From Parietichytrium sp. I65-24A (lineage: Eukaryota > Sar > Bigyra > Thraustochytrida > Thraustochytriidae): a stretch of 64,000 nt of DNA. The stretch's first letter is position 1; every line of letters starts with the position of its first letter. Below the pieces are notes generated by a model. The model was not told the DNA's origin, made no database searches, and worked only from the letters and a program-made list of their open reading frames with translations. Both the position numbers and the translations under genes were made by a program. The stretch is from NCBI GenBank assembly GCA_012862575.1, contig BLSF01000078.1, positions 62,001 to 126,000 on the forward strand. The letters are read 5' to 3'. This document shows positions 1 through 64,000 of the stretch, piece after piece.

Positions 1-344
1 AGTAACACGAGGTTGTTCGTTACGCAACTTTGCGTCACAGGGACTCTGAAGTGACGTGCGGAGATGTGGGACGCGGATTACGCGGATTGCGAAAGGGCTG
101 CTCGGGAAATGAATGGATGCGGCGTGTGCGGGACTGCGTAGCGATTTGGAACAACGTTGGACGTCGGCCAAACTGTTCCGTTTTCTGCTCCCTGTTCAAA
201 AGTTTTCTGTTTTCTATTTTCTATTTTTGTTTTCCTATTTTTTCTTTCGTTTTTTCGTCACGCGTGGCTTGACAGTATTGACAGTTCAAAGAATTCGGAA
301 TTCGGCATTTGCGTTCGCTTTTGTCGTTTTTGCGCTGGTGACAT

Positions 345-369
345 CTGAATTCTGAATTCTGAATTCTGA
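345..369. repeat. AATTCTG 7-bp repeat island
   Basis: Three and a half head-to-tail copies of a 7-bp unit, the complement of CAGAATT. The same unit recurs at 557-573, 790-813, 17266-17287, 19965-19990 and 37108-37125. Confidence 0.8.
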
Positions 370-638
370 TGAACTGGTGATATCTGGTGACAGTAGTGTC
401 AGTGGAGATCAGTGGTGTGACTGCGGAGAAGAATGTGGCACGTTGGAGCTGTCGGAGCATGTCGGAGCCATCGGAGGAGAGCCGGTTTGAGAAGTGATTG
501 GCGGAGAAGACGCGGTGCGAGACAGTTGTGTGATAGGGGCGAGGAAGGGAAAAAAGCAGAATTCAGAATTCAGGAGACGAAGAAAGACAAAGTGGCAGCA
601 CAAGGTTGAAAAGGCAGGTTTCATGCGGGTTTGTGAAC

Positions 639-666
639 GAATGAATGAATGAATGAATGAATGAAA
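639..666. repeat. (GAAT)n microsatellite
   Basis: About six perfect GAAT units followed by a degenerate one. It is not near a recognised start codon. Confidence 0.85.
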
Positions 667-789
667 TGCTGCCAGTTGGCGACAGGAGGAGGGTACTCAG
701 TGGTACTCAGTACTCAGTACTGACTGTGAGTATCCTCTTGAATTGTCGAATCTCGATCCTCGCTCCGAGCAATCCGTCTTCTGTTTCTT

Positions 790-813
790 CAGAATTCAGA
801 ATTCAGAATTCAG
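790..813. repeat. CAGAATT 7-bp repeat island
   Basis: Three perfect copies of CAGAATT plus a partial fourth. A shorter two-copy version lies at 557-573 in the same orientation, and 345-369 carries the complementary orientation. Confidence 0.8.
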
Positions 814-2262
814 AGCATTGACTCAACAAAGTACTTGGGCTTTTACAAGGAGCAGCCGAAGATAGTTTCGGGTCGGTGGTGAAAGGATGCTGTGACAGAA
901 GTGCCCAAAGTCCAAAGAGGTTTTTTCCATTCTTCATCAACGCATGGGGGCAATGGATGGTACTCACGTCAGTACTGTGTCCGCACACTACGCCACCACG
1001 GTGCTCGGCCGTCGTGTGATTTGCGCCGCCTGTTTGAACATAAATGAACACTGCAAACACACTCTTGACTCTGCGTTCGTACCAACGACAAAGGAGGAGG
1101 ATGGCGAGGAAAAGGTTGGAAAAAAAATAGAGTGAATGATCCTTTCGTGTCCCAGTCGGCACTTCTGATCCTTCCTTTCCTCTCTGGATCCCTCTGTTCA
1201 GATTTTTCCCCCCTCGAAATATGGGAACTGACAGTGGAAGTGCTGGGACAGAGTATGCAGTGCGTGTCCTTCACTGACAGTACGGTCTCTCATGGGACAA
1301 AACGAGAGTGGCATGAGTTTAGAGTAGAGTCCTAACAACGGGGTACAAAGGGGTCATTATAAGGCTCGCTAAGGAGCTAATGAAGGGTACAAAAGGGTTA
1401 TTGTTGGCTTTGTGGTCCGCCAATTGTGGAATTTGTACTGTCATCATAAGCATGGGTGGAAGTAAAATCCTGGCGAGGAAGGCAATTCCGATTAGTCCGA
1501 TTCATTTGTATAACTTCTCAGTAGCGCAGACGTCTGCTGTCCTTGTGAGGGGAGGAGGAAGGCTTAGGTGTTTCGAGACTGAGCAGTTGGAGGTTGTTTG
1601 TTCTTCTCACTGCCCGCTTCTTTCTTGTTTGGGCTTTGGACTTTTGGTCAGAGCGTTGGCGGGTCTGTAACTTTCTTCCCTTTTTAGCGTGATCAGTGGG
1701 GGCAGTACTCGGACCGTACCTAGTACGCACTCCGCGGCGAGAGTCATTTTGACGGGCCATCTTTTTAAACTCAAAAATGACATGACCATGAGTTCGGTAG
1801 TCACTGGTTTACAAGTGCAGAGTGTAACCAAAGAAAAGCGTTTCAACTTTTTATTTTTTTCCAGTGATCACCCCACCTTTCGATAGGATTTGTTTACGCT
1901 GCACTTCAAGGCTCCACTGATCAGGAGTCTTTTGCCAGATGAGTTTGGACTAGCGATTCGCAGTCGATTGTTCAAAACATTGTGGGCCTGCTTACACGAG
2001 CGTGGCAGTGCCGGTACAAACACACCGACCATCATCGATATCAATGACTCACCTGTAGAACTGTGCATTCAATGCATGTGTACTCTCTCCTGGCACCCCG
2101 AACCCACTACAGCAGGACAGCAGGGGTTACAGCTACCCACTGTCATTCGCCTCCGCTGCTCTTCTGGGTTCCGGGTTCGCGTTTAAATCAACCCTTTGTG
2201 CACTGAGTATCTTGAGAGTGGTTCAAACTTCATGAGACCGGAAGGCTTGGCAAGCTTCTCCT

Positions 2263-2645
2263 CGACTTGCTTCGTGTCTATGCAAAACAACTCCAAGGCT
2301 CGCAAATCTATAGAATGGCAATCGCTGCATACATACATGCATGCATACAAAAGCGAATCGACAAATATTAATCCAAGCAAATTTTAATCCATGCACTCTC
2401 CAAGATTTGAGAAAAACAGCCACCAACACCTCAGGCGCAGGAATGATGTTTGTCTTTATCGACTTGCTTGATGTCTTCTCAAAATACTTTCCAGGCTCGT
2501 GACTTTTAAAATGTGGCAATTGCTGCATACTTGCAGAACATACATAACATACATACAGAACAGAACCGAATCAACCGAAAAGAAAACAAATTTTTTTGTT
2601 GAATCTCGCTCGATCTGTGAAAAACAGTCTCCATCGAAGACAGGG
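2263..2645. repeat. diverged ~197-bp tandem duplication
   Basis: The segment starting CGACTTGCTTCGTGTCT at 2263 is repeated, diverged, from 2460 (CGACTTGCTTGATGTCT). Shared landmarks in the same order are CCAAGGCTCG/CCAGGCTCG, AATGGCAATCGCTGCATAC/ATGTGGCAATTGCTGCATAC, a CATACATACA stretch and GAAAAACAG. It lies just beyond the 3' end of the ATP6AP2-like gene. No coding capacity is evident. Confidence 0.65.
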
Positions 2646-2709
2646 GAAGCAAAAGAACATTTCAAACTCGCAAAAAGAAAAATAATTCATCTCAACTGAA
2701 TCTTCAGGT

Positions 2710-3659
2710 CTACTCTTTCTTCAAATCATCACGGGCCAGCCCAGAGTACAGGATAGGGTCCAGCTCGGTTGACCATGGCACGCAAAGGAAGATGATGAGG
2801 ATGACAAAAATAAAGCCGACACCAACCCAAACATGGAGAAGAAATGCTTCCGTGTCGATGGAGTCCTGAAAATCGCTCGAAGTCGTTGTCGTAGCAAGAA
2901 TTCTCCTCGAAGTTGCTTCGGTTGCATCGGCTCCCAAAAGCACGACCTGTACAGCCAAGCGGCCGTTGTATGGCTTGGAAACGGCCTCCACGGTTTCGGA
3001 AACAAACTTGTCCAAAGCAGCCATCTTGGCGTTGCTCAAGCCAAGGCGCAGACTACTAACCCCCAAGAGGATGACATCAGGCGAGTTGTCCTGCGCAAGC
3101 GCAAGAGGGATCTGCTCCACAGCACCACTCAGGACCTCAAACTCCTTCTTGAAGTCACTTGTGACTTCCCCTACCTTGACTGTGGGCCTTGCGGCTGAAA
3201 TCATCTTGTCGTCCCCGCTTGCGGCAAGGAAGAGCGAGTCTGGGAACTGCGCAGAAAGCACAGCGGAGAGATCTGCGTTGCCTCCCTGCGAGAGCGCCAG
3301 ACCGAGCTTCGGGTCGACAGACTCTTCGGAGAGCAAGATGTCGGTATCCAGGTCGATCACATCCGCAGCAGAAAACATCTTGGTCAAGTAAGGCGATGCC
3401 TTGCTTGCGATCACTGCGTCCTTCCCAACGCCACCGATCGCGAGGATTAGGCAAGCCTTCGGCCGGTGAAAGAGATCTCCCGTTGGGAGCTCCACTGTAT
3501 CCTCCTCGCTCGTCGCCACCACCTGCATTAATTTTCACCACGTCAGTCCAAGCCATTCAGCAACAACAACCACAAACACAACAGCACATCGACCACCTAA
3601 TCACCTCCAGCCAAGTGTAGACCAGCCAAACCCGAGTTCCACAAACCCTGCGCATCCCC

Positions 3660-3694
<35 letters not shown>

Positions 3695-3910
3695 ACAACA
3701 ACAACAACTCACATCCAATCCAAGCAGCCTCGCAGTCACTGCTCCTACGTCCTGAAGCTTTCCCGCGCCACCTGTTCCGTGGCGAACTCCGTATCCTTCC
3801 ACTGCCAGTGCGCCGCCGCCACTCTTCCCATTCACTCCCTGCACCAGCACCGCCAGTGCGGCTCCTGCCACTGCTGCCAGCCTCATCTTTCCCCTCTGCT
3901 CTCCGCGCAC
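2710..3910 (-). CDS. ATP6AP2: V-ATPase accessory protein ATP6AP2 (prorenin receptor) homologue, two exons
   Basis: Probable homologue of ATP6AP2, a type I membrane protein that packs against the V0 c-ring and supports V-ATPase assembly. Exon 1 runs from 3910 (or the ATG at 3886) to 3713 and encodes a signal peptide (LAAVAGAALAVLVQG). Exon 2 runs from 3522 to 2710. Phase-0 joining gives about 328-336 residues, near the usual family length. Just after the junction, GDLFHRPKA matches the conserved GNLFHRP block of animal ATP6AP2, and the preceding LQDVGAVTARLLGL resembles the matching animal segment. One C-terminal membrane span (VWVGVGFIFVILIIFLC) is followed by LDPILY, like the DPGYDSIIY tail of the family. 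The in-frame ATG at 3528 lies in the last six bases of the intron, so a naive exon-2 start would lose the signal peptide. Identity is from motif matching by eye. Confidence 0.82.
3523..3712 (-). other. spliceosomal intron of ATP6AP2-like gene (190 nt)
   Basis: On the minus strand the donor is GTGAGT (3712-3707) and the acceptor is AATGCAG ending at 3523. Splicing is phase 0. Signal-peptide coding continuity and homology across the junction support it. Confidence 0.8.
3662..3708. repeat. (ATC)n(AAC)n microsatellite beside a splice donor
   Basis: About ten ATC units run into five AAC units. On the gene's strand this reads GTT repeats then GAT repeats, directly following the GTGAGT donor. Confidence 0.85.
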
Positions 3911-4674
3911 GCTACCTCCGTCCGCGCGGACCCTGGATTCCTCACGTCAAGGATGACGATCTCGCGGTCAGTCACAAGTGTGCCGTTGTTCGTCGGTCAA
4001 GGCAAGCTGTGCGCGATGTGTGTGCGTTCGTTCGTTCGTGCGATTCGTTCGTTTGTTCGTCGGTCGGTGAAATGCGGCAAATTGGAAACTGCCGCGGAGT
4101 GTCCTCGCGTCGTTGTTGGTTGTTGGTTGTTTGTTCTCTTCTGTGCGAAGCGACTTAGTTACTATGTTACTTTTGGATCAACCGCACCGGTGACGAGCTT
4201 GTTCGTTTTTCAAGTCCGAGAATGGTGCCCTCGAGGAACGCTCTGCCGTGAGCCTCTCATGGCGTCATATTGCATACGGTTAGACATAGATGACGTCAGC
4301 CAGGTGGCGGGGAACCGGGTAGAGAAATGTAGAGAACCGGGCATTTCTTCGGTTCCACATGCTACAGCGTCAGTCGAGGGTAGTTAGACCGGACTCTGAC
4401 GCGGTCACCTGCGACTGAAAACGTCTCCTCAGATTCCTCCCACAGAGACGAATCCAAACAGTTTTTGTCTACGATTTCTTTGTTTTTGCGAAGCACAAGA
4501 GGTGCACATCGCGCACAACTGAGTCACTCGCGAATCTCGTTCCGCGGACAGGCGCAAGGAGCGCACAGTACGCGCAAGAACGGCTTTCAACCGAACGGCG
4601 AGGATTGCACTGGCAGCGAGCACAGTACAGGGGAGAGGGGATCTCACGAAAAAAAAGAAAAGAGGAGAGCGACG
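3911..4674. promoter_or_regulatory. shared divergent promoter region of the two V-ATPase accessory genes
   Basis: About 765 bp separate the start codons of the minus-strand ATP6AP2-like gene and the plus-strand ATP6AP1-like gene. The interval holds a GTTC-type run at 4028-4062 and no supportable gene. A shared bidirectional promoter is inferred from geometry only; no core promoter motif was recognised. Confidence 0.45.
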
Positions 4675-5637
4675 ATGACGATGATGAAGACGAAGACGAG
4701 ATTCCTAGCGTTGTGCCTGGCACCGCTGCTGGCCCTCGCGCATAGCAGCGGCGCAGTTGACGTCATCTCGCGCGAAGTGCCCATTCCAGCAGTGATTTGG
4801 TCCCCGGGAACGGATTTGTTGGGAGGAAAGAATGTGTACTCTGGTCTGAAAGGTGGAATCTCGCAGTCAAAGGTGGCTGAAATGGTGGGTAGTCTGGCGA
4901 AGATGGACACGGGTGACGCATTGGCAACGGAGAACGGTTCCGTTTCGGCCGATGTGGTGGTGGTGTTCATGGCGGAGAGCCTGTCGTCGGGAGAAGTGTC
5001 TAAATTGGCGGATGCTTACGGCACGTCGGAGAATGGGTTGGTGAAAAGGTTTGCGGATGCTCAATCTTCGATGGTGCTGCCGTACACGTTTTTGGACTCG
5101 GAAGGCGGCGTGCAGACGCCATGGAGCAAGTGGTTTTTCGCACAGGCCAACCAGGTGCGCGTGTTGTTGGGCGAGGAAGGGATCGAGGCTGGTGTGAAGG
5201 ACATTCAGGACAAGGTTGCGGCCAAGCAAGGCACAGTGGTTGTCATGTCTATTCTGGAAGGCGAGCCGGAATCATGGGAGCCTCTTATGATCTCATTCTG
5301 CGACAAACTCAGCGATGTGACGACAAACTACGTTGCTGTGCTGACCGGCCTGAACGCCGTGGCTACTCCATCTTTTGAGGTGGTCCCTCACGTCTCATCC
5401 CTTTTCAACCTCGCGTCGGCATCCAAGCAATTCAGGAAGCTAGAGGACACTAACGAGACAACCACCTCCTCGACTACTGTCACCAAAGTCCAAGCGTCGC
5501 CGGCTATTGTGTTTGGAATGGTTTTCGGGTTGGTTTTCTTCCTCGTCACTTTTGTGTACCTCTCCTGTATGGACTCTTTACAGGCGCCTACACGATTTGT
5601 GAAACGAAACCCGCCGATGGGAAAGGTGTTCGACTAA
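4675..5637 (+). CDS. ATP6AP1: V-ATPase accessory protein ATP6AP1 (Ac45) homologue
   Basis: Probable homologue of Ac45/ATP6AP1, the glycosylated accessory subunit whose luminal domain caps the V0 sector and whose C-terminal helix enters the c-ring. The first in-frame ATG gives 320 residues; a second choice is the MM at 4681. The N-terminus is a signal peptide (FLALCLAPLLALAHSSG). The luminal part has VPIPAVIWSPGTDLL, matching the family's VPVVLWSS..DLW start, then DVVVVFMAESLSSGEVSKL and SSMVLPYTFLD, both paralleling Ac45. A membrane span at about 275-297 is followed by a short tail (MDSLQAPTRFVKRNPP) resembling the LKTMDRF...GP tail of Ac45. The frame is open for 70 codons upstream but without an ATG. 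It lies head-to-head with the ATP6AP2-like gene. Confidence 0.8.
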   Translation: MTMMKTKTRFLALCLAPLLALAHSSGAVDVISREVPIPAVIWSPGTDLLGGKNVYSGLKGGISQSKVAEMVGSLAKMDTGDALATENGSVSADVVVVFMAESLSSGEVSKLADAYGTSENGLVKRFADAQSSMVLPYTFLDSEGGVQTPWSKWFFAQANQVRVLLGEEGIEAGVKDIQDKVAAKQGTVVVMSILEGEPESWEPLMISFCDKLSDVTTNYVAVLTGLNAVATPSFEVVPHVSSLFNLASASKQFRKLEDTNETTTSSTTVTKVQASPAIVFGMVFGLVFFLVTFVYLSCMDSLQAPTRFVKRNPPMGKVFD

Positions 5638-5770
5638 ATCGTTCCCCAAAATTAGAGTTGCCTTCTCACCATTTTTTTTTAATTTTAGTTTTTTTCTAAT
5701 TTTATAAAATTAAAATGAAAAACGAACCAAAATTAGACATACATTATTACCCAAAGCGTAAAGAGGCTCA

Positions 5771-5776
5771 AATAAA
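5771..5776 (+). terminator. candidate AATAAA polyadenylation signal
   Basis: A canonical AATAAA lies 134 bp after the ATP6AP1-like stop codon in AT-rich DNA and before the convergent protease gene ends. Its use is inferred. Confidence 0.4.
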
Positions 5777-5910
5777 TATTTACTGTCATCTACAAGGAAG
5801 CTGGGGCGAGGAACACGAACACCTTTTCATTTCTTTGGCGACAACGACGACAATGACGATGACGAAGAAATGAAAATCGTAAGCGTTGTTGCTTTCGTTC
5901 CCCATTACAG

Positions 5911-7224
5911 CTAAACTTCTTCGACCAGCTTTGCTGCCGAGGGCCCGGTCTGACGATTGCCGATTGCCACTGTAGCGGCGACGACTGCCGCATTGATTCC
6001 ACATTTCCCGCGGCCGCGCACAATCCTAAAGAAACCTTGTTCACCCCATTTGGGGCCCCAGCTGGCTTTGGCTTTCCAAAACGCGGTACCTTTCTCCGCT
6101 CCGAAGCCGACAAGAAGAACCGAGTGATTTAGCGTCTTCGAGGAGCAAAAGAAAGGGTTTGCAACTCCTCGACGGTACAACTGCAGCATGGTAGCGTCCA
6201 TGGTTGCAGACATGGGACCATTTCTCGCCAGCTGGTTGGCAATCTCTGTTTCGTCACGGGGTAAAGCCTTCCACGAATCTACATAACCGAGCTGGTTTGA
6301 GCTGATCCATGAATCATCTTTGCAGATACTTTTCCGCCCTTGGCCAATCGTCGAAGTGGCGTTGCAATAAAAGTCGTCATGCTCACCACAAGAGGATTCA
6401 TCGTAACCGCTCACCATGCATGGAAAGCACAGCGGCATTTCCGACTTGCCAAGCTCACCCGCACAGTAAGGCCAACTTGAGTCTTGCACGAACCCTTTTT
6501 TCCAAAACTCTAGCACGAGGTACGGCCAGCCCCCAAACACCCCGCAGACCGCATTATTGGTAGCGCGGTCTGCTTCCGAATTGCATTCTAAGCTGTGCTC
6601 GACACTGACCGATATATTCTTCTTACCGTGACGAAGAGCTAGCTGCCCTTCCACGACACCAGCCGCGGAGTAGATGTAGCACGTGCCAATGGTCCCTTGA
6701 TCTTTCACAGCAGAGACCACGCCCGGCACCGTGGACCAATCAATTGGCTCAGTGTTGCGCTGTCTCTGTAAAACGCCACGACTCCCCTCGGGCACAAACT
6801 GATGATTTTTGCTCGTTTCAACAGCTGGCACCACGTGCATTCCAGCCCTCGAAAGCATTTGCGCAAACTCCTCGCTCGTCCAGTCCCCAAACGGCGAGTG
6901 CTCGGCTGAGTATTCCGCTCCATCCAGCTCATTTTCATTCATCTTCCGTGCCGCCTCGAGGTTCTCCAGAAACACTTTCCACCTGAAGCAATCACCTTGC
7001 TTCTCAAATCTCCTCAAAAACCTGTCATATCCCTCCACCGCTTTTGCATCGCCCAGGCCAGACCCACACTTGAGCACCATCTCCCCGAGGCCTGCATCGA
7101 CCTTCTCATGCCCGTTCCAAGAACTCTCCGCTGTCCCATCCGCCGCCACTTCCACGAACCGTCCTGCTGCGAGGACGACTAACAACCCCGCAGCTGTCAC
7201 TGCGTACCCGCGTACACACTTCAT
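5911..7224 (-). CDS. secreted papain-family (C1A) cysteine protease, divergent active site
   Basis: Cathepsin-like zymogen of 437 residues. A signal peptide (TAAGLLVVLAAG) is followed by an I29-like inhibitor prodomain (~62-130: YDRFLRRFEKQGDCFRWKVF) and a mature domain from about 158 (PIDWSTVPGVVSAVKDQG). Gln176, catalytic Cys182 (GTCYIYS) and His367 (LNHSVLLVGFG) are present. The family's catalytic Asn (KNSWG) is Ala387 here (KASWGPKWGEQGFF). The cysteine before GSC is Ile179 and its usual disulfide partner in GCNGG is Val229 (GVFGGWP), so that pair is lost together. A cysteine-rich insertion lies at about 254-301. Expected location is the secretory or vacuolar pathway. It may be weakly active or inactive; class assignment is secure. 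Confidence 0.88.
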   Translation of the reverse strand: MKCVRGYAVTAAGLLVVLAAGRFVEVAADGTAESSWNGHEKVDAGLGEMVLKCGSGLGDAKAVEGYDRFLRRFEKQGDCFRWKVFLENLEAARKMNENELDGAEYSAEHSPFGDWTSEEFAQMLSRAGMHVVPAVETSKNHQFVPEGSRGVLQRQRNTEPIDWSTVPGVVSAVKDQGTIGTCYIYSAAGVVEGQLALRHGKKNISVSVEHSLECNSEADRATNNAVCGVFGGWPYLVLEFWKKGFVQDSSWPYCAGELGKSEMPLCFPCMVSGYDESSCGEHDDFYCNATSTIGQGRKSICKDDSWISSNQLGYVDSWKALPRDETEIANQLARNGPMSATMDATMLQLYRRGVANPFFCSSKTLNHSVLLVGFGAEKGTAFWKAKASWGPKWGEQGFFRIVRGRGKCGINAAVVAATVAIGNRQTGPSAAKLVEEV

Positions 7225-7316
7225 TCTCCAAACGGACAGTCAGCCTGCCAGAAGCTACGCAGCAAAGGCAAGGAGGAGGAAGAATCTGTCCCAGCTTCTC
7301 CCGTTCACTTGCGGGA

Positions 7317-7358
7317 ATCTTCTTGTGGGGATCTTCTTGTGGGGATCTTCTTGTGGGA
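7317..7358. repeat. three copies of a 14-bp unit upstream of the protease
   Basis: ATCTTCTTGTGGGG occurs three times head-to-tail (7317, 7331, 7345), the last with one end change. It is 93-134 bp upstream of the protease start codon. Confidence 0.85.
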
Positions 7359-7609
7359 GCTGCTGGGGACGCACGCTTCTACCCGCGTGCTACCCGCATC
7401 CATAGGACCACCTCTTAACCCTCCAGTACACATCTGCTAGTTTTTACTATGTCTTGATTATCAAGTACTAGAGGAAAGTTCCTGGCATCGCCAAGCAAGG
7501 CGCGTTCTGCGACGTCCCGCAGTGGACGTTGGACGAAAATCCGGGACAGTTGCTGACGAACGGCGACCCCTACCTGAAATGTCAGTGACTCTAGTGATCT
7601 CTAGTGACT

Positions 7610-7640
7610 CATTCATTCATTCATTCATTCATTCATTCAC
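7610..7640. repeat. (CATT)n microsatellite
   Basis: Seven CATT-type units, about 370-400 bp upstream of the SPEF1 start codon. Confidence 0.85.
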
Positions 7641-7684
7641 TGACTTTGTGTGAGTTGAGCAAGTTGAGTATCACTGAGTTGGAG

Positions 7685-7729
7685 CAAACAAACAAACAAA
7701 CAAACTAACAATCAAACAAACAAACAAAC
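7685..7729. repeat. (CAAA)n microsatellite, interrupted
   Basis: CAAA units interrupted by CTAACAAT, about 285-330 bp upstream of SPEF1. Confidence 0.85.
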
Positions 7730-7928
7730 CAAAAGACATCAAAAGACCCAAAGACCAAAAACAAAGGCAGTGAGAAAGGAAAGACAGCACAGACAGCACA
7801 GACAGCAAACAGGAAAAGTTTGCTGGGAGTGAGGAGGTACTCGAGTACCGCGATAGCTGTGCAAAGAAAGGTAGTTGTTTTGCGAAGAGCTCCGAGTCGT
7901 GGACTTGCGAGTGAGGGCTTTCAGATTT

Positions 7929-7963
7929 GGCGAATTGGGCGAACTGGGCGAACTGGGCGAGGG
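7929..7963. repeat. GGCGAACTG 9-bp tandem array
   Basis: Three copies of GGCGAA(T/C)TG plus a partial fourth end about 50 bp before the SPEF1 start, probably within its 5' leader. Confidence 0.8.
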
Positions 7964-8013
7964 CAGGTGGTGGAAGCTGGGGCTGAAAGTGGGAGGCGTG
8001 GGAAGTTGGGGCA

Positions 8014-8676
8014 ATGGAAGGGCGGGTGAGCGACGAGCAGCTGCAGGAGCTGTACACATGGGTTGATAAGATACCTTTGTCGCGGCCGAAGCGGAACATA
8101 GCGCGAGACTTTAGTGATGGCGTGCTGTTTGCGGAAATTGTGCACCATTACCACCCGAAGCTCGTGGAGTTGCACAACTACAGCCCGGCGAATGGACTCA
8201 AGCAGAAGATATATAACTGGGAGACGCTTCACGCCAAGGCGCTGGCAAGAATTAAGTTTGTGCTCACACCGGAAGAGATCCAGGCCGTAGTGAATTGTAA
8301 ACCGATGCAAATCGAGAAACTGTTGCTGAGACTCAAGTCCAAGTTAGCCATGTATGCTTCGCGCAGATCCTCAAGCGGCGCGAGTACTGGACGGCCCCGC
8401 TCGGTCGTGTCGAGTCTAGACGATAGGGAGGAAGACTCGGCCAGTCAGTACGATCTAGCTGAAAGTGGAGGCCCCCAGCATAGCTTTCACCGATCCCTGG
8501 ACCAATCTGGCGGTATGCAGCAAAACAATGTCAGGGCGCTCTTGGAGGAGAAGGATCAGACTATTTTGGAGCTTCGGGATACAATAAGCATCTTGGAGCT
8601 GAAAGTGAAGAAGCTTGAGCAGCTTGTGCAGCTTAAGGACAACAAAATATCTGCTCTGCAGCAGCAGCTTTTCTGA
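8014..8676 (+). CDS. SPEF1: SPEF1/CLAMP calponin-homology protein
   Basis: A 220-residue homologue of sperm flagellar protein 1 (CLAMP), which binds and bundles microtubules in cilia, notably at the central apparatus. An N-terminal calponin-homology domain (~6-110) carries SPEF1-type signatures: LYTWVDKIPLSRPKRNIARD, FSDGVLFAEIVHHYHPKLV, then NWETL. The middle (~120-175) is Ser/Arg/Asp-rich linker. The C-terminus (~178-220) is a heptad-like coiled coil (LLEEKDQTILELRDTISILE). Length fits the short SPEF1 class. The start is the first ATG and matches the family N-terminus. It implies the organism makes a motile cilium at some life stage. Confidence 0.88.
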   Translation: MEGRVSDEQLQELYTWVDKIPLSRPKRNIARDFSDGVLFAEIVHHYHPKLVELHNYSPANGLKQKIYNWETLHAKALARIKFVLTPEEIQAVVNCKPMQIEKLLLRLKSKLAMYASRRSSSGASTGRPRSVVSSLDDREEDSASQYDLAESGGPQHSFHRSLDQSGGMQQNNVRALLEEKDQTILELRDTISILELKVKKLEQLVQLKDNKISALQQQLF

Positions 8677-9985
8677 CCAAGTAATAGTCTTTTGTGTGAT
8701 AAAAGTTGTATGATTTCAGCTGAGCAATTCTTTTCCCTTTACATCATAATCTGCAGTAGCACGCTTTTCGAATCCCAATCTCTGCTGCAAAGGCCAATGA
8801 TCGGCAGACGCTCGTCAAAGCTTGAAAGTATTTGCGCTATCACAACGATTATGGCAAAGATCATTCAAGCTCAAATCGCCAAGCATCGGAGCGGACTGCT
8901 CTTGCAACGCGACCGGTGATCAATTTTAGCGTACTTGGTGATGGCCAAATTACAGCCAAACTATTGCCTCACATTTTGTCCTTTCCGTGGTGAGCCGAAG
9001 AGCTATCGAGAGGTTTCTCTCAACCGCTTCCGAGCGAAATCGGTCAAGAGCTTGTCGACTGGCTTTCCGAGGATCGATCCTGCGATTTTTGCGGAGGATG
9101 AGTTAAGACGCTCGACTGGGTTGATGTTGCGCTTCCAACAGACTGCATTCCTGAAACCAGTGAGTGCAGCTGAGTGCTGATGAGTGGGAGATCCCCGGAC
9201 CGAGACAAGGCGTCCAGAGCGTCCTCCCTGTTAGACTGTTGGCAATCTGGTGCGACAATTGTTGTCGGCCTTAGAGCAGCGTGTGGATCAAGCTTCTCGA
9301 TCTGAGCGTCCAGGCTCGCAGGGATACGAGTCAAATCAACGCCCTCGTCATCTCTACCCTTCTCTCCAACACTCATATGGTCTACTAAGTGAGATTTCGC
9401 TTTTGAAGTATTTGTCTTTGGTTTAGGAACAGCTTGATCAGGAGAAGGACCCAACGGCATCACGCTTTTTGGTAGCAGCAGACTTGCAAAATACGATTCC
9501 TGGGCTCCAAGCTCCGCCCCTTCGAAAGGCGCTTAAACCACCAAGAGAGGAGCAGCATTCATTCGAGCCATGGCATCGGCGTAGGAGGGTGCGGTTGAGC
9601 GTTCCAAACAAGCACGAACTCGAATCCAAAAACCCCAAAAGCATTGTTGACAGCACCTTGCTTGGACTCTTCAAAACCTTCCCCCCCCTAATCTTTAAGT
9701 CGTGAGCAACCACATCGCAAGGCTCCTGGTACTCGATGGATAGCATCACGAAAAGCGTTTTACGTCGGTTTGATCTCTTTCGTCTACTGGCATACTGTCG
9801 AGCCAACGGATAACTTCTCCCCAAAATTCTACGATCCTCAATAGAAGGTGTGCGTTGGGGGATCGCAGTGATACTAACAGCAAATGCATAAACTAAAAAG
9901 GCCAGTGATTCGTTTCGAGGCGTGCAAGTAGGAAAGGCTCTGAGGGAGGTTCAAGATGTACAGATCTAAGTAGAAAGTTTGTTGG
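8677..9985. other. gene-free stretch
   Basis: No supportable gene. Overlapping minus-strand frames at 9044-9463 and 9438-9824 have no recognisable domain. This could hold a decayed gene, but nothing I see shows that. Confidence 0.5.
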
Positions 9986-10080
9986 CAAAGAATGCACTTG
10001 GGGGGGGCGGAGGTCTGGGCGTGAAGGAGCGAGCTGGAACGGGAAGCGCGGTCCAGTCGCAATCTACCGTAGAAGGACAA

Positions 10081-11616
10081 ATGCGCGTTACGGAATGGAA
10101 GAGCGCGGCTTGGGAAGCAGTGTACTTGACGCTGGCGCTCTGTGCGTATGCACCTCTCAGTGCGGCTGGGTTTCTCGCCTTCTTTTTGTTTGATCGATTT
10201 CACCCTCATCACGTGTGGGTGGTAGACATTTCCAACAACGAAACCATCTTCTTGTCAAATGTCACTTCCTGGAGCGAGCAGCTGGCAAACGGAATAGTTT
10301 ACGATGCGATCTTTTTCGGCTTTTTGCCATGGTCATTTTTGCAGTACGCAAGGATTGGTGTATGCGCGACGGTGGCCTGCGTTGTTGCGGTGGTTGCAGG
10401 ATATGTTGTCTATGCGGCAGTCAAAAGTCAATACGGAGAAGCTTCCAAGGCCCTCTTCGCCTCGAGCGTCGCCCCGTTTCTCTGCTTCATGCTCTGCTTT
10501 CGCTTCATGCTGCCACGCGACTCACATCTGCCGTCACAGGCTTTGAAGCAGTACCTCGTTATTGTGGTGTGCATAGCTTTGATTTCTGTGTTCAACAAAA
10601 TTTCGGCCAATAGCACTCGAGACAAGCTGCTTCTCGTCTTTCTCGCACTTCCCGTCGCTCGAGAAACGTGGTACGTCCTTGCTCGAACCTCCGCCAAGGC
10701 CTTGACACTGGTTCCATTTGTGGGGGGCAAGACCGTCGAAGTCAAGTACGACAGGACCTGGCCCTTCTTTCTTTGGATGCAAATAGTAGCGTCGTGCCTC
10801 GTACGCTTGACGTTTTTAAAGCTCGAGGATGGAGGTCTTTTTGTAATCGCGGTGCTATACCAAAGCGCACTGGAGTTGTTTCTTCGCTTTACTTTGCACA
10901 AGAGAGACAAACTGCTAAACGTTTTATTTACTTTTTGGCGGGGTACTGATAACAAATACTCGTCAATGATCCATTTTGCCCCCGTCAAAGACAGCACCGG
11001 CAGTATTGAGTTCGGCAAGGTTAGTCCTTTTTCTGAGGACCCAGGGAAGCCCGCACCACCGACCGAGCGGCGAAAGTCGTGGGGTTTTCCTCTTACAGAG
11101 ACGTTGGAAGAGAGGGAGACTTCAATGCTGTTAATCGGAGAGCAGCTTGTGGAGTACATTGCGATTCTTTGGTGCGTTGGTCTCATTATTATTTACAAAG
11201 ACGCTCCTTTGGCTTTCCCTTTGGAGTATTTTTCTCCAGAAGATGAACAGCAGGAATTCGGTGCAGCTCCGAAAAACGTTCCACTCCTTGGCTGGGCCGC
11301 AACACAGATCTTGGCCGAGCTCGCCACGGACATGATTTGCAGTTTCATCGAGATCAGAAGGGGCTTTGAATTGCGCAAGATTTGGGATGCTAGGCCGACT
11401 GGTTTTTTCCTGACGTTCACATTATGTTGCATTTACGCAAGCTGGGCGATCTTTGCTCTCATAACTTTCAAAGACATATTTGGCGAATGCACTGGGAAAG
11501 ATGTGTGTTGTTGCTCCGGAGGCAATGGACTGCAGCCCAATGGGTTGCGGGAAAGGTATTGTAAAAGGCTGTACCCGGAGAATGGAGGTCTGCCCGATGC
11601 CTCGATGTGCCTGTAA
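10081..11616 (+). CDS. multi-pass membrane protein, tandem paralogue A
   Basis: A 511-residue protein I do not recognise. It has about 11 hydrophobic segments, the first at residues ~12-34 (AVYLTLALCAYAPLSAAGF). Segments 1-8 fill residues ~10-280. A hydrophilic, Pro/Ser-rich loop follows (~285-345, including TERRKSWGFPLTETLEERET), then three more spans and a cysteine-rich tail (DVCCCSGGNGLQPNGL ... LYPENGGLPDASMCL). The start is the ATG aligned with the paralogue's only possible start; the frame is open upstream through a G-rich tract but that part is not conserved. Most differences from paralogue B fall in the hydrophilic loop, so the membrane core looks constrained. A transporter or receptor-like role is possible, but no motif decides. 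Confidence 0.85.
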   Translation: MRVTEWKSAAWEAVYLTLALCAYAPLSAAGFLAFFLFDRFHPHHVWVVDISNNETIFLSNVTSWSEQLANGIVYDAIFFGFLPWSFLQYARIGVCATVACVVAVVAGYVVYAAVKSQYGEASKALFASSVAPFLCFMLCFRFMLPRDSHLPSQALKQYLVIVVCIALISVFNKISANSTRDKLLLVFLALPVARETWYVLARTSAKALTLVPFVGGKTVEVKYDRTWPFFLWMQIVASCLVRLTFLKLEDGGLFVIAVLYQSALELFLRFTLHKRDKLLNVLFTFWRGTDNKYSSMIHFAPVKDSTGSIEFGKVSPFSEDPGKPAPPTERRKSWGFPLTETLEERETSMLLIGEQLVEYIAILWCVGLIIIYKDAPLAFPLEYFSPEDEQQEFGAAPKNVPLLGWAATQILAELATDMICSFIEIRRGFELRKIWDARPTGFFLTFTLCCIYASWAIFALITFKDIFGECTGKDVCCCSGGNGLQPNGLRERYCKRLYPENGGLPDASMCL

Positions 11617-13156
11617 TTGTGATCTTTTCCTGAACTTTATTTTGAGCAGAACATATAAACTCGATGTATTCTTGATACATCGACAAATGTCCGCGAAGTT
11701 TTGTGCTCCCATGAGCTTGATATGGACCTTGATTCTGTTGGTCTGCCGGCTTAAAAACAAGTGTTTTTTCACTCTGCTGTCACTTGTCTGATCTCCTCAA
11801 GAAAAGCGATTCGCGAAGGACTGCATTGAGGAAGACTAACACTTACGAGCTACAATGGCATGATCGCTCGGCTGCCTTGGCTACTTGTTGGCGGACACTA
11901 GCATCGAAGAAGGAGCTGCATTTTTTTTTGCAGGGCTCCAAGGCACAAAGGCAATGCTTTCATTGACACGGATGGGAGACGTCACGTGTCTTGGTATATT
12001 TTCAGGTGCTCCATTCGTGTATCATTGTGCTGCTCAGACTTCAAGCCATTCACGGTGACCGGCGCCGCGACCTGTATTGCAAAACGTTCTCACCTGACTT
12101 TTTCAGAGCTTCCAGAATAGTGCACGTTGCGAGACAGGAAAGTCGACTTTAGGACCTTTCTGCAGGTCACGTGCCTGTTCAAGAGACGCATCTTGAGAGC
12201 TGGGCAACCAGCTAGCCAGATCAACTCGCACTTTGGAGTCTATTCGAAATGGAGTTGGCTCGGCACGTTGAAGCTGCGACCGTTGTGTGGGAGAGTAAGT
12301 CCCACTCCGATTGTGACAGCTCCTCCTCCGGTTTTCTCGACCAAGACGGGCTAAGAAGATTGAGGTATCGCGCATTTCAATTGCCTTTTCGTGGTGATGA
12401 ACCACGGCCAGCCACAATTTCTCTCTCTTTCTCGGCGCTGAAGTGAAGTGAACCGACCACCAACGGTTATGAGAATGTGAACCTGGCCAATTCAGCTATC
12501 GGCAACGAGCCGAGTAGAACCCCCAGATCTGTAACACAAAATACACAATGGAAAGAAAACATAGAAAGGCATGAAGCTCAACGCATACTCTCACATTCGC
12601 TCTCCACCTTTACACTCCCGTCGCTCGACCCTCCACGGGCAAACAAACGCATGCGCCGTACTCTATGGTGTCAGCAGGGGTTTCTAAAAGGCCAAATTTC
12701 TGTCATGCATCTTCCAGCAGGTAGAGAGAGTTAGCTCTGCCCTTCCCTGTTGTTTCGCAACTGCAAAAGGATGCATGGCCCGGCAAGTAGTGCCACACTG
12801 TCACACTGGCACTCAGGATCAGCTCAGCCTGAGGCTCCTCCACAGTGCAACGGATTGATTTGCTTTCTAGTTGTTGTCTACGACACGGACTGCGGCCCTT
12901 ACGCCTCCTTGTGCAAGACACTCAAGACTTTGTTGGCGTTGGAGTAGGAATAGCCGCTGTAACCATCTGCCAAAGTGGGGTGGAATGGCCTTAAGTGACG
13001 ATGATTCTTGCTTGGGGTTTTCATCCGAGATGTGCAGTGCATATCTGAGTGACAGGCTTACAGGCCAAAGAATGCATTGAGGGGGCGGAGGTCTGAGCGC
13101 GAAGGAGCAGGCTCGAACGGGGACGGCGAGCAAGACGCATTGGCGCAGAAGGCGCG
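11617..13156. other. 3' flank of paralogue A and inter-paralogue spacer
   Basis: The first ~0.67 kb is duplicated downstream of paralogue B although it has no shared reading frame. About 12284-13065 is unique. No gene was recognised. Confidence 0.6.
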
Positions 13157-14710
13157 ATGCGCATTAAGGAATGGAAGAGCGCGGCTTGGGAAGCAGTGTA
13201 CTTGACGCTGGCGCTCTGTGCGTATGCGCCTCTCAGTGCGGCTGGGTTTCTCGCCTTCTTTTTGTTTGATCGATTTCATCCTAATCAGGTATGGGTCGTA
13301 GACACTTTCAACAACGAAACGATCATCTTACCGACCGTCGCTTCCTGGAGCACGCAGCTGGCAAACGGAATAGTTTATGATGTGATCTTTTTTGGATTCT
13401 TGCCGTGTATATTTTTGCAATACGCAAGGGTTGGTGCACGCACGACGGTGGCCTGCATCCTTGCTGTGATTGCAGGATATGTTGTCCACGCAACAGTGAA
13501 AAGTCAATACGGAGAAGCTTCCAAGGCACTCTTTGTCGCGAGCAGCGCCCCGTTCCTCTGTTTCATTCTATGCTTCCGTCTCATGCTGCCGCCGGACTCC
13601 CATCTACCGTCGCAGGCTTTGAAGCAGTACCTCGTGGTTGTGGTGTGCATAGCATTGATTTCCGTGTTCAACACAATATCGGCAGATAGCATCCGAGGCA
13701 AGCTGCTTTTAATCTTTGTCGCACTTCCCATTGCCCGGGAGACGTGGTACGTTCTTGCTCGAACCTCCGCCAAGGCCCTGACGCTGGTTCCATTTGTGGG
13801 GGGCAAGACCATCGAGGTCAAGCACGACAGGACCTGGCCCTTCTTTCTTTGGATGCAAATCGTAGCATCTTGCCTCGTACGTTTGACATTTTTGAAGCTC
13901 GAGGATGGAGGTCTTTTCGTAACTGCGGTGCTGTACCAAAGCGCGCTGGAGTTGTTCCTTCGCTTTACTTTGCACAAGAGAGACAAGCTGTTTGACATTT
14001 TATTTTCTTGTCGGAGGCGTGCTGATGACAATGATACGCCGATGATCTACTTTGCACCTCTAAAGAACAGCACCAACAGTCTGGACAGGTGCAAGATTTC
14101 TCCCTCTACAGTGGACACAGAAAAGCCCAAACCACTAACTGAACGGCAAAAGTCGTGGGGATATCCTCTCACAGAGACGTTGGAAGAAAGGGAGACTTCA
14201 AAAAAGAACTTTACTGCCATGTTATTAATTGGTGAGCAGCTTTCCGAGTACATTGCGATTCTTTGGTGTGTTGGCCTGATTCTTATTTACAAAGACGCTC
14301 CTCTGGCGTTCCCTTTGGAGTACTTCTTGCCGCAAGATGGACAGCAGGGATTTGAAGCAGCTCCGAAAGCAGTTCCACTCCTTGGCTGGGCCGCGACACA
14401 GATCTTGGCCGAGCTTGCCACAGATATAATTTGCAGTTTCATCGAGATCAGAAGGGGCTTTGAATTGCGCAAGATGTGGAATGCAAGACCGGCTGGTTTT
14501 CCCGTGATGTTCACTCTGTGTTGCATCAACGCAAGCTGGGCGATCTTTGCACTCGTGAGTTACAGAGACATTTTTGGCGAATGTAATGGAAAAGACGTGT
14601 GTTGCTGCTCCGGAGGCAACGGCCTTCAGCCCAATGGATTGCGGGAGTTGTATTGTAAAAGGTTGTACCCTGAGAATGGGGGTTTGCCCGATGCCTCGAT
14701 GTGCCTTTGA
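13157..14710 (+). CDS. multi-pass membrane protein, tandem paralogue B
   Basis: A 517-residue paralogue of the gene at 10081 with the same ~11-span plan and C-terminal cysteine cluster (CCCCSGGNGLQPNG on paralogue-wide inspection; here KDVCCCSGGNGLQPNGL). It begins MRIKEWKSAAWEAVYL against MRVTEWKSAAWEAVYL in A. It has a six-residue insertion (KKNFTA) after EERETS and a rewritten loop at about 285-345. Other changes are scattered and mostly conservative, so both copies look functional. Both share 5' and 3' flanks, so the duplication carried regulatory DNA. Function unknown. Confidence 0.85.
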   Translation: MRIKEWKSAAWEAVYLTLALCAYAPLSAAGFLAFFLFDRFHPNQVWVVDTFNNETIILPTVASWSTQLANGIVYDVIFFGFLPCIFLQYARVGARTTVACILAVIAGYVVHATVKSQYGEASKALFVASSAPFLCFILCFRLMLPPDSHLPSQALKQYLVVVVCIALISVFNTISADSIRGKLLLIFVALPIARETWYVLARTSAKALTLVPFVGGKTIEVKHDRTWPFFLWMQIVASCLVRLTFLKLEDGGLFVTAVLYQSALELFLRFTLHKRDKLFDILFSCRRRADDNDTPMIYFAPLKNSTNSLDRCKISPSTVDTEKPKPLTERQKSWGYPLTETLEERETSKKNFTAMLLIGEQLSEYIAILWCVGLILIYKDAPLAFPLEYFLPQDGQQGFEAAPKAVPLLGWAATQILAELATDIICSFIEIRRGFELRKMWNARPAGFPVMFTLCCINASWAIFALVSYRDIFGECNGKDVCCCSGGNGLQPNGLRELYCKRLYPENGGLPDASMCL

Positions 14711-17700
14711 TTGTTATCTCCTTCAGACTTTCAGTCTTATTCGAATAACAATGACATGAACAAGTAAATTTTATTAAACTCTTTCTTGACGAGTCGCGAA
14801 CCCTCTGCGCAGTCTCATGTTTCTCTGACTTTGTTATACACCATGGTTCTCTTCGCGTGCCGGCTCGGGCACTAAAGGTTTTACTCTGTTGTCATTGTCT
14901 GGTCTTTCCAACTTTCCAAGATGGGCTATTCGCGAGGGAATGCTCTTATCAAATTCTATGCCATGATCGGCAGCCTGTGGCCAGGTGTTAGCTTTGAACA
15001 AGGAGTTGAGACTTTCTTCACAGCGCTTCGCACACGCAAGGGGAGAGCCCTCCTTGACATGAATGAAGTGTTCGCCAGGAGGTAACCCGCCTTTATTTAA
15101 TTTCAAGTGTTGATTGCGGAGACCACTTCGATGTCCTCGTGCACTTGTAAGAATATAAAGCTAAAAGGACAAGGTATTCCTTTAGTTCTTGTGAGTCCTG
15201 CTTCAAGTCATTCTCGAGATGTCGGGCTCCGCGACCTGTATCGCAAAACGTTTTCATCTTACTTTATGAGAAATCTCAAAAGAGTGCACTCTGCGAGACA
15301 GAATACTGAACTTGAAGGAACTCGGTCCGTAGATTACGTGACAGCTAAAGAGATGGATTTTGAGAGCCGGGCAAGCAGCTAGCCGGATGAGCTTGCACTG
15401 TACTCTAAGGTCTTTCGAAATAGAGTTGGTTGGCTCTGCACGCCGAAAGGTGCGACCGAATCGGGCGAAGTCGGACGGGGGATCGCGAAAGAGCGAAATA
15501 CGTATTATCTCGCACTTTTGTTCAAGCGACTTGCACACAAAACAGAGCCGCTGCTCCAAATTTAGAGGTCTGAGACGTGCCGAGCCGTCGCACAAACCGC
15601 CGACCGTTGCGAAAGAGGGATGTTCGCAGACCTCCGAGTCACTCCTTCACACGACGCTCCCGCGGGAGGTTGGGAAGATGTGCACCCACAGGCTCTGCAC
15701 ATCTCCCAAATCCCACATCTTCAAAAGCCGACGAGCTCTCCAGCTGATGCTTTCAATTTTTTCGCGCAGTTTTGCGGTCAAGTCATGTCAAGTTACAAAG
15801 CTACCACCTGCCATCAAAATGCCCTGTTTTCATTCATGAACGGTGAACGTAACGATACGTCTTACTGTAGGAAAAATCTCGTTCAATGTCCGAGGTTTAT
15901 GTAATAGTGTGCAAAGTAGATGGGACTATCGCACCTCCCTCGCTCATTTTGTGTTTTGCAAAATTCAAATGTTTTGCAGGTCTGATGCCATCGTCCATCC
16001 ATCCACCGAGACAACATTTGTCTTTGTGTCTCTTCGACTTGTTCGCCGCGAGACGGAAGGAAGGAAGGAAGGGAGGGAAAGAAAGAAGGGAGGGAGGGAA
16101 AGAAAGAAGTGAGGGAGCATCAGGACGTTGCGTTGCTTCGGCTTCACTTCTCTCTGCTCAACAATGCATCATTGAAAATTTATTCAAGTAGAGACTACTC
16201 TAAACTGCGAGAGAGACCGCCAGACGGGCCACTACCGCAACGCGTGGGAGATTCTAATGGCCCGTGGCGTAGGCGTGTTGCCTCGCAGAGACAAGTATTC
16301 AGTATAAGTACGAACCCTTAGATTGACAGACATCTCTTTACTGACGAGAGGAAAGAGGAACGAAGGCGGCGATAAAAAGAAGCTGCAATTATCCTTGACC
16401 TCTTTTTTCCGACGAAACTCGGTTCGATTTTGAGATAGTTCAAATCAAGAGCCACTTGTGAGATCTTGTGAGGCGTCAATCTCTGCCAAGCCTCTCGCGG
16501 CGACTTTTGACCCGCACGCACCAGCAGCGTGGGCCAGCGCTTTTCCGGGGCCAACAGGGGATCACAAAACTGGGGCGATCTTCGATGATCTTCGCATTCC
16601 TGTGTGTCCTATTTTACGCTACCGGTACCTGTACCGCCAGGGAAGCTTAACTTCGTCGGCTACTAATAGCTAGATAGTAGCTATGAAGGAAATATCGTAG
16701 GACTCGTCTTTGCCTCTCTCTCGCACCCTCTCTAATTCTCATTCTTCTCTCTCTCTACCTTCGCATCTTTTGCTTCCGTGACTCTCTCTACTTGTCTTCT
16801 CTTGATAGCTCAGCAATCTCAGCAAGCTCAGATAAGCTCAGCACTGAAAGCATTCATCTCGGCGTTGTCGCTCGCTGCTGGCGTTTTGTCAGCAGATGGG
16901 TAGTACCCCGTAGCCGGTACAGTATCTGGAGCACTACGTACGGGCGTAGGGGACATTCTCTGCTGAGGTTCGCTGCTCATCAGGCGGTAGCTGCGAGGAG
17001 TGCCTTCATCGCATGAGAGCACGGCGGTGCATAATTTGTTCCCGATGATTTAACTTTTCGCTGTTCGTCGAAATGGGATGACAGATGATGACAGCGTTCA
17101 ATCTGTTCATTCAAGTCAATCATTGATGATCAAAGCAGCAAACTACACAAGTTTATACAAAGATGGCATTATGAAAAAAGAAGAGAAGAATTGGCCCTGA
17201 TTGGAAGACTTTCTTTTCCTTGACGGGTGGAAAACCACAAAGGAAGAGAAACTGGAAGAAAACGTCAGAATTCAGAATATTCAGAACTCCAAGCCTCGCA
17301 ACCTTGGGTACCGTACTGGATTGACTGGCCTCAAGAGCCACAAATTTCGAGGAGTTGGATTGTCTTTTCTCTCCGCAGAGGAACTCTGAGAAAGGGCGGT
17401 GATAAACCAACCAACTTGTTCTTCATATGAATGAAACTCGAAAACGCAAACGTAAAACGCACCCAACCAAACCAAGGCTGTACACTCAGCGCCTCTCTTC
17501 CTCGTAGACAAGACACAGTCAGACTGACGCGCAAAAGGGAGACAGAGATGACAGAGAGAAAGGGAGATGGAAAGAAAGAGGGAGAACTTGCGCGATGTCT
17601 AAGGTGGCCGTAGGGCACCTACACGGAGGAGAAAGTTGACCAGCGTAGCCACACTCACTCGCGACGTAAGCTCCGCGCCAGTACGACAAGTCCAAAAGTA

Positions 17701-18115
17701 GTCTCAACAGTCTCAACCCCTCCTCACTCACAGGCTCACTCTATCTCACTCTCCAAGCAACCCACACGGGCTAGTCCCATCTCTCCCTGGAGCCTACCTC
17801 CTCGCCTACTGCCACACCCTCGTATGAACTTCTCACTGTCAGGTCAGCTCAGGTCAGCTGGTGTATGGAAAGAGTTTGGAAAAGGTTGGGAGGTACTTCA
17901 CTCGGCAACTCGCAAGTCCGCACAGTGCGGCGGGTAATGCAGTCACCGTATGCAGGTGAGGACCGGAAATTGACGACATCAGAGACGAGACCTTTCAAAA
18001 ACGCGAGAGCTGCAAGAGGTTCAGAGTACAGAGCGACGGCAGTCCTCAATCCAAGCAGCGAAGGAAGCGAAAAGCGAGAAGCGAGAAGAGAAGAGCACGG
18101 CGAGCTCTGGTCAAA
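14711..18115. other. gene-poor stretch of 3.4 kb
   Basis: To about 15452 it is the duplicated 3' flank of paralogue B. Beyond that I see a purine-rich GGAA/GGGA array (16054-16110), a 7-bp repeat island (17266-17287), GTACC-type palindromes (16621-16628) and CTCT-rich tracts near 16700-16800. No gene is supportable. Confidence 0.55.
16054..16110. repeat. purine-only GGAA/GGGA/GAAA array
   Basis: A strand-asymmetric run of GGAA, GGGA and GAAA units, with no nearby gene start. Confidence 0.8.
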
Positions 18116-18388
18116 ATGGGTGCCGAGTCGAAGCGCAATTCGGTGAGCAAGGTGATCAAAATGTTTTTGGAGAACAAATACAGAAAGATTAGACTGGAGG
18201 TGGAGGAAGAGGAGAAAAGAAGAGAGTCTCTTGAGGCCGTGCTCTCTGATCCGGACATTGACCAGGACACGAAACGACGTGCGCTGGAGCGGGACGGCGC
18301 GCATCACACTCCGGAACACATTCAGAAGGTGCAGGAGATGCGAAGCGCTCGCGCAAAGTCAACAAGAAGTGTCCCACTGTGGAAGTGA
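18116..18388 (+). CDS. small charged helical protein, NDR N-terminal-like (tentative)
   Basis: A 90-residue protein, strongly charged and predicted helical (MFLENKYRKIRLEVEEEEKR, then RESLEAVLSDPDIDQDTKRR). The pattern resembles the N-terminal MOB-binding helices that precede the kinase domain of NDR/LATS kinases (a LEN.Y..I..... EER..R...LE pattern), but no kinase domain or obvious splice donor follows before the convergent gene at 18754. It could be a free-standing regulator, a fragment, or an unrelated short coiled protein. The ATG is preceded by a purine-rich GCGAGAAGCGAGAAG array (18068-18093). Confidence 0.5.
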   Translation: MGAESKRNSVSKVIKMFLENKYRKIRLEVEEEEKRRESLEAVLSDPDIDQDTKRRALERDGAHHTPEHIQKVQEMRSARAKSTRSVPLWK

Positions 18389-18753
18389 ACTCACAGTCAA
18401 TCCTTCTGTCCCCAGTCCCGCTCGATCACTCTCGATACGATGCGCCGACTCACTCGTCCAGAGCTTTGGCCATGCCATTTGGCCTTTCACTGCTTGATGA
18501 GAAGGACCTTGTCTCTAGTGTACAATACCTCTTGCTTTCATTATGACAGAACCGCTCTGGCTCGGCCGGGAACTAGATCTCTACCCGAGCACACAACTTT
18601 TTCGTCAACGCTTCGATGACGCCGCATGTAAGAATTTCGTAACCTCATCTTTTCGTTCTTTTTTTAAATTAATGCATCACTTGGCTATGTTACACGAATC
18701 CTTGAGTTTTAAAAGCATTGTAGCGTCTGCGCGAGGTACTCACAGTCAGTATC

Positions 18754-19545
18754 TCAGTCACTCGCAATCACGAGGGCAATGTAGACACCAATGGCCAGGA
18801 AAGCAATACTGATGCATCCCCATATCACCCCCCAGCATCGGCTGGAGGTTCCCTTGCACATTTGCGAGAACTTGACGGCATCGCTCTCGTTCTCGCGTCT
18901 ACTGATGAGGTCGTCGTAAATGTCGTAGATGGAGAACAAACAAGACATGACCCCGAGGAAGAGCAGGAGATACTGCAACCCTTTGAACGGAGTCAGCAAT
19001 TGCAGAGCCCAGAAACCGCCGATAATGGCCAAGAATCCAACACAGAGAAGTCGCAGAGAGTTGTTATGCGCGTAAAAGAGCACAACTACCAGCGCCAGGC
19101 CCAGCAAGCCGGCAAACACCTGCACCGAGATGAAGTTGACGGACCCAATGATGAATGCCATCCCCCAAAAGCTGCTTCCAAGGTAACCTGCAGGCAGAAT
19201 ACACCACATGTTACCGCCAACAGTCTTGGTCACCCCGCCCTCATCAGCGTGTACCTCCATCCCTGTTACCTTTCCACAGGTCATGATCGCAGCCGTTGCA
19301 TGGCCGCACTCATGCAAGAAAACCACGATCATCTTGAACGGGATTAGCACTTTCCACCTCCAAATCAGCCAAATTATCAGCGAGTAGCCCGCCACCAGGC
19401 AGAGCAGCACGATCTGCATTTCATTGCAACACCCATTCAGGCTCCAGTTCGCGTTCAGCAGCGTCCCTCGCTCGGACGACGCTGCTGCCGTTGGGGCCGC
19501 TGCCAGAGCGTCCACCACGCTGTCCCTCAGGTTGGACCCCGGCAT
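18754..19545 (-). CDS. M50B-like membrane metalloprotease
   Basis: A 263-residue polytopic protein with the M50B-like zinc protease signature. HECGH (His78, Glu79, His82) ends the second hydrophobic segment (IPFKMIVVFLHECGHATAAI), as expected for site-2-protease-like enzymes. Around six membrane spans follow, with a glycine-rich GGVTKTVGGNMW strand region and LPAGYLGSSFWGM, which matches the PAGYLGS-type element of peptidase M50B-like families. Substrate is unknown; related plant and fungal proteins are poorly characterised. I start at the first ATG; the frame is open 23 codons further but without ATG. It converges on the small gene at 18116. Confidence 0.82.
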   Translation of the reverse strand: MPGSNLRDSVVDALAAAPTAAASSERGTLLNANWSLNGCCNEMQIVLLCLVAGYSLIIWLIWRWKVLIPFKMIVVFLHECGHATAAIMTCGKVTGMEVHADEGGVTKTVGGNMWCILPAGYLGSSFWGMAFIIGSVNFISVQVFAGLLGLALVVVLFYAHNNSLRLLCVGFLAIIGGFWALQLLTPFKGLQYLLLFLGVMSCLFSIYDIYDDLISRRENESDAVKFSQMCKGTSSRCWGVIWGCISIAFLAIGVYIALVIASD

Positions 19546-19665
19546 CTCTGCGACCTCGCAACGATTGAAACCCCCAACTTGCCCGACCGAGGTCTTTTCG
19601 ACGAGACTCCTCAAGGCAAGTGCCTGACGTTTGTTTGCCTGTCAGACAACTTGAATCCGCTGCCT

Positions 19666-19698
19666 CTTCATCACTTCATCTCTTCATCTCTTCATCTT
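19666..19698. repeat. CTTCATCT 8-bp tandem array
   Basis: About four TTCATC(TC/AC) units, 121-153 bp upstream of the M50B-like start codon. Confidence 0.75.
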
Positions 19699-19964
19699 GA
19701 CTTGTTTCTTACTCGAACTGTATGTTTCTCATAATAGCAGTTTGCGTTTGCCGAATTTCGCCAAACTATTTCTCAATCAATGAACAGCGAGCAGCGAGCA
19801 CAAACTTTGTTGTGCTTTTGGGCGCACTTTTGCTGCAACCATGCAAAAAAACAAGAAACCAAAGCTCAACTCTTGCATTTACAGAATTCAGTTAGTTCGC
19901 CAAAGCGAAGAGCTGGAATGTTTGGAGGTGGACTTTTTTTCCAAGTCGCAAGGAAGTTCAGATT

Positions 19965-19990
19965 CAGAATTCAGAATTCAGAATTCAGAA
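19965..19990. repeat. CAGAATT 7-bp repeat island
   Basis: Three perfect CAGAATT units and a partial fourth, the same unit and orientation as at 790-813. Confidence 0.8.
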
Positions 19991-20920
19991 AAAACGTTAA
20001 AAACTTTAAAGTGAGATGAACGTGTTCATTGATCATCGATCGCTGCTGATGCAAAAATGCAAACAAAACATTAGTCTGTAGAGATTCGCTCCACGGTCTA
20101 CAGGGAGTAGCTTTGCTCCCCAAAAGTCCACCTTCCGTTGGTGTCTAGCGCTGACTACTCTCTCGCCTAGTTGCGGAAGGGGAAAAATCTCCATTCGGGA
20201 TGTCTTCAGAAAAGCCTAATTAAACAGTAATGCGCCGTAAGACGGGGGGGGGAAAAACCTCGCGAGCATGGAACTTGCCAGCGCACTATCCCCATCTACC
20301 TTTTAAACTAGTCTCCGGGAGGAAATTCTTCTCGGAGGAAAAAGCGTGCGGAAAAAAAAGGCAGAAAAAATGCCCAGAAAATCCCCCCAAAAAGCTCGAA
20401 AAAAGAACGAAGAAAACCATTCCCGCACTCCCCCACTTCCCCACAGACAACCCCGCACTAGTCCCCGGCGGCAGAAGGCAAGAGGTGTACTTCACCCTCC
20501 TCCCTCCCGAGGACCCTTTCGGCGATTTATTTTATCGTACACACACTGTCCCCGCCCGCAGTCCCCACAGTAGAAAAGGAGAAAAGGAGAAAAGCACCGT
20601 CTGCCTGCCACTTTGCCAGCGCCAGTTCCATCGGTTAGCGTCCCGGAGTACCCGCAGGGCTCGGCGCGGACACTGTTTGGGGTGCGCGCCACCCCCGCAG
20701 CTGGCGTCTAGGTGTGGGGAAGGGCTGTGTTTGCTCGCGGCGGGAAAGAGCGAGTTTTGGTTTTAGGTCCTCCGGAGTTGTGGCACTCTGGTTTCGCACA
20801 TCCGTTGTTGGAGATCGAAGAGGATTAGATTAACAACAACAAGAACAACAACAAAGGAGAGAGAGAGGAAGAGAGAGCGATCCGTTGATTGATTCAATAT
20901 AGGTGTGACTGGGCATACTC

Positions 20921-20950
20921 GAGTGGGTGAGTGAGTGAGTGAGTGAGTGT
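20921..20950. repeat. (GAGT)n microsatellite
   Basis: About seven GAGT/GGGT units, 229-258 bp upstream of the DYRK-type kinase start codon. Confidence 0.85.
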
Positions 20951-21178
20951 TGTTGCGTTGGCGCTTGGAGTCGTTCATTGACTCATTAACTCATTGACTC
21001 GCGGGTTTGTTGAGCGAATTCCAATTTTTGCAATTGAAAAGAAATTCTTGCGACGCATCGGAGGCAAGAAGAGAAGGTGGAGGAGTTGCCGGGAGCTGGC
21101 CGCGGACGGCCAGCTAGGAAGCGGCGCAGGCTTGGAGGTAGCGCGGGAAGCAATCGAAGAGTGGGAGGTGGCGAATGT

Positions 21179-23176
21179 ATGAACTTGGAAATGCCAACCT
21201 CAATAGAAAGCAATGTAATGTCGCATCATGCGATATCAAGGTCACGAGGAGACACAACAGAGGACGCAAAAGCGAAAGCGCCACCGGAGGACGAGCCAGG
21301 TTCAGCGCCGCGTCAAAATGCTGCAGGGTCACTGAATAGTAAGGATGTTGGCGGGGAAAGCAGGCACATTTCCGGGAGCATGGATGTCCATATCGACGAT
21401 GGCTCTTCGTCTGCCTCTGCACAGCAAGCAGCACATGCACATGTGCAAACCCATGCAGGACACAAGAGGTCAATGAGCGGCAATATGGCTGCGCAACCTG
21501 CTTTAAGAGACCCTATGGACGCTCCTGTGCGAAAACTCTCTATAAATCTAATCCGGACGTACAAATACATCAATCAGGTGTACTACGAAAATAAACGCAA
21601 GCGACAACAAACGGAGGCAGCAGCAGCACTAGCTAGTGCTGCTGCCACCCAAAGCGGCGCATCGTCAAGCACAAACAGCGGCGTTGGTCCAAACGCTTCT
21701 CAGCAACAAGCTCCGGCTGCCTCATCGGCGATCTCGTCATCATCGTCATCCTCCTCTTCTGCGGGTACTACTCGCGCAAGAACGTACAATAATGGCTGCG
21801 ACGACGAAAACTCGGACTACATAATACGGATTGGCGAAAAGTGGAACCAGAGATACGTGGTCAAGCAGAAGATTGGCAAGGGGTCTTTTGGCCAAGTGGT
21901 CCGCGCCTTTGACGAAGTGAGGAACGAGAATGTGGCAATAAAAATTATCAAAAGCCGGAGGCCATTCTTTCTGCAGGCCAAGACTGAGATTGCTCTCTTG
22001 AATGAGCTAAATGACAAAGATCCCGACGATAAGTGGTTTATCGTGCGTCTTCTTGACACCTTCGTCCATCACAATCATCAGTGCTTGGTGTTCGAAATGC
22101 TGTCGTACAATCTGTACGACCTGCTGAGAAACACCCAGTTTTACGGCGTATCGCTTAACCTCATCAGAAAATTCGCTAGGCAGATCCTCAAGGCTCTCTA
22201 CTTCCTTGCTAGAGATGATGTCGATATTGTACACAGTGACCTGAAACCTGAAAACTTACTGCTTCGGCACCCGAAACGATCTGCGATCAAGGTGATCGAT
22301 TTTGGTTCATCTTGCAAATCAGACAAGCAAATGTATTCATACATACAATCCCGTTTTTACAGATCGCCAGAGGTGATTCTCGGGAGGCCATACAGCGTAG
22401 CAATCGATATGTGGTCACTGGGATGCATTCTTGTCGAGATGCACACTGGAGAGCCGCTTTTCTCTGGGAGTGACGAACATGATCAGATTTTCCGCCTCGT
22501 TGCAGTCAGAGGCATGCCACCCGAGAGCATGTTGGACTCTGCAAGCAAAACCCAACAGTTCTTCGAACAGAAATCTGCGACTGAGATCGCCAACGAGAAG
22601 GAGGATTCGCCTTTTCACGGTTCAAAATGGAAACTCATTCCAAGGCGAAGAGCCGAGTCCCCTGAGGCCGAGCTAGCGAGGCATCGCCGCTCACTGCAAC
22701 AAATTCTGGGACTTGATGGTGCAATCGGGCCGGCCGTGCGCCGCAATGGTGAGCCCGGGCATTCTCGGCAGATGTACGATTTGTTTATCGATCTCGTTGA
22801 CAAGATGCTCTCGTACAACCCACAGCGGAGAATCGACCCAAAAACTGCTCTCAATCACCCGTTTATTCTCTCAGACTCTCAAAATATTGTCATGCATCCC
22901 TCGTATCGCTCTTCGCTCCATCACGCCGCATCTATGGGGGGAACGGTCGGCCGGAATGCCGCGAGTGGGGTACCGCAGCATTCCGTTCCGCCCGCTGCTC
23001 CTGGCGCCGGCCCCCTCGGTGCTGTTGCTGGTGCTGGTGTAGGGGACAGCAAGGCATCTGCAGGCGACTCTGAATCCCAAAGCGATTTTTGCGCACGCAG
23101 ACCCGGATCTGCTCCTGCTGCTGCTGTGGGCGGCAACTCCAGAATCCAGAGAAAATCGGCAGCTGGCGTTAAGTAA
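21179..23176 (+). CDS. DYRK-family dual-specificity protein kinase
   Basis: A CMGC kinase of 665 residues from the first ATG. A DYRK-homology box (about 117-142: LSINLIRTYKYINQVYY) precedes a Ser/Ala/Gln-rich linker. The kinase domain has the glycine loop GKGSFGQVV, catalytic Lys in NVAIKII, HSDLKPEN (most relatives have HCD), DFGSSC, and the activation-loop YSY (QMYSYIQSRFYRSPEV) whose second Tyr is autophosphorylated in DYRKs. An insert rich in Ser/Glu/Arg sits after SGSDEHDQIFRLVAVRG. The C-terminus is low-complexity Ala/Gly/Pro. It is closest in style to DYRK1/minibrain. Upstream, a frame encoding KRRRLGG is open but lacks an ATG, so I exclude it. Confidence 0.9.
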   Translation: MNLEMPTSIESNVMSHHAISRSRGDTTEDAKAKAPPEDEPGSAPRQNAAGSLNSKDVGGESRHISGSMDVHIDDGSSSASAQQAAHAHVQTHAGHKRSMSGNMAAQPALRDPMDAPVRKLSINLIRTYKYINQVYYENKRKRQQTEAAAALASAAATQSGASSSTNSGVGPNASQQQAPAASSAISSSSSSSSSAGTTRARTYNNGCDDENSDYIIRIGEKWNQRYVVKQKIGKGSFGQVVRAFDEVRNENVAIKIIKSRRPFFLQAKTEIALLNELNDKDPDDKWFIVRLLDTFVHHNHQCLVFEMLSYNLYDLLRNTQFYGVSLNLIRKFARQILKALYFLARDDVDIVHSDLKPENLLLRHPKRSAIKVIDFGSSCKSDKQMYSYIQSRFYRSPEVILGRPYSVAIDMWSLGCILVEMHTGEPLFSGSDEHDQIFRLVAVRGMPPESMLDSASKTQQFFEQKSATEIANEKEDSPFHGSKWKLIPRRRAESPEAELARHRRSLQQILGLDGAIGPAVRRNGEPGHSRQMYDLFIDLVDKMLSYNPQRRIDPKTALNHPFILSDSQNIVMHPSYRSSLHHAASMGGTVGRNAASGVPQHSVPPAAPGAGPLGAVAGAGVGDSKASAGDSESQSDFCARRPGSAPAAAVGGNSRIQRKSAAGVK

Positions 23177-23808
23177 ATACAATGAAATAGCTTTATGTGT
23201 ATCTGTGCCCCCGTTGACCTTTACTTTCTCCCGAGTATTAAAGTATGAATGTCTCTGCCAATACATACATCGTGGACGAGAGTTGACCATGAAACCGAAT
23301 CTTCACGCAGGGCGGCTTCTGTTTGATATTCTCATAGCTCATGGCGTGGCGCAAAGTACAGAACGCGTCTCACAGAGACTGGCATTCGAAGGTCTACCCA
23401 TGTCGACTCCCGTCCCTCCTTTGTCAGCGAATGTGCAAACATGTTTTCCTCGAAGCACTGGACAAGAATTATAGAGGCTGCAAGATTTCAAACCGGGCAT
23501 CGCCACGGTAATCTGGTATCTCTGCGAGAGCTAGAACGCACGGCTCGCAATTAATTTGATTGAAAAAATCGATGCCCGCTTGTCCAATCTCGCTCACGAA
23601 CGCTCCTTTTCCAACATGGAGTATCACAAATGAACAATGCATTTACATGTGTGCATGACGGCTATTTCTGGCGAGTTAGAGTATCGCTTCAAGATGAAAT
23701 TCTTGGAATAGGCAGATTGGACTGTACCTGGTGCATACACTATTCAATCACGAATAAAAAATAGAGCAGAAATAATATCTTTTACAAAATGCATCTTGGC
23801 AAAAATGG
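23177..23808. other. short intergenic region between convergent genes
   Basis: This separates the 3' ends of the DYRK kinase and the minus-strand myosin. AT-rich, with no gene or clear repeat seen. Confidence 0.6.
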
Positions 23809-26800
23809 TTAAAGCTGTTCACGAACATATATACTAGGAACCCAGCCTTGTTCTTCGACTTGACGTCCGCTCGTATGTACTAAGCACCATTCCGAAGTGC
23901 GCTGCGCCAAAACAAGCTTTTCACCTTGCTTGACGGACAGTGCACCTTCATAATTGGCTTCAAAGTCCCACAGAACTGTTAGAAAAACCTCTTTTTTGGT
24001 CTGACCGCGGTTGTGTAGAACATCGTGCTCACTATCACCTTCACCGCTTTCGTCCAAGTCGTCGTCATCATCGTCTTCGCCAAGACTGTCAAGGTCATGC
24101 TGGTCTGCAGAGTCAGCGCTTTCAAGGGAGTCCCCCCTTTCAGTGCGACGTTCGCAGCCATCAAAGAACGTCAGACTCGAATGGGTGTTATTACTTGGCA
24201 GCTGCGCAACGGTGTCTGCTTCGTTCTCATCATCTTGATCTTTTTCAATTCCGCGGAGGCCGGCGTCGCCGACATCCTCGCCTTCGCTTGCGCTGCGAGT
24301 GCGGGAGACGTTTGGACTCTCAAGTCCTTGAATTGCCTCCGTGTTCCCGAGGGACTCCTCAGAAATCTCGTCACACCTGGCAAATTTGCCTGCGTTCCCA
24401 ACCACCCTCCTGACATTTGGATCTGGCACGTAAGGCTTCAAAGCTCCAAACCTTTGTCTTAACGTGGCAATGTCCTCTGTTTTGGGTAGTTTCTTTGGCG
24501 AGTATGGAAAGGTCATATCCCCGTAATAAGCCGAGTAAATCGCGCACAGGTATTGCTCTCCGTTTGCTCTCGCATGGCGACGAAGCCAAGCAACTAGATA
24601 AAACTCAAACTCGTCTGGTACGGGGAAGCACAACACGCACATACCCAGAAGATCCCACCCCTTGGAGGCAGAGTCCATGGAGGGATTCTCTGTCAACTGC
24701 TTCATCAACTGCATGAATATCTCTGTCCGAAGAACGGGCTCTTGAACGCCTTTACAGATCACGTCACAGGCTAAAGCGTCTCGCAAAGGGTACTTTCGAT
24801 CCCCCATGTATCCCAAGATATCTTTGAAAAGTACCTTGGCGATCGTGGACAAAGACTGATTTCCGGTCGAGGTTTTGGCAGTCCCAAACTCCAAGAGCGA
24901 GGTATGAATTGGCCGGTTTGTCCACTGCAACATTCCTTGCGCCAGCGCGTCTTTTTGAAGGGAAAGACCAAACATTCTTGAGTGCGCAAAATCGTAGGGG
25001 TCTCTCAGCTTGGAGTATCGCGCCAGCTCAAATTGGTCGGCGTGAGCCTCTAGCAAGAGTTCTTTCAGGCGTATTTCTCGCTGAATCTTCTGCACGGGGT
25101 CATCCAATTCTATCGCCCGCTTAAGCTGAAGCTTTACAAACTCGTCTTCTGGTAATCGCAGTAGGTAATTTAGCTCCTCCACCACCTCGCTCACATGGCC
25201 GATCCGAGCAGCCTCTACAGAGAGCTCCGCCATGCGATCGCGATCTAAAATCTGCAAAGCCTCCCTGGCTGGAACGTCAATTCGCACTCCTGCGCATTTT
25301 GCGAGTGCCTCCTTGGCAGACTCAAGAATGGATTCGGAATTCGGCGCATCATAGACTTTCTTAATGTCGATGATGCGCTGCACTGCTGCCCCAAGATCTT
25401 GATACACGGTTTCAGGGTCACTGTCATACTTTTGCAGCAGCTCTGTGACCTTTGCGGAAGCTTCGTTCCATTGCTTGAGGCTTGCACGGAGTTGCTTAGC
25501 CATGGCGAGGCTTCTGGGCTCGAAACTGAAGAGAAGCCTTAGATGGCCCACGTTCTCGGCAGAAAATTTAATCGCACTCTCCAACTTGTCGAGATCATGA
25601 AAGTCATCGCAAGCTTCCTGTAGCCTCTCTTCCGAACTCGATAATCGCCTGGTGAATTCCCTCGCCAGATAGCCTCTGACAATTCGCTGACATATGGGCA
25701 CAATCTTTTCGAGGGCGAGATTACGCAGCAATTCAAGCAAACGATGCTCCTTGGTTTGACAAAATATCATGGTGGATCCCACCCTCACTTCGTCAAAGTT
25801 TTGATTTGAAACATGGAGAATTTCTTTGCACAAGCCCACCGCGCTTTCGTTGATCGAGTTTTGATAGTGTGACCAATGCAATTTAGCACTTTGGCCGCTA
25901 GGGACGGGATCCCTTCCATGATTTATACAACCGTATCTTGAAGCAAACTGGTGATGCAGGTACCGGAACGGGAAACCGGTTTTTTGAATCTCCACAGCCT
26001 CAAACACACCAGAATAGCGCAACTGCTCCACACAGGTCCTCGCGTCGAATAAGTCGGGGCTCTTTTGGTCGTTTGGCTTGATGCAGCGTACGAAACGAGG
26101 AACGGTCGTTGACAGAGCTCCAACGAGGGCTTGTAGTTGTCTTCGAAACTGGTGCGAAAGCGTTTTCTGCTGGGCGCTGTTGGAAAAAGAGGAAGTGCCG
26201 GATCCGTTGCATTTCTTCCTGTCAGAAAATAGTTGGGCAGTCAACTCAGCCTTCGATCGAGTACAGAGACGGCAAAGACCGTAGAAGAGTGTGTCCTTGT
26301 TTTTCTCCAGAAAACCAGTGCAATCATACTCAACCACACCTGCATAATGCAGCACTTCAAAAGAGCCACTAAAGCCGCCAGAAGGCGATTGACTCTGCGA
26401 ACTCGGGCTGGATGAGGAGTTTATGTCAACCACACGGAACTGATGGGAGCCTTCTAAGCGACTTCTCGCTTTCCGAAGAAAAGACTCATCTGATCCCTTC
26501 GGGACTTTTATTTCCTCATCAAGTAATGGGAGCAACCCGGTACTGCTATTTTCAAAAACTTCCAGGAGGGACACATTATCCACAAAGTGGACCTCCTCGA
26601 AGTGAATGTTTTCTCGCTCGTAGAGATCCCTCTCTTCCTTGAAAATCAGCTTGTTGAAGTGCTGCTGTAGCTTCTCGTTGGCGTAATTGATCAAAAACTG
26701 TTCAAAGGAATTCTTTTGAAACATCTCAAAGCCGAAGATATCGAGAATCCCAATGACATTGTGGCTCCCCATCGCCACATCCTCCTCCGCCGTATTGTGA

Positions 26801-28857
26801 GTGCCAGCCTGGGAGTCGGCCCCCAAGGAAACGTTTACACGGTGTACTAGCCAGTCAAACTGCTTTCCGTAGATTGCTTTCGCCAGGGAGTCACGCCCCA
26901 CCCTCGCCTGCTTAGGATTGAGTGGAATTACACTCTCCTCTCCGCGAACAAGGAGGGTTTTGTAGCACAAAGCCGCTACTAACTCCTCCGGAGACAACTC
27001 CAGAAACTGGGCTGCTTTGTTCAGGTAAGGTTTTGTTTTGCTATCAATAGCGGAGCCTTCCAATGACCCATCCATCATTTCAGAAATGAAGTCGATATTT
27101 CCGAGGAATAACACGGCAACTGTTGTTTGTAAGACCCACTCCGTTTCGCCCGCGGAGAACCCGAGCCTCTGCATAGCGCCTGTCACGTCTTCGAGCTTGA
27201 ACTTGCTGTCCACCTCCGGAACAAGAAGGCAGCCTGACTTTGAGATGTAGTTGAACTCCTTGGGATCTCCTAGCTCGTACTTGATTTTGGTAGCTTCATC
27301 CGCAAATAGCTGGTAAAAGATGTGGTAGTTGCGCTCGCTGGGTTGCTGATGAACCACGCGGCTTTTTTCAAGTAAATAATTTACGATGCGAGCGCTGGAA
27401 ATCTGCTCACCGGCTGGTGTGAAATGAATCTCGATCCACTTCCCAAAACGACTGCTGTTGTGGTTGCGGACTGTCTTGGCGTTCCCAAAGGCTTCCAACA
27501 CCGGGTTGGCCATAATAATTTTCTCCTCAACAGGGGATTCGGATTGCACCGAGTCAACTAGAAAGTTCAGGCACTGCTTCGTCGCCTCGGTTTTGCCTGA
27601 TCCTGAGTCCCCACTGACTATAATACATTGGCTACGCTGCTCCTCCAACAGCCCTTTGAGCGCGTCGCTCGCGATACTAAAGATGTGAGGCGCCAAGTGC
27701 TTGTTGGGTGGCTCGTTGCGATACATTTCGATGTACGACGGTGTGTACAGATGAAGCGTTTTGAAGGGATTCACGGAAATGAGGATTCTCCTGTTGGCCC
27801 CAACCCATGTATATATCTCTGTGCGACGGTATCGCTCGCGTAAATTTCGAAGCACCGTTGCTTCATTTGAGGCGTCCAGCATTACCAAATCGTCTTCAAC
27901 AACGCGTAAGCTTGCTTCATTTTCCACTCGCATGAGCCCCGAATGCCCTTCGGGAATATTACAGGTTCGACCACCATTGAGTGGCTTGCAATCAACAGAG
28001 CCGTCCGGATAAACTTCAACAATGATTCCAATATCCCACACCTTGGTAGGGTGCGGAAACCACACCAGATTGCGGCCTCCGTAAGACAGCCTATCACGCG
28101 TTTTTCTGAGCTCCTCAGGCTTTTCGCACGAGAATTGGCCCGTTGCTGAGTTGTGATAAAATAAGACACCATCACTCGTCCTGTTCTCCGTCCATGCAAT
28201 CTCTCGCGCGGCTTGATTCTGGCTTTCGATACTCCTCACCGGCAAACGCCTGTTGCTAGAAGTCCGGCACCGAATAAGTTTGGAGCTCGATCCGAAGAGA
28301 TTGTGCCGTGAGTTGGGCCGCGGAGGCATATGCCCTGTCGACTCTTCCGTCCGCGTTTGTGAATCGTGAGACTCCGACTTCCACGAATGCACAGACGAGA
28401 CGCTTGAAGCGCTGCTGTACCTGCGCGGCAGTCTTGTCTTCGCGTTAAAGGACGCCTTCTTGCTGAATGAGAGTCCGTTTGCGACGCTGCCCATCAGCGA
28501 ACTCCGTTTCCGAGTAAATGACGCCTTGCTCGTAGGCGGGAAGTTGCCGCTGCTCTGATGCGAGTGGAAAGATCCTTGCGGATCCAGCATGCTCTTCCCT
28601 TCCAAGTGAGGCTCAATCTCTCGCTTCTCTTCCTCCGTCACTGCTGGCTCACTGGCGCCACCGTGCAAGCTTTTTACCAGGTCCGGCACATTCTCTACGG
28701 GTTGCCAACCGTCTAGTCCCGGCGACCACACCAGCGTCTCTGGGAGAACATTGCGTCCAGTCCATTCCGCCAGCAGATCTTCAAACGCCACGGGACCTAC
28801 CCTCTGGTCATGGTTCGCGCCGCGGAGGAAGTACCACTGACTGCTCTTCGCGTCCAT
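23809..28857 (-). CDS. unconventional myosin: GYF-WW-motor-IQ-MyTH4-SH3
   Basis: A 1682-residue actin motor in one uninterrupted frame. Residues ~5-60 form a GYF_2-like domain (QWYFLRG ... GPVAFEDLLAEW). A Ser/Arg-rich linker leads to a WW-like module (~218-252) whose second Trp is replaced by Cys (QFSCEKPEE). The motor (~320-1030) has P-loop GDSGSGKT (416-423), switch I NHNSSRFGKW, and switch II DIFGFEMF. One IQ motif follows (ICQRIVRGYLAREF), then an extended helical region, a MyTH4 domain (~1284-1453; LRTEIFMQLMKQLTENP), an acidic Asp/Glu linker and a C-terminal SH3 (~1624-1682; LWDFEANYEGALSV). No FERM domain follows MyTH4, unlike myosins VII, X and XV. Likely cargo or membrane linkage through the adaptor domains; class not assigned. 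Confidence 0.92.
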   Translation of the reverse strand: MDAKSSQWYFLRGANHDQRVGPVAFEDLLAEWTGRNVLPETLVWSPGLDGWQPVENVPDLVKSLHGGASEPAVTEEEKREIEPHLEGKSMLDPQGSFHSHQSSGNFPPTSKASFTRKRSSLMGSVANGLSFSKKASFNAKTRLPRRYSSASSVSSVHSWKSESHDSQTRTEESTGHMPPRPNSRHNLFGSSSKLIRCRTSSNRRLPVRSIESQNQAAREIAWTENRTSDGVLFYHNSATGQFSCEKPEELRKTRDRLSYGGRNLVWFPHPTKVWDIGIIVEVYPDGSVDCKPLNGGRTCNIPEGHSGLMRVENEASLRVVEDDLVMLDASNEATVLRNLRERYRRTEIYTWVGANRRILISVNPFKTLHLYTPSYIEMYRNEPPNKHLAPHIFSIASDALKGLLEEQRSQCIIVSGDSGSGKTEATKQCLNFLVDSVQSESPVEEKIIMANPVLEAFGNAKTVRNHNSSRFGKWIEIHFTPAGEQISSARIVNYLLEKSRVVHQQPSERNYHIFYQLFADEATKIKYELGDPKEFNYISKSGCLLVPEVDSKFKLEDVTGAMQRLGFSAGETEWVLQTTVAVLFLGNIDFISEMMDGSLEGSAIDSKTKPYLNKAAQFLELSPEELVAALCYKTLLVRGEESVIPLNPKQARVGRDSLAKAIYGKQFDWLVHRVNVSLGADSQAGTHNTAEEDVAMGSHNVIGILDIFGFEMFQKNSFEQFLINYANEKLQQHFNKLIFKEERDLYERENIHFEEVHFVDNVSLLEVFENSSTGLLPLLDEEIKVPKGSDESFLRKARSRLEGSHQFRVVDINSSSSPSSQSQSPSGGFSGSFEVLHYAGVVEYDCTGFLEKNKDTLFYGLCRLCTRSKAELTAQLFSDRKKCNGSGTSSFSNSAQQKTLSHQFRRQLQALVGALSTTVPRFVRCIKPNDQKSPDLFDARTCVEQLRYSGVFEAVEIQKTGFPFRYLHHQFASRYGCINHGRDPVPSGQSAKLHWSHYQNSINESAVGLCKEILHVSNQNFDEVRVGSTMIFCQTKEHRLLELLRNLALEKIVPICQRIVRGYLAREFTRRLSSSEERLQEACDDFHDLDKLESAIKFSAENVGHLRLLFSFEPRSLAMAKQLRASLKQWNEASAKVTELLQKYDSDPETVYQDLGAAVQRIIDIKKVYDAPNSESILESAKEALAKCAGVRIDVPAREALQILDRDRMAELSVEAARIGHVSEVVEELNYLLRLPEDEFVKLQLKRAIELDDPVQKIQREIRLKELLLEAHADQFELARYSKLRDPYDFAHSRMFGLSLQKDALAQGMLQWTNRPIHTSLLEFGTAKTSTGNQSLSTIAKVLFKDILGYMGDRKYPLRDALACDVICKGVQEPVLRTEIFMQLMKQLTENPSMDSASKGWDLLGMCVLCFPVPDEFEFYLVAWLRRHARANGEQYLCAIYSAYYGDMTFPYSPKKLPKTEDIATLRQRFGALKPYVPDPNVRRVVGNAGKFARCDEISEESLGNTEAIQGLESPNVSRTRSASEGEDVGDAGLRGIEKDQDDENEADTVAQLPSNNTHSSLTFFDGCERRTERGDSLESADSADQHDLDSLGEDDDDDDLDESGEGDSEHDVLHNRGQTKKEVFLTVLWDFEANYEGALSVKQGEKLVLAQRTSEWCLVHTSGRQVEEQGWVPSIYVREQL

Positions 28858-29223
28858 CTCGCCGCAAGGGCCGCATGCACCGGGCCGATGGAGAGCACGA
28901 CCAACCAGTGAACCGAACGAACCGCCAGGCAGGCCGACGACGCAGCCCGCTGCAATGCAAATGGGATCGCGAAGTCAGCAAGTCCGTCCACCTTTGCTAC
29001 TTTACTACTTTGCTTTCCACCTCTCCGCGGTGAGACCGCCACCACCTCGTCGACTGCGCCTCTGCGCTCGCGAGCACAGCTCGCTCGATGCCAGCGCGAC
29101 GAGGCAGGTGCGATTGAATGTGATTGAGCTGTGAGCTGTGAGCTCTGTGCAGCGAGCGGTGGTGTGTGAGGGGACCAGGAGGTTGGTGAATGGCGCTGTC
29201 CTCTGTGCCAAATCAACAAGGAG

Positions 29224-29245
29224 GGAATGAATGAATGAATGAATG
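29224..29245. repeat. (GAAT)n microsatellite
   Basis: Five GAAT units, about 367-388 bp upstream of the myosin start codon. Confidence 0.85.
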
Positions 29246-31608
29246 CCTCGCCGCGGTAGCGCAACGTAGCCGCCCGTAGTGAGCCACCGCGAAAGACAGA
29301 GAGAGTGAGAAAGAGTGAGAGTGACAGAGACAGAGAGGGAGAGCCGCTATGCTGCTGCTGAGGCGCGTTAGCTCTAGGATTGTCGGTCAATCAGTGTCAG
29401 GCTCTCGCTAGGAGAGTCCGAGGAGCTGCAGGACCCTGATCCCTGAGTGAGGTTGCTGTGGAAAGTGCCGAGCCCCCTAAGTCACTTGCGGCTAACAGAG
29501 GCTCGGAGCGTTGTGGTCGGCGAAGGGAGGTAGATGAGTATGGCTGTTGATCAGGCCCTGGGCGTCGAGAATAGATGAAGGGAATTGGAAAGCAGTGAAA
29601 CAGTGTTCTTTTGTGAATGGCAATGGTGCTGGTTTTGTTGTGTAGTTTTAAAAGTTAGATTCGGATATGAACGAACGGTCTTGCCCTGCAACGCCCGCAA
29701 CGAATGCCAGTTGCGGCGTTCCGAACTTGCGTCATGGTGTGATTAGAGCTCTTGCTGGAAGAGGATCCATCTTGGTGCTCGGTTATTTGTGAAACTCCAA
29801 ACTCTGACCCAGCGATCGCAACTCGGAGACAGCCAAGAAAAAGCTTGAGAGTAAGAACATCCACCAGCATCACCTGCATGAGCATGGGCACGACATGCAT
29901 CTGTGGCCTCGGATGACGCAACAACGATCGCAAGAGCCATGAGCAATGCGCAGCTTTCTTCGCCAAGTCTTTCAAACGTCAATAGAGTTCCTCCGAGTAC
30001 TTGCTACTCTCATTCAGTGTTCAATCAATCAATGAACGACACCAATCAGAACAAAGTGATAATAAATTCAGAATCAGGACTATCAGGACTCAAGAGATAA
30101 ACAAAATTGTTCTCAAAGAACAAGAACAAGAGAGTAAATAGAGTAAACTTGCTTGATTGAAGCTGACTTGAAATTCGTACCGGTACTATACTAGTAAATT
30201 TTGCTTTAGGGGCCTCAGTAGGACGAAAAAACGGTCTGATGAGTTCTCTTAGTACCGTACATATCGCCAAGGCTAACCACAGTACTCTTTTCGTCCCACT
30301 ATGGTCACTTTACAGTTAATGCTCGAGACATACCGTGCTTTACTACCCGAGCTTCAATTATGCTTTGCGCTAGTAGTAACTAAAGTTGTGAAGTGCGGCT
30401 GATACCAGACTCTCGAAGTGCCATGTCTCATCGTACACATCTACTTACGCCATTTATTAAGGGCTGTTTATTGTTCTAATAATCGTAAGCAATTTAGTAA
30501 TTGTGCGCGGTAAGATCCTGGTAGCGGTAGCTGGGTTAGTTTCCATGGGCAACGAGTTTCGACTCGAGTAGGATTTAGCTATATATTCTGGTAGCAATGA
30601 CTGCCTTGAGTTTGACCCTCTCTCTTCCCTCTAAGCGTTTGAGTGGAGGATTCAAGAGGGGGTAAGTATTATGCCTAACATTGCTTGACTTTGGAATACT
30701 GTGAATTGCCATCAGGAACAAGGAATCTTCTCTGATCCTCCCTCAAATTCTCATTGTTGGTAAATTGCTGAATCTGATTTCAATCAAGACGCTTCTGAGA
30801 ACATCTACAGCAATATTGCAAAGGTGCTCAAGGTATGCAGAGCATACATACAGCGGGTTGGAAGATTGCCGAGAACGCGAACGAGAGGATCGGGCAAACA
30901 AGTCTGAGCTCCCCCTCCAAGTCCTAGTCCACGCTAATTTCACCGTAATGTTTGCGCGAGGGTCTTGCAGCACTTCGCGTAGACTGAGACCGACTGCGGA
31001 GTTGACTTGTCTACCATCTCACGGTCACACAGATCGCACAGATCGCACTGACCGCACTGACAGCGCACATAGCACAGGCACTGACCTGGCGTGAAGATCT
31101 CTACTAGATCTCTCTCGCTGTCAGTGAACAATCCGCAACTCGGCATTATGAATTATGAATTATGAAATTCTCAACCCTGAGAAACTTCCCTTCCCACCTT
31201 CCCTCCCCCACTCCTACCGCTTCTCCTAATTGACGCTATCCCTCAGGAAGGGTTTCGCACAACGTACGCCATTGTACGCCTTCACTACTACATAACACCT
31301 CCTATCGGTATCGCTACCACACCCCTACGGTTCACAGCTCCACCTAAGCGACAACTAATGCGAGGTATCGTACCGAGTCGTACCAGGGTCTTAAGCACAC
31401 AGTTAGCGAGGGCGTAGAAGGGCGAAATGTAATGTGGCGTGCGCGCCAATTTCGGGAGGAGTCCTAGCGGCAGTCAGGGTATACAGTAGCGGGGCGGAGG
31501 GAGAGAGAGTCTGGAGAGTCTGTAGTCTGTAGTCTGGTGCGAAGGACAGGAGCGCGAGGCACGCCTTCAACATCCTTCAACGCGCGTCAGTGAGAAATTG
31601 AGAAAGTG

Positions 31609-31717
31609 ACTGACTGAGTGACTGAGTGACTGATTGACTGACTGAGAAATCGAGAAAGTGAAGGACGGATTGAGTGAGTGAGTGAGTGAGTGAGTGAGTG
31701 AGTGAGTGAGTGAGTGA
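31609..31717. repeat. (GACT/GAGT)n then (GAGT)n arrays
   Basis: A mixed GACT/GAGT stretch (31609-31645) and, after a short interruption, an uninterrupted GAGT run of about 11 units (31672-31717). Together they end about 250 bp before the armadillo-like gene's start codon. Confidence 0.9.
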
Positions 31718-31968
31718 TCGAAAGGCGCCGACGAGTTGCCAAATAGATGGACTGACCCAAAGGCGGTTTCTGCGTCGCAAGTCTCGAGACAGAGGTAGTC
31801 TTTTGTCAAAAGGTGCAAATTTGCTGGAGCTCAAAGGCTGGTTGCGGAGGACTGCCTGGACGCTGCCTTGGAGGGAGGGAGGCAGGGCGGGGCTTCGGAG
31901 TCGTGCAGAGGGGGCTGGCCCAAGGTGGCAAGCTGGATCCGCTGTTTTGAGGCGGCGAGGGACCGGAG

Positions 31969-33657
31969 ATGGTGAGGCTGAGAAGCTCGCGAGGATTTGG
32001 GAGGAGCGGGCTTGCAAAGCTGACGCGGGCGCATCAAGAGATCTATACGCATGTTGGGGCTGCAAATGTTAGAGAGGTCTTGGAGCTGGCCAAGGAGAGC
32101 GAAGGGGACGCCAGAGCGGCTGCCGTTGAGAAGCTACTGCGATACGCGAATTCTCAGGAGAGCTGCTTGATGCTTATTTCCATGGATGTGGTGGGAATCT
32201 GTGTTGATATTTTGAAAGAGCCACGTGACTCGCCATCCTCTCTTTCCGGCAAAGTGTTCGTGCGCACCGACTCGAGCGCGTATGACTCGAAGAGTCTCGG
32301 AGAGCCGTTCGTCCCACAAGAGAGAGACTTTTCCGATAGACTGTCCTCCAAGAGTCTTGCAAGGCTGTCGCGGCTGCCGGCGCAAGAGCAAACGCAACTG
32401 TCAGCGATCAAAATTCTTTCGTGTGTTTCCGAGCACATAGAGTTCACGGAGAGCTTTCAAAGGCACCAGGTGATTGACCTCATGCTGCGAATAATCAAGG
32501 AGTGTTTGGCTGAAGGGCCAGAATGTGATCATGAGCATGCGCTACTAGCCCAGCTCGTCCTCGCAAACGTTACTGCTACAGAAAGCTTTCACGACGACTG
32601 CTACAAGAAAGGGCTGGTGGATCTTTGCATCAAAATGTGCGAAAAGCCGAACCCAGCCAAGATACAACAAGGCACGCTACCGCTTTTGCTGAACTTGGCA
32701 AATCACGAGGATAGTGCCAAAAAGCTTGTCAAGCGTGGTGGAGTCCAGACATTGATTGAGTGCGCCAGGGCCAACGAGGGGGAGCCCCAGTTCATGGCAT
32801 TAGGAGCTGTGAAGAATATCCTCGATAAACTAGATAATCCAGTGGCGTTAGCGAAGGCCGGTGTTATGGATTTTTGCATGGAGCTGATTCCGCAAACCGA
32901 CGCCCACGAGGACGCTAAATTACTGGCCTTGTACCTCATGTCTGAATTTGTTGTTGTGAGTAAGCTGCTGCCAATCGCCATGCAGCGCAATGTCCACCTT
33001 GATTGCAAACAAGCACTTACGGAGCTGTCCAATAGTATTCGTGAGCGAGTGCTATCCCTCCGGATCGTTGACGGCCTTTCGTCGCACGTGCATAATCTCG
33101 AGGTATTGCGCGCTTTGGTAGACGCTGGCTTCATTGATGTCTGCACAAATATTTGTGTAAACTACAGGTTAGCTGAGGTTCACACCGAGGAGAGTGAGGC
33201 GCGATCAGGGGCATTCTCTGTGTTGTACAATTTTGCGCGGGAAGAATCCATCGGGGTGGAGCTCTTGTGGCACGACGGGGTCATCAGCGTTTGCAAGAAT
33301 GCCGTCGCAGATACCTTGACCGAAATTCGCTCGGAGGCATTGCTGGTGCTTGGAGCGCTGAGCAAGCATCCGCAAAACCAAGTTGAGATGGTGAATCTTG
33401 GGGTAGTCGAAGTCTGTTGCAAGGTGATTCGTCTGGACAAGCACGCGGTTCTCTTGGGCACCCTTGCCGCTTTGGATGCGCTCAAAAACTTATCCTCGAA
33501 TCGAGCAAACCGAGACGCGATGCTGGAAAAGGAGGTCCCAGATGTTCTAAACGCACTGCTCGAAAACGACGTTTCTACAGACACGAGCCGTTTGGCTCAG
33601 AGCGTTATTAACAATCTTCGACCGCGAAAGCCACTCACCAGATGCCCTGTCCAATGA
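31969..33657 (+). CDS. armadillo-like repeat protein 1
   Basis: A 562-residue all-helical repeat protein. Successive ~42-residue units carry the armadillo pattern, for example QQGTLPLLLNLANHEDSAKK, then LVKRGGVQTLIECARANEGE, and RSEALLVLGALSKHPQNQVE followed by MVNLGVVEVCCKVI. The repeats start at about residue 25 and run nearly to the C-terminus. A Ser/Arg-rich insertion interrupts them at ~85-135. No catalytic domain. Such proteins act as scaffolds; the partner cannot be named from sequence. The start is the first ATG, which gives a basic N-terminus (MVRLRSSRGFGRSGLAKL). The neighbouring gene at 34380 encodes a related repeat protein in the same direction. Confidence 0.82.
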   Translation: MVRLRSSRGFGRSGLAKLTRAHQEIYTHVGAANVREVLELAKESEGDARAAAVEKLLRYANSQESCLMLISMDVVGICVDILKEPRDSPSSLSGKVFVRTDSSAYDSKSLGEPFVPQERDFSDRLSSKSLARLSRLPAQEQTQLSAIKILSCVSEHIEFTESFQRHQVIDLMLRIIKECLAEGPECDHEHALLAQLVLANVTATESFHDDCYKKGLVDLCIKMCEKPNPAKIQQGTLPLLLNLANHEDSAKKLVKRGGVQTLIECARANEGEPQFMALGAVKNILDKLDNPVALAKAGVMDFCMELIPQTDAHEDAKLLALYLMSEFVVVSKLLPIAMQRNVHLDCKQALTELSNSIRERVLSLRIVDGLSSHVHNLEVLRALVDAGFIDVCTNICVNYRLAEVHTEESEARSGAFSVLYNFAREESIGVELLWHDGVISVCKNAVADTLTEIRSEALLVLGALSKHPQNQVEMVNLGVVEVCCKVIRLDKHAVLLGTLAALDALKNLSSNRANRDAMLEKEVPDVLNALLENDVSTDTSRLAQSVINNLRPRKPLTRCPVQ

Positions 33658-34379
33658 TCACTATTGAATTAAAACCCAAGCGCTGCCCGTCGACCGTTGG
33701 TTGCATGCATCTCTCAGTCGCGAAGCATGCCGGAAGGCTCAGCGCGGCGGTCTTCAGCAAAGAATATTCACCGCCTGAGACGCACAACGATCAATTCTTT
33801 TTTCCGCATGATCGCGGTTCTGGTTTATCGCAGTCAGTGCTTCCCCGTACTCTCAGAGAGTACACTAATAAAACGACATGAACAAGAGATTTTTTAGGTT
33901 ACTCTTTCCTTGAAGAATTCACTGTCAATCAAAAACTTTGCAAACGTAACAGCGAAAAGCGATGCGGATGCACCGAGTACTCCAACAATATCTCGCGTAC
34001 CGGTAACGTGCAAACGTACGTACCGTACACGTAAACTACTCGTGTAGCAAGTATCCCAGTACCAGTGCCAACCAGTGTGGACTCGTCCCAGTTTACGTAC
34101 AAGTACACACTGTGGGGATGTAATTCTCAAGACATGAGAGAAATATTCCTGGCACACTGATACGCTAGCAATGTACCGGTACTCACAGTTAAGGACTTTC
34201 CTTGATGTGTCAAGATACATAGCTTAGAGAGGCGGTAAAGCCGAAATGAGACTCTGAGATTTGCTTTGCCAGAGCACCGACGTCGCCCAAACTCATCTAT
34301 CGAAAGCTGTGTACTGAGTACCATCCAAGTCGTTCAACGTGACAGGAGGTCAGCGACAAGCGTGGGTAGGTAGTCCGCG
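33658..34379. other. spacer between the two armadillo-like genes
   Basis: No gene. Contains a candidate polyadenylation signal, a TCACTGTCAATC motif near 33918 and a cluster of GTAC-containing palindromes (33997-34182). Confidence 0.6.
33867..33872 (+). terminator. candidate AATAAA polyadenylation signal
   Basis: AATAAA about 210 bp after the stop codon of armadillo-like protein 1. Use is inferred. Confidence 0.4.
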
Positions 34380-36533
34380 ATGTGTATGCGCGACTCGCTG
34401 GTGCAGTCCGTGCAGAGGGCACAAAATGGCTGCCAGCTCATGGCCGTGCACAGCTCCGGTGGACTATGCGGAAACATGGAGGTCATCCAGCAGACAGACG
34501 ACATCAACGCGCTGGCGTGGATGGATCCCGTGAACGAGAGACTCTTTCTCGCTGCAGAACGGGTCCGGACAGCTGTCGGTGATCTAGCGCTCGTGATGGC
34601 TCTGGCTGTGTTGAGGGTCGTGGCCAACCAGGAAGAGCACCAATGTGAGTTAATCGTGTCGCACGGGGCTTGCGAAGCGTGCGCAGAGGTCCTGCGCAAC
34701 CCCGGCCCGCAACAGGCCATACTTTTGGCTTTCACGACACTGGAAGCTCTCTCCAGCTGCGAATGCATCCGGGAAAACTCCTCTCTGGATGACGTCCTGG
34801 ACGGGTGCAAAGTGTGGTTTGAACGGCATGAGCAGAATAAGGCAATAGCTCTTGCTCTGGACACTACTACTTTGGGCGCACGCGAGAAGGTCTTTGACAT
34901 GCTGTCTGAGCTCAAAAGCTTGACTCTTATATCCAATTTCTGTAAATTTGAAGGTGGGGCCGAGCTCGTCATGGACCATGGATTGTGCTCAGTTCTTTTG
35001 CGTTGCGTGGCTTGCAGCGAGAGGGAGGCTCAGAATATCGCCCTCGATGCACTGGTCTACATGTCAACTTATCCCCATCTGGTGCCCAGGCTATTGTCCC
35101 ATGACACAATCAAGACCTGCTTGGACGTGCTCAAAGGTCAGGACGTGCAAGGCCTAGATCAGGTGAAACTTGATGCCCTCGAGATTCTCGCCAATATCAC
35201 AGTCAAGGTCGAGAGCATGGTCGAGGTTTTGGAGCAGGGTGGCGCCGACTGCCTCCTCGAGATGGCTTTCTCATCTCGGAGTGCAACGCAGGGAATGGCC
35301 CTCGCCCTGCTCTGCAAACTTGTCGCCAAGCTGGAAGTGACGGATGAGATGGTCTCTAATCTTGGGGCAGTGGAGATCTGCACATCGCTGCTCAAAGATG
35401 CACAGAAGAACAAAGTTGTTTCTCCTTTGCGACTCCATGCTTGGCGCATGCTTGAGCTTTTGAGCGACTCTGAGCATTTTCTGGAACGTGGGTCCGAAGA
35501 CCTCTTGATCTGTTTTGTTACCGAGTTTTCCCACGAATCAACCCTTCTTGACGCGAAGGTGTCCAAGAGAATTCAAGAGATGGCTCTCAATATGGCGCTC
35601 AACATGTCAGCTGTGCATCGAAATAAGCTTCGAATGGGCTCTGAGGAGATTGTTAGCCTCCTCATTAATGCTATCAAAACTACTAGCGAGCCCGCGCATC
35701 ACTTGAAGAGTATCCTCATTTTGAAGAACCTTGCAAGCAGCTTGAAAGGCGCAGAAAATCTCGCATTATTAAATGTTGTCTCGCATTGCCTCTATGAGCA
35801 GGCCGATGCCTCCATTCGTTCAAGTCCGATTCGGAAAGAGTCGAGGCTCGCATCTTTTCAGACGATTGAAGCGCTAAGCTTTCGACACCGAAATCTACAA
35901 CTCCTATTGGAGGCAGGGACTCTGGGCCTTTGCATGCGGACTGTCAAACGAGAACGTGGAGAAATGAAGACATGTGCGCTCTCCATTCTCTTGAATCTGG
36001 TAGATGCGTATGGTTCGATGCAGCCACGCGGATGCAAGAAGCACTTCACCACCGACGTAGTTTTGAAGATTGCTCTCGCTTGTAGGCGGACCATGCACAA
36101 CCCTCTCGACTCGGAACCGAGAGTGGTGTCTGCAGCTATCTTGCATTCTCTGTTTCGGAATGCGATCAAGCTCGGCCAACTCGTCGAGAATGAACTCCAC
36201 TTGGCCCTCCTAGACATCCTCTTGGAGCCAACGTCGCAACCGGTCCAGCGCTGGTGGTCGGAATCGCGAAGAGTCTATTCGCTTGAAGCATACGCCTTTT
36301 GCGGTTTGATTTGTCTGCTAGCTCACAACCCAAAACATGTCTCAGAAGCTTGTGTTCACCAGCTGAGCAAAATCATGCACCAGGTCCTTGCCGATGCCCC
36401 GCCAGAGTCTCCGTTCTTGCAGATCAGCCGCGTGGGTTTGCGCCTCGCGAACCAAGGAGACGATGGCTTGACGTTCTTGCAGGACGCCCCTGACCATGTG
36501 TGTACTATGCTCCCGATGCCCGTCTCCATGTAA
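34380..36533 (+). CDS. armadillo-like repeat protein 2
   Basis: A 717-residue helical repeat protein with armadillo/HEAT-like periodicity across nearly its whole length, e.g. LALVMALAVLRVVANQEEHQ then CELIVSHGACEACAEVLRN, and LDALEILANITVKVESMVEV then LEQGGADCLLEMAF. No catalytic domain, membrane segment or signal peptide. It lies 0.7 kb downstream of, and parallel to, armadillo-like protein 1. The two share the repeat style and motif wording (NLG.VE.C, GG...LIE/LLE) but are not near-identical, so any tandem duplication is old. The chosen start is the first ATG; repeats begin soon after, so some N-terminal sequence could lie in an unrecognised upstream exon. Confidence 0.78.
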   Translation: MCMRDSLVQSVQRAQNGCQLMAVHSSGGLCGNMEVIQQTDDINALAWMDPVNERLFLAAERVRTAVGDLALVMALAVLRVVANQEEHQCELIVSHGACEACAEVLRNPGPQQAILLAFTTLEALSSCECIRENSSLDDVLDGCKVWFERHEQNKAIALALDTTTLGAREKVFDMLSELKSLTLISNFCKFEGGAELVMDHGLCSVLLRCVACSEREAQNIALDALVYMSTYPHLVPRLLSHDTIKTCLDVLKGQDVQGLDQVKLDALEILANITVKVESMVEVLEQGGADCLLEMAFSSRSATQGMALALLCKLVAKLEVTDEMVSNLGAVEICTSLLKDAQKNKVVSPLRLHAWRMLELLSDSEHFLERGSEDLLICFVTEFSHESTLLDAKVSKRIQEMALNMALNMSAVHRNKLRMGSEEIVSLLINAIKTTSEPAHHLKSILILKNLASSLKGAENLALLNVVSHCLYEQADASIRSSPIRKESRLASFQTIEALSFRHRNLQLLLEAGTLGLCMRTVKRERGEMKTCALSILLNLVDAYGSMQPRGCKKHFTTDVVLKIALACRRTMHNPLDSEPRVVSAAILHSLFRNAIKLGQLVENELHLALLDILLEPTSQPVQRWWSESRRVYSLEAYAFCGLICLLAHNPKHVSEACVHQLSKIMHQVLADAPPESPFLQISRVGLRLANQGDDGLTFLQDAPDHVCTMLPMPVSM

Positions 36534-36647
36534 CATCATCGCTGACGCCGGTCCCCGTCAGTCGGCATCAGCTGAGCAGTTGTATCTTTGAATTGCGAAC
36601 TACATCTGCGGTTCTGTGCACCTGTGACTTTTAACCTATAAAATAAT

Positions 36648-36653
36648 AATAAA
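36648..36653 (+). terminator. candidate AATAAA polyadenylation signal
   Basis: AATAATAATAAA about 115 bp after the stop codon of armadillo-like protein 2. Confidence 0.45.
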
Positions 36654-37722
36654 CGATGTCTTCCAATTCCGTTCGGGATGATTGTATCCGATCGACGGCG
36701 GTTGGGTCTGGTTCTGGTTCTGGTTGTGGATCTTAAGCCTGCATTCCGCGCAAGCCTTGATTCCCGTAGAAAATTAGATTCTCACATCACTTGGTCGTGC
36801 CTCTCTCCGTCGCTCCAACTGCACGAACGTCTCTGCCCGTGCTCTGCGAGTCCAATCCAGGGCCATTGTTTCACATCTCCCCCGACTTTGGCGTGGTCGC
36901 TTTCTACTTGTGAAACATTCAAAGCTCTTCGCAGCGAAATGTATCTTCTTATTCCGAGTCCATTCCGGATATTTCCGGATGCAGCGGATTCATTTTCGAA
37001 TCATGTTTATTTTCCAACTCGGAAAATTTCACTTATCAAAGCCTTAGTGCCACTAGCCTCGTACTTACCGGTACTACGAGTACAAGTTATTTCCTCGAGC
37101 AAACTCTCAGAATTCAGAATTCACTCTTCAGTTCAGAAGATGGTACTTGTTTGATACTGTATTGGTAGAGGTAATTGCTCTCCGGAGTAATCGTACGTGG
37201 TTGTATTGACAGCTTTAGAGCGTTATCGTGCGATCGTGCGATCGTGCGATGCGATAAGCAAATGAGTAAAAATGAGTAATCCTCACTAACGTAAGTAAGT
37301 TCTTGTGAAAGACAGGTTTTGTTGTCGACACCGCCCTCTCGGAGCTTCCCAGGTCCTACTCGCAGCCACTACACTTTCCTTACCGCCTCTAGTAGGACGC
37401 GGTTCTTCCTTGTAGCTTCGTAGCAGTGGAAGTGCTCATTGATCCGCTATCACCCACTATCACCCTCCTATTATAATCCTGCGCCTACTACCGGCCTGGA
37501 ACTCCGAGAATATTCCTAGCGCTACAGCGACCCTCTCGCTAGCCGCTGCGAGTACGACATCTCTATCAAGAAACATAGTCCTCGTTCTGAGCACCCCTAT
37601 CACTCTTACACGCACTCCTAACCGGAGCCTACACCGGTCTTTCCCCGACCGTTATGCAGCACTTAGCGTATCGCGTAGCAGTCGGCAAACCCAGTGCGAA
37701 TGCGGGGACGTGTCGCAGGCCT

Positions 37723-37725
<3 letters not shown>

Positions 37726-37754
<29 letters not shown>
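37726..37754. repeat. (GA)n microsatellite
   Basis: About 14 GA units, 453-481 bp upstream of the chosen dioxygenase start codon. Confidence 0.9.
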
Positions 37755-37757
<3 letters not shown>

Positions 37758-38206
37758 AGAAAAGCCTCAGCAAATAGGAAACCAACAACCAACAACCAAC
37801 AACAAACCAACCCCACAGAACAGCCGCGCACGAAAAGTCGCGGGAGGAGAGTGAAGAATTGTCCGCGCTGTCCTCGCTGTCCTCGCCCGCGGAAACAACC
37901 ACACCACCACTCCAACCACACTAAAGGAAAACATCCCTCTAAGCTCGCTTTGCCGTCGCGCACGCCACAGGAGACCGAGTGCGAGGACACTTTGGGGTAA
38001 CGGTTATCCGCCTATCAGCCTGTCCGCGAGTACGGGAAGGGTTGTTTGAGAGGGGGGTGGAGTAGCGGAGTGTAGTATTTTAGAAAGGTTGTGGGGGATA
38101 GGAGTACGCGGAGGAGAGTGTGTTGTATTCCGCGGACAGGCGAGGAGTGTCCGCGTGGAATAGTTTTGTGAGGGCGAGCAGACGCGGGGAGGGCGTGCGC
38201 GTGTGG

Positions 38207-39044
38207 ATGGTCGGGCTGCGCATGAGTTCGGTGCAGCAGCTCGTGTCCGCATGCGGGCGCGGAGAAGGGTTGCAATCGATCTTGCAGTGCCTTCAGTCGG
38301 TGCGGAAAGAGGACCTGAATATTGGCGAGCCATGGCATTGGGTCCTGTCTGACCACGCGAACGAGGGCGATGCGGCCGGTGGTCGATCACAGCGGAAAGT
38401 TGGAGCGGCCAACGCAGGGCTTTTAAATGGCAAACAGCCCAAGCTCTATTACTACCACGTCGCCGAGACGAGCGAGTTTTCTATCGGTGTGTTCATTCTT
38501 CCGCCAGGGGGTAAGATCCCGATGCATGACCACCCGCACATGACGGTCATGTCGAAGGTCCTTTATGGATCGATGCACGTGTGGTCTTATGACTGGCTCA
38601 ATCATGCCGAGTTGGAGCAGAATAGGCGCAAAGGCGGGACGGCGCGAATCGTCGATAACGGGACGTAAGTTGGGTTTCTAGCTGATAGGGCGCTCGATTC
38701 GGCTTAGAGGGTTTGGAGCTGATGTGGTGAACTGATTTTTTTATTGTTTTTCTGGTTGCGTATACAGTGTTTACAGTGAGGGGTCGATTAAGATGCTGTT
38801 TCCAGACAGAGGAGGGAACATGCACGAGTTTTATTCGCCGCACAGTGTTGACGCCATGGCACAAGAAGCCGGAGTTCCTCCCGCTGTCGGATGTGCGATC
38901 TTGGACGTTATCCTTCCTCCGTATGATGAAGACTGTGGAAGATCTTGCACATACTTTACCAAAGAATCCCCTTTGTCCGACGACGGGACCTTGCAGCTCG
39001 CGCCGACGCTCCCGCTTGCTTTTTCTGTTGAAAATCTCAATTGA
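38207..39044 (+). CDS. ADO/PCO-type thiol dioxygenase, two exons
   Basis: A cupin non-haem iron dioxygenase of the cysteamine (2-aminoethanethiol)/plant cysteine oxidase family, which oxidises cysteamine or N-terminal cysteines and can serve in oxygen sensing. Exon 1 is 38207-38664 and exon 2 is 38768-39044; the spliced product is 244 residues. The iron ligands are His107 and His109 (PMHDHPHMTVMSKVLYGSMH) in exon 1 and His172 (GGNMHEF) in exon 2, so exon 1 alone would be inactive. CAILDVILPPYDEDCGRSCT near the C-terminus matches the family's AVLDVLGPPY...GR.CTY block. Start: the first ATG, with a second at 38222; upstream codons are open but without ATG. Cysteamine versus N-terminal-Cys substrate cannot be decided here. 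Confidence 0.88.
38665..38767 (+). other. spliceosomal intron of the thiol dioxygenase gene (103 nt)
   Basis: Donor GTAAGT at 38665, T-rich tract (TTTTTTTATTGTTTTTCTGG) and acceptor TATACAG ending at 38767. Splicing is phase 2 and restores the family sequence across the junction. Confidence 0.9.
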
Positions 39045-39809
39045 TGTCACCAATGTTTTCAAGCGTATTATGAAAGATAAAATGGTTTGTACAGCACATT
39101 TCCCGTTTTTCATCTTCCGCATGCAGAGCTCTTTTTTAGTTTTTTTTCAAAGTGTGAAGTTTCGAGATTTTTACACACAACGCTGCTCTCAGCCCATCAT
39201 CTTGGGTCCGTAAGAGACGAGATACTCGTGGTGTCTCGATAGTTTTCGAGATGTCTTCAGAGACGACGTGTGCCGATTGACTCATTTTCTATCCTCAACT
39301 TTTATATGAAAGGCACACCTCTAGCGCACGACGAATTCAGCAAAAGTTCTGTTATTCTCCAGCGCACGACGGATCACTCAAGTGCTACTCGAGCGCCACA
39401 TAAAGACTACTTGGAAGAGAAAAGTTAGCCTCAAAGCACGAAAGAAGAGTGTTATCGAAGTACATTTAAGCGAAGCCACGAAGTGCAGCGTAAAGACGGA
39501 TCGCTATACATTTTTGAACCGCTAGCAATCAGTTGGCTGAGATGTTCATAAATTGTTTTCCTTCAAGAAATTTGATTCATATGAACAACATGCTTGACTA
39601 AAAAAGATTAAAAAGAGACAGTCGCAATCGGCTGCCTGGAGAAAGAAAAGTCTCGAGGTCGGGCACGAAAACAAATAAAACACACAGCAGTTGTTCCTCG
39701 AGCGTAATCTTGTCGCGCTTGCTCTGTGGGAAACAGGCTTCTAGAGCCTGTGCCCGAAGTGTGCAAGTTTTAATCAAATCTAACACGCAGACGAAGGCCA
39801 TTCGAGATC
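39045..39809. other. intergenic region between convergent genes
   Basis: No gene. Contains a ~30-bp segment (39464-39497) nearly repeated at 56714-56746, and several AGCGCACGACG motifs (about 39320-39370). Confidence 0.6.
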
Positions 39810-40850
39810 TCAGCTTCTATACGAGATTCTTTGAGAGGCACGTGGAGTCGTGTTTGCAGTACGCTGAGAATAGCGCGGATTCGAGTTGGACGTAGCGGCT
39901 GTGTAACCTGTTCTCACGCTGGATCGCATACTTGAACGCACGGAGGCGCGATCAACAGGGATGGCAACCGAAATGCGGTTTGGATTAACAGACAGCTCAT
40001 CCTCTTCATCGTCGTCAAGAGCATAGGCGCTCGGAATGAGTTGAGGACGGAAGAGGACCAGAGCGATGCAAAATCCAACTACGAGAATTTCGACAATTCC
40101 AACTCCCAGAGCTCCGTACCCAAAAAAGTTGATGTTTTCTCGAAGCCACTCTGTGACGGCGTCTTCGAATTGGCTAGGGATGCCTTCCCCGCATGTCACA
40201 GCATTGCCAGCCACAGCTTTCCCAACCAATGCAAAGCCGTTTACTTTGAATTGCTCCATGGCGGTGCACACTCCTTGCTCAATGTCGTCACTGGGAGAGT
40301 CCGAGTCGTCGAGAATGCAGGTGCTCATCTCAGTTCCGTTTGACGTCGAGCAAATAGGCACCGGAAGGCAGTACAGAGGATCGGTGTCCAAGTAGTAGGT
40401 GCCGCAGTAGTTTTCATTTTTGACGCAGCACGTCTGATATGACCGATAAATGAAGTTGTTGATGGCAATCTCAGTCTGATCCTGCAACTCGCTGGATTCA
40501 GCTCCATCTGAGGATTCGATATAGTCGAGATACTGCAGGAAGATGATGGACGCGGCCACCTCGAAGGCGATGAAGACAACCACGAACAAGAGGTAGCACA
40601 CGAGCACAGGCTTCTTGCCTGTGACGGCTCCGTAAATCCCTACCATCGTAAGCACAAACAGCGCAAAGCCAGCAGCCATCACCCCGATGATCGGGCCGGT
40701 GGAAAGCATCTCCGAGAACTGATACTCATATTCGATCCACAAATACGCTCCTCCCGCACACAAGGTGAGCCCCACCACCGCTGACACCAGATTGATCGCG
40801 ATCAAAAAGTTGCGCCCCAGAAACGTGCAGCAATTATCTTCGAGCCTCAT
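39810..40850 (-). CDS. tetraspanin-like membrane protein
   Basis: A 346-residue four-span protein with tetraspanin layout. TM1 begins near residue 13 (NFLIAINLVSAVVGLTLCAG), TM2 and TM3 form a close pair (~50-110), then a large extracellular loop, TM4 (~238-262, YGALGVGIVEILVVGFCIA) and a long Ser/Arg-rich cytosolic tail. The large loop carries a CC motif (YQTCCVKNENYCG) and further cysteines, as in the CCG signature, though Gly is replaced by Val. The tail contains repeated Arg-Ser and Asn-Thr elements (VRSSMRSSVRTGY). Tetraspanins organise membrane microdomains. The start is the first ATG. A short repeat tract lies immediately upstream. Confidence 0.82.
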   Translation of the reverse strand: MRLEDNCCTFLGRNFLIAINLVSAVVGLTLCAGGAYLWIEYEYQFSEMLSTGPIIGVMAAGFALFVLTMVGIYGAVTGKKPVLVCYLLFVVVFIAFEVAASIIFLQYLDYIESSDGAESSELQDQTEIAINNFIYRSYQTCCVKNENYCGTYYLDTDPLYCLPVPICSTSNGTEMSTCILDDSDSPSDDIEQGVCTAMEQFKVNGFALVGKAVAGNAVTCGEGIPSQFEDAVTEWLRENINFFGYGALGVGIVEILVVGFCIALVLFRPQLIPSAYALDDDEEDELSVNPNRISVAIPVDRASVRSSMRSSVRTGYTAATSNSNPRYSQRTANTTPRASQRISYRS

Positions 40851-42724
40851 TTTCCCCGCGCCCGCGCTTCTTCCTTCCTTCCTTCCTTCCGGCCTGCCGT
40901 CTGCTCAGCTCAGCTCAGTACAGCTCAGCTCCGCTCTGCGCGAATCAAAATACAGAGTGTGACCCCAGCGCACGACTCCAGGCGCGTATCCCCTCCTGCG
41001 ACGACCACTGCTCTCTGTCCCGCGCCACCTCGCTCTCTCGGACTACCACTATTCGCGATACTGCTCCACCTTCCCAGCCCTCTCACTCACTCTCACTCTC
41101 ACCTTCTCCAATTTCTCCAATGCCAATTTGATCAGAATTCAGATCAACTCACAATGAACAATGCCATCAATGCCATCTGCCATCATCAGTGAACATAACT
41201 ACATAACTTATGACTTACAACTCAGAAGTTAACAACTTCTTTCTTTCTTTCTTCTGTCACTTTAGTACTACCTATCTCGTAGCTACCAGTATTTCCGCAC
41301 ACTGGTCCTGTTGCGCCTTAGGCTAGCTAGCTAGCGAGCCAACCGTACCAACTGTTGCACACTTCTTCCCAACGCTACCAGCTCTCCCTATCCCTCTCCT
41401 TAGGGAACACCTCCAGGTCGTAGTGTTACCCACTGGCGCCGTAGTCTCGACGGCACCAGGCGATCCTACTGTCGATGTAGCAGATAACCTAACCGTACCG
41501 TCCTAGCGCTTCTGGGCCTTGGTTGGAAAGTGTGCACTGGGTGAAAAGGACCAACATTGGTTTAAGGATTCAGGTAAGGTGGGATAGCGTGGAAACTTTT
41601 GCACCTGACGCTGGCATTGGGCGCACAGATTGCATTGCGTACTAGTGCTTATTCAATCTGGCGGCTAGAAGTCCACGTCGGCAAGCATTGTTCACAGACT
41701 GTGCTCTCTGTTCATGTTCATTGAATGAACATTGACAGTGAAAATGAAATGAAATGAACGAGCGATGGTTTATGTTCATGTTTGTGATTGACAGGAAGAT
41801 GCAACTCAGCTGATTAAAAAATTAAAAGTTAAAAGTTGCAGGGATTGCAGGGCTTCAAGTTAGGATCGAAGTGGCTGCGAATGTGGCTCTCCAAGTGCTC
41901 GTGTGTGTTGTGTGTTGTGCGTTTGTGTAGCTTGCATCGCATGATATCGCATGCCACCGTTGTTTGCCGTTATCGCTGGCTTTGACTCGGACTCGCACTC
42001 GAGCAAAATCTCTGACGGGGAGCGCTGGCGAGGCTTGTAGTGGAGGTGTCAGGAGATGCGGCGTTCTCTGATCCTCACCACAGCCATGACTGTCTCTGAC
42101 AGTCACCCAGCGCAGGAGGAATACAAAAACCAGCATGCATGAAAAGAGTACTGCGAGCCAGTCAAAGTGTGCTCTCGCGGAAAGCGCAGTCTCCTAGTCC
42201 TTCACTGAACGGAATAGCATGGAAAGGAAGGGCCGATATATGCCGATATAGCCCGGCAACGGGTTGCGATGCGAAGGGCATCGAAGGGCGCGCAATCCGC
42301 GTCTCCTTGACATCAGGCGTCAAATTCCGGCCGGAGAAGAAATCACCGTCGTCATCAGAACAGAGTACAGCACACACACACACCTTGGGAACGCCAGGAC
42401 TGGGCTTGTTCGTGATTCAAGGATGTTCATTCACAGTCAATGATGTTCAAGGAGTTCAAGATAGTACAAGCACGAGAGCGAGTGTCAGTCAGACTACCAG
42501 TAAGAGTCCTGAGTCCTGAATACCGGTGGTGGGTTTACACTGCACTCTATCCGAGTCCCTATACAACAACATAGAGAGAAAAGGTTACGAGGAATATAGG
42601 AATGGACATCGAGAACGACCGAGCCGTTCGTATCGAACCTTTAATAAGACAGAATAAGACAGAACTCATAAATTTTCATAATTTTTTTGCTGTGCAGCGA
42701 TGGTAGTTTGCGAATGAATTGGTT
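40851..42724. other. intergenic region between the tetraspanin and the transposase
   Basis: No supportable gene. It contains TTCC and CAGCT arrays, GCTAGCTAGC near 41326, and GTTCATTGA-type palindromes at 41714-41742 and 42428-42442. Confidence 0.55.
40873..40935. repeat. (TTCC)n and (CAGCT)n arrays
   Basis: A TTCC run (40873-40890) and a CAGCT-type 5-bp array (about 40906-40935), 23-85 bp upstream of the tetraspanin start codon. Confidence 0.8.
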
Positions 42725-42741
42725 GATCAATTAAATTGATC
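42725..42741. repeat. perfect 17-bp palindrome abutting the transposase stop codon
   Basis: GATCAATT and AATTGATC around a single central A. It ends one base from the transposase stop codon (42742-42744 on the minus strand). It could act as a 3' hairpin or be part of an element end. Confidence 0.85.
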
Positions 42742-45700
42742 TCAACTCTGTTGCGGATGTTTGCATTGCGGGAGTGACAGGTGTTTCTCGGAGTGAAAGA
42801 TGCCAAAGCATTCCTTGCACAGAACCTGCTTACATATGTGGCAGTACTTCGTGGAGCGTCTTGGCTCGCGAGTGTGAGGGCGGCGCTCTCCTGAACCAGG
42901 ACTGGAAAACCTTTCGCAAGTTTTGCAGCAAAGGATGCAACGCAACTGGCCTTGTTTGCCATTCGTCATATCCGACGGTATTTTCACCCGGAGGTGAGTT
43001 CCCTTTGATGTGTCGAAGCGGAGCGTGTCAAGGTATGGGCCAAATGTTTCTGCGACTTTTCTCCGCTTTGCGCTCGGTGGAGTTGGCAACAAGGGCGGAG
43101 TTTCGATTTGTTCGACGTCTTCGGCGGCTCCCCAGGACGCCGAATGATTTTGGTCCACTTTTTGAGAGACTCCTGGAATGGCACGAGCTAACTTTTCCGG
43201 GGTAAGTGTGACCATTAACTCGTGTAAGAAATCGTCGTAGGTGAGGGAATTTCGCCTGGCAGCAACAAATTGGCTGTACGTACCAAAGCTATCAAGTTCG
43301 CCACGAAGAAGAGCGAGTTGTGTGAGTCGAAATGCATTGAACAGGATGTAGTCCAGGAAGGTCATCCACATTAACGATCCTGGATTGAGGTCTTTGTAGA
43401 TAGCCTGGCAGCTACTCACTACTTTCCTGACAAGATCGCAGCCGCCCATGAACTTGTTCCACATGCTAGTCATAACTGGAAGGAGTCTGACACACGTTGG
43501 CGGCGTGCCGTTTCTCACAACATCCGAGGAGTGCGCATGCCAGAGATGGAGGTGCTGCTCAGCCGTGTGATGTTCGACAGCAAAACCATATGCAGGGGAG
43601 CCGTCCGGTCCAAGCCTTGGGAATGCGCCAGGTCCCACATCATTGTACGCAAATGAGAGCCATCGATCGCACAGCAATTGTAGGAAACGGATCCAGTCCC
43701 TTCGCTGCTCTCTTGAGACATGGACCAAAATACCCTGAACAAGCTGAGACGTTGTTGCATAGATCAGGAGCGTCGAATCCAAGTTGAGCACAGCAGCGCG
43801 GTGAACAACTTGAACGCGATAGCTTGGGTTCGGCACCCACTCCTTGAACTGCTCGGACCCAGCCTCGCACTGTCTCCAGCTCCCTTCATCTGCTGCCTTT
43901 TGATTGAGGGCAAGAATTGTTTCTGCCGTTGTAGAGGTTTTGATATCCAACGCAATCAAACCAGCAAACTGTTGCTCCGAGCTCAAGACCGCCACCCCAT
44001 CTGGTGAGTCAGCAGCGTAAGGCACATCACGACGAGCGGCCAGCCCATACTCTTTAATGGAAGCGACGTTGTAGAACCCCTGCGTCTCCTCTCGTACGAA
44101 CTTGCTCAAGCCCTTTACTATAGCTTGCTCATTCGCGGACCCCTTATGAAGAGGATTTTTTGATTCGTTTGCGTTTCTTCCGAAAGGAGACATGAACCAA
44201 CGCTGAAACATAACCTGTAAAAAAGCCTTCTGACGGTCAGTGTTGGTGTAGCTATCTTGCAGATCCTCATCGTCGCTGTACAAGGCCCCCTCTGCAGGAG
44301 CAGACGATGCTGCGGCTTGTTCGTAAAAAGCAGCGATCGCGGCGCCTAAGACAGGCTTGGTGGCCCCAGGCGAAACATCGATGGCATTGTTTGCGACAAT
44401 TTGCAGGAGCTCGCTCTTCGATTTTCGAGACCAGTAAACCGCTGTCTTCTGCGCGAGGTGGTTTTGGTGTAAGCCCGTGGCTGTAGTCGCCGCGTCCGGC
44501 TCCAGCGGCGGAAGTGTCTGGGTGTCGAAACCGATGCTTTTCTGAGGAGAAAGTTTCGCAATCAGCTTCACGGACGCATGCATTCCCTGGAGCTCAGCTG
44601 TATCTATGAATACGCTTGAAATGCAGTTCATCGACGCAAACGTGTTTGTACTCGAACTGCGAAAGAGTCGCGCTAGGAACCAGCATTGGCTGCGCTGTGT
44701 CGCCGAGAGCTTGTACAACTTGCTCTCCATGTACTCCAAAGCATTTTCACTTCGCTTCTTGAACCCAGCAGAAGTTAAGACAATGGGAGGCTCGCGCACG
44801 TGTGGCATTCGCGCAACATTCCCAGGGCTTCCAGCTTGCTTCCCAGAGGTTGTCTCGTACACCCAGCGATTTTTGGTCAGGTTCATGTTCGTGGTGATCA
44901 GACGAGCGACCCTGGCTTTCCCTTGGCCGTGCCTCATCATTTGCGCAGCGATTCTCTCATGTCGTTTCACTGCAAGAAAATTCGAACGCTGACCTTTCAA
45001 TGGTACAACAACCCGCTTGCCCTTCACTCGGTCCTCCACCTTCTCGTCGCGGCCAATGAATGGAAACGAAGTGGTTTCCTTTGCTGTTCCGAGAATCGAA
45101 ACTCCAAGCGACTGCAGGATCTGGACAACATTCGCTTGCCGTAAAGGGTCTTGCTGCTTTGCCAGTTGCAGGTAGCCGCGATCAATGAACAGCATCAGGG
45201 CAGACGTTGCAGACGGCTGCAGCGAATCTCTTGATTGCACGCCATACAGCGTTACAACCGCATTCTCAATCATTTGCCCGACTTTCATGCGCAGGTCCTC
45301 TAGCCAGCCCTGCAAAATAAGGCCGCTTCCAACACTAACCATGAGATGTACCACTGGCTTTTTCTTCTTGGTTCTAGTTGGAATTCGCCGTATACCGTAG
45401 CTTTCAAATTTTCTCGAACCTTTTGCAATTTTGTCATCATCAAGGTCACACCAGGTTGTACCGCTGACAAAAAACTTTTGCACCCAATGTCGACGACACT
45501 CCGCCATCATGTTGAACAGAACCGGGTCTAGACTGTGTGGTGGATTTGAGACTCCGTCACGATTTTTTTGTTGACTACTAAAAGGTACGTCAGCGAACTT
45601 GAGTTGGTGCCGAACCTCATTATGGGCCATCAAGTCAAGAGGTTCAATAAAATTATATGAATATCTGTGCTTTGCAAATGCCGCAGCGGACTTTGATAAA

Positions 45701-46215
45701 TATCGCAGCCCAATTTCCACTTTGAGGTACCTCACAATCGTGCCGAAATCCAGCAGTGCCGCGTCCTTCTTGGAATCCACCAATCCGCGACGCAGCCAAG
45801 CTGCGAAGGACACCAAATACCCTTCAGGCATACACGCCGCGAAAGCTCCGAATATTGTGTCCTTCAGCTCCCCCCACCTGTCCGCGCGAACTCTGTCACA
45901 AATTTCTCGGGCTTCCGCCTTTACTTTGCCCAAAAGAATTTCATCGCAATAATTATAGCTCAGAATAGTAGGTGTCATCTTGTAACCACTCAAGGTCCCA
46001 TGGAACTCGCCGCCTTCGTGGCTCAATTCGCAAAATGCCCAGTCCGTCGGGTCTCCGAGGAGATTGTTGTCTGATTGGCAGCGTTCCAAGTCCTCCCCAG
46101 TCTCCACTCGGTCCTCATCGTCTGTCGAGTCACTTTCGCTGTCGTCTGAAACATCGGCCACGTCGCTCTCCTCGCCGCGCTCCTCATCTTGACGCAGTTC
46201 TCCGTCCTCGTTCAT
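42742..46215 (-). CDS. piggyBac-like transposase with embedded YqaJ-type nuclease domain
   Basis: A 1157-residue single frame. Acidic N-terminus (1-45), then a piggyBac-like DDE core: first Asp near 257-259 (TTWCDLDDDKIAKG), second Asp345 (LMLFIDRGYL, followed by LGVSILGTAKETTSFPF), third Asp927 in the hallmark MGGCDLV with the downstream helix (MWMTFLDYILFNAFRL). Between the second and third Asp is a ~550-residue insert: a SAP-like helix pair (~597-631, KSELLQIVANNAIDVSPGAT), then a PD-(D/E)xK nuclease of YqaJ type (~665-850) with Glu696 (KGSANEQAIVKGL), Asp739 (AADSPDGVAV), Asp757-x-Lys759 (LIALDIKT) and Gln802 (YRVQVVHRA). The C-terminus is a Cys/His cluster (C1093, C1096, C1125, C1128, C1133, C1136, H1141, H1145), as in piggyBac transposases. 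The frame is intact and all expected catalytic residues are present. Assignment rests on motifs seen by eye. Confidence 0.82.
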   Translation of the reverse strand: MNEDGELRQDEERGEESDVADVSDDSESDSTDDEDRVETGEDLERCQSDNNLLGDPTDWAFCELSHEGGEFHGTLSGYKMTPTILSYNYCDEILLGKVKAEAREICDRVRADRWGELKDTIFGAFAACMPEGYLVSFAAWLRRGLVDSKKDAALLDFGTIVRYLKVEIGLRYLSKSAAAFAKHRYSYNFIEPLDLMAHNEVRHQLKFADVPFSSQQKNRDGVSNPPHSLDPVLFNMMAECRRHWVQKFFVSGTTWCDLDDDKIAKGSRKFESYGIRRIPTRTKKKKPVVHLMVSVGSGLILQGWLEDLRMKVGQMIENAVVTLYGVQSRDSLQPSATSALMLFIDRGYLQLAKQQDPLRQANVVQILQSLGVSILGTAKETTSFPFIGRDEKVEDRVKGKRVVVPLKGQRSNFLAVKRHERIAAQMMRHGQGKARVARLITTNMNLTKNRWVYETTSGKQAGSPGNVARMPHVREPPIVLTSAGFKKRSENALEYMESKLYKLSATQRSQCWFLARLFRSSSTNTFASMNCISSVFIDTAELQGMHASVKLIAKLSPQKSIGFDTQTLPPLEPDAATTATGLHQNHLAQKTAVYWSRKSKSELLQIVANNAIDVSPGATKPVLGAAIAAFYEQAAASSAPAEGALYSDDEDLQDSYTNTDRQKAFLQVMFQRWFMSPFGRNANESKNPLHKGSANEQAIVKGLSKFVREETQGFYNVASIKEYGLAARRDVPYAADSPDGVAVLSSEQQFAGLIALDIKTSTTAETILALNQKAADEGSWRQCEAGSEQFKEWVPNPSYRVQVVHRAAVLNLDSTLLIYATTSQLVQGILVHVSREQRRDWIRFLQLLCDRWLSFAYNDVGPGAFPRLGPDGSPAYGFAVEHHTAEQHLHLWHAHSSDVVRNGTPPTCVRLLPVMTSMWNKFMGGCDLVRKVVSSCQAIYKDLNPGSLMWMTFLDYILFNAFRLTQLALLRGELDSFGTYSQFVAARRNSLTYDDFLHELMVTLTPEKLARAIPGVSQKVDQNHSASWGAAEDVEQIETPPLLPTPPSAKRRKVAETFGPYLDTLRFDTSKGTHLRVKIPSDMTNGKQGQLRCILCCKTCERFSSPGSGERRPHTREPRRSTKYCHICKQVLCKECFGIFHSEKHLSLPQCKHPQQS

Positions 46216-46769
46216 GCTGCAAGCCTAGTCTGTGTCTTCGCTGCGCGCACACAACGGGGAGGGCATTCAAAGACTTCAAAAATTTGTGCATTTTGACAAT
46301 TTTGAGCCGAGCTTCCTCACGGTGCAACTCAATTGAGAAACTTCCGAAACGGGCTCCATCATGATGATGATCACTATAAAAAATCAACGCATGAACCTCA
46401 TGGCGAACTTATTGGCATATAAATCTACCAAAGTAATTTATCCGCCAGAATAAAAAGCCGTCATTTCATTATCGGTAGAAAATATCTACCGATAACTGAA
46501 TTTTGAATTTTTTGATTTTTTGATTTTTTTCCACTCTTGAGTCTCTTGAGTTTTGAGACTGGTCGTGAGTGACACAGAGAAGCGCGGGACTAGACGCGCG
46601 ATACGCGGACGGGTAGAAGCCAGGCAGCGGGAGGAGGAAGGAGAATTCGCCGCGCGCGCACCCCCACTACCCCTCGTCCCTCCGTCCCAGCGTGCCCACA
46701 CTTGTGGTTGCCAAAGGCCGCGGGATCCCGTCCCATCCATCCACCCATCCACCCAGTGAAGCATCAGAG
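46216..46769. other. intergenic region with a sharp composition change
   Basis: AT-rich to about 46540, then abruptly GC-rich to the ARS2-like start codon. Contains the palindrome at 46471-46493 and a CCATCCAC run at 46733-46757. No gene. Confidence 0.6.
46471..46493. repeat. perfect 9-bp inverted repeat
   Basis: ATCGGTAGA and TCTACCGAT around AAATA, about 255 bp upstream of the transposase start codon. Confidence 0.85.
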
Positions 46770-48619
46770 ATGCGGCGGCGCTCTCGCAGTCCGCGTCGGC
46801 GTTCGGGAAGCAGCCAGCAGGGTCCCCGGCGAGGACCCCCCTCAGACCCTCGCGACGTTCTCCTAGCGTTTCCCGCGTGGGCGCGCGGCGAGGACGCCCG
46901 GGGTCTGCCGGTGTCGGCAGCCGGGTACGATGCGTACGTGTCCGCGTGGCGCGATGCTCAAGCGCGAGAGTTCCTGAACCGCCGCTCGCGGGAGGAGTGG
47001 TTCCAGGAACGTTTCTGCCCCCTCCGCAGGGACGTCGCCGCGCGGACACTTTCCAACAGGGCCGTACGCCGCGCGCTCGACTGGGCGGACCCTGCCTTCC
47101 CGCTCACCACCCCCTCGCCCGCCAAACAGACCAGTCCCACCAGTCCCAACAGTCCCACCAGTCCCAGGTCCCCGCAAGCGTCCGCGCACCCCCGCGCACC
47201 GGGCTTCGTGGCCCACCTGGACCAGCCGGCGGGGGGATGGGCCACGTGGGCCACGTGGGACGCGCGCTGCTGGACGCGGCGGCGTTCGTTCCGCGCATCC
47301 CCGAGTCCGTGGAACGTTCCGCGCTCGGTCGCGCGGTGGGACAGGTCTGCGAGGACGGGACGGCGGACGCGAGCGTGGACGCGGAGACGGGGACGGCGGC
47401 GGTGCAGGTTCTCGTGGGCGAGCCGCAGGCGCTGGTGGCGTCCAGCGCGAGCCTGAACAGCGTGGGCCGCGTGCTGGCGCCGGGGATCGTCCGCGCGGGC
47501 AAGCCCAAGTTCGAGCGGGACGCGTGGGTGTGCTGCGCGGACCCCGCGCTCCAAGGCGCGGTGCGCGCTGCGCTGGACAACCAGCGCGCGCTGGAGGCGG
47601 ACGGCCACCGCATCGCGCTGGTGCCGGTCCGCGCCGGGCCGGCCAACCCTGTGCTCGGCCAGGAGTTCGCGCACCCCGTGAGGGTCCTCGCGGACGCTGT
47701 GCTCGCGCCGCGCGTGGCCGCAGCGTGGGACGAGCTGCGCGGCGTGCAAGGCGGCGTGGAGGAGGTGCTGCGCGGCGAGCACGTGCGCGCGTTCGTGGAA
47801 GAGGGAGATTCTGGTTACCCGGCGAATGTGACTGCGATGGTGGAGGAAACAGGCGACGTAGCGCTGCGCGAGTTCGTGCGGGAGGTGGGCGCAGCTAAGA
47901 GGAAGCTGGACGTGGTGCTGGCGTACCTGCGAGACGTGCATCTGGTGAGCTACTACGCGAGGACCAGCTTCAGCTGCACCGCGAGTATGATGTACATGCT
48001 ACGGTTCCCGTGCCTTCGGCCGCTCCCCACGCTGGACGCGCTCAAGAAGGGACACGAAGAGTGGCGCAAACTCAAGGAAGACGCGCCGGGGAAGAGCGTC
48101 GAGGAGCTCATCGACGCGTGGCGACAAACTGAGAGCAATCCGCCTGCCACTAGGGCTGTGGACGACGGCGCTCAGACATTGTTAGAGTCTGCTCGAGCGG
48201 TGAAGCAAAAAATTGTAGATGACCTGGCCAAGCTGGAGCAAGCCAAAGAGGAAGCTGTTGTCGCCTACTGTGAGTCGCAGACGAAGCGGGAGGCTCCGGG
48301 CCGCTTCAGATGCCTCCTTCCTCCTCACAAGCTCTTCAAGACCCAGGAACACGTGCACAAATACATCCGAGCCAACCACGGGGACGATAAGTTACTGGCC
48401 GTGTATCAGAAGGCTGAAGAAGCATTTGCCGAGCAAGTCTTTCTGGATGATCCAGAGAAGCCGCTCCCTCCTCTCCCGCGATATGCTGAACCGCACTCGC
48501 GCGAGGACTACATTCGCCAGCACTTTCCACATCACCTTCCTCCTGGAGAGAGGCCCACCACTCCAAAGCTAGCGGACCTTCATCGATTCCGGACTGTAAT
48601 TGACTTCACTTTGATTTAG
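46770..48619 (+). CDS. SRRT: SERRATE/ARS2 homologue with an internal frame change
   Basis: Homologue of ARS2/SERRATE, which links the nuclear cap-binding complex to RNA processing and decay. It starts at the ATG giving an RS-rich N-terminus (MRRRSRSPRRRSGS). The first frame carries the ARS2 N-terminal pattern (VLLAFPAWARGED ... EWFQERF). At the G6 tract 47231-47236 coding sense moves by one base: downstream, the other frame carries YLRDVHLVSYYARTSF, matching ARS2's YLR.VHs.DYY, and a zinc-finger-like CLLPPHKLFKTQEHVHKYI, matching the ARS2 C-terminal finger. No plausible intron joins the frames. A missing G, assembly error or a real mutation, explains it best. The 5' ~1.1 kb is strikingly GC-rich at third codon positions, the rest less so. 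Confidence 0.78.
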
Positions 48620-48871
48620 TTCCACAGTAACTATAACAATAACAATGATTTGCTTCAAGTTTCTGTTTCTGTTTTGATTGTGTTCACAATGGAAAAAAGT
48701 CTTATCGGAGCTGACTTTCTGCAAGGGTAGAATCCAAGAAGAGGATGTACGGAGAACGTGTGAGCCTGGAGAGACCGATCTGCATGCGGGGGGTGGGGGC
48801 CGTTGTGTGTGAGCGCAAATTCGTCTCGCAACACACGTTGGTTATAACTCATTCGTTCTTTCTTTGACCAC

Positions 48872-51800
48872 TCATGGAATTTCCGCGTTCTTGCGCGGCA
48901 TGTTGTCCAGAGTTTCGAATATGTACTGAAGACCAGGGCGAGTCGATGCTCCAACAATCCTCTGCCAGACATAGCCCGACCTGTGCAAAAACTCTTCGTG
49001 GCCGAACAAAATCAAATGATTTCGCGCTCGCGAGAGTAAAACGTTTAGCCGCCTGGGGCAACTCATAAATGTTCGTTTGTTGCGCTGGTCGTCGCTATAC
49101 TCCGTTCGGCAACAGCTCACGATGACGATGTTGCTTTCTCCGCCCTGGAACGCATCGGTTGTTGCCACGCGGACAGGGCAGTCCTGTACCGCAATTCCGG
49201 AGTTTGCAACGAGCCGGGTCTGGATGGCGACCACCTGCGCTCGGTACAAGCACACAATTGAGATGTCGACAGTGTCAACGCCCGCGCGAACAAGCTTTTC
49301 GACGAGTGAACAAATCAGAGCTGACTCTACTTCGTTGCAATACGACTCCCCTTTTCGAAGCTCGCGGCCATGGCCGACATCAAAATACACGATTGGGCTC
49401 AATTCGGGTACAAACGGCTCGCGTTCTGCGTCGGAAATGCCATTTATAACCCTACCGTTGTAGAAGAGCTCAGAACACATGGACGAAATGGTTGGGTGGC
49501 AGCGGTATTGTGTGTGGAGCAAGATCGGCGTGTAGATTCCCCATCTACAAAGCCTTTCAAATAAGCTTGTGCCAAACCAGACCTCCGTTGCATTCTGCAC
49601 AAGACCACTGTTTGTGGGCGCATCGCTCACAGTGACTGGGGGAAGTTGCAGCGGATCGCCGACCAAAACTAAGAACTCGCAGTTTGTATTGAATATTGGT
49701 AGCAGCGAGAGCGCCTCCACTGCCTGGCAGGCCTCGTCCAAAAACAAAATCGTTCGCTTGCCTTCAAACAGCTTAGAAGCAAAGTCTTTTGCAGCGCTGC
49801 TGCAGCACGTCAATCCAACGATGCGAGCCTGTTCGAGCTGGGCTTTTCTCCCGCGCGCTTTGTAATTATCTCCTCTTGAGCCACCTCCCGTCGACAATGA
49901 ACCAGCGCTATGCAACACGTAGCTCTGCAATTCGCGATCGATTTTCCTGTCGCTTCCGACTCTTGCGAGATCCGTAATACCGTTTTTCAAAAGCGTTTTG
50001 AGCATGTTGTCTACGGCGGTATTGGTAGCAGCGCTCAGACAGATTCGCACATCATTGTTGGCGTCACCCAGCAGCTGGCAGCAGAGCGCAATACACGCGC
50101 AGATCAACTTTGTTTTCCCGCACCCGTAGGGGCCGTGCACGATGCTGACCTTCTCCGAGCTCTGGCTCAGGAACCAATCCGACGTCTTGCGAAGGGCTCT
50201 AGCCTGGGCATCGTTCAATGCAAAACGTCGCACTACCTCTACATAAGCCCTTTCGACGGTTTCTGGCTCACTCAAGTCTCCGCATCGCTCGACGGGGAGC
50301 GCAGGCCTGCTCAAATCCGGCTCTTTACACGCGCGGGCCAAAAGATACGGGAAGATCGGTGGTCTGGCGATCTGCCCGTCACGCAACTGACAAGCGAGCT
50401 GAAGCATCATAAATTCGTTCTCGATGCTCTGGCCTCGTTGAGCGCATACCTTGGTTTGCGATGACCAAGTTCCTGACACGAAACTTGGACTAAAATTGGT
50501 TGACAATGGTTCCACTGAGCGTTTGTGCGCAGCTTTTCAGTTAGCGAAGCTTTTGACAAGAAGACAGACAGACAGACAGACCTACAAACTCAAACCATTT
50601 CTAGCTTGGTAACTCCACTTACCTTGCAAATTACCATCCGGCGTTGCGGACTGCCAAACTGATCGAAAGATCCAAACTTGCTCTGACAAAGAGTCGCTTG
50701 TTTTAGCTGTTTTGTTTTTTCCCTGCCAAAATGGCTGTCTGGAGACAAACCACAAATCCCCTAGCGAGCATGTTTTCCGCAAGTAGTCCTGCTTGCTCAG
50801 CGCGGTAGATGACATGAAGTAGCGAGTCGTCGCAGTTTCTGAGCTCTTGCGCGGTGAAGAGCATTCGTCTGAGTCACTATGGTTCGAGTCATCTCCGTCA
50901 CTTTCCGACCCTCTTCTTCGTTTACGGTACTTTTGCTTTTTATGGGCTTGGAAAGGTTTCCTCGACTTTGACTTTCCGGGGATCTTTTTATACATTGTAC
51001 AAGCGGCGTCTGCCATCGAAGGTGCGCCAAGCCTCATCGTCAGGTTTGCGTACGATATGGATTCCAACTCACCTTGCACCGACCTGACGAGGAAGGCTGC
51101 ATACTTCTCTTCAGCTTCCTTCGGCGAATAGTTTTCCAGCGAGGTTAGTCTTGCAGTGTTGACCCCCTTCTTATCGCGCGCTGGAAACTGTATCAGATAA
51201 TCCGTCGACTTTACGCTCGAAGGCTCTCGAAAAGAGGTGAGAGCTGAACCATTTCGCGGAGGCTGTGAGGGCAAAGGCTTGCTTTCATCTGATTGATTGA
51301 ATGCTTGAGCTGGCGGTCGAAAGGGCTTCCGCAGCCCAGTGGCTCGCCTCTCACTGTCCTTAAGCCCATCGCAATTCTCCTTTCCCACACAAAGCTGATT
51401 CGCCCTTGATTGAGGAGCACTGACTTTCAAAGGGACTAGTACAGGTTTACTCTTGATAGACGGTATGGAAATCTCGCTTTCGAGATTCGCTCCTTCCAGG
51501 GCAAACATCTCTAGAAGATCACAGCCGGCCTGGTCAGCTATTTTGACGATGGAACCAACTGTTGTAGATTCTCGCTCTTTGCCATCATGAGTCTGAGAAG
51601 GGGGTGTTTGAACTTTGGGGGCGGGATCAAACATATCTAGTAAGTCGTCTGTGGACAGTGGTTCGCTTGATCGTGTACTTTGCGACATGCCGGGCTTTGT
51701 GTCTAAGCTTCCATCCAATCTCTGCCTTTTCCCAGTCTTTTGGACGATAACTGCAGAGACTTCTCTTCGGCTTACTGGAGGAGGAAGAGCGCACGCGCTC

Positions 51801-52272
51801 CTCGTTGCCAAACGGTTAGAAATAGGCTGAATCGACTGCTTTACCACCATTTCCGAGGCTCTGGTTGCATGGGCATCACTTCCGGTCAGCTCCTCTCCGA
51901 CTTGCACAAGAAACCCCTCCATTTCAATATCTGAGCCACTCGCAATGTCGTCTGTCACGGGCATTACCTCCAGCGGCGCCTGCGCGAACGCTTTCGCGAG
52001 GTCCTCCGTTCTTTCATTGTCATACAAGAAAGCCTTTCCATCGCTCACTTTGACCGCGCCTTCCAGCCATTTCTGGCAAAACAGTTTCCCAATCGCCACG
52101 CCAGCGCACCATCGCATGGTGTCACCACGTCGCCAATTCAATAACGAACTGTCAGTGCTCTCGGCCAGAATTGCCAGAATTCTGTGTTCTTCTGACGACA
52201 CCGTCCACTTACCTTGTGCCGCTTGCGATGCTTTTGCCGCGTGTAAGTGGCTTCGAAACGGCGCGCCACCAT
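48872..52272 (-). CDS. ZGRF1: ZGRF1-type DNA helicase, three exons
   Basis: Homologue of ZGRF1 (yeast Mte1 shares its N-terminal domain), a 5'-3' SF1B helicase in recombination repair. Exons: 52272-52213, 52072-50623 and 50472-48872; product 1036 residues. Exons 1 and 2 join to rebuild the DUF2439 domain: ATYTRQKHRKRHK then KWLEGAVKVSDGKAFLYDNE. The middle is a long disordered region with an SLGDLWFVSR element like ZGRF1's KDDLWV.SK. Exon 3 is the helicase: Walker A GPYGCGKT (~617-624), Walker B LFLDEACQ, then GDPLQLPPV, TQYRCHPTIS, TTDAFQGGESNIVIVS and LSRARNHLILFG, all aligning with ZGRF1/UPF1-like motifs. The zinc-finger GRF motif of animal ZGRF1 was not seen. Confidence 0.88.
50473..50622 (-). 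other. intron 2 of the ZGRF1-like gene (150 nt)
   Basis: Donor GTAAGT after TTGCAAG and acceptor GTGTCAG before GAACTTGG, phase 1, rebuilding a Gly codon. A GTCT repeat (minus-strand sense, 50562-50582) lies inside. Confidence 0.85.
52073..52212 (-). other. intron 1 of the ZGRF1-like gene (140 nt)
   Basis: Donor GTAAGT after CACAAG, acceptor TTTTGCCAG before AAATGG, phase 0. It interrupts the DUF2439 domain and its removal restores the domain's basic YT.QK..K.K core. Confidence 0.88.
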
Positions 52273-53232
52273 CTCTTCAACAGCTGGCTCAGCCCTTGCT
52301 CGTAAAAAAATCAGCTCTCCGCTCTGGTCAACCGAACGAAACCGTCTCGCGGAACCTCAATCCCGCCACTTTTCTGCTGCTCCGTAGGCCCGCGCTTTCC
52401 GCACTTGAGCAAAACAGATCCCGCACGCGGCGTCCCCTCGTCCCTTTTCTGACCCGAATCGTCCCTCACAGTCCCGCAGTCCCCGCAGCTCCCACAAGTC
52501 CCCACAAGTCCCCACAAGCTCGCACAGTCCTCCCAGAGCTCGTTTTGGAAGTTTGAATTTCGTTTTTTCAGAACTCAGAACCAAAATTCAATCTCGATTG
52601 AGTCGGAACTGCTAGTGGAGTACTATTACTTTTGCTAAGAGGTACGCACACTTTGCGAGTCGTTCAGCGTTTCAGGTGCCAGTGGTGATGTGATGGGATA
52701 GAAGGTTAGAAAGTATGGAGTGTTGGGAGAAAGAGAGAGGATGAGAATTGAGATGGATGAGATTGGCTTTGACGGAGCAGTGAATGTTCATTGACAGTGA
52801 ATGAAGAACTCCGCGAGAAAACAGAGAACATTTTGTGCTCTAGGATATTTAGTTTGGCTCCTTGGTCAATGACTCTGACTTTGAGCGATAGCCTTGTCAT
52901 GTGCCGCACGAAAGGACGTCCCGCACGGTTACCAGGGCGAAACACCGTCGACCATCTGGTTCACGCCGAACGGAACAACAAAAAAAACGCCGATCCTCCT
53001 GAAATGCGAAGAGCGTCCACAAATTTAAAAGATGAAAAACCAGTGAAAATGGTACTATTTTTGATCAAAAGCACGAGAGTGCTGCTATTTACTAGAGGAG
53101 TTGATTTAAATTAAATATGGCGCCGTTCATGACAGCTTCTACATCCGAGTCTTTTGCTGTCTTGCATGTCTAGCGAAGCTGCCGCTTTTGCACGCTCAAG
53201 AAAAACAGGCAAGCCAGAACCGAGAGCACTAA
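52273..53232. other. intergenic region upstream of the ZGRF1-like gene
   Basis: No gene. Contains CAGTCCCCGCAG/CCCACAAGT repeats (about 52470-52515) and the GTTCATTGACAGTGAATG motif at 52786-52803. Confidence 0.6.
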
Positions 53233-53820
53233 TTACTCTTGACCCAAAGACTCAGTAGCGGTTTCGTCAGATGAGCCAGCCCTGCAACCAGTTCTCCACC
53301 GCTTCTCCAAGGCTGCTTCGGAGCACTCGAACGCGGGCTTGCCGAGAATCTCATTGACTTTATTGTGCATCTCGCAAACGTACTTGGAGAAAGCAGCCTT
53401 CGAAGACACGTCCGGCGGGTTGCTCTCCACATGCTTCCTGAAATGCTCGCGGCAGTGAGAGCACGCGTAGAGTATCGACAGAGAGTCAATGAGGGCCGCA
53501 GCTGCTCTTTGCTGCTCTGCGTTAGGCTGCTCAGGATAATAAGCGGCTGTGGTGTGCAGAAGGCCCCACGTACACCTTCCCAGCTCTGCGCGGCCAAGCG
53601 GGCACTCCTGTGCGGCCTTGCTGTCCTTGGCGCCTTTGCCGCTCTTCCCGCCCCTCATCATGCTCATAAACATGTCTTTCTTGTCGTCACACACCGGCTC
53701 AGCGCAATTCGGGTCCAGCTTGGCCCCTTCGGTCCGCGCTTCGCTAGCGACCAGCGAGCTCACCACTCCGCCAAGCGCCACCACGCCGAACCTGCTTCTC
53801 GCTGCAACCCTCGCGAACAT
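53233..53820 (-). CDS. ERV1: Erv1/ALR family FAD-linked sulfhydryl oxidase
   Basis: A 195-residue sulfhydryl oxidase. In mitochondria Erv1 reoxidises Mia40 during disulfide-driven import. The start is the first ATG; the N-terminus (FARVAARSRFGVVALGG) is basic and then hydrophobic, suiting mitochondrial targeting. The ALR domain covers ~72-180: CPLGRAELGRCTWGLLHTTA, catalytic CxxC at Cys120/Cys123 (YACSHCREHF), and the FAD-binding CEMHNKVNEILGKPAF with following Cys. Ahead of the domain is a CxxxxC pair (PNCAEPVC, Cys39/Cys44), a possible shuttle disulfide; yeast and human enzymes use CxxC and plants a C-terminal CxxxxC. A pyrimidine-rich tract lies upstream. Confidence 0.9.
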   Translation of the reverse strand: MFARVAARSRFGVVALGGVVSSLVASEARTEGAKLDPNCAEPVCDDKKDMFMSMMRGGKSGKGAKDSKAAQECPLGRAELGRCTWGLLHTTAAYYPEQPNAEQQRAAAALIDSLSILYACSHCREHFRKHVESNPPDVSSKAAFSKYVCEMHNKVNEILGKPAFECSEAALEKRWRTGCRAGSSDETATESLGQE

Positions 53821-53938
53821 GCTGCCAAGCCTCTGCGGTTCGCGGAAGAACTCCCTGTTTTCTGAACTGACGATCCCGCGAAACCTATCCAAACCTATCC
53901 AAACCTATCACGCACCGACACGCCTTGCTTCCGTCTAA

Positions 53939-54080
53939 TCTCTCTCTCTCTCTCTCTGTCCGCGCACTCGCAACGAACAGAGTGTCTCTTTCACTTTCAC
54001 TTTCACTTTCTCTTTCTCTTTGTGTGTCTGTGTCTTGTGTCTGTGTCTATGTGAGTCTGTCTGTGTGTGTTTTCTGTGTG
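53939..54080. repeat. pyrimidine-rich block: (TC)n, (TTTCAC)n, TGTC-type runs
   Basis: TC dinucleotides (53939-53957), about four TTTCAC units (about 53988-54010), then TCTTTC and TGTGTC-type repeats. It begins 119 bp upstream of the ERV1 start codon. Confidence 0.85.
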
Positions 54081-54795
54081 CATATGTGAGGGAAAAGTGA
54101 GGTTTCTGGAACCCCGATGAAGGAGTGCCTGACTGAGTGCCTCGTAGTGACAACAATTTAATTTAGCAATTTAACAAAGAAACAGATGTGCACCGCGAAG
54201 TGTCCTGCACGCACTCACTCGGCCGTGGGGATTCTTGCGCTCGGAAAGGTGTCCGCGCGGACTCTATGGAGCGTGAATCTCTAATTGATTTTGATAATCT
54301 CTCGGTAATGGAATGGGAACCAGACTCGGTCAAATGAAGCAAGCTTCTCGACCAACTCAATTCTCCCGATTCCCCGACGAAAGACGAACAGGGCCTCTTC
54401 GCGAACAACGAGCCGGCTTCCTCGGAGATCAATTCGTCGTTCAGTAGGGTAGGTTTCCCCTCCTCGCACATTCCTTTATTCCCTGGCCAGTCCTTCCTCT
54501 CAGCGCCGTAGCCAGCGCTATTCTCTACCACTGACTACCGGCCTCCTACCATACCCCTCCACCGCTACGAGTAGAACTAGACTACGCGGCATAGGAGATG
54601 GCCACGCAGCTGTTTTCTATGGATTGGTAGCGATTGTTACTGGCAGTATTGGTTGGTTGCTTGAATTTGGAGCGGGCAGGTGGTATAGTTTGCGCTATGC
54701 GTGCGGCTGAGCGGGCGCTACGGCTATGGTTTGCGGTAAGATGGGCGGTGGGAGGTGTGTCACCTACCACTCATTCATTATTGATTTTGTAAAAC

Positions 54796-54885
54796 TGAGA
54801 GAGAGGAAGGAAAGAGAGAAAGAAGGAAGTCTGCAGACAGGTAGATTGGAGCGCGAAGCAGGCAGTCACGCAGGCAGTCACGCAG
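54796..54885 (+). promoter_or_regulatory. GA-rich leader and GCAGGCAGTCAC direct repeat upstream of uL3
   Basis: A purine tract (54796-54832), then two copies of (G)CAGGCAGTCACG near 54859-54885, ending about 15 bp before the uL3 start codon. A regulatory role is inferred from position only. Confidence 0.4.
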
Positions 54886-54898
54886 TGAGAGAGGCAGG

Positions 54899-56059
54899 AT
54901 GTCCCATCGTAAGTTCGAAGCGCCAAGGCACGGATCCCTCGGGTTCAACCCTCGCAAGAGGTGCAAGACCCACCGTGGCCGCGTGAAGGCATTCCCAAAG
55001 GATGATGCCTCCAAGGAGCCACACGTGACCGCCTTCATGGCGTACAAGGCAGGAATGACCCACATTGCTCGCGATGTGGACAAGCCAGGCTCCAACGTGC
55101 ACAAGAAGGAGGTCGTGGAGGCAGTGACCATCTTGGAGACCCCTCCAATGATCGCTGTTGGACTCGTGGGATACATTGCCACCCCACGCGGACTTCGCTC
55201 CCTCACCACTGTGTGGGCTCAGCACTTGGGCGATGAGATGAAGCGCCGCTTGTACAAGAACTGGTACCGCAGCAAGAAAAAGGCGTTCACCAAGTACACC
55301 AAAAAGTACGAGGGCGAGGCTACTGACATCGAGAAGGAGCTTGCACGCATGACCAAATACTGCACCACCGTCCGCCTTATCTGCCACACCCAGATGGGCA
55401 AGCTCAAGCTCCGCCAGAGAAAGGCTCACGTTTGTGAGATTCAGATCAACGGAGGAAGCGTCGCTGACAAGGTCAAGTTCGGCCGCGACCTCTTCGAGAA
55501 GGAGATCCCACTCGACACTGTGTTCAAGAAGGATGAGATGGTTGATGCTATCTCCATCACCAAGGGTCACGGATTCAAGGGTGTCATCGCTCGTTTTGGA
55601 GTCACCCGTCTTCCACGTAAGACCCACAAGGGTCTCCGCAAGGTGGCATGCATTGGATCATGGCATCCTTCCCGCGTCCGCTACACTGTGCCACGTGCTG
55701 GTCAGCTCGGATACCATCACCGTACCGAGATGAACAAGAAGATCTACCGTATTGGCAAGAAGGGAGACGAGAAGTCCTGCACCACCGAGCAGGATTTGAC
55801 CGTCAAGTCCATCACCCCTCTTGGAGGATTCCCACAGTACGGAATCATCAACGAGGACTGGGTCATGCTCAAGGGCTGCGTCCCAGGTGTCGTTAGGCGC
55901 ATGATCATCCTCCGCAAGTCTCTCCACGAGCGCACTTCCCGTCTTGCGCAGGAGGTTATCGACATCAAGTTTATCGATACCAGCTCCAAGATCGGCCACG
56001 GACGCTTCCAGACCGTTGCAGAGAAGGAGCGCATCATGGGCTCCCGCAAGACCGCTTAA
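54899..56059 (+). CDS. RPL3: 60S ribosomal protein uL3 (RPL3)
   Basis: A 386-residue ribosomal protein L3, intronless and complete, of usual eukaryotic length. Signatures run throughout: [65 protein letters not shown] with the His that is methylated in yeast, and [19 protein letters not shown]. uL3 sits near the peptidyl-transferase centre. Codon use is strongly selective (ACC, AAG, CGC, GGA preferred), unlike its neighbours, as expected for a highly expressed gene. The start is fixed by the conserved N-terminus. Confidence 0.98.
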
Positions 56060-57728
56060 ACAATCAGACCTATTTGAGCAAGCGATTTTTCTCTACAAAT
56101 TTCTTCTTTCTTATTTTTTTTCAAGCAAGATCTCGTCTAAGCCGACTTGGGTGAATTTCTGACAAGAACTCAAGGACCATCTTTTTTTTGCACTGGAACC
56201 TCTGGAACCTGACAAAATTGGAAAAAAATCAAATTTCGATTGACTCTTTGAGCTTCCTTTTTTTTTACTCGGACTTCTTCCCTCCTTTCCTTTCAAGCTC
56301 CGAGTGACTCGATAGACTCTATGCTTAGCTTCTAGTAGCTAGCTAGCTAGCATACTGATGGTGCCGTAGCAGTATGCCATCGCATGCGCCACGATGAGAG
56401 GAACATTTCCATTTTTTTCTTCCCATTTTTTTGACACAGAAGCCTTCTTGCGAGTTGACGAGAGAGCAACTTTCCGGTAAGACAATTTGAGCCCGCTTTC
56501 AGACCATACCAGTAATACCAGTCGCTTCTTGCTCCGGCAGAGGAGGAGGCAGGGAAGGCAGAGGATGAACCAATCAGTGAACCTCCACAGCGTATACCGA
56601 TACCTGAATTCTGATATTCTATTAATTAGCAGAGTAGTCAGAGTAGAACGGAATTGGCCTCGGCTGTCGAGATCCACAGGCTGAAAAGTCGAAAAGCCAG
56701 AGGCACAGACGCCACATTAAGTGAAGCCACGAAGTGAGAGCGTAAACAAACCCTATCGGAAGGTGGGGTGCAGACGCCATGGTAAGTAAATCTGTGACCG
56801 TGAGCAAGGGGCAGAGAGCCTTATCTCCCAAGAGCTCACCGCCTTTCCTGGGCTCCCCAAGCTAGTAAAGCACTTGCAAGCCCGAGCGAAATGCCTATCG
56901 CGATAATCCATTGGCACAAAAAGCAACATACTTTCTGCTGGCTGACGGAGCGGCTGTAGTTCGCTTGTAAACTTCTCTGCACGCGACGATGCAAGGTCTT
57001 CGATCTTCCAAACATCGGCACTGTACCAACGAACTTTGGGAAATACCTCGAGTGTCAGGAACCGGTACATTCACGCGTTTTGTTTAAACTTCGCGAGCGG
57101 GCGAGCAGGTCTAAGTGTAAGTTCGCCTTGACACTCCTCGGTGTTCGTAAAGAGTCGAAGCAGCATCAGCTCCAGCGAGTCGAAGCCCTCAGTCGACATG
57201 GATTCCTCCCCAGACCATATCTGGACAATGCACGTGAACTTGGTGTGCACTTTTGCAAATCTCCACGTGCATTCTCTCTCCTCGCTCGCGCATATATTCG
57301 CCAGCATCGGTTCTTGTCTCGAGAACCGGCTCCAGAACCATGCTCGATAGCCGCGATCCACGTGAAACACTAAGACAAATCGAGAACAGAGCTTTGTTCG
57401 GTGTGCAAGGTGTGCATGTGAGCTACGTCCTCGCATAGGCAGCACTATAGCCTCAAAATCGTGAGCTTGGTGCTCGAGGTGTGCACAATTGTGCTAATAA
57501 TTTCTCTAGGAATCTGGCGGGAAAAGTCACAAAAGGGGTGGTTAATAAGTCCTAATTAGTTACAGATAGAATACACACCTATATTCACCCTCCATTCACA
57601 CGCTTAGTGTTTATCACTGAAGGGCGATAGGGTGAATGGTGCTAGTACCCTTCGTGGGGGTACATTACCACACATACAAGCGTTGATAGGTCTCAGTTAC
57701 CTATTGAGCTGCGAGCTTCGCTCCAAAG

Positions 57729-57767
57729 GATAGATAGATAGAAAGAAAGAAAGAAAGAAAGAAAGAA
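57729..57767. repeat. (GATA)n(GAAA)n microsatellite
   Basis: Three GATA units run into about six GAAA units and then an A-rich tail. No gene start is near. Confidence 0.9.
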
Positions 57768-58317
57768 AAAAAAGAGAAAGGGACCCTGACTGCGAGAAAA
57801 TAACTTACACCTTTTTCTTTCTCTCGATTTCTGGACAATTTAGCAGAACAGTACGTACTCAGTACTCTTAGCACCGTAGTTGCAAGTTACTTCCAAACTA
57901 CACAGGCTCACTGTCAATCAATCAAGAAATGGAAGGTTAGGTTTCGAAAGTTTGGAATACAGCATTTAGTTGGCATTCGAATCCGTCGGGTATGGCAGCG
58001 ATCCTGTGTTCCCTGCGATGCAAGAATCTCCAGTGTTCCATGAATGCGTGGACAGAGGACAGTGGAAAGACTTATGCACGTCTGTCTTGAGAAAGAATGG
58101 TCTTCTTGGTCTTCTGAGCTATCTCGCAGAGCAGTTGGACTCGGAATCGGATAATGATTGGTGACCGGATTAGGCAAGATTCACAAATGCAGTTCACTGT
58201 CATTTATATTTTAGAACTGTCAGAGGAGAAGACACCCTGTCGACGTTCCTCAACTGCGCAGACGAACTTGAAGACTTGCTAAGCTCACTGCAATCGCACG
58301 GCTCTGTCCCTCACTTT

Positions 58318-58340
58318 CTCATCTATCTATCTATTTATCT
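58318..58340. repeat. (ATCT)n microsatellite
   Basis: About five ATCT units with one variant, roughly 870 bp upstream of the FHA gene start. Confidence 0.8.
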
Positions 58341-59205
58341 GGTTGCATTTCGCCGCCGCGGGCTTTGAAAAGATTGCAAAGACGTTTTGTGTCTCCACGT
58401 CAACACCCTACTCTGTCGCAGCTCACACAGCTCACCAACTCCCTATCACTCTCTCTCAGGCTCTCAGAATCTCTCAGAGCAGGTATAACCGGAGCCGCGA
58501 GTGGTGAGGCGTGTGAGATCATGTGAGGCAGGCGAGAAGGGTACCAGTACTAAGTTTATAGCGCGACGCCCAGGCGGGTCGTAGGAGCGCTGAGCAGGCG
58601 AGAGAAAAGTGTGTGCACGTAGTGCTAGTCACAGACTGACTGACGAACTGCGCCACTTACACCGCTTACTCACTTCACTGTGCTATGCGATGCTACGCTG
58701 CGCTGGCCGTGTCGCGTAGGAGTCCGGGGAGTCAGACGAGTTGCAGCAAACTTAGCTGTACCAGGTAGTAGCTGGACGATTTGCGTTGTTTGTTTTGTTG
58801 ATTTTTGTTGATTTTTGTTGTTGTTGATGTTGTTGTTGTGCACAGTAACTTTGAAAAGCAGTTGTGCAGCAGCGGCGCCGCCCGACTCGCGGTCTTCGTG
58901 CTCTCGCCGCTTCGGCATTTCATGGGTTTCGCGGGGACAGGAGCTGTAGAAGAGATCGGGAAAGTGGGCAAAAGCTGAGGGCGAGGGCAAGGGCGGCCGC
59001 GGGCTTGGCTTCGCGAGATACGTTCAGGTTGAGGTTGACTAGGTCGAGGTCCTCCAGGTTACGGCCGCTTTGGTGCCTTGTGCTTTGGTGCTGTTGCGCA
59101 GGCTTGGTCGTCGACGAGGCGGAGCTGCCCTCTCGGGGAGGTCAGGTCAAGTGCTGAGATTGATGAAGTGGACGGGGCGCTGCAGATAGAAAGACACTGT
59201 GAACG

Positions 59206-62200
59206 ATGAGCAACTACCCGAAAGCGGAGCTGTTGCCATCTTTGGAAGATGCAAGGAAAAAATACTCTGGAAGCTGCAGCGGTACCATCACGCTGACAGC
59301 CTCCACGTCGCCCGAGGTGTTCCCCTTCCGGGAATACATTCAGGAAGAATGGCGCGTAGTGAACGCTGAGGAGTTTATGGCGAAAAGAGACGCCAGAGCG
59401 CGAGCTAAAGTGAACGGGAGGACCAGCGACCGCGCTGTGAAGGTCATAGAGCTGAAGGAAGAAGGCCTGACGCTGAGCGGTATCTCGTATAAACCACCCA
59501 CATTTCTGTGGAATCACGACGTTGAAATGAAAGACTGCCTCAGAGGCCACTTTGACCCGAATGTGCAATCCTATGGTAGAAGGCCTCAGCTGCACGCCGT
59601 TGAAGAGCTCGGAAACGCCTGCATATCTATTCTTCCCAGTGTGTCGGGCGGATTCATGCTCACGCAAGAGGCCATACAAAAGCTACCCGGTCCAGGCGGT
59701 TCCATCGCTCTGTGTATGAACAAGAGCGTCTGGCGCGACCGCATGATATTGGAGGAAGGTATGCACTTCGAGATCGGTACGAAACAGTCCGGGGCGCCAA
59801 AGTGTCAGATTACCATAGAAAGCATCACGGGCATAGACAGAAACCTCTCGCGATACTCGGGCGCAAACTCAAACTCCAAGCATCGTAGCAGCCTTGAAGT
59901 GAAAAAGAGCAAGACATCATCCGTAGATAAAAAGTCTGTATCTTTTGGTGCATCTACCCTGATTGGATCGGGGGAGAGAATCGTCTCGCTCGGGAGCAAC
60001 ACTAATGAGCCCGGTTTGGATGTAATGACAAGTACGCACATCTGGTCTAGCTCGAATACCGACGCGCAAAAACCTGCGGAATCCCCGCCCGGTTCGCCCA
60101 GGGGGGAACGGCCACGTCTCGTTTTGAGAATGCAAATGAACAATAAGGAGAAACTCTATGACTTTGCGCCTCCGCTGCCTGACGTGCTCCAGTTTAACGG
60201 CGGCTCTTCGCCGTCGGCGTCACCCCTGTTGTCGGCCTACTCTCGCAGAAGGTCAACAGCCACAGGCAAGAGAAAGTGCGTCTTCTTCACCATCGGCGGC
60301 GACGAAAACTGCAACATCGTCCTGCCCGGCTGTTCTGTTAAGGTGGTGGCTACAATCGTTGCCTTCGAAAACGTCTTCACCCTCGTTGTGCCGCACAATC
60401 TTGCGGAAACGTTTGTGAGAGGTAAAAGGCTAACCAAAGCCCAAGAGCGATATGCTCGCGAGAGCTCCGTTCATTTTGTTCTGAGTGCAGAGCAGTCTTT
60501 CGGGATTTATGACGGAGATTGTATAGTTTTCCGAAATTCAGATCGCGGTGACCACGAGTCTTGTAACGGGTGTTGTTCCGGCCTGGAAATGTGTATCAAG
60601 ATAAATGACCCGACGGAGGAATTTCGGCTCAAGAGCAACAAGACACTAGTGGAGTCCATGGGACTCAAATGGGACATGGACAATGATACGGACCCGGGGC
60701 GCAAACGAGCTAGTTTGGTTTCAGCCTTGTCTGGCGCCAGTAGGTACAAGACTGGCACATCACGAGATATGGACGAATTAGCGATGGAAGTCCGTGCACC
60801 GGTTCGCACTTCTCGGTGGGACGGCTCATGCGAATGGAAGTACGGGGAGATTGAAGCGTTTGCAATGCTCGGGATATCCTCCCAAGAGGAGGCGTCCATC
60901 GGATCGAGTCCGCTGATGACCCTCTCTATCAAGGACCCACGCATGGGCAGGTGCCACGCAAATATCTTCCGGAAGACGCACAAAAGCTTCATAATAGAAG
61001 CGGCGAAATCCTCCGGGAAAAGAAATCTTCTGTCCATGATTGCCGCTTCCACGCCCCCTGGACTTGGCGCGGCCGCATCGCCGCCTCACCTGCTCTTGGT
61101 CGGCGAGGTATTTAGGGTCGGCGCAAGTGAGTTTAGGGTGATAGGCTTTTCGAAATACAAGTCGCCAACATCAAACGCCAGTAGCTATGGAAACTTTACC
61201 ATGTCCGTGGACGCAGGGGGCCGATCATCAGCTCCGCGCGAGAGTAAACCAACTATTACTCCAATCGACCAACTCGACGATCTGGCATACGTGGATCATG
61301 AAGACGACCTCACCGATGATGACTCCGACGTTGAGTCCCGAAAAGGCAGCGCCTCGCGCGTCATGGGCGACCCCACCAACTTTGAGAGTCTCAAAGAGCA
61401 AGCCGAGATGTATATGCGCAATAAAATTGAAAGGCGCGGCTCCATCGCTCTGGTTCGCCATCGCCCGAATGAAGACGAGGCCAAGATGTTCTCCAAAACA
61501 ATCTCAACGTTTGTGACGGACGACAACGAAGAACTTCACGTCAAAAACAACGTCGACAAGAGCTTTGGCCTGGCCCGTGTCAACGAATACAAGGACGTGC
61601 TCTCGGCGTTTGGCCTTGATGATGATACGAGAGGCATAACTTACCCTGGCCTTAAGTCATTCCTTGTCATCCAAGGCATCAAAGGGCCACTGCAGAGAAG
61701 ACTTTTTCTCATTAACGAGCACGAGTGCACCATTGGAAGCAGCCCAACGTGCTCCATTTCAGTCTCAAACGACCCATTGATCTCTCCACTCCATTGTAGA
61801 ATTGTATTCAACCCTGTCGAGAGACACTGGCGTTTAGTTGATGCCAACTCTCGCACCGGGACACTCTTTCGCACAAGCAGTGAAGATCAACCCATTCTTT
61901 TACAACCTGGACAGCGCTTTTTAGTTGGTCACTCCCAAATTCGCATTTTAGGCAAGGTAAAAGAGGAGGACCGCCAGAGCGTCCTGCTTCGTGGGAGTAC
62001 TGGCGGGAATCACACGATCCGTAGGCAAATTAAATCCGTCTTTCTAGGGCGCGGAAGCGCTGCTGGGATTACCGTGACTTCCATCAAAGATCTTGAAGCT
62101 CAAAAGCACCAGGCAGACAGACGCAAGTCGACCCCACCTGGCGGACGAAAGTCTATGTCAGAACATCAGCTATCTCCAGCTTCTCATCCAGTAGAGTCAA

Positions 62201-62358
62201 AAGACTCACGCACCAGCACCCGGCCTCGACCCAAATCTTTGGTCAAATCGCCGATTCCACCAATCGCGCAAATCTCTGATGTTGCTGACATGGGACTACC
62301 TGATGACCTGAAAGGCCGCTCCAAGTCTTCCAGCGGATGTGGATGCACTTTGATGTGA
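59206..62358 (+). CDS. multi-FHA protein with C-terminal CaaX box
   Basis: A 1050-residue protein in one frame. The clear FHA domain (phosphothreonine-peptide binding) is at ~815-920, with CTIGSSPTC (IGSS 843-846), SPLHCRI (860-866) and DANSRTGT (N881..GT). Two more regions show FHA-like strand patterns: ~355-450 (CVFFTIGGDENCNIVLP ... FVRGKRL) and ~545-650 (ASIGSSPLMTLSIKD ... RMGRCHANIF ... FRVGASEFRVIGF). Linkers are Ser/Lys-rich and acidic (DDLTDDDSD). It ends in GCGCTLM: Cys1047-Thr-Leu-Met fits a CaaX prenylation box, with Met favouring farnesyl, and Cys1045 could be palmitoylated. This predicts a membrane-tethered phosphopeptide-binding scaffold. No catalytic domain. Family not recognised as a whole. 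Confidence 0.85.
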   Translation: MSNYPKAELLPSLEDARKKYSGSCSGTITLTASTSPEVFPFREYIQEEWRVVNAEEFMAKRDARARAKVNGRTSDRAVKVIELKEEGLTLSGISYKPPTFLWNHDVEMKDCLRGHFDPNVQSYGRRPQLHAVEELGNACISILPSVSGGFMLTQEAIQKLPGPGGSIALCMNKSVWRDRMILEEGMHFEIGTKQSGAPKCQITIESITGIDRNLSRYSGANSNSKHRSSLEVKKSKTSSVDKKSVSFGASTLIGSGERIVSLGSNTNEPGLDVMTSTHIWSSSNTDAQKPAESPPGSPRGERPRLVLRMQMNNKEKLYDFAPPLPDVLQFNGGSSPSASPLLSAYSRRRSTATGKRKCVFFTIGGDENCNIVLPGCSVKVVATIVAFENVFTLVVPHNLAETFVRGKRLTKAQERYARESSVHFVLSAEQSFGIYDGDCIVFRNSDRGDHESCNGCCSGLEMCIKINDPTEEFRLKSNKTLVESMGLKWDMDNDTDPGRKRASLVSALSGASRYKTGTSRDMDELAMEVRAPVRTSRWDGSCEWKYGEIEAFAMLGISSQEEASIGSSPLMTLSIKDPRMGRCHANIFRKTHKSFIIEAAKSSGKRNLLSMIAASTPPGLGAAASPPHLLLVGEVFRVGASEFRVIGFSKYKSPTSNASSYGNFTMSVDAGGRSSAPRESKPTITPIDQLDDLAYVDHEDDLTDDDSDVESRKGSASRVMGDPTNFESLKEQAEMYMRNKIERRGSIALVRHRPNEDEAKMFSKTISTFVTDDNEELHVKNNVDKSFGLARVNEYKDVLSAFGLDDDTRGITYPGLKSFLVIQGIKGPLQRRLFLINEHECTIGSSPTCSISVSNDPLISPLHCRIVFNPVERHWRLVDANSRTGTLFRTSSEDQPILLQPGQRFLVGHSQIRILGKVKEEDRQSVLLRGSTGGNHTIRRQIKSVFLGRGSAAGITVTSIKDLEAQKHQADRRKSTPPGGRKSMSEHQLSPASHPVESKDSRTSTRPRPKSLVKSPIPPIAQISDVADMGLPDDLKGRSKSSSGCGCTLM

Positions 62359-62639
62359 GTACATTCTGGACTGATGATCCCCAGGATCAACTTTGATTTA
62401 ATAACTATTGAAAGAAAACTCTTCACGATGTACGTAAAATAAGAAATTATTGCACCTCTACTAAATTTGCCCTCGTGTGGACTGCATGCTGTTAAATTGA
62501 TTTTGTCACCCAGATTCACGGGTTCAAGAAATCGACTAATCTCACATCGTTTTCAAAGTGCGGACGGTAAAGAGAACATGTATTACTCACAAAGGCGGTG
62601 AAGTCAACTGGCTAGTTATTTGACAAATATACATGTGCC

Positions 62640-63977
62640 TTACTGCAGTACATTCACGCAATCCAGCAAGATCTTGCACGCCAGATTAACTGCAGTTTGA
62701 TGCATACCTTTTTCAGCATCTTCAACAACAGAATCAACGGCCTCCAAAATGTCATTTCGCCGGTACTTTCGCCAATCAGAAACGTTCATGAGTATGAGAT
62801 ACAGAATTCTTAGAAAGTCACAACGGAACTCGTCGTTAAAAGGCAGGTTGTGCATCTGAACGATTATGATGTCTATCATGACGTGCAGATCTGTTGTGTG
62901 AAAGAAATGCGAAGTAGCCTTTGTTGAAAACGCACATCGAACAAAGTACAAAAGCTGACCCAGGAGGATGGGTTCGCTGTATGGATAAGACTGCCCATTC
63001 AGTAGATGAAGAACTGCCTCTCCAAAGAGCTCTCCGTTTCGACCGTCTTTAAGGAGGCAGCGAAGGACACGATTCGGTTCACTGTCCACGATATCCGCCA
63101 AGTTTTCATCGCGCTCATCCAGTTCGTCTGCCACTTGGAGATCCTTTGCATAACCGAAATGGCTGTTCAGCGCAAGCAGCGTGTACGTTGCCATCAAATA
63201 CTCGTCTTCTCCGGTTTCTGACAAGAGAGAGATGATTAACCGGATGGTCTCCTCGCCAGGAAGGGCACCAAGCGACAAGCTAGGCACCTCGGTCAAGAAA
63301 TTGTACAGTAAAGAAAGCCACGCGAACAAGCCATCTTCACCACCTCGATTCTCTCGCAATCCAAGCTCGATATTCTTCAGAAAGCTTTCGGGCTCGAGGC
63401 CCCACTCGCCCCCGCTATAAGCACGGATCAAGGAAGAGTCAAGACCAGCAAATGTCTCCAGCAAAACGCACGTCAAAGAACGTACCAGAGCTGGAGCTCG
63501 CGTTTGGCTAGAGTTCGTGTCCCAATGCAGGTAGATATTGCGCGCAAACTCCTGATCGTTGGCTTGCAGCACTTCCTCCCACTCCTCTGGGGTCCCACAG
63601 TATTTGATGGCCAGAAAGATCTGCCGAAGGCGCTTTTCGCATTGTTTTCCCGCATCAATCCCACTGTCGATCATCACCTCTCTGTCTCTTATTATGTCAG
63701 GCTGCGATCCCGGGTCCGGAGAGATTGCGCCGAGCTCGACGAGGATGTCCCTCACAGACTGCTCTCGATCAAACTCAATTTCTGCAGTCTCCACTCTTCT
63801 CTCGAACTCGTCCTCTGACTCGTAGTCCACGGGCCGCTCCCACTGCGTCTCGCCACTTTCGTTGACATAGTATACCTCAGTATCTTCGTCGTCCCCAAAC
63901 GTTGCGGCCTTCTTCTTAACCCATTTCCTTTTCTCTTTCTTTTCGCGCTTGGCCGATTCACTTTTCAAATGCCCCAT
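62640..63977 (-). CDS. WW domain plus SPIN90/Dip1/Ldb17-type Arp2/3 regulator
   Basis: A 445-residue protein. The basic N-terminus (REKKEKRKWVKKK) leads into a WW-like half-domain (TEVYYVNESGETQWERP, ~34-49) and then a helical armadillo-like body. The C-terminal part (~345-430) has the DUF2013 signature of SPIN90/NCKIPSD, fission-yeast Dip1 and budding-yeast Ldb17: FFHTTDLHVMIDIIIVQM, NLPFNDEFRCDFLRILY and YRRNDILEAVDS. Known members bind Arp2/3 complex, and Dip1 activates it without a pre-existing filament to seed linear actin filaments. SPIN90 has an SH3 instead of WW. The start is the only ATG in reach and lies 24 bp from the window edge, so an upstream exon cannot be excluded. Confidence 0.8.
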   Translation of the reverse strand: MGHLKSESAKREKKEKRKWVKKKAATFGDDEDTEVYYVNESGETQWERPVDYESEDEFERRVETAEIEFDREQSVRDILVELGAISPDPGSQPDIIRDREVMIDSGIDAGKQCEKRLRQIFLAIKYCGTPEEWEEVLQANDQEFARNIYLHWDTNSSQTRAPALVRSLTCVLLETFAGLDSSLIRAYSGGEWGLEPESFLKNIELGLRENRGGEDGLFAWLSLLYNFLTEVPSLSLGALPGEETIRLIISLLSETGEDEYLMATYTLLALNSHFGYAKDLQVADELDERDENLADIVDSEPNRVLRCLLKDGRNGELFGEAVLHLLNGQSYPYSEPILLGQLLYFVRCAFSTKATSHFFHTTDLHVMIDIIIVQMHNLPFNDEFRCDFLRILYLILMNVSDWRKYRRNDILEAVDSVVEDAEKGMHQTAVNLACKILLDCVNVLQ

Positions 63978-64000
63978 CTCACCTTCTCCTTCTTCTTCTT

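Follow-up and report, generated by a model that had tools for sequence, protein, structure and literature searches.

The fused gene and its place in the window

A single reading frame encoding a fused protein (P0001) was identified in Parietichytrium sp. I65-24A, in a window that is the whole stretch of 64,000 nucleotides analysed (contig C78:62001-126000); the genome searched comprised 42.5 Mb in 172 contigs. The gene lies on the minus strand, from an ATG at 46215 to a stop codon at 42742, and its translation contains 1157 residues and no internal stops. A preliminary description of this DNA, which gave no strand, had claimed an intact frame of 1157 codons with two nuclease modules, and translation bore this out. 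A stop-free run of this length has a chance probability of about 1e-24 (independent bases, same composition), and the occurrence of long frames of the same family at 13 further places in the genome and in three proteins from outside it is more than chance. The landmark residues named in that description were found as placed, namely D259 (CDLDDD), D345 (FIDRGY), D927 (MGGCD), E696, D739 (SPDG), D757-x-K759 and Q802, and its C-terminal Cys cluster corresponds to Cys at 1093, 1096, 1125 and 1128. The gene lies between a tetraspanin frame (39810-40850) and an ARS2-like frame (46877-48619), both of which look unremarkable. The features of the gene are listed in Table 1.

Table 1. Features of the P0001 gene in window coordinates (residue numbers refer to P0001; pB, T. 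ni piggyBac)
Feature	Position	Strand	Basis
Complete reading frame of the fused protein P0001, 1157 codons and stop	42742..46215	-	Translation; family alignment
Helical part of piggyBac before the catalytic domain, residues ~115-249 (limits approximate)	45469..45873	-	A1 profile 128-368 on 6x67_C pB 131-373
RNase-H fold, first part, residues 250-381, with D259 (pB D268) and D345 (pB D346)	45073..45468	-	Profile alignment; residue tally; pB residues as given in PMC7351741
Strand-rich stretch at the piggyBac insertion-domain position, residues 382-484	44764..45072	-	Three strands predicted at very low confidence (pLDDT ~22-36)
Predicted YqaJ/lambda-exonuclease-type PD-(D/E)xK nuclease within the DDE fold, residues 500-860	43636..44718	-	YqaJ matches of L025 and L029; fold matches
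First nuclease helix, QRSxxWFxxRxxxxSST, residues 503-530	44626..44709	-	W512 and R516 in 17/18; structure model of low confidence here
SAP/Rho_N-like helix pair, insert within the nuclease domain in this clade only, residues 595-640	44296..44433	-	Helices predicted at low confidence; Rho_N in L033
Nuclease core, residues 690-858, with E696, D739, D757-x-K759 and Q802	43642..44148	-	Family alignment; fold matches; residue tally
Last part of the piggyBac fold, residues 908-1005, WNKFMGGCD, with D927 (pB D447) and the helices after it	43201..43494	-	A1 profile 868-932 on pB 432-496, i-E 2.6e-5; hhalign
C-terminal Cys/His zinc-binding domain of piggyBac type, residues 1093-1141	42793..42939	-	piggyBat 9c0f 513-574, i-E 0.0016; four Cys in 17/18

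The piggyBac-type core and the nested nuclease

P0001 searched alone had no match in Pfam or PDB. A profile of 12 family members (A1) matched T. ni piggyBac 6x67 (E=1.3e-11) and piggyBat 9c0f (E=7.2e-10), and was aligned on 6x67 over pB 131-373, which includes the D268 and D346 segments, and over pB 432-496, which includes D447. The A1 profile also found a DDE_Tnp_1_7 protein (E=3.2e-4), and hhalign against a DDE_Tnp_1_7 protein gave E=2.1e-6 and a probability of 89 in the C-terminal part. The Pfam model DDE_Tnp_1_7 was reached by none of P0001 and 10 relatives scanned singly, and genome-wide only by C1:162637. The DDD triad of the piggyBac superfamily is represented in P0001 by D259, D345 and D927, in a homologous RNase-H core recognised via the family profile. 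The C-terminal Cys/His domain resembles that of piggyBat, whereas the match of the A1 profile to T. ni piggyBac's own Cys/His domain was not significant. The piggyBac ancestry proposed earlier is thus supported by the family-profile matches to 6x67 and 9c0f, and on this homology P0001 is a piggyBac-superfamily protein. It is classified as a protein and not as an element because a TTAA target duplication with short terminal inverted repeats was not found.

The nuclease was recognised through relatives. Two of them (L025 and L029) pass the cut-off of Pfam YqaJ (PF09588), which was not reached by P0001 or by the other eight relatives scanned. Lambda exonuclease is among the tied top fold matches of the predicted nuclease structure, a low-confidence model. 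Pfam matches in relatives, fold matches and the residue tally therefore support the claim of the preliminary description that a module of YqaJ/lambda-exonuclease type separates the second from the third catalytic Asp. The active-site set E-D-(D/E)xK (with Q802) is complete in P0001 and in 12 of 18 sequences; the corresponding residues of lambda exonuclease are described in PMC7496540 and PMC3118119. W512 and R516 form a predicted 5'-phosphate pocket and would be the counterpart of W24 and R28 of lambda exonuclease, whose roles are given in PMC7496540. The LDIK motif, noted earlier as an oddity in a family that usually has E-x-K, is peculiar to P0001, with Glu aligned in 14 of 18 family sequences. 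Two earlier placements had to be changed. The nuclease does not start at 640-665 but at about 503, and the conserved Q507, W512, R516 and T523 had been overlooked; the Pfam YqaJ match of L029 begins at the same point (L029 residue 745, profile position 1). A SAP-like helix pair had been placed ahead of the nuclease, and a helix pair is indeed predicted at low confidence, but it lies inside the nuclease domain. Its assignment to SAP is weak: P0001 has no Pfam match to SAP or Rho_N, and L033 has a Rho_N match (E=0.08) under its cut-off. The insert is confined to the clade of P0001, P0002, P0003 and L033 in alignments judged by eye.

The nuclease resembles lambda exonuclease/YqaJ (PF09588), LHK-Exo and mimivirus R354 in the order of the active-site motifs, in the W-xxx-R phosphate pocket and in the top fold matches. 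It differs from lambda exonuclease/YqaJ in being nested in a transposase, in the clade-specific insert and, in P0001, in having Asp instead of Glu at 757. The A1 profile departs from pB at 373 and resumes at 432, and the insertion domain of piggyBac comprises 372-433, after the fifth strand (PMC7351741); the nuclease is therefore built in at the RNase-H insertion site. P0001 has 528 residues across this stretch, whereas the piggyBac insertion domain has about 60. Judged from these alignments, the nuclease occupies the RNase-H insertion-domain position of piggyBac.

A KolobokE transposase misread as piggyBac would account for the same two activities, since KolobokE carries a DDE transposase and a lambda-Exo-like nuclease and Kolobok also targets TTAA (PMC9587614). 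However, the family profile matches piggyBac structures at 1e-11, and the nuclease lies inside the transposase domain and not downstream of it as described for KolobokE (PMC9587614). The Kolobok signature C/DxxH, expected between catalytic residues two and three, is found in no more than 2 of 17 sequences at any one column, and this misreading is extremely improbable.

The family, the search for its ends and the selection acting on it

At least 22 family loci are present in the genome, 15 found with P0001 (window gene included) and seven more with L029; all locus counts are lower bounds. Fourteen of the 22 contain a frame that stays open from stop to stop for over 1000 codons, one (L022) is split across two frames and seven are fragments. 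The layout of P0001 is common to most of the 13 other long relatives in the genome, all of which entered the alignment, L027 without the D259 and D345 segments. Relatives from outside the genome are P0002 (34% identity to P0001), P0003 (37%) and P0005 (33% to L029). P0005, found with the L029 group, is from Hondaea fermentalgiana, a thraustochytrid (Labyrinthulomycetes). This named relative points to a probable labyrinthulomycete host; a marker search for the PfaA family stayed under its cut-off. The protein searches, in each of which about 8000 candidates were scored, yielded these three and a plain piggyBac (P0004), and the 102 pattern matches in viral contigs included no confirmed relative; the family may nevertheless occur more widely. 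The genome also carries one plain piggyBac frame of 802 codons, by eye without such an insert.

Among 18 sequences, the full DDD is present in 10, the full nuclease set in 12 and both in eight (including the frame-broken L022); four have only the nuclease set, two only the DDD and four neither. The W/R pocket is retained in 17 of 18 sequences, and so are the four C-terminal Cys. The four with a full nuclease set and a broken DDD are L032, L033, L040 and L041, the alignment of L033 being uncertain at the third Asp. A defence enzyme, in which the DNA-binding parts would target invading ends and the lambda-Exo-like nuclease would degrade foreign DNA, is very unlikely, as such a function has no need of the DDD kept intact in 10 sequences, and no defence-type neighbour was named in the Pfam scan (17 of the 45 window frames).

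The dN/dS values of three pairs of relatives, the window gene being in none, are 0.17, 0.12 and 0.20 at high dS (1.45-2.54); 8 of the 11 whole-gene pairs are saturated at synonymous sites. In eight pairs with shared members, trimmed to aligned columns, pN/pS is 0.19-0.29 for the nuclease and 0.21-0.42 for the DDE part. The nuclease value is the lower one in seven of the eight, with overlapping intervals in all but one. For L032/L040, the trimmed values (DDE 0.26, nuclease 0.19) replace those obtained with an acidic linker included (0.44 and 0.20, respectively). In the relative pairs tested, purifying selection acts on both modules, as judged from these ratios. Separate DDE and nuclease trees have the main groups in common, although one group is supported at only 0.635 in the DDE tree, and the position of P0005 shifts between the two. 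Conservation, pN/pS and trees are read as pointing to one ancient fusion whose two parts have both been retained by selection. An old transposon family in decay, whose nuclease would be carried along passively and take no part in transposition, is consistent with the seven fragments, the frame-broken copy and the loss of catalytic residues in many sequences. This reading is nonetheless improbable in view of the 14 persisting long frames, the lower pN/pS of the nuclease in most pairs and the near-constant W/R pocket.

A general flank search of 13 loci (12 family loci and the plain piggyBac L036) gave no convincing terminal repeats. A search for TTAA-bounded inverted repeats within 2.4 kb of the frame at 12 family loci found none that stood out against the cross-locus background; only L025 exceeded its own background (4.5 against a best background of 4), and longer or decayed ends are conceivable. 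The window gene remained unscored in this search because its 5' side has no TTAA within 2.4 kb, and there is none between its start codon and window position 50500, 4.2 kb upstream. Two candidate pairs of family ends were rejected: the inverted pair of L035 is a dispersed motif with 183 matches genome-wide, and the longer inverted pair of L028 consists of two coding frames (538 and 487 codons) that converge and are 48% identical over 430 residues. L030 contains a within-locus 98% repeat at an assembly join.

Multiple copies with shared ends had been proposed as a check, and the copies were found but the shared ends were not. An all-against-all comparison of 15 loci, which left out the flanks of L040-L042 and those of the fragments found by the L029 search only, gave matches within frames, the L035 motif, repeats of local extent and several short matches of no relation to one another, but no shared ends. 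Two stretches beside the window gene, of 685 and 1542 bases, had no match other than their own in a search skipping very common words. Of the loci compared, L027 and L028 are the most alike, with 73% identity over 1891 bases. The lack of shared ends and of TTAA-bounded repeats, the self-only flanks and the divergence of even the closest pair argue against recent spread in this genome, and fit an old low-copy element or a host gene family alike.

If the family were a set of domesticated host genes, its piggyBac core would mainly bind and position DNA, catalysis would fall to the nuclease, and paralogues with an intact or a broken DDD would cooperate like Pgm and PgmL in the DNA elimination of Paramecium. 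The end, flank and upstream TTAA data fit this reading, as do the deep divergence of long frames under purifying selection, the lower pN/pS of the nuclease in seven of the eight pairs (with mostly overlapping intervals), the four members with a full nuclease set and a broken DDD, and the listing of the Hondaea member as a hypothetical protein. PgmL proteins have no complete DDD and are nevertheless needed in Paramecium (PMC6143343). Paramecium PiggyMac and PgmL resemble the family in being diverged piggyBac paralogues with and without the full DDD in one genome; the extra parts of PgmL described in PMC6143343 are terminal extensions and no nuclease, and nothing observed ties the present family to programmed elimination. 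Decayed copies (L022, L023 and L024), as with mobile elements, and the retention of both catalytic sets in eight of the 18 sequences speak against domestication, which is possible but on balance doubtful.

Proposed action and relation to known systems

Observed here are the fused frame, the position of the nesting, the architecture common to the family, the homology of each module and, in the pairs of relatives tested, purifying selection on both. The preferred reading, with a probability of about one half, is that P0001 is a piggyBac-superfamily relative whose RNase-H insertion site holds a nuclease of YqaJ/lambda-exonuclease type, and that it would act as a cut-then-resect enzyme. T. ni piggyBac nicks DNA and forms hairpins on the element ends, the donor flanks rejoin without a scar and the hairpins are opened later (PMC7351741). 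The DDD core of P0001 is predicted to cut DNA at element ends and presumably still does so. The nested nuclease would then probably engage a 5'-phosphorylated end and degrade the strand bearing it in the 5' to 3' direction. Its substrate may be the flanking (donor) DNA, because the T. ni piggyBac insertion domain lines the hairpin/target DNA channel, the sides of which are lined by hairpin loops mostly from that domain (PMC7351741), and because the element ends are sealed as hairpins until later. As those ends are sealed, a 5'-phosphate-dependent nuclease would meet the donor flank first. Resection of donor ends would prevent seamless TTAA joining and would favour homology-based repair, by which the donor site would retain or regain a copy. 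One reservation is that lambda exonuclease likes a short 3' overhang (PMC7496540), whereas piggyBac leaves a 5' overhang. A wider version is more tentative still and rather unlikely as a whole. It holds that the family is a single-chain cut-and-resect recombinase in protists, in which each DDD break would be handed directly to 5' resection and homology-directed copying would replace seamless excision, the DDD-broken paralogues being host end-binding or end-trimming enzymes.

A DDE transposon with a YqaJ exonuclease has been described in ISL2EU of the PHIS superfamily (PMC4482050). ISL2EU differs in carrying YqaJ on a separate open reading frame, whereas P0001 is a single fused frame with a piggyBac-type core. 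Its transposase has HTH and THAP domains and kinship with PIF/Harbinger, its target site duplication is AT, and the elements in PMC4482050 are from animals only; that 2015 paper gives the function of the extra open reading frames as unknown. The earlier statement that piggyBac elements normally work with the DDE enzyme alone holds as far as searched, but does not extend to DDE elements generally, as ISL2EU (PMC4482050) and KolobokE (PMC9587614) demonstrate. No description of a piggyBac protein with such a nuclease was found among the open-licence full-text matches listed, judged partly by title, and no open-licence full-text paper on piggyBac in thraustochytrids was found. The novelty lies in a piggyBac-type host and in a nuclease nested within the catalytic fold; the pairing of DDE and lambda-Exo-like activities is already known from ISL2EU and KolobokE.

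Scarless excision by a single enzyme has its textbook example in piggyBac. A second nuclease facing the flanking DNA in a piggyBac-type protein would offer a direct way to ask whether transposons choose the route of break repair. Alongside ISL2EU and KolobokE, it is a third case, structurally unlike the other two, in which a DDE transposase is joined by a lambda-exonuclease-like enzyme, and a common function of these unexplained nucleases is therefore more likely. P0001 is a single-chain protein in which such a common function could be tested.

Loci of the P0001 family

The family of P0001, the window gene encoding a piggyBac-type transposase relative with a nested YqaJ/lambda-exonuclease-type nuclease, has further loci in the same genome, among them L022, L028, L029, L030 and L035. 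The two frames flanking the family member at L028 are convergent, share 48% identity and constitute a duplicated gene pair with the family member between them. At L030, the left piece (1086-2258) is a copy of the unit at 2260-6808 without 2432-5797, with an identity of 98-100%; the arrangement reflects either an internally deleted allele or a join made in the assembly.

Features of the window and of related loci
Feature	Location	Strand	Details
Frame, 538 codons	L028:1627-3240	+	one side of family member
Frame, 487 codons	L028:8077-9537	-	other side of family member
Two-piece region	L030:1086-6808		single N at 2259 between pieces
Three tandem units	L029:7780-7930		~54-71 bases each; upstream of L029 frame
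Inverted repeat	window 46469-46495		perfect, TTATCGGTAGA / TCTACCGATAA; loop 5 bases
~50-bp motif	L035:1118-1161 and 8638-8687; L022:7185-7233		
Stand-alone YqaJ frame	L037 = G000:C42:80332-80712		319 aa; 87 bits

Upstream sequences and the dispersed motif

Each of the three L029 tandem units contains AACTAAAGGTTAA, and the units are possible binding sites or a possible terminal remnant. The inverted repeat in the window lies ~250 bases upstream of the P0001 start codon. The stretch at window 46001-48000, which covers the ARS2-like frame adjoining P0001, is GC-rich (64% vs 51-53% in neighbouring 2-kb steps).

The 22-base core of the ~50-bp motif has 183 genome-wide matches at up to 2 mismatches, whereas the reversed control has 0. 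An Rfam search with the motif returned COG2908 alone, below threshold (19.8 vs 58.7 bits). A diverged version is present in the window near 39464-39494.

The stand-alone YqaJ frame

The top YqaJ match in the genome, L037, lies outside the P0001 family and is a possible donor of the nested nuclease domain.
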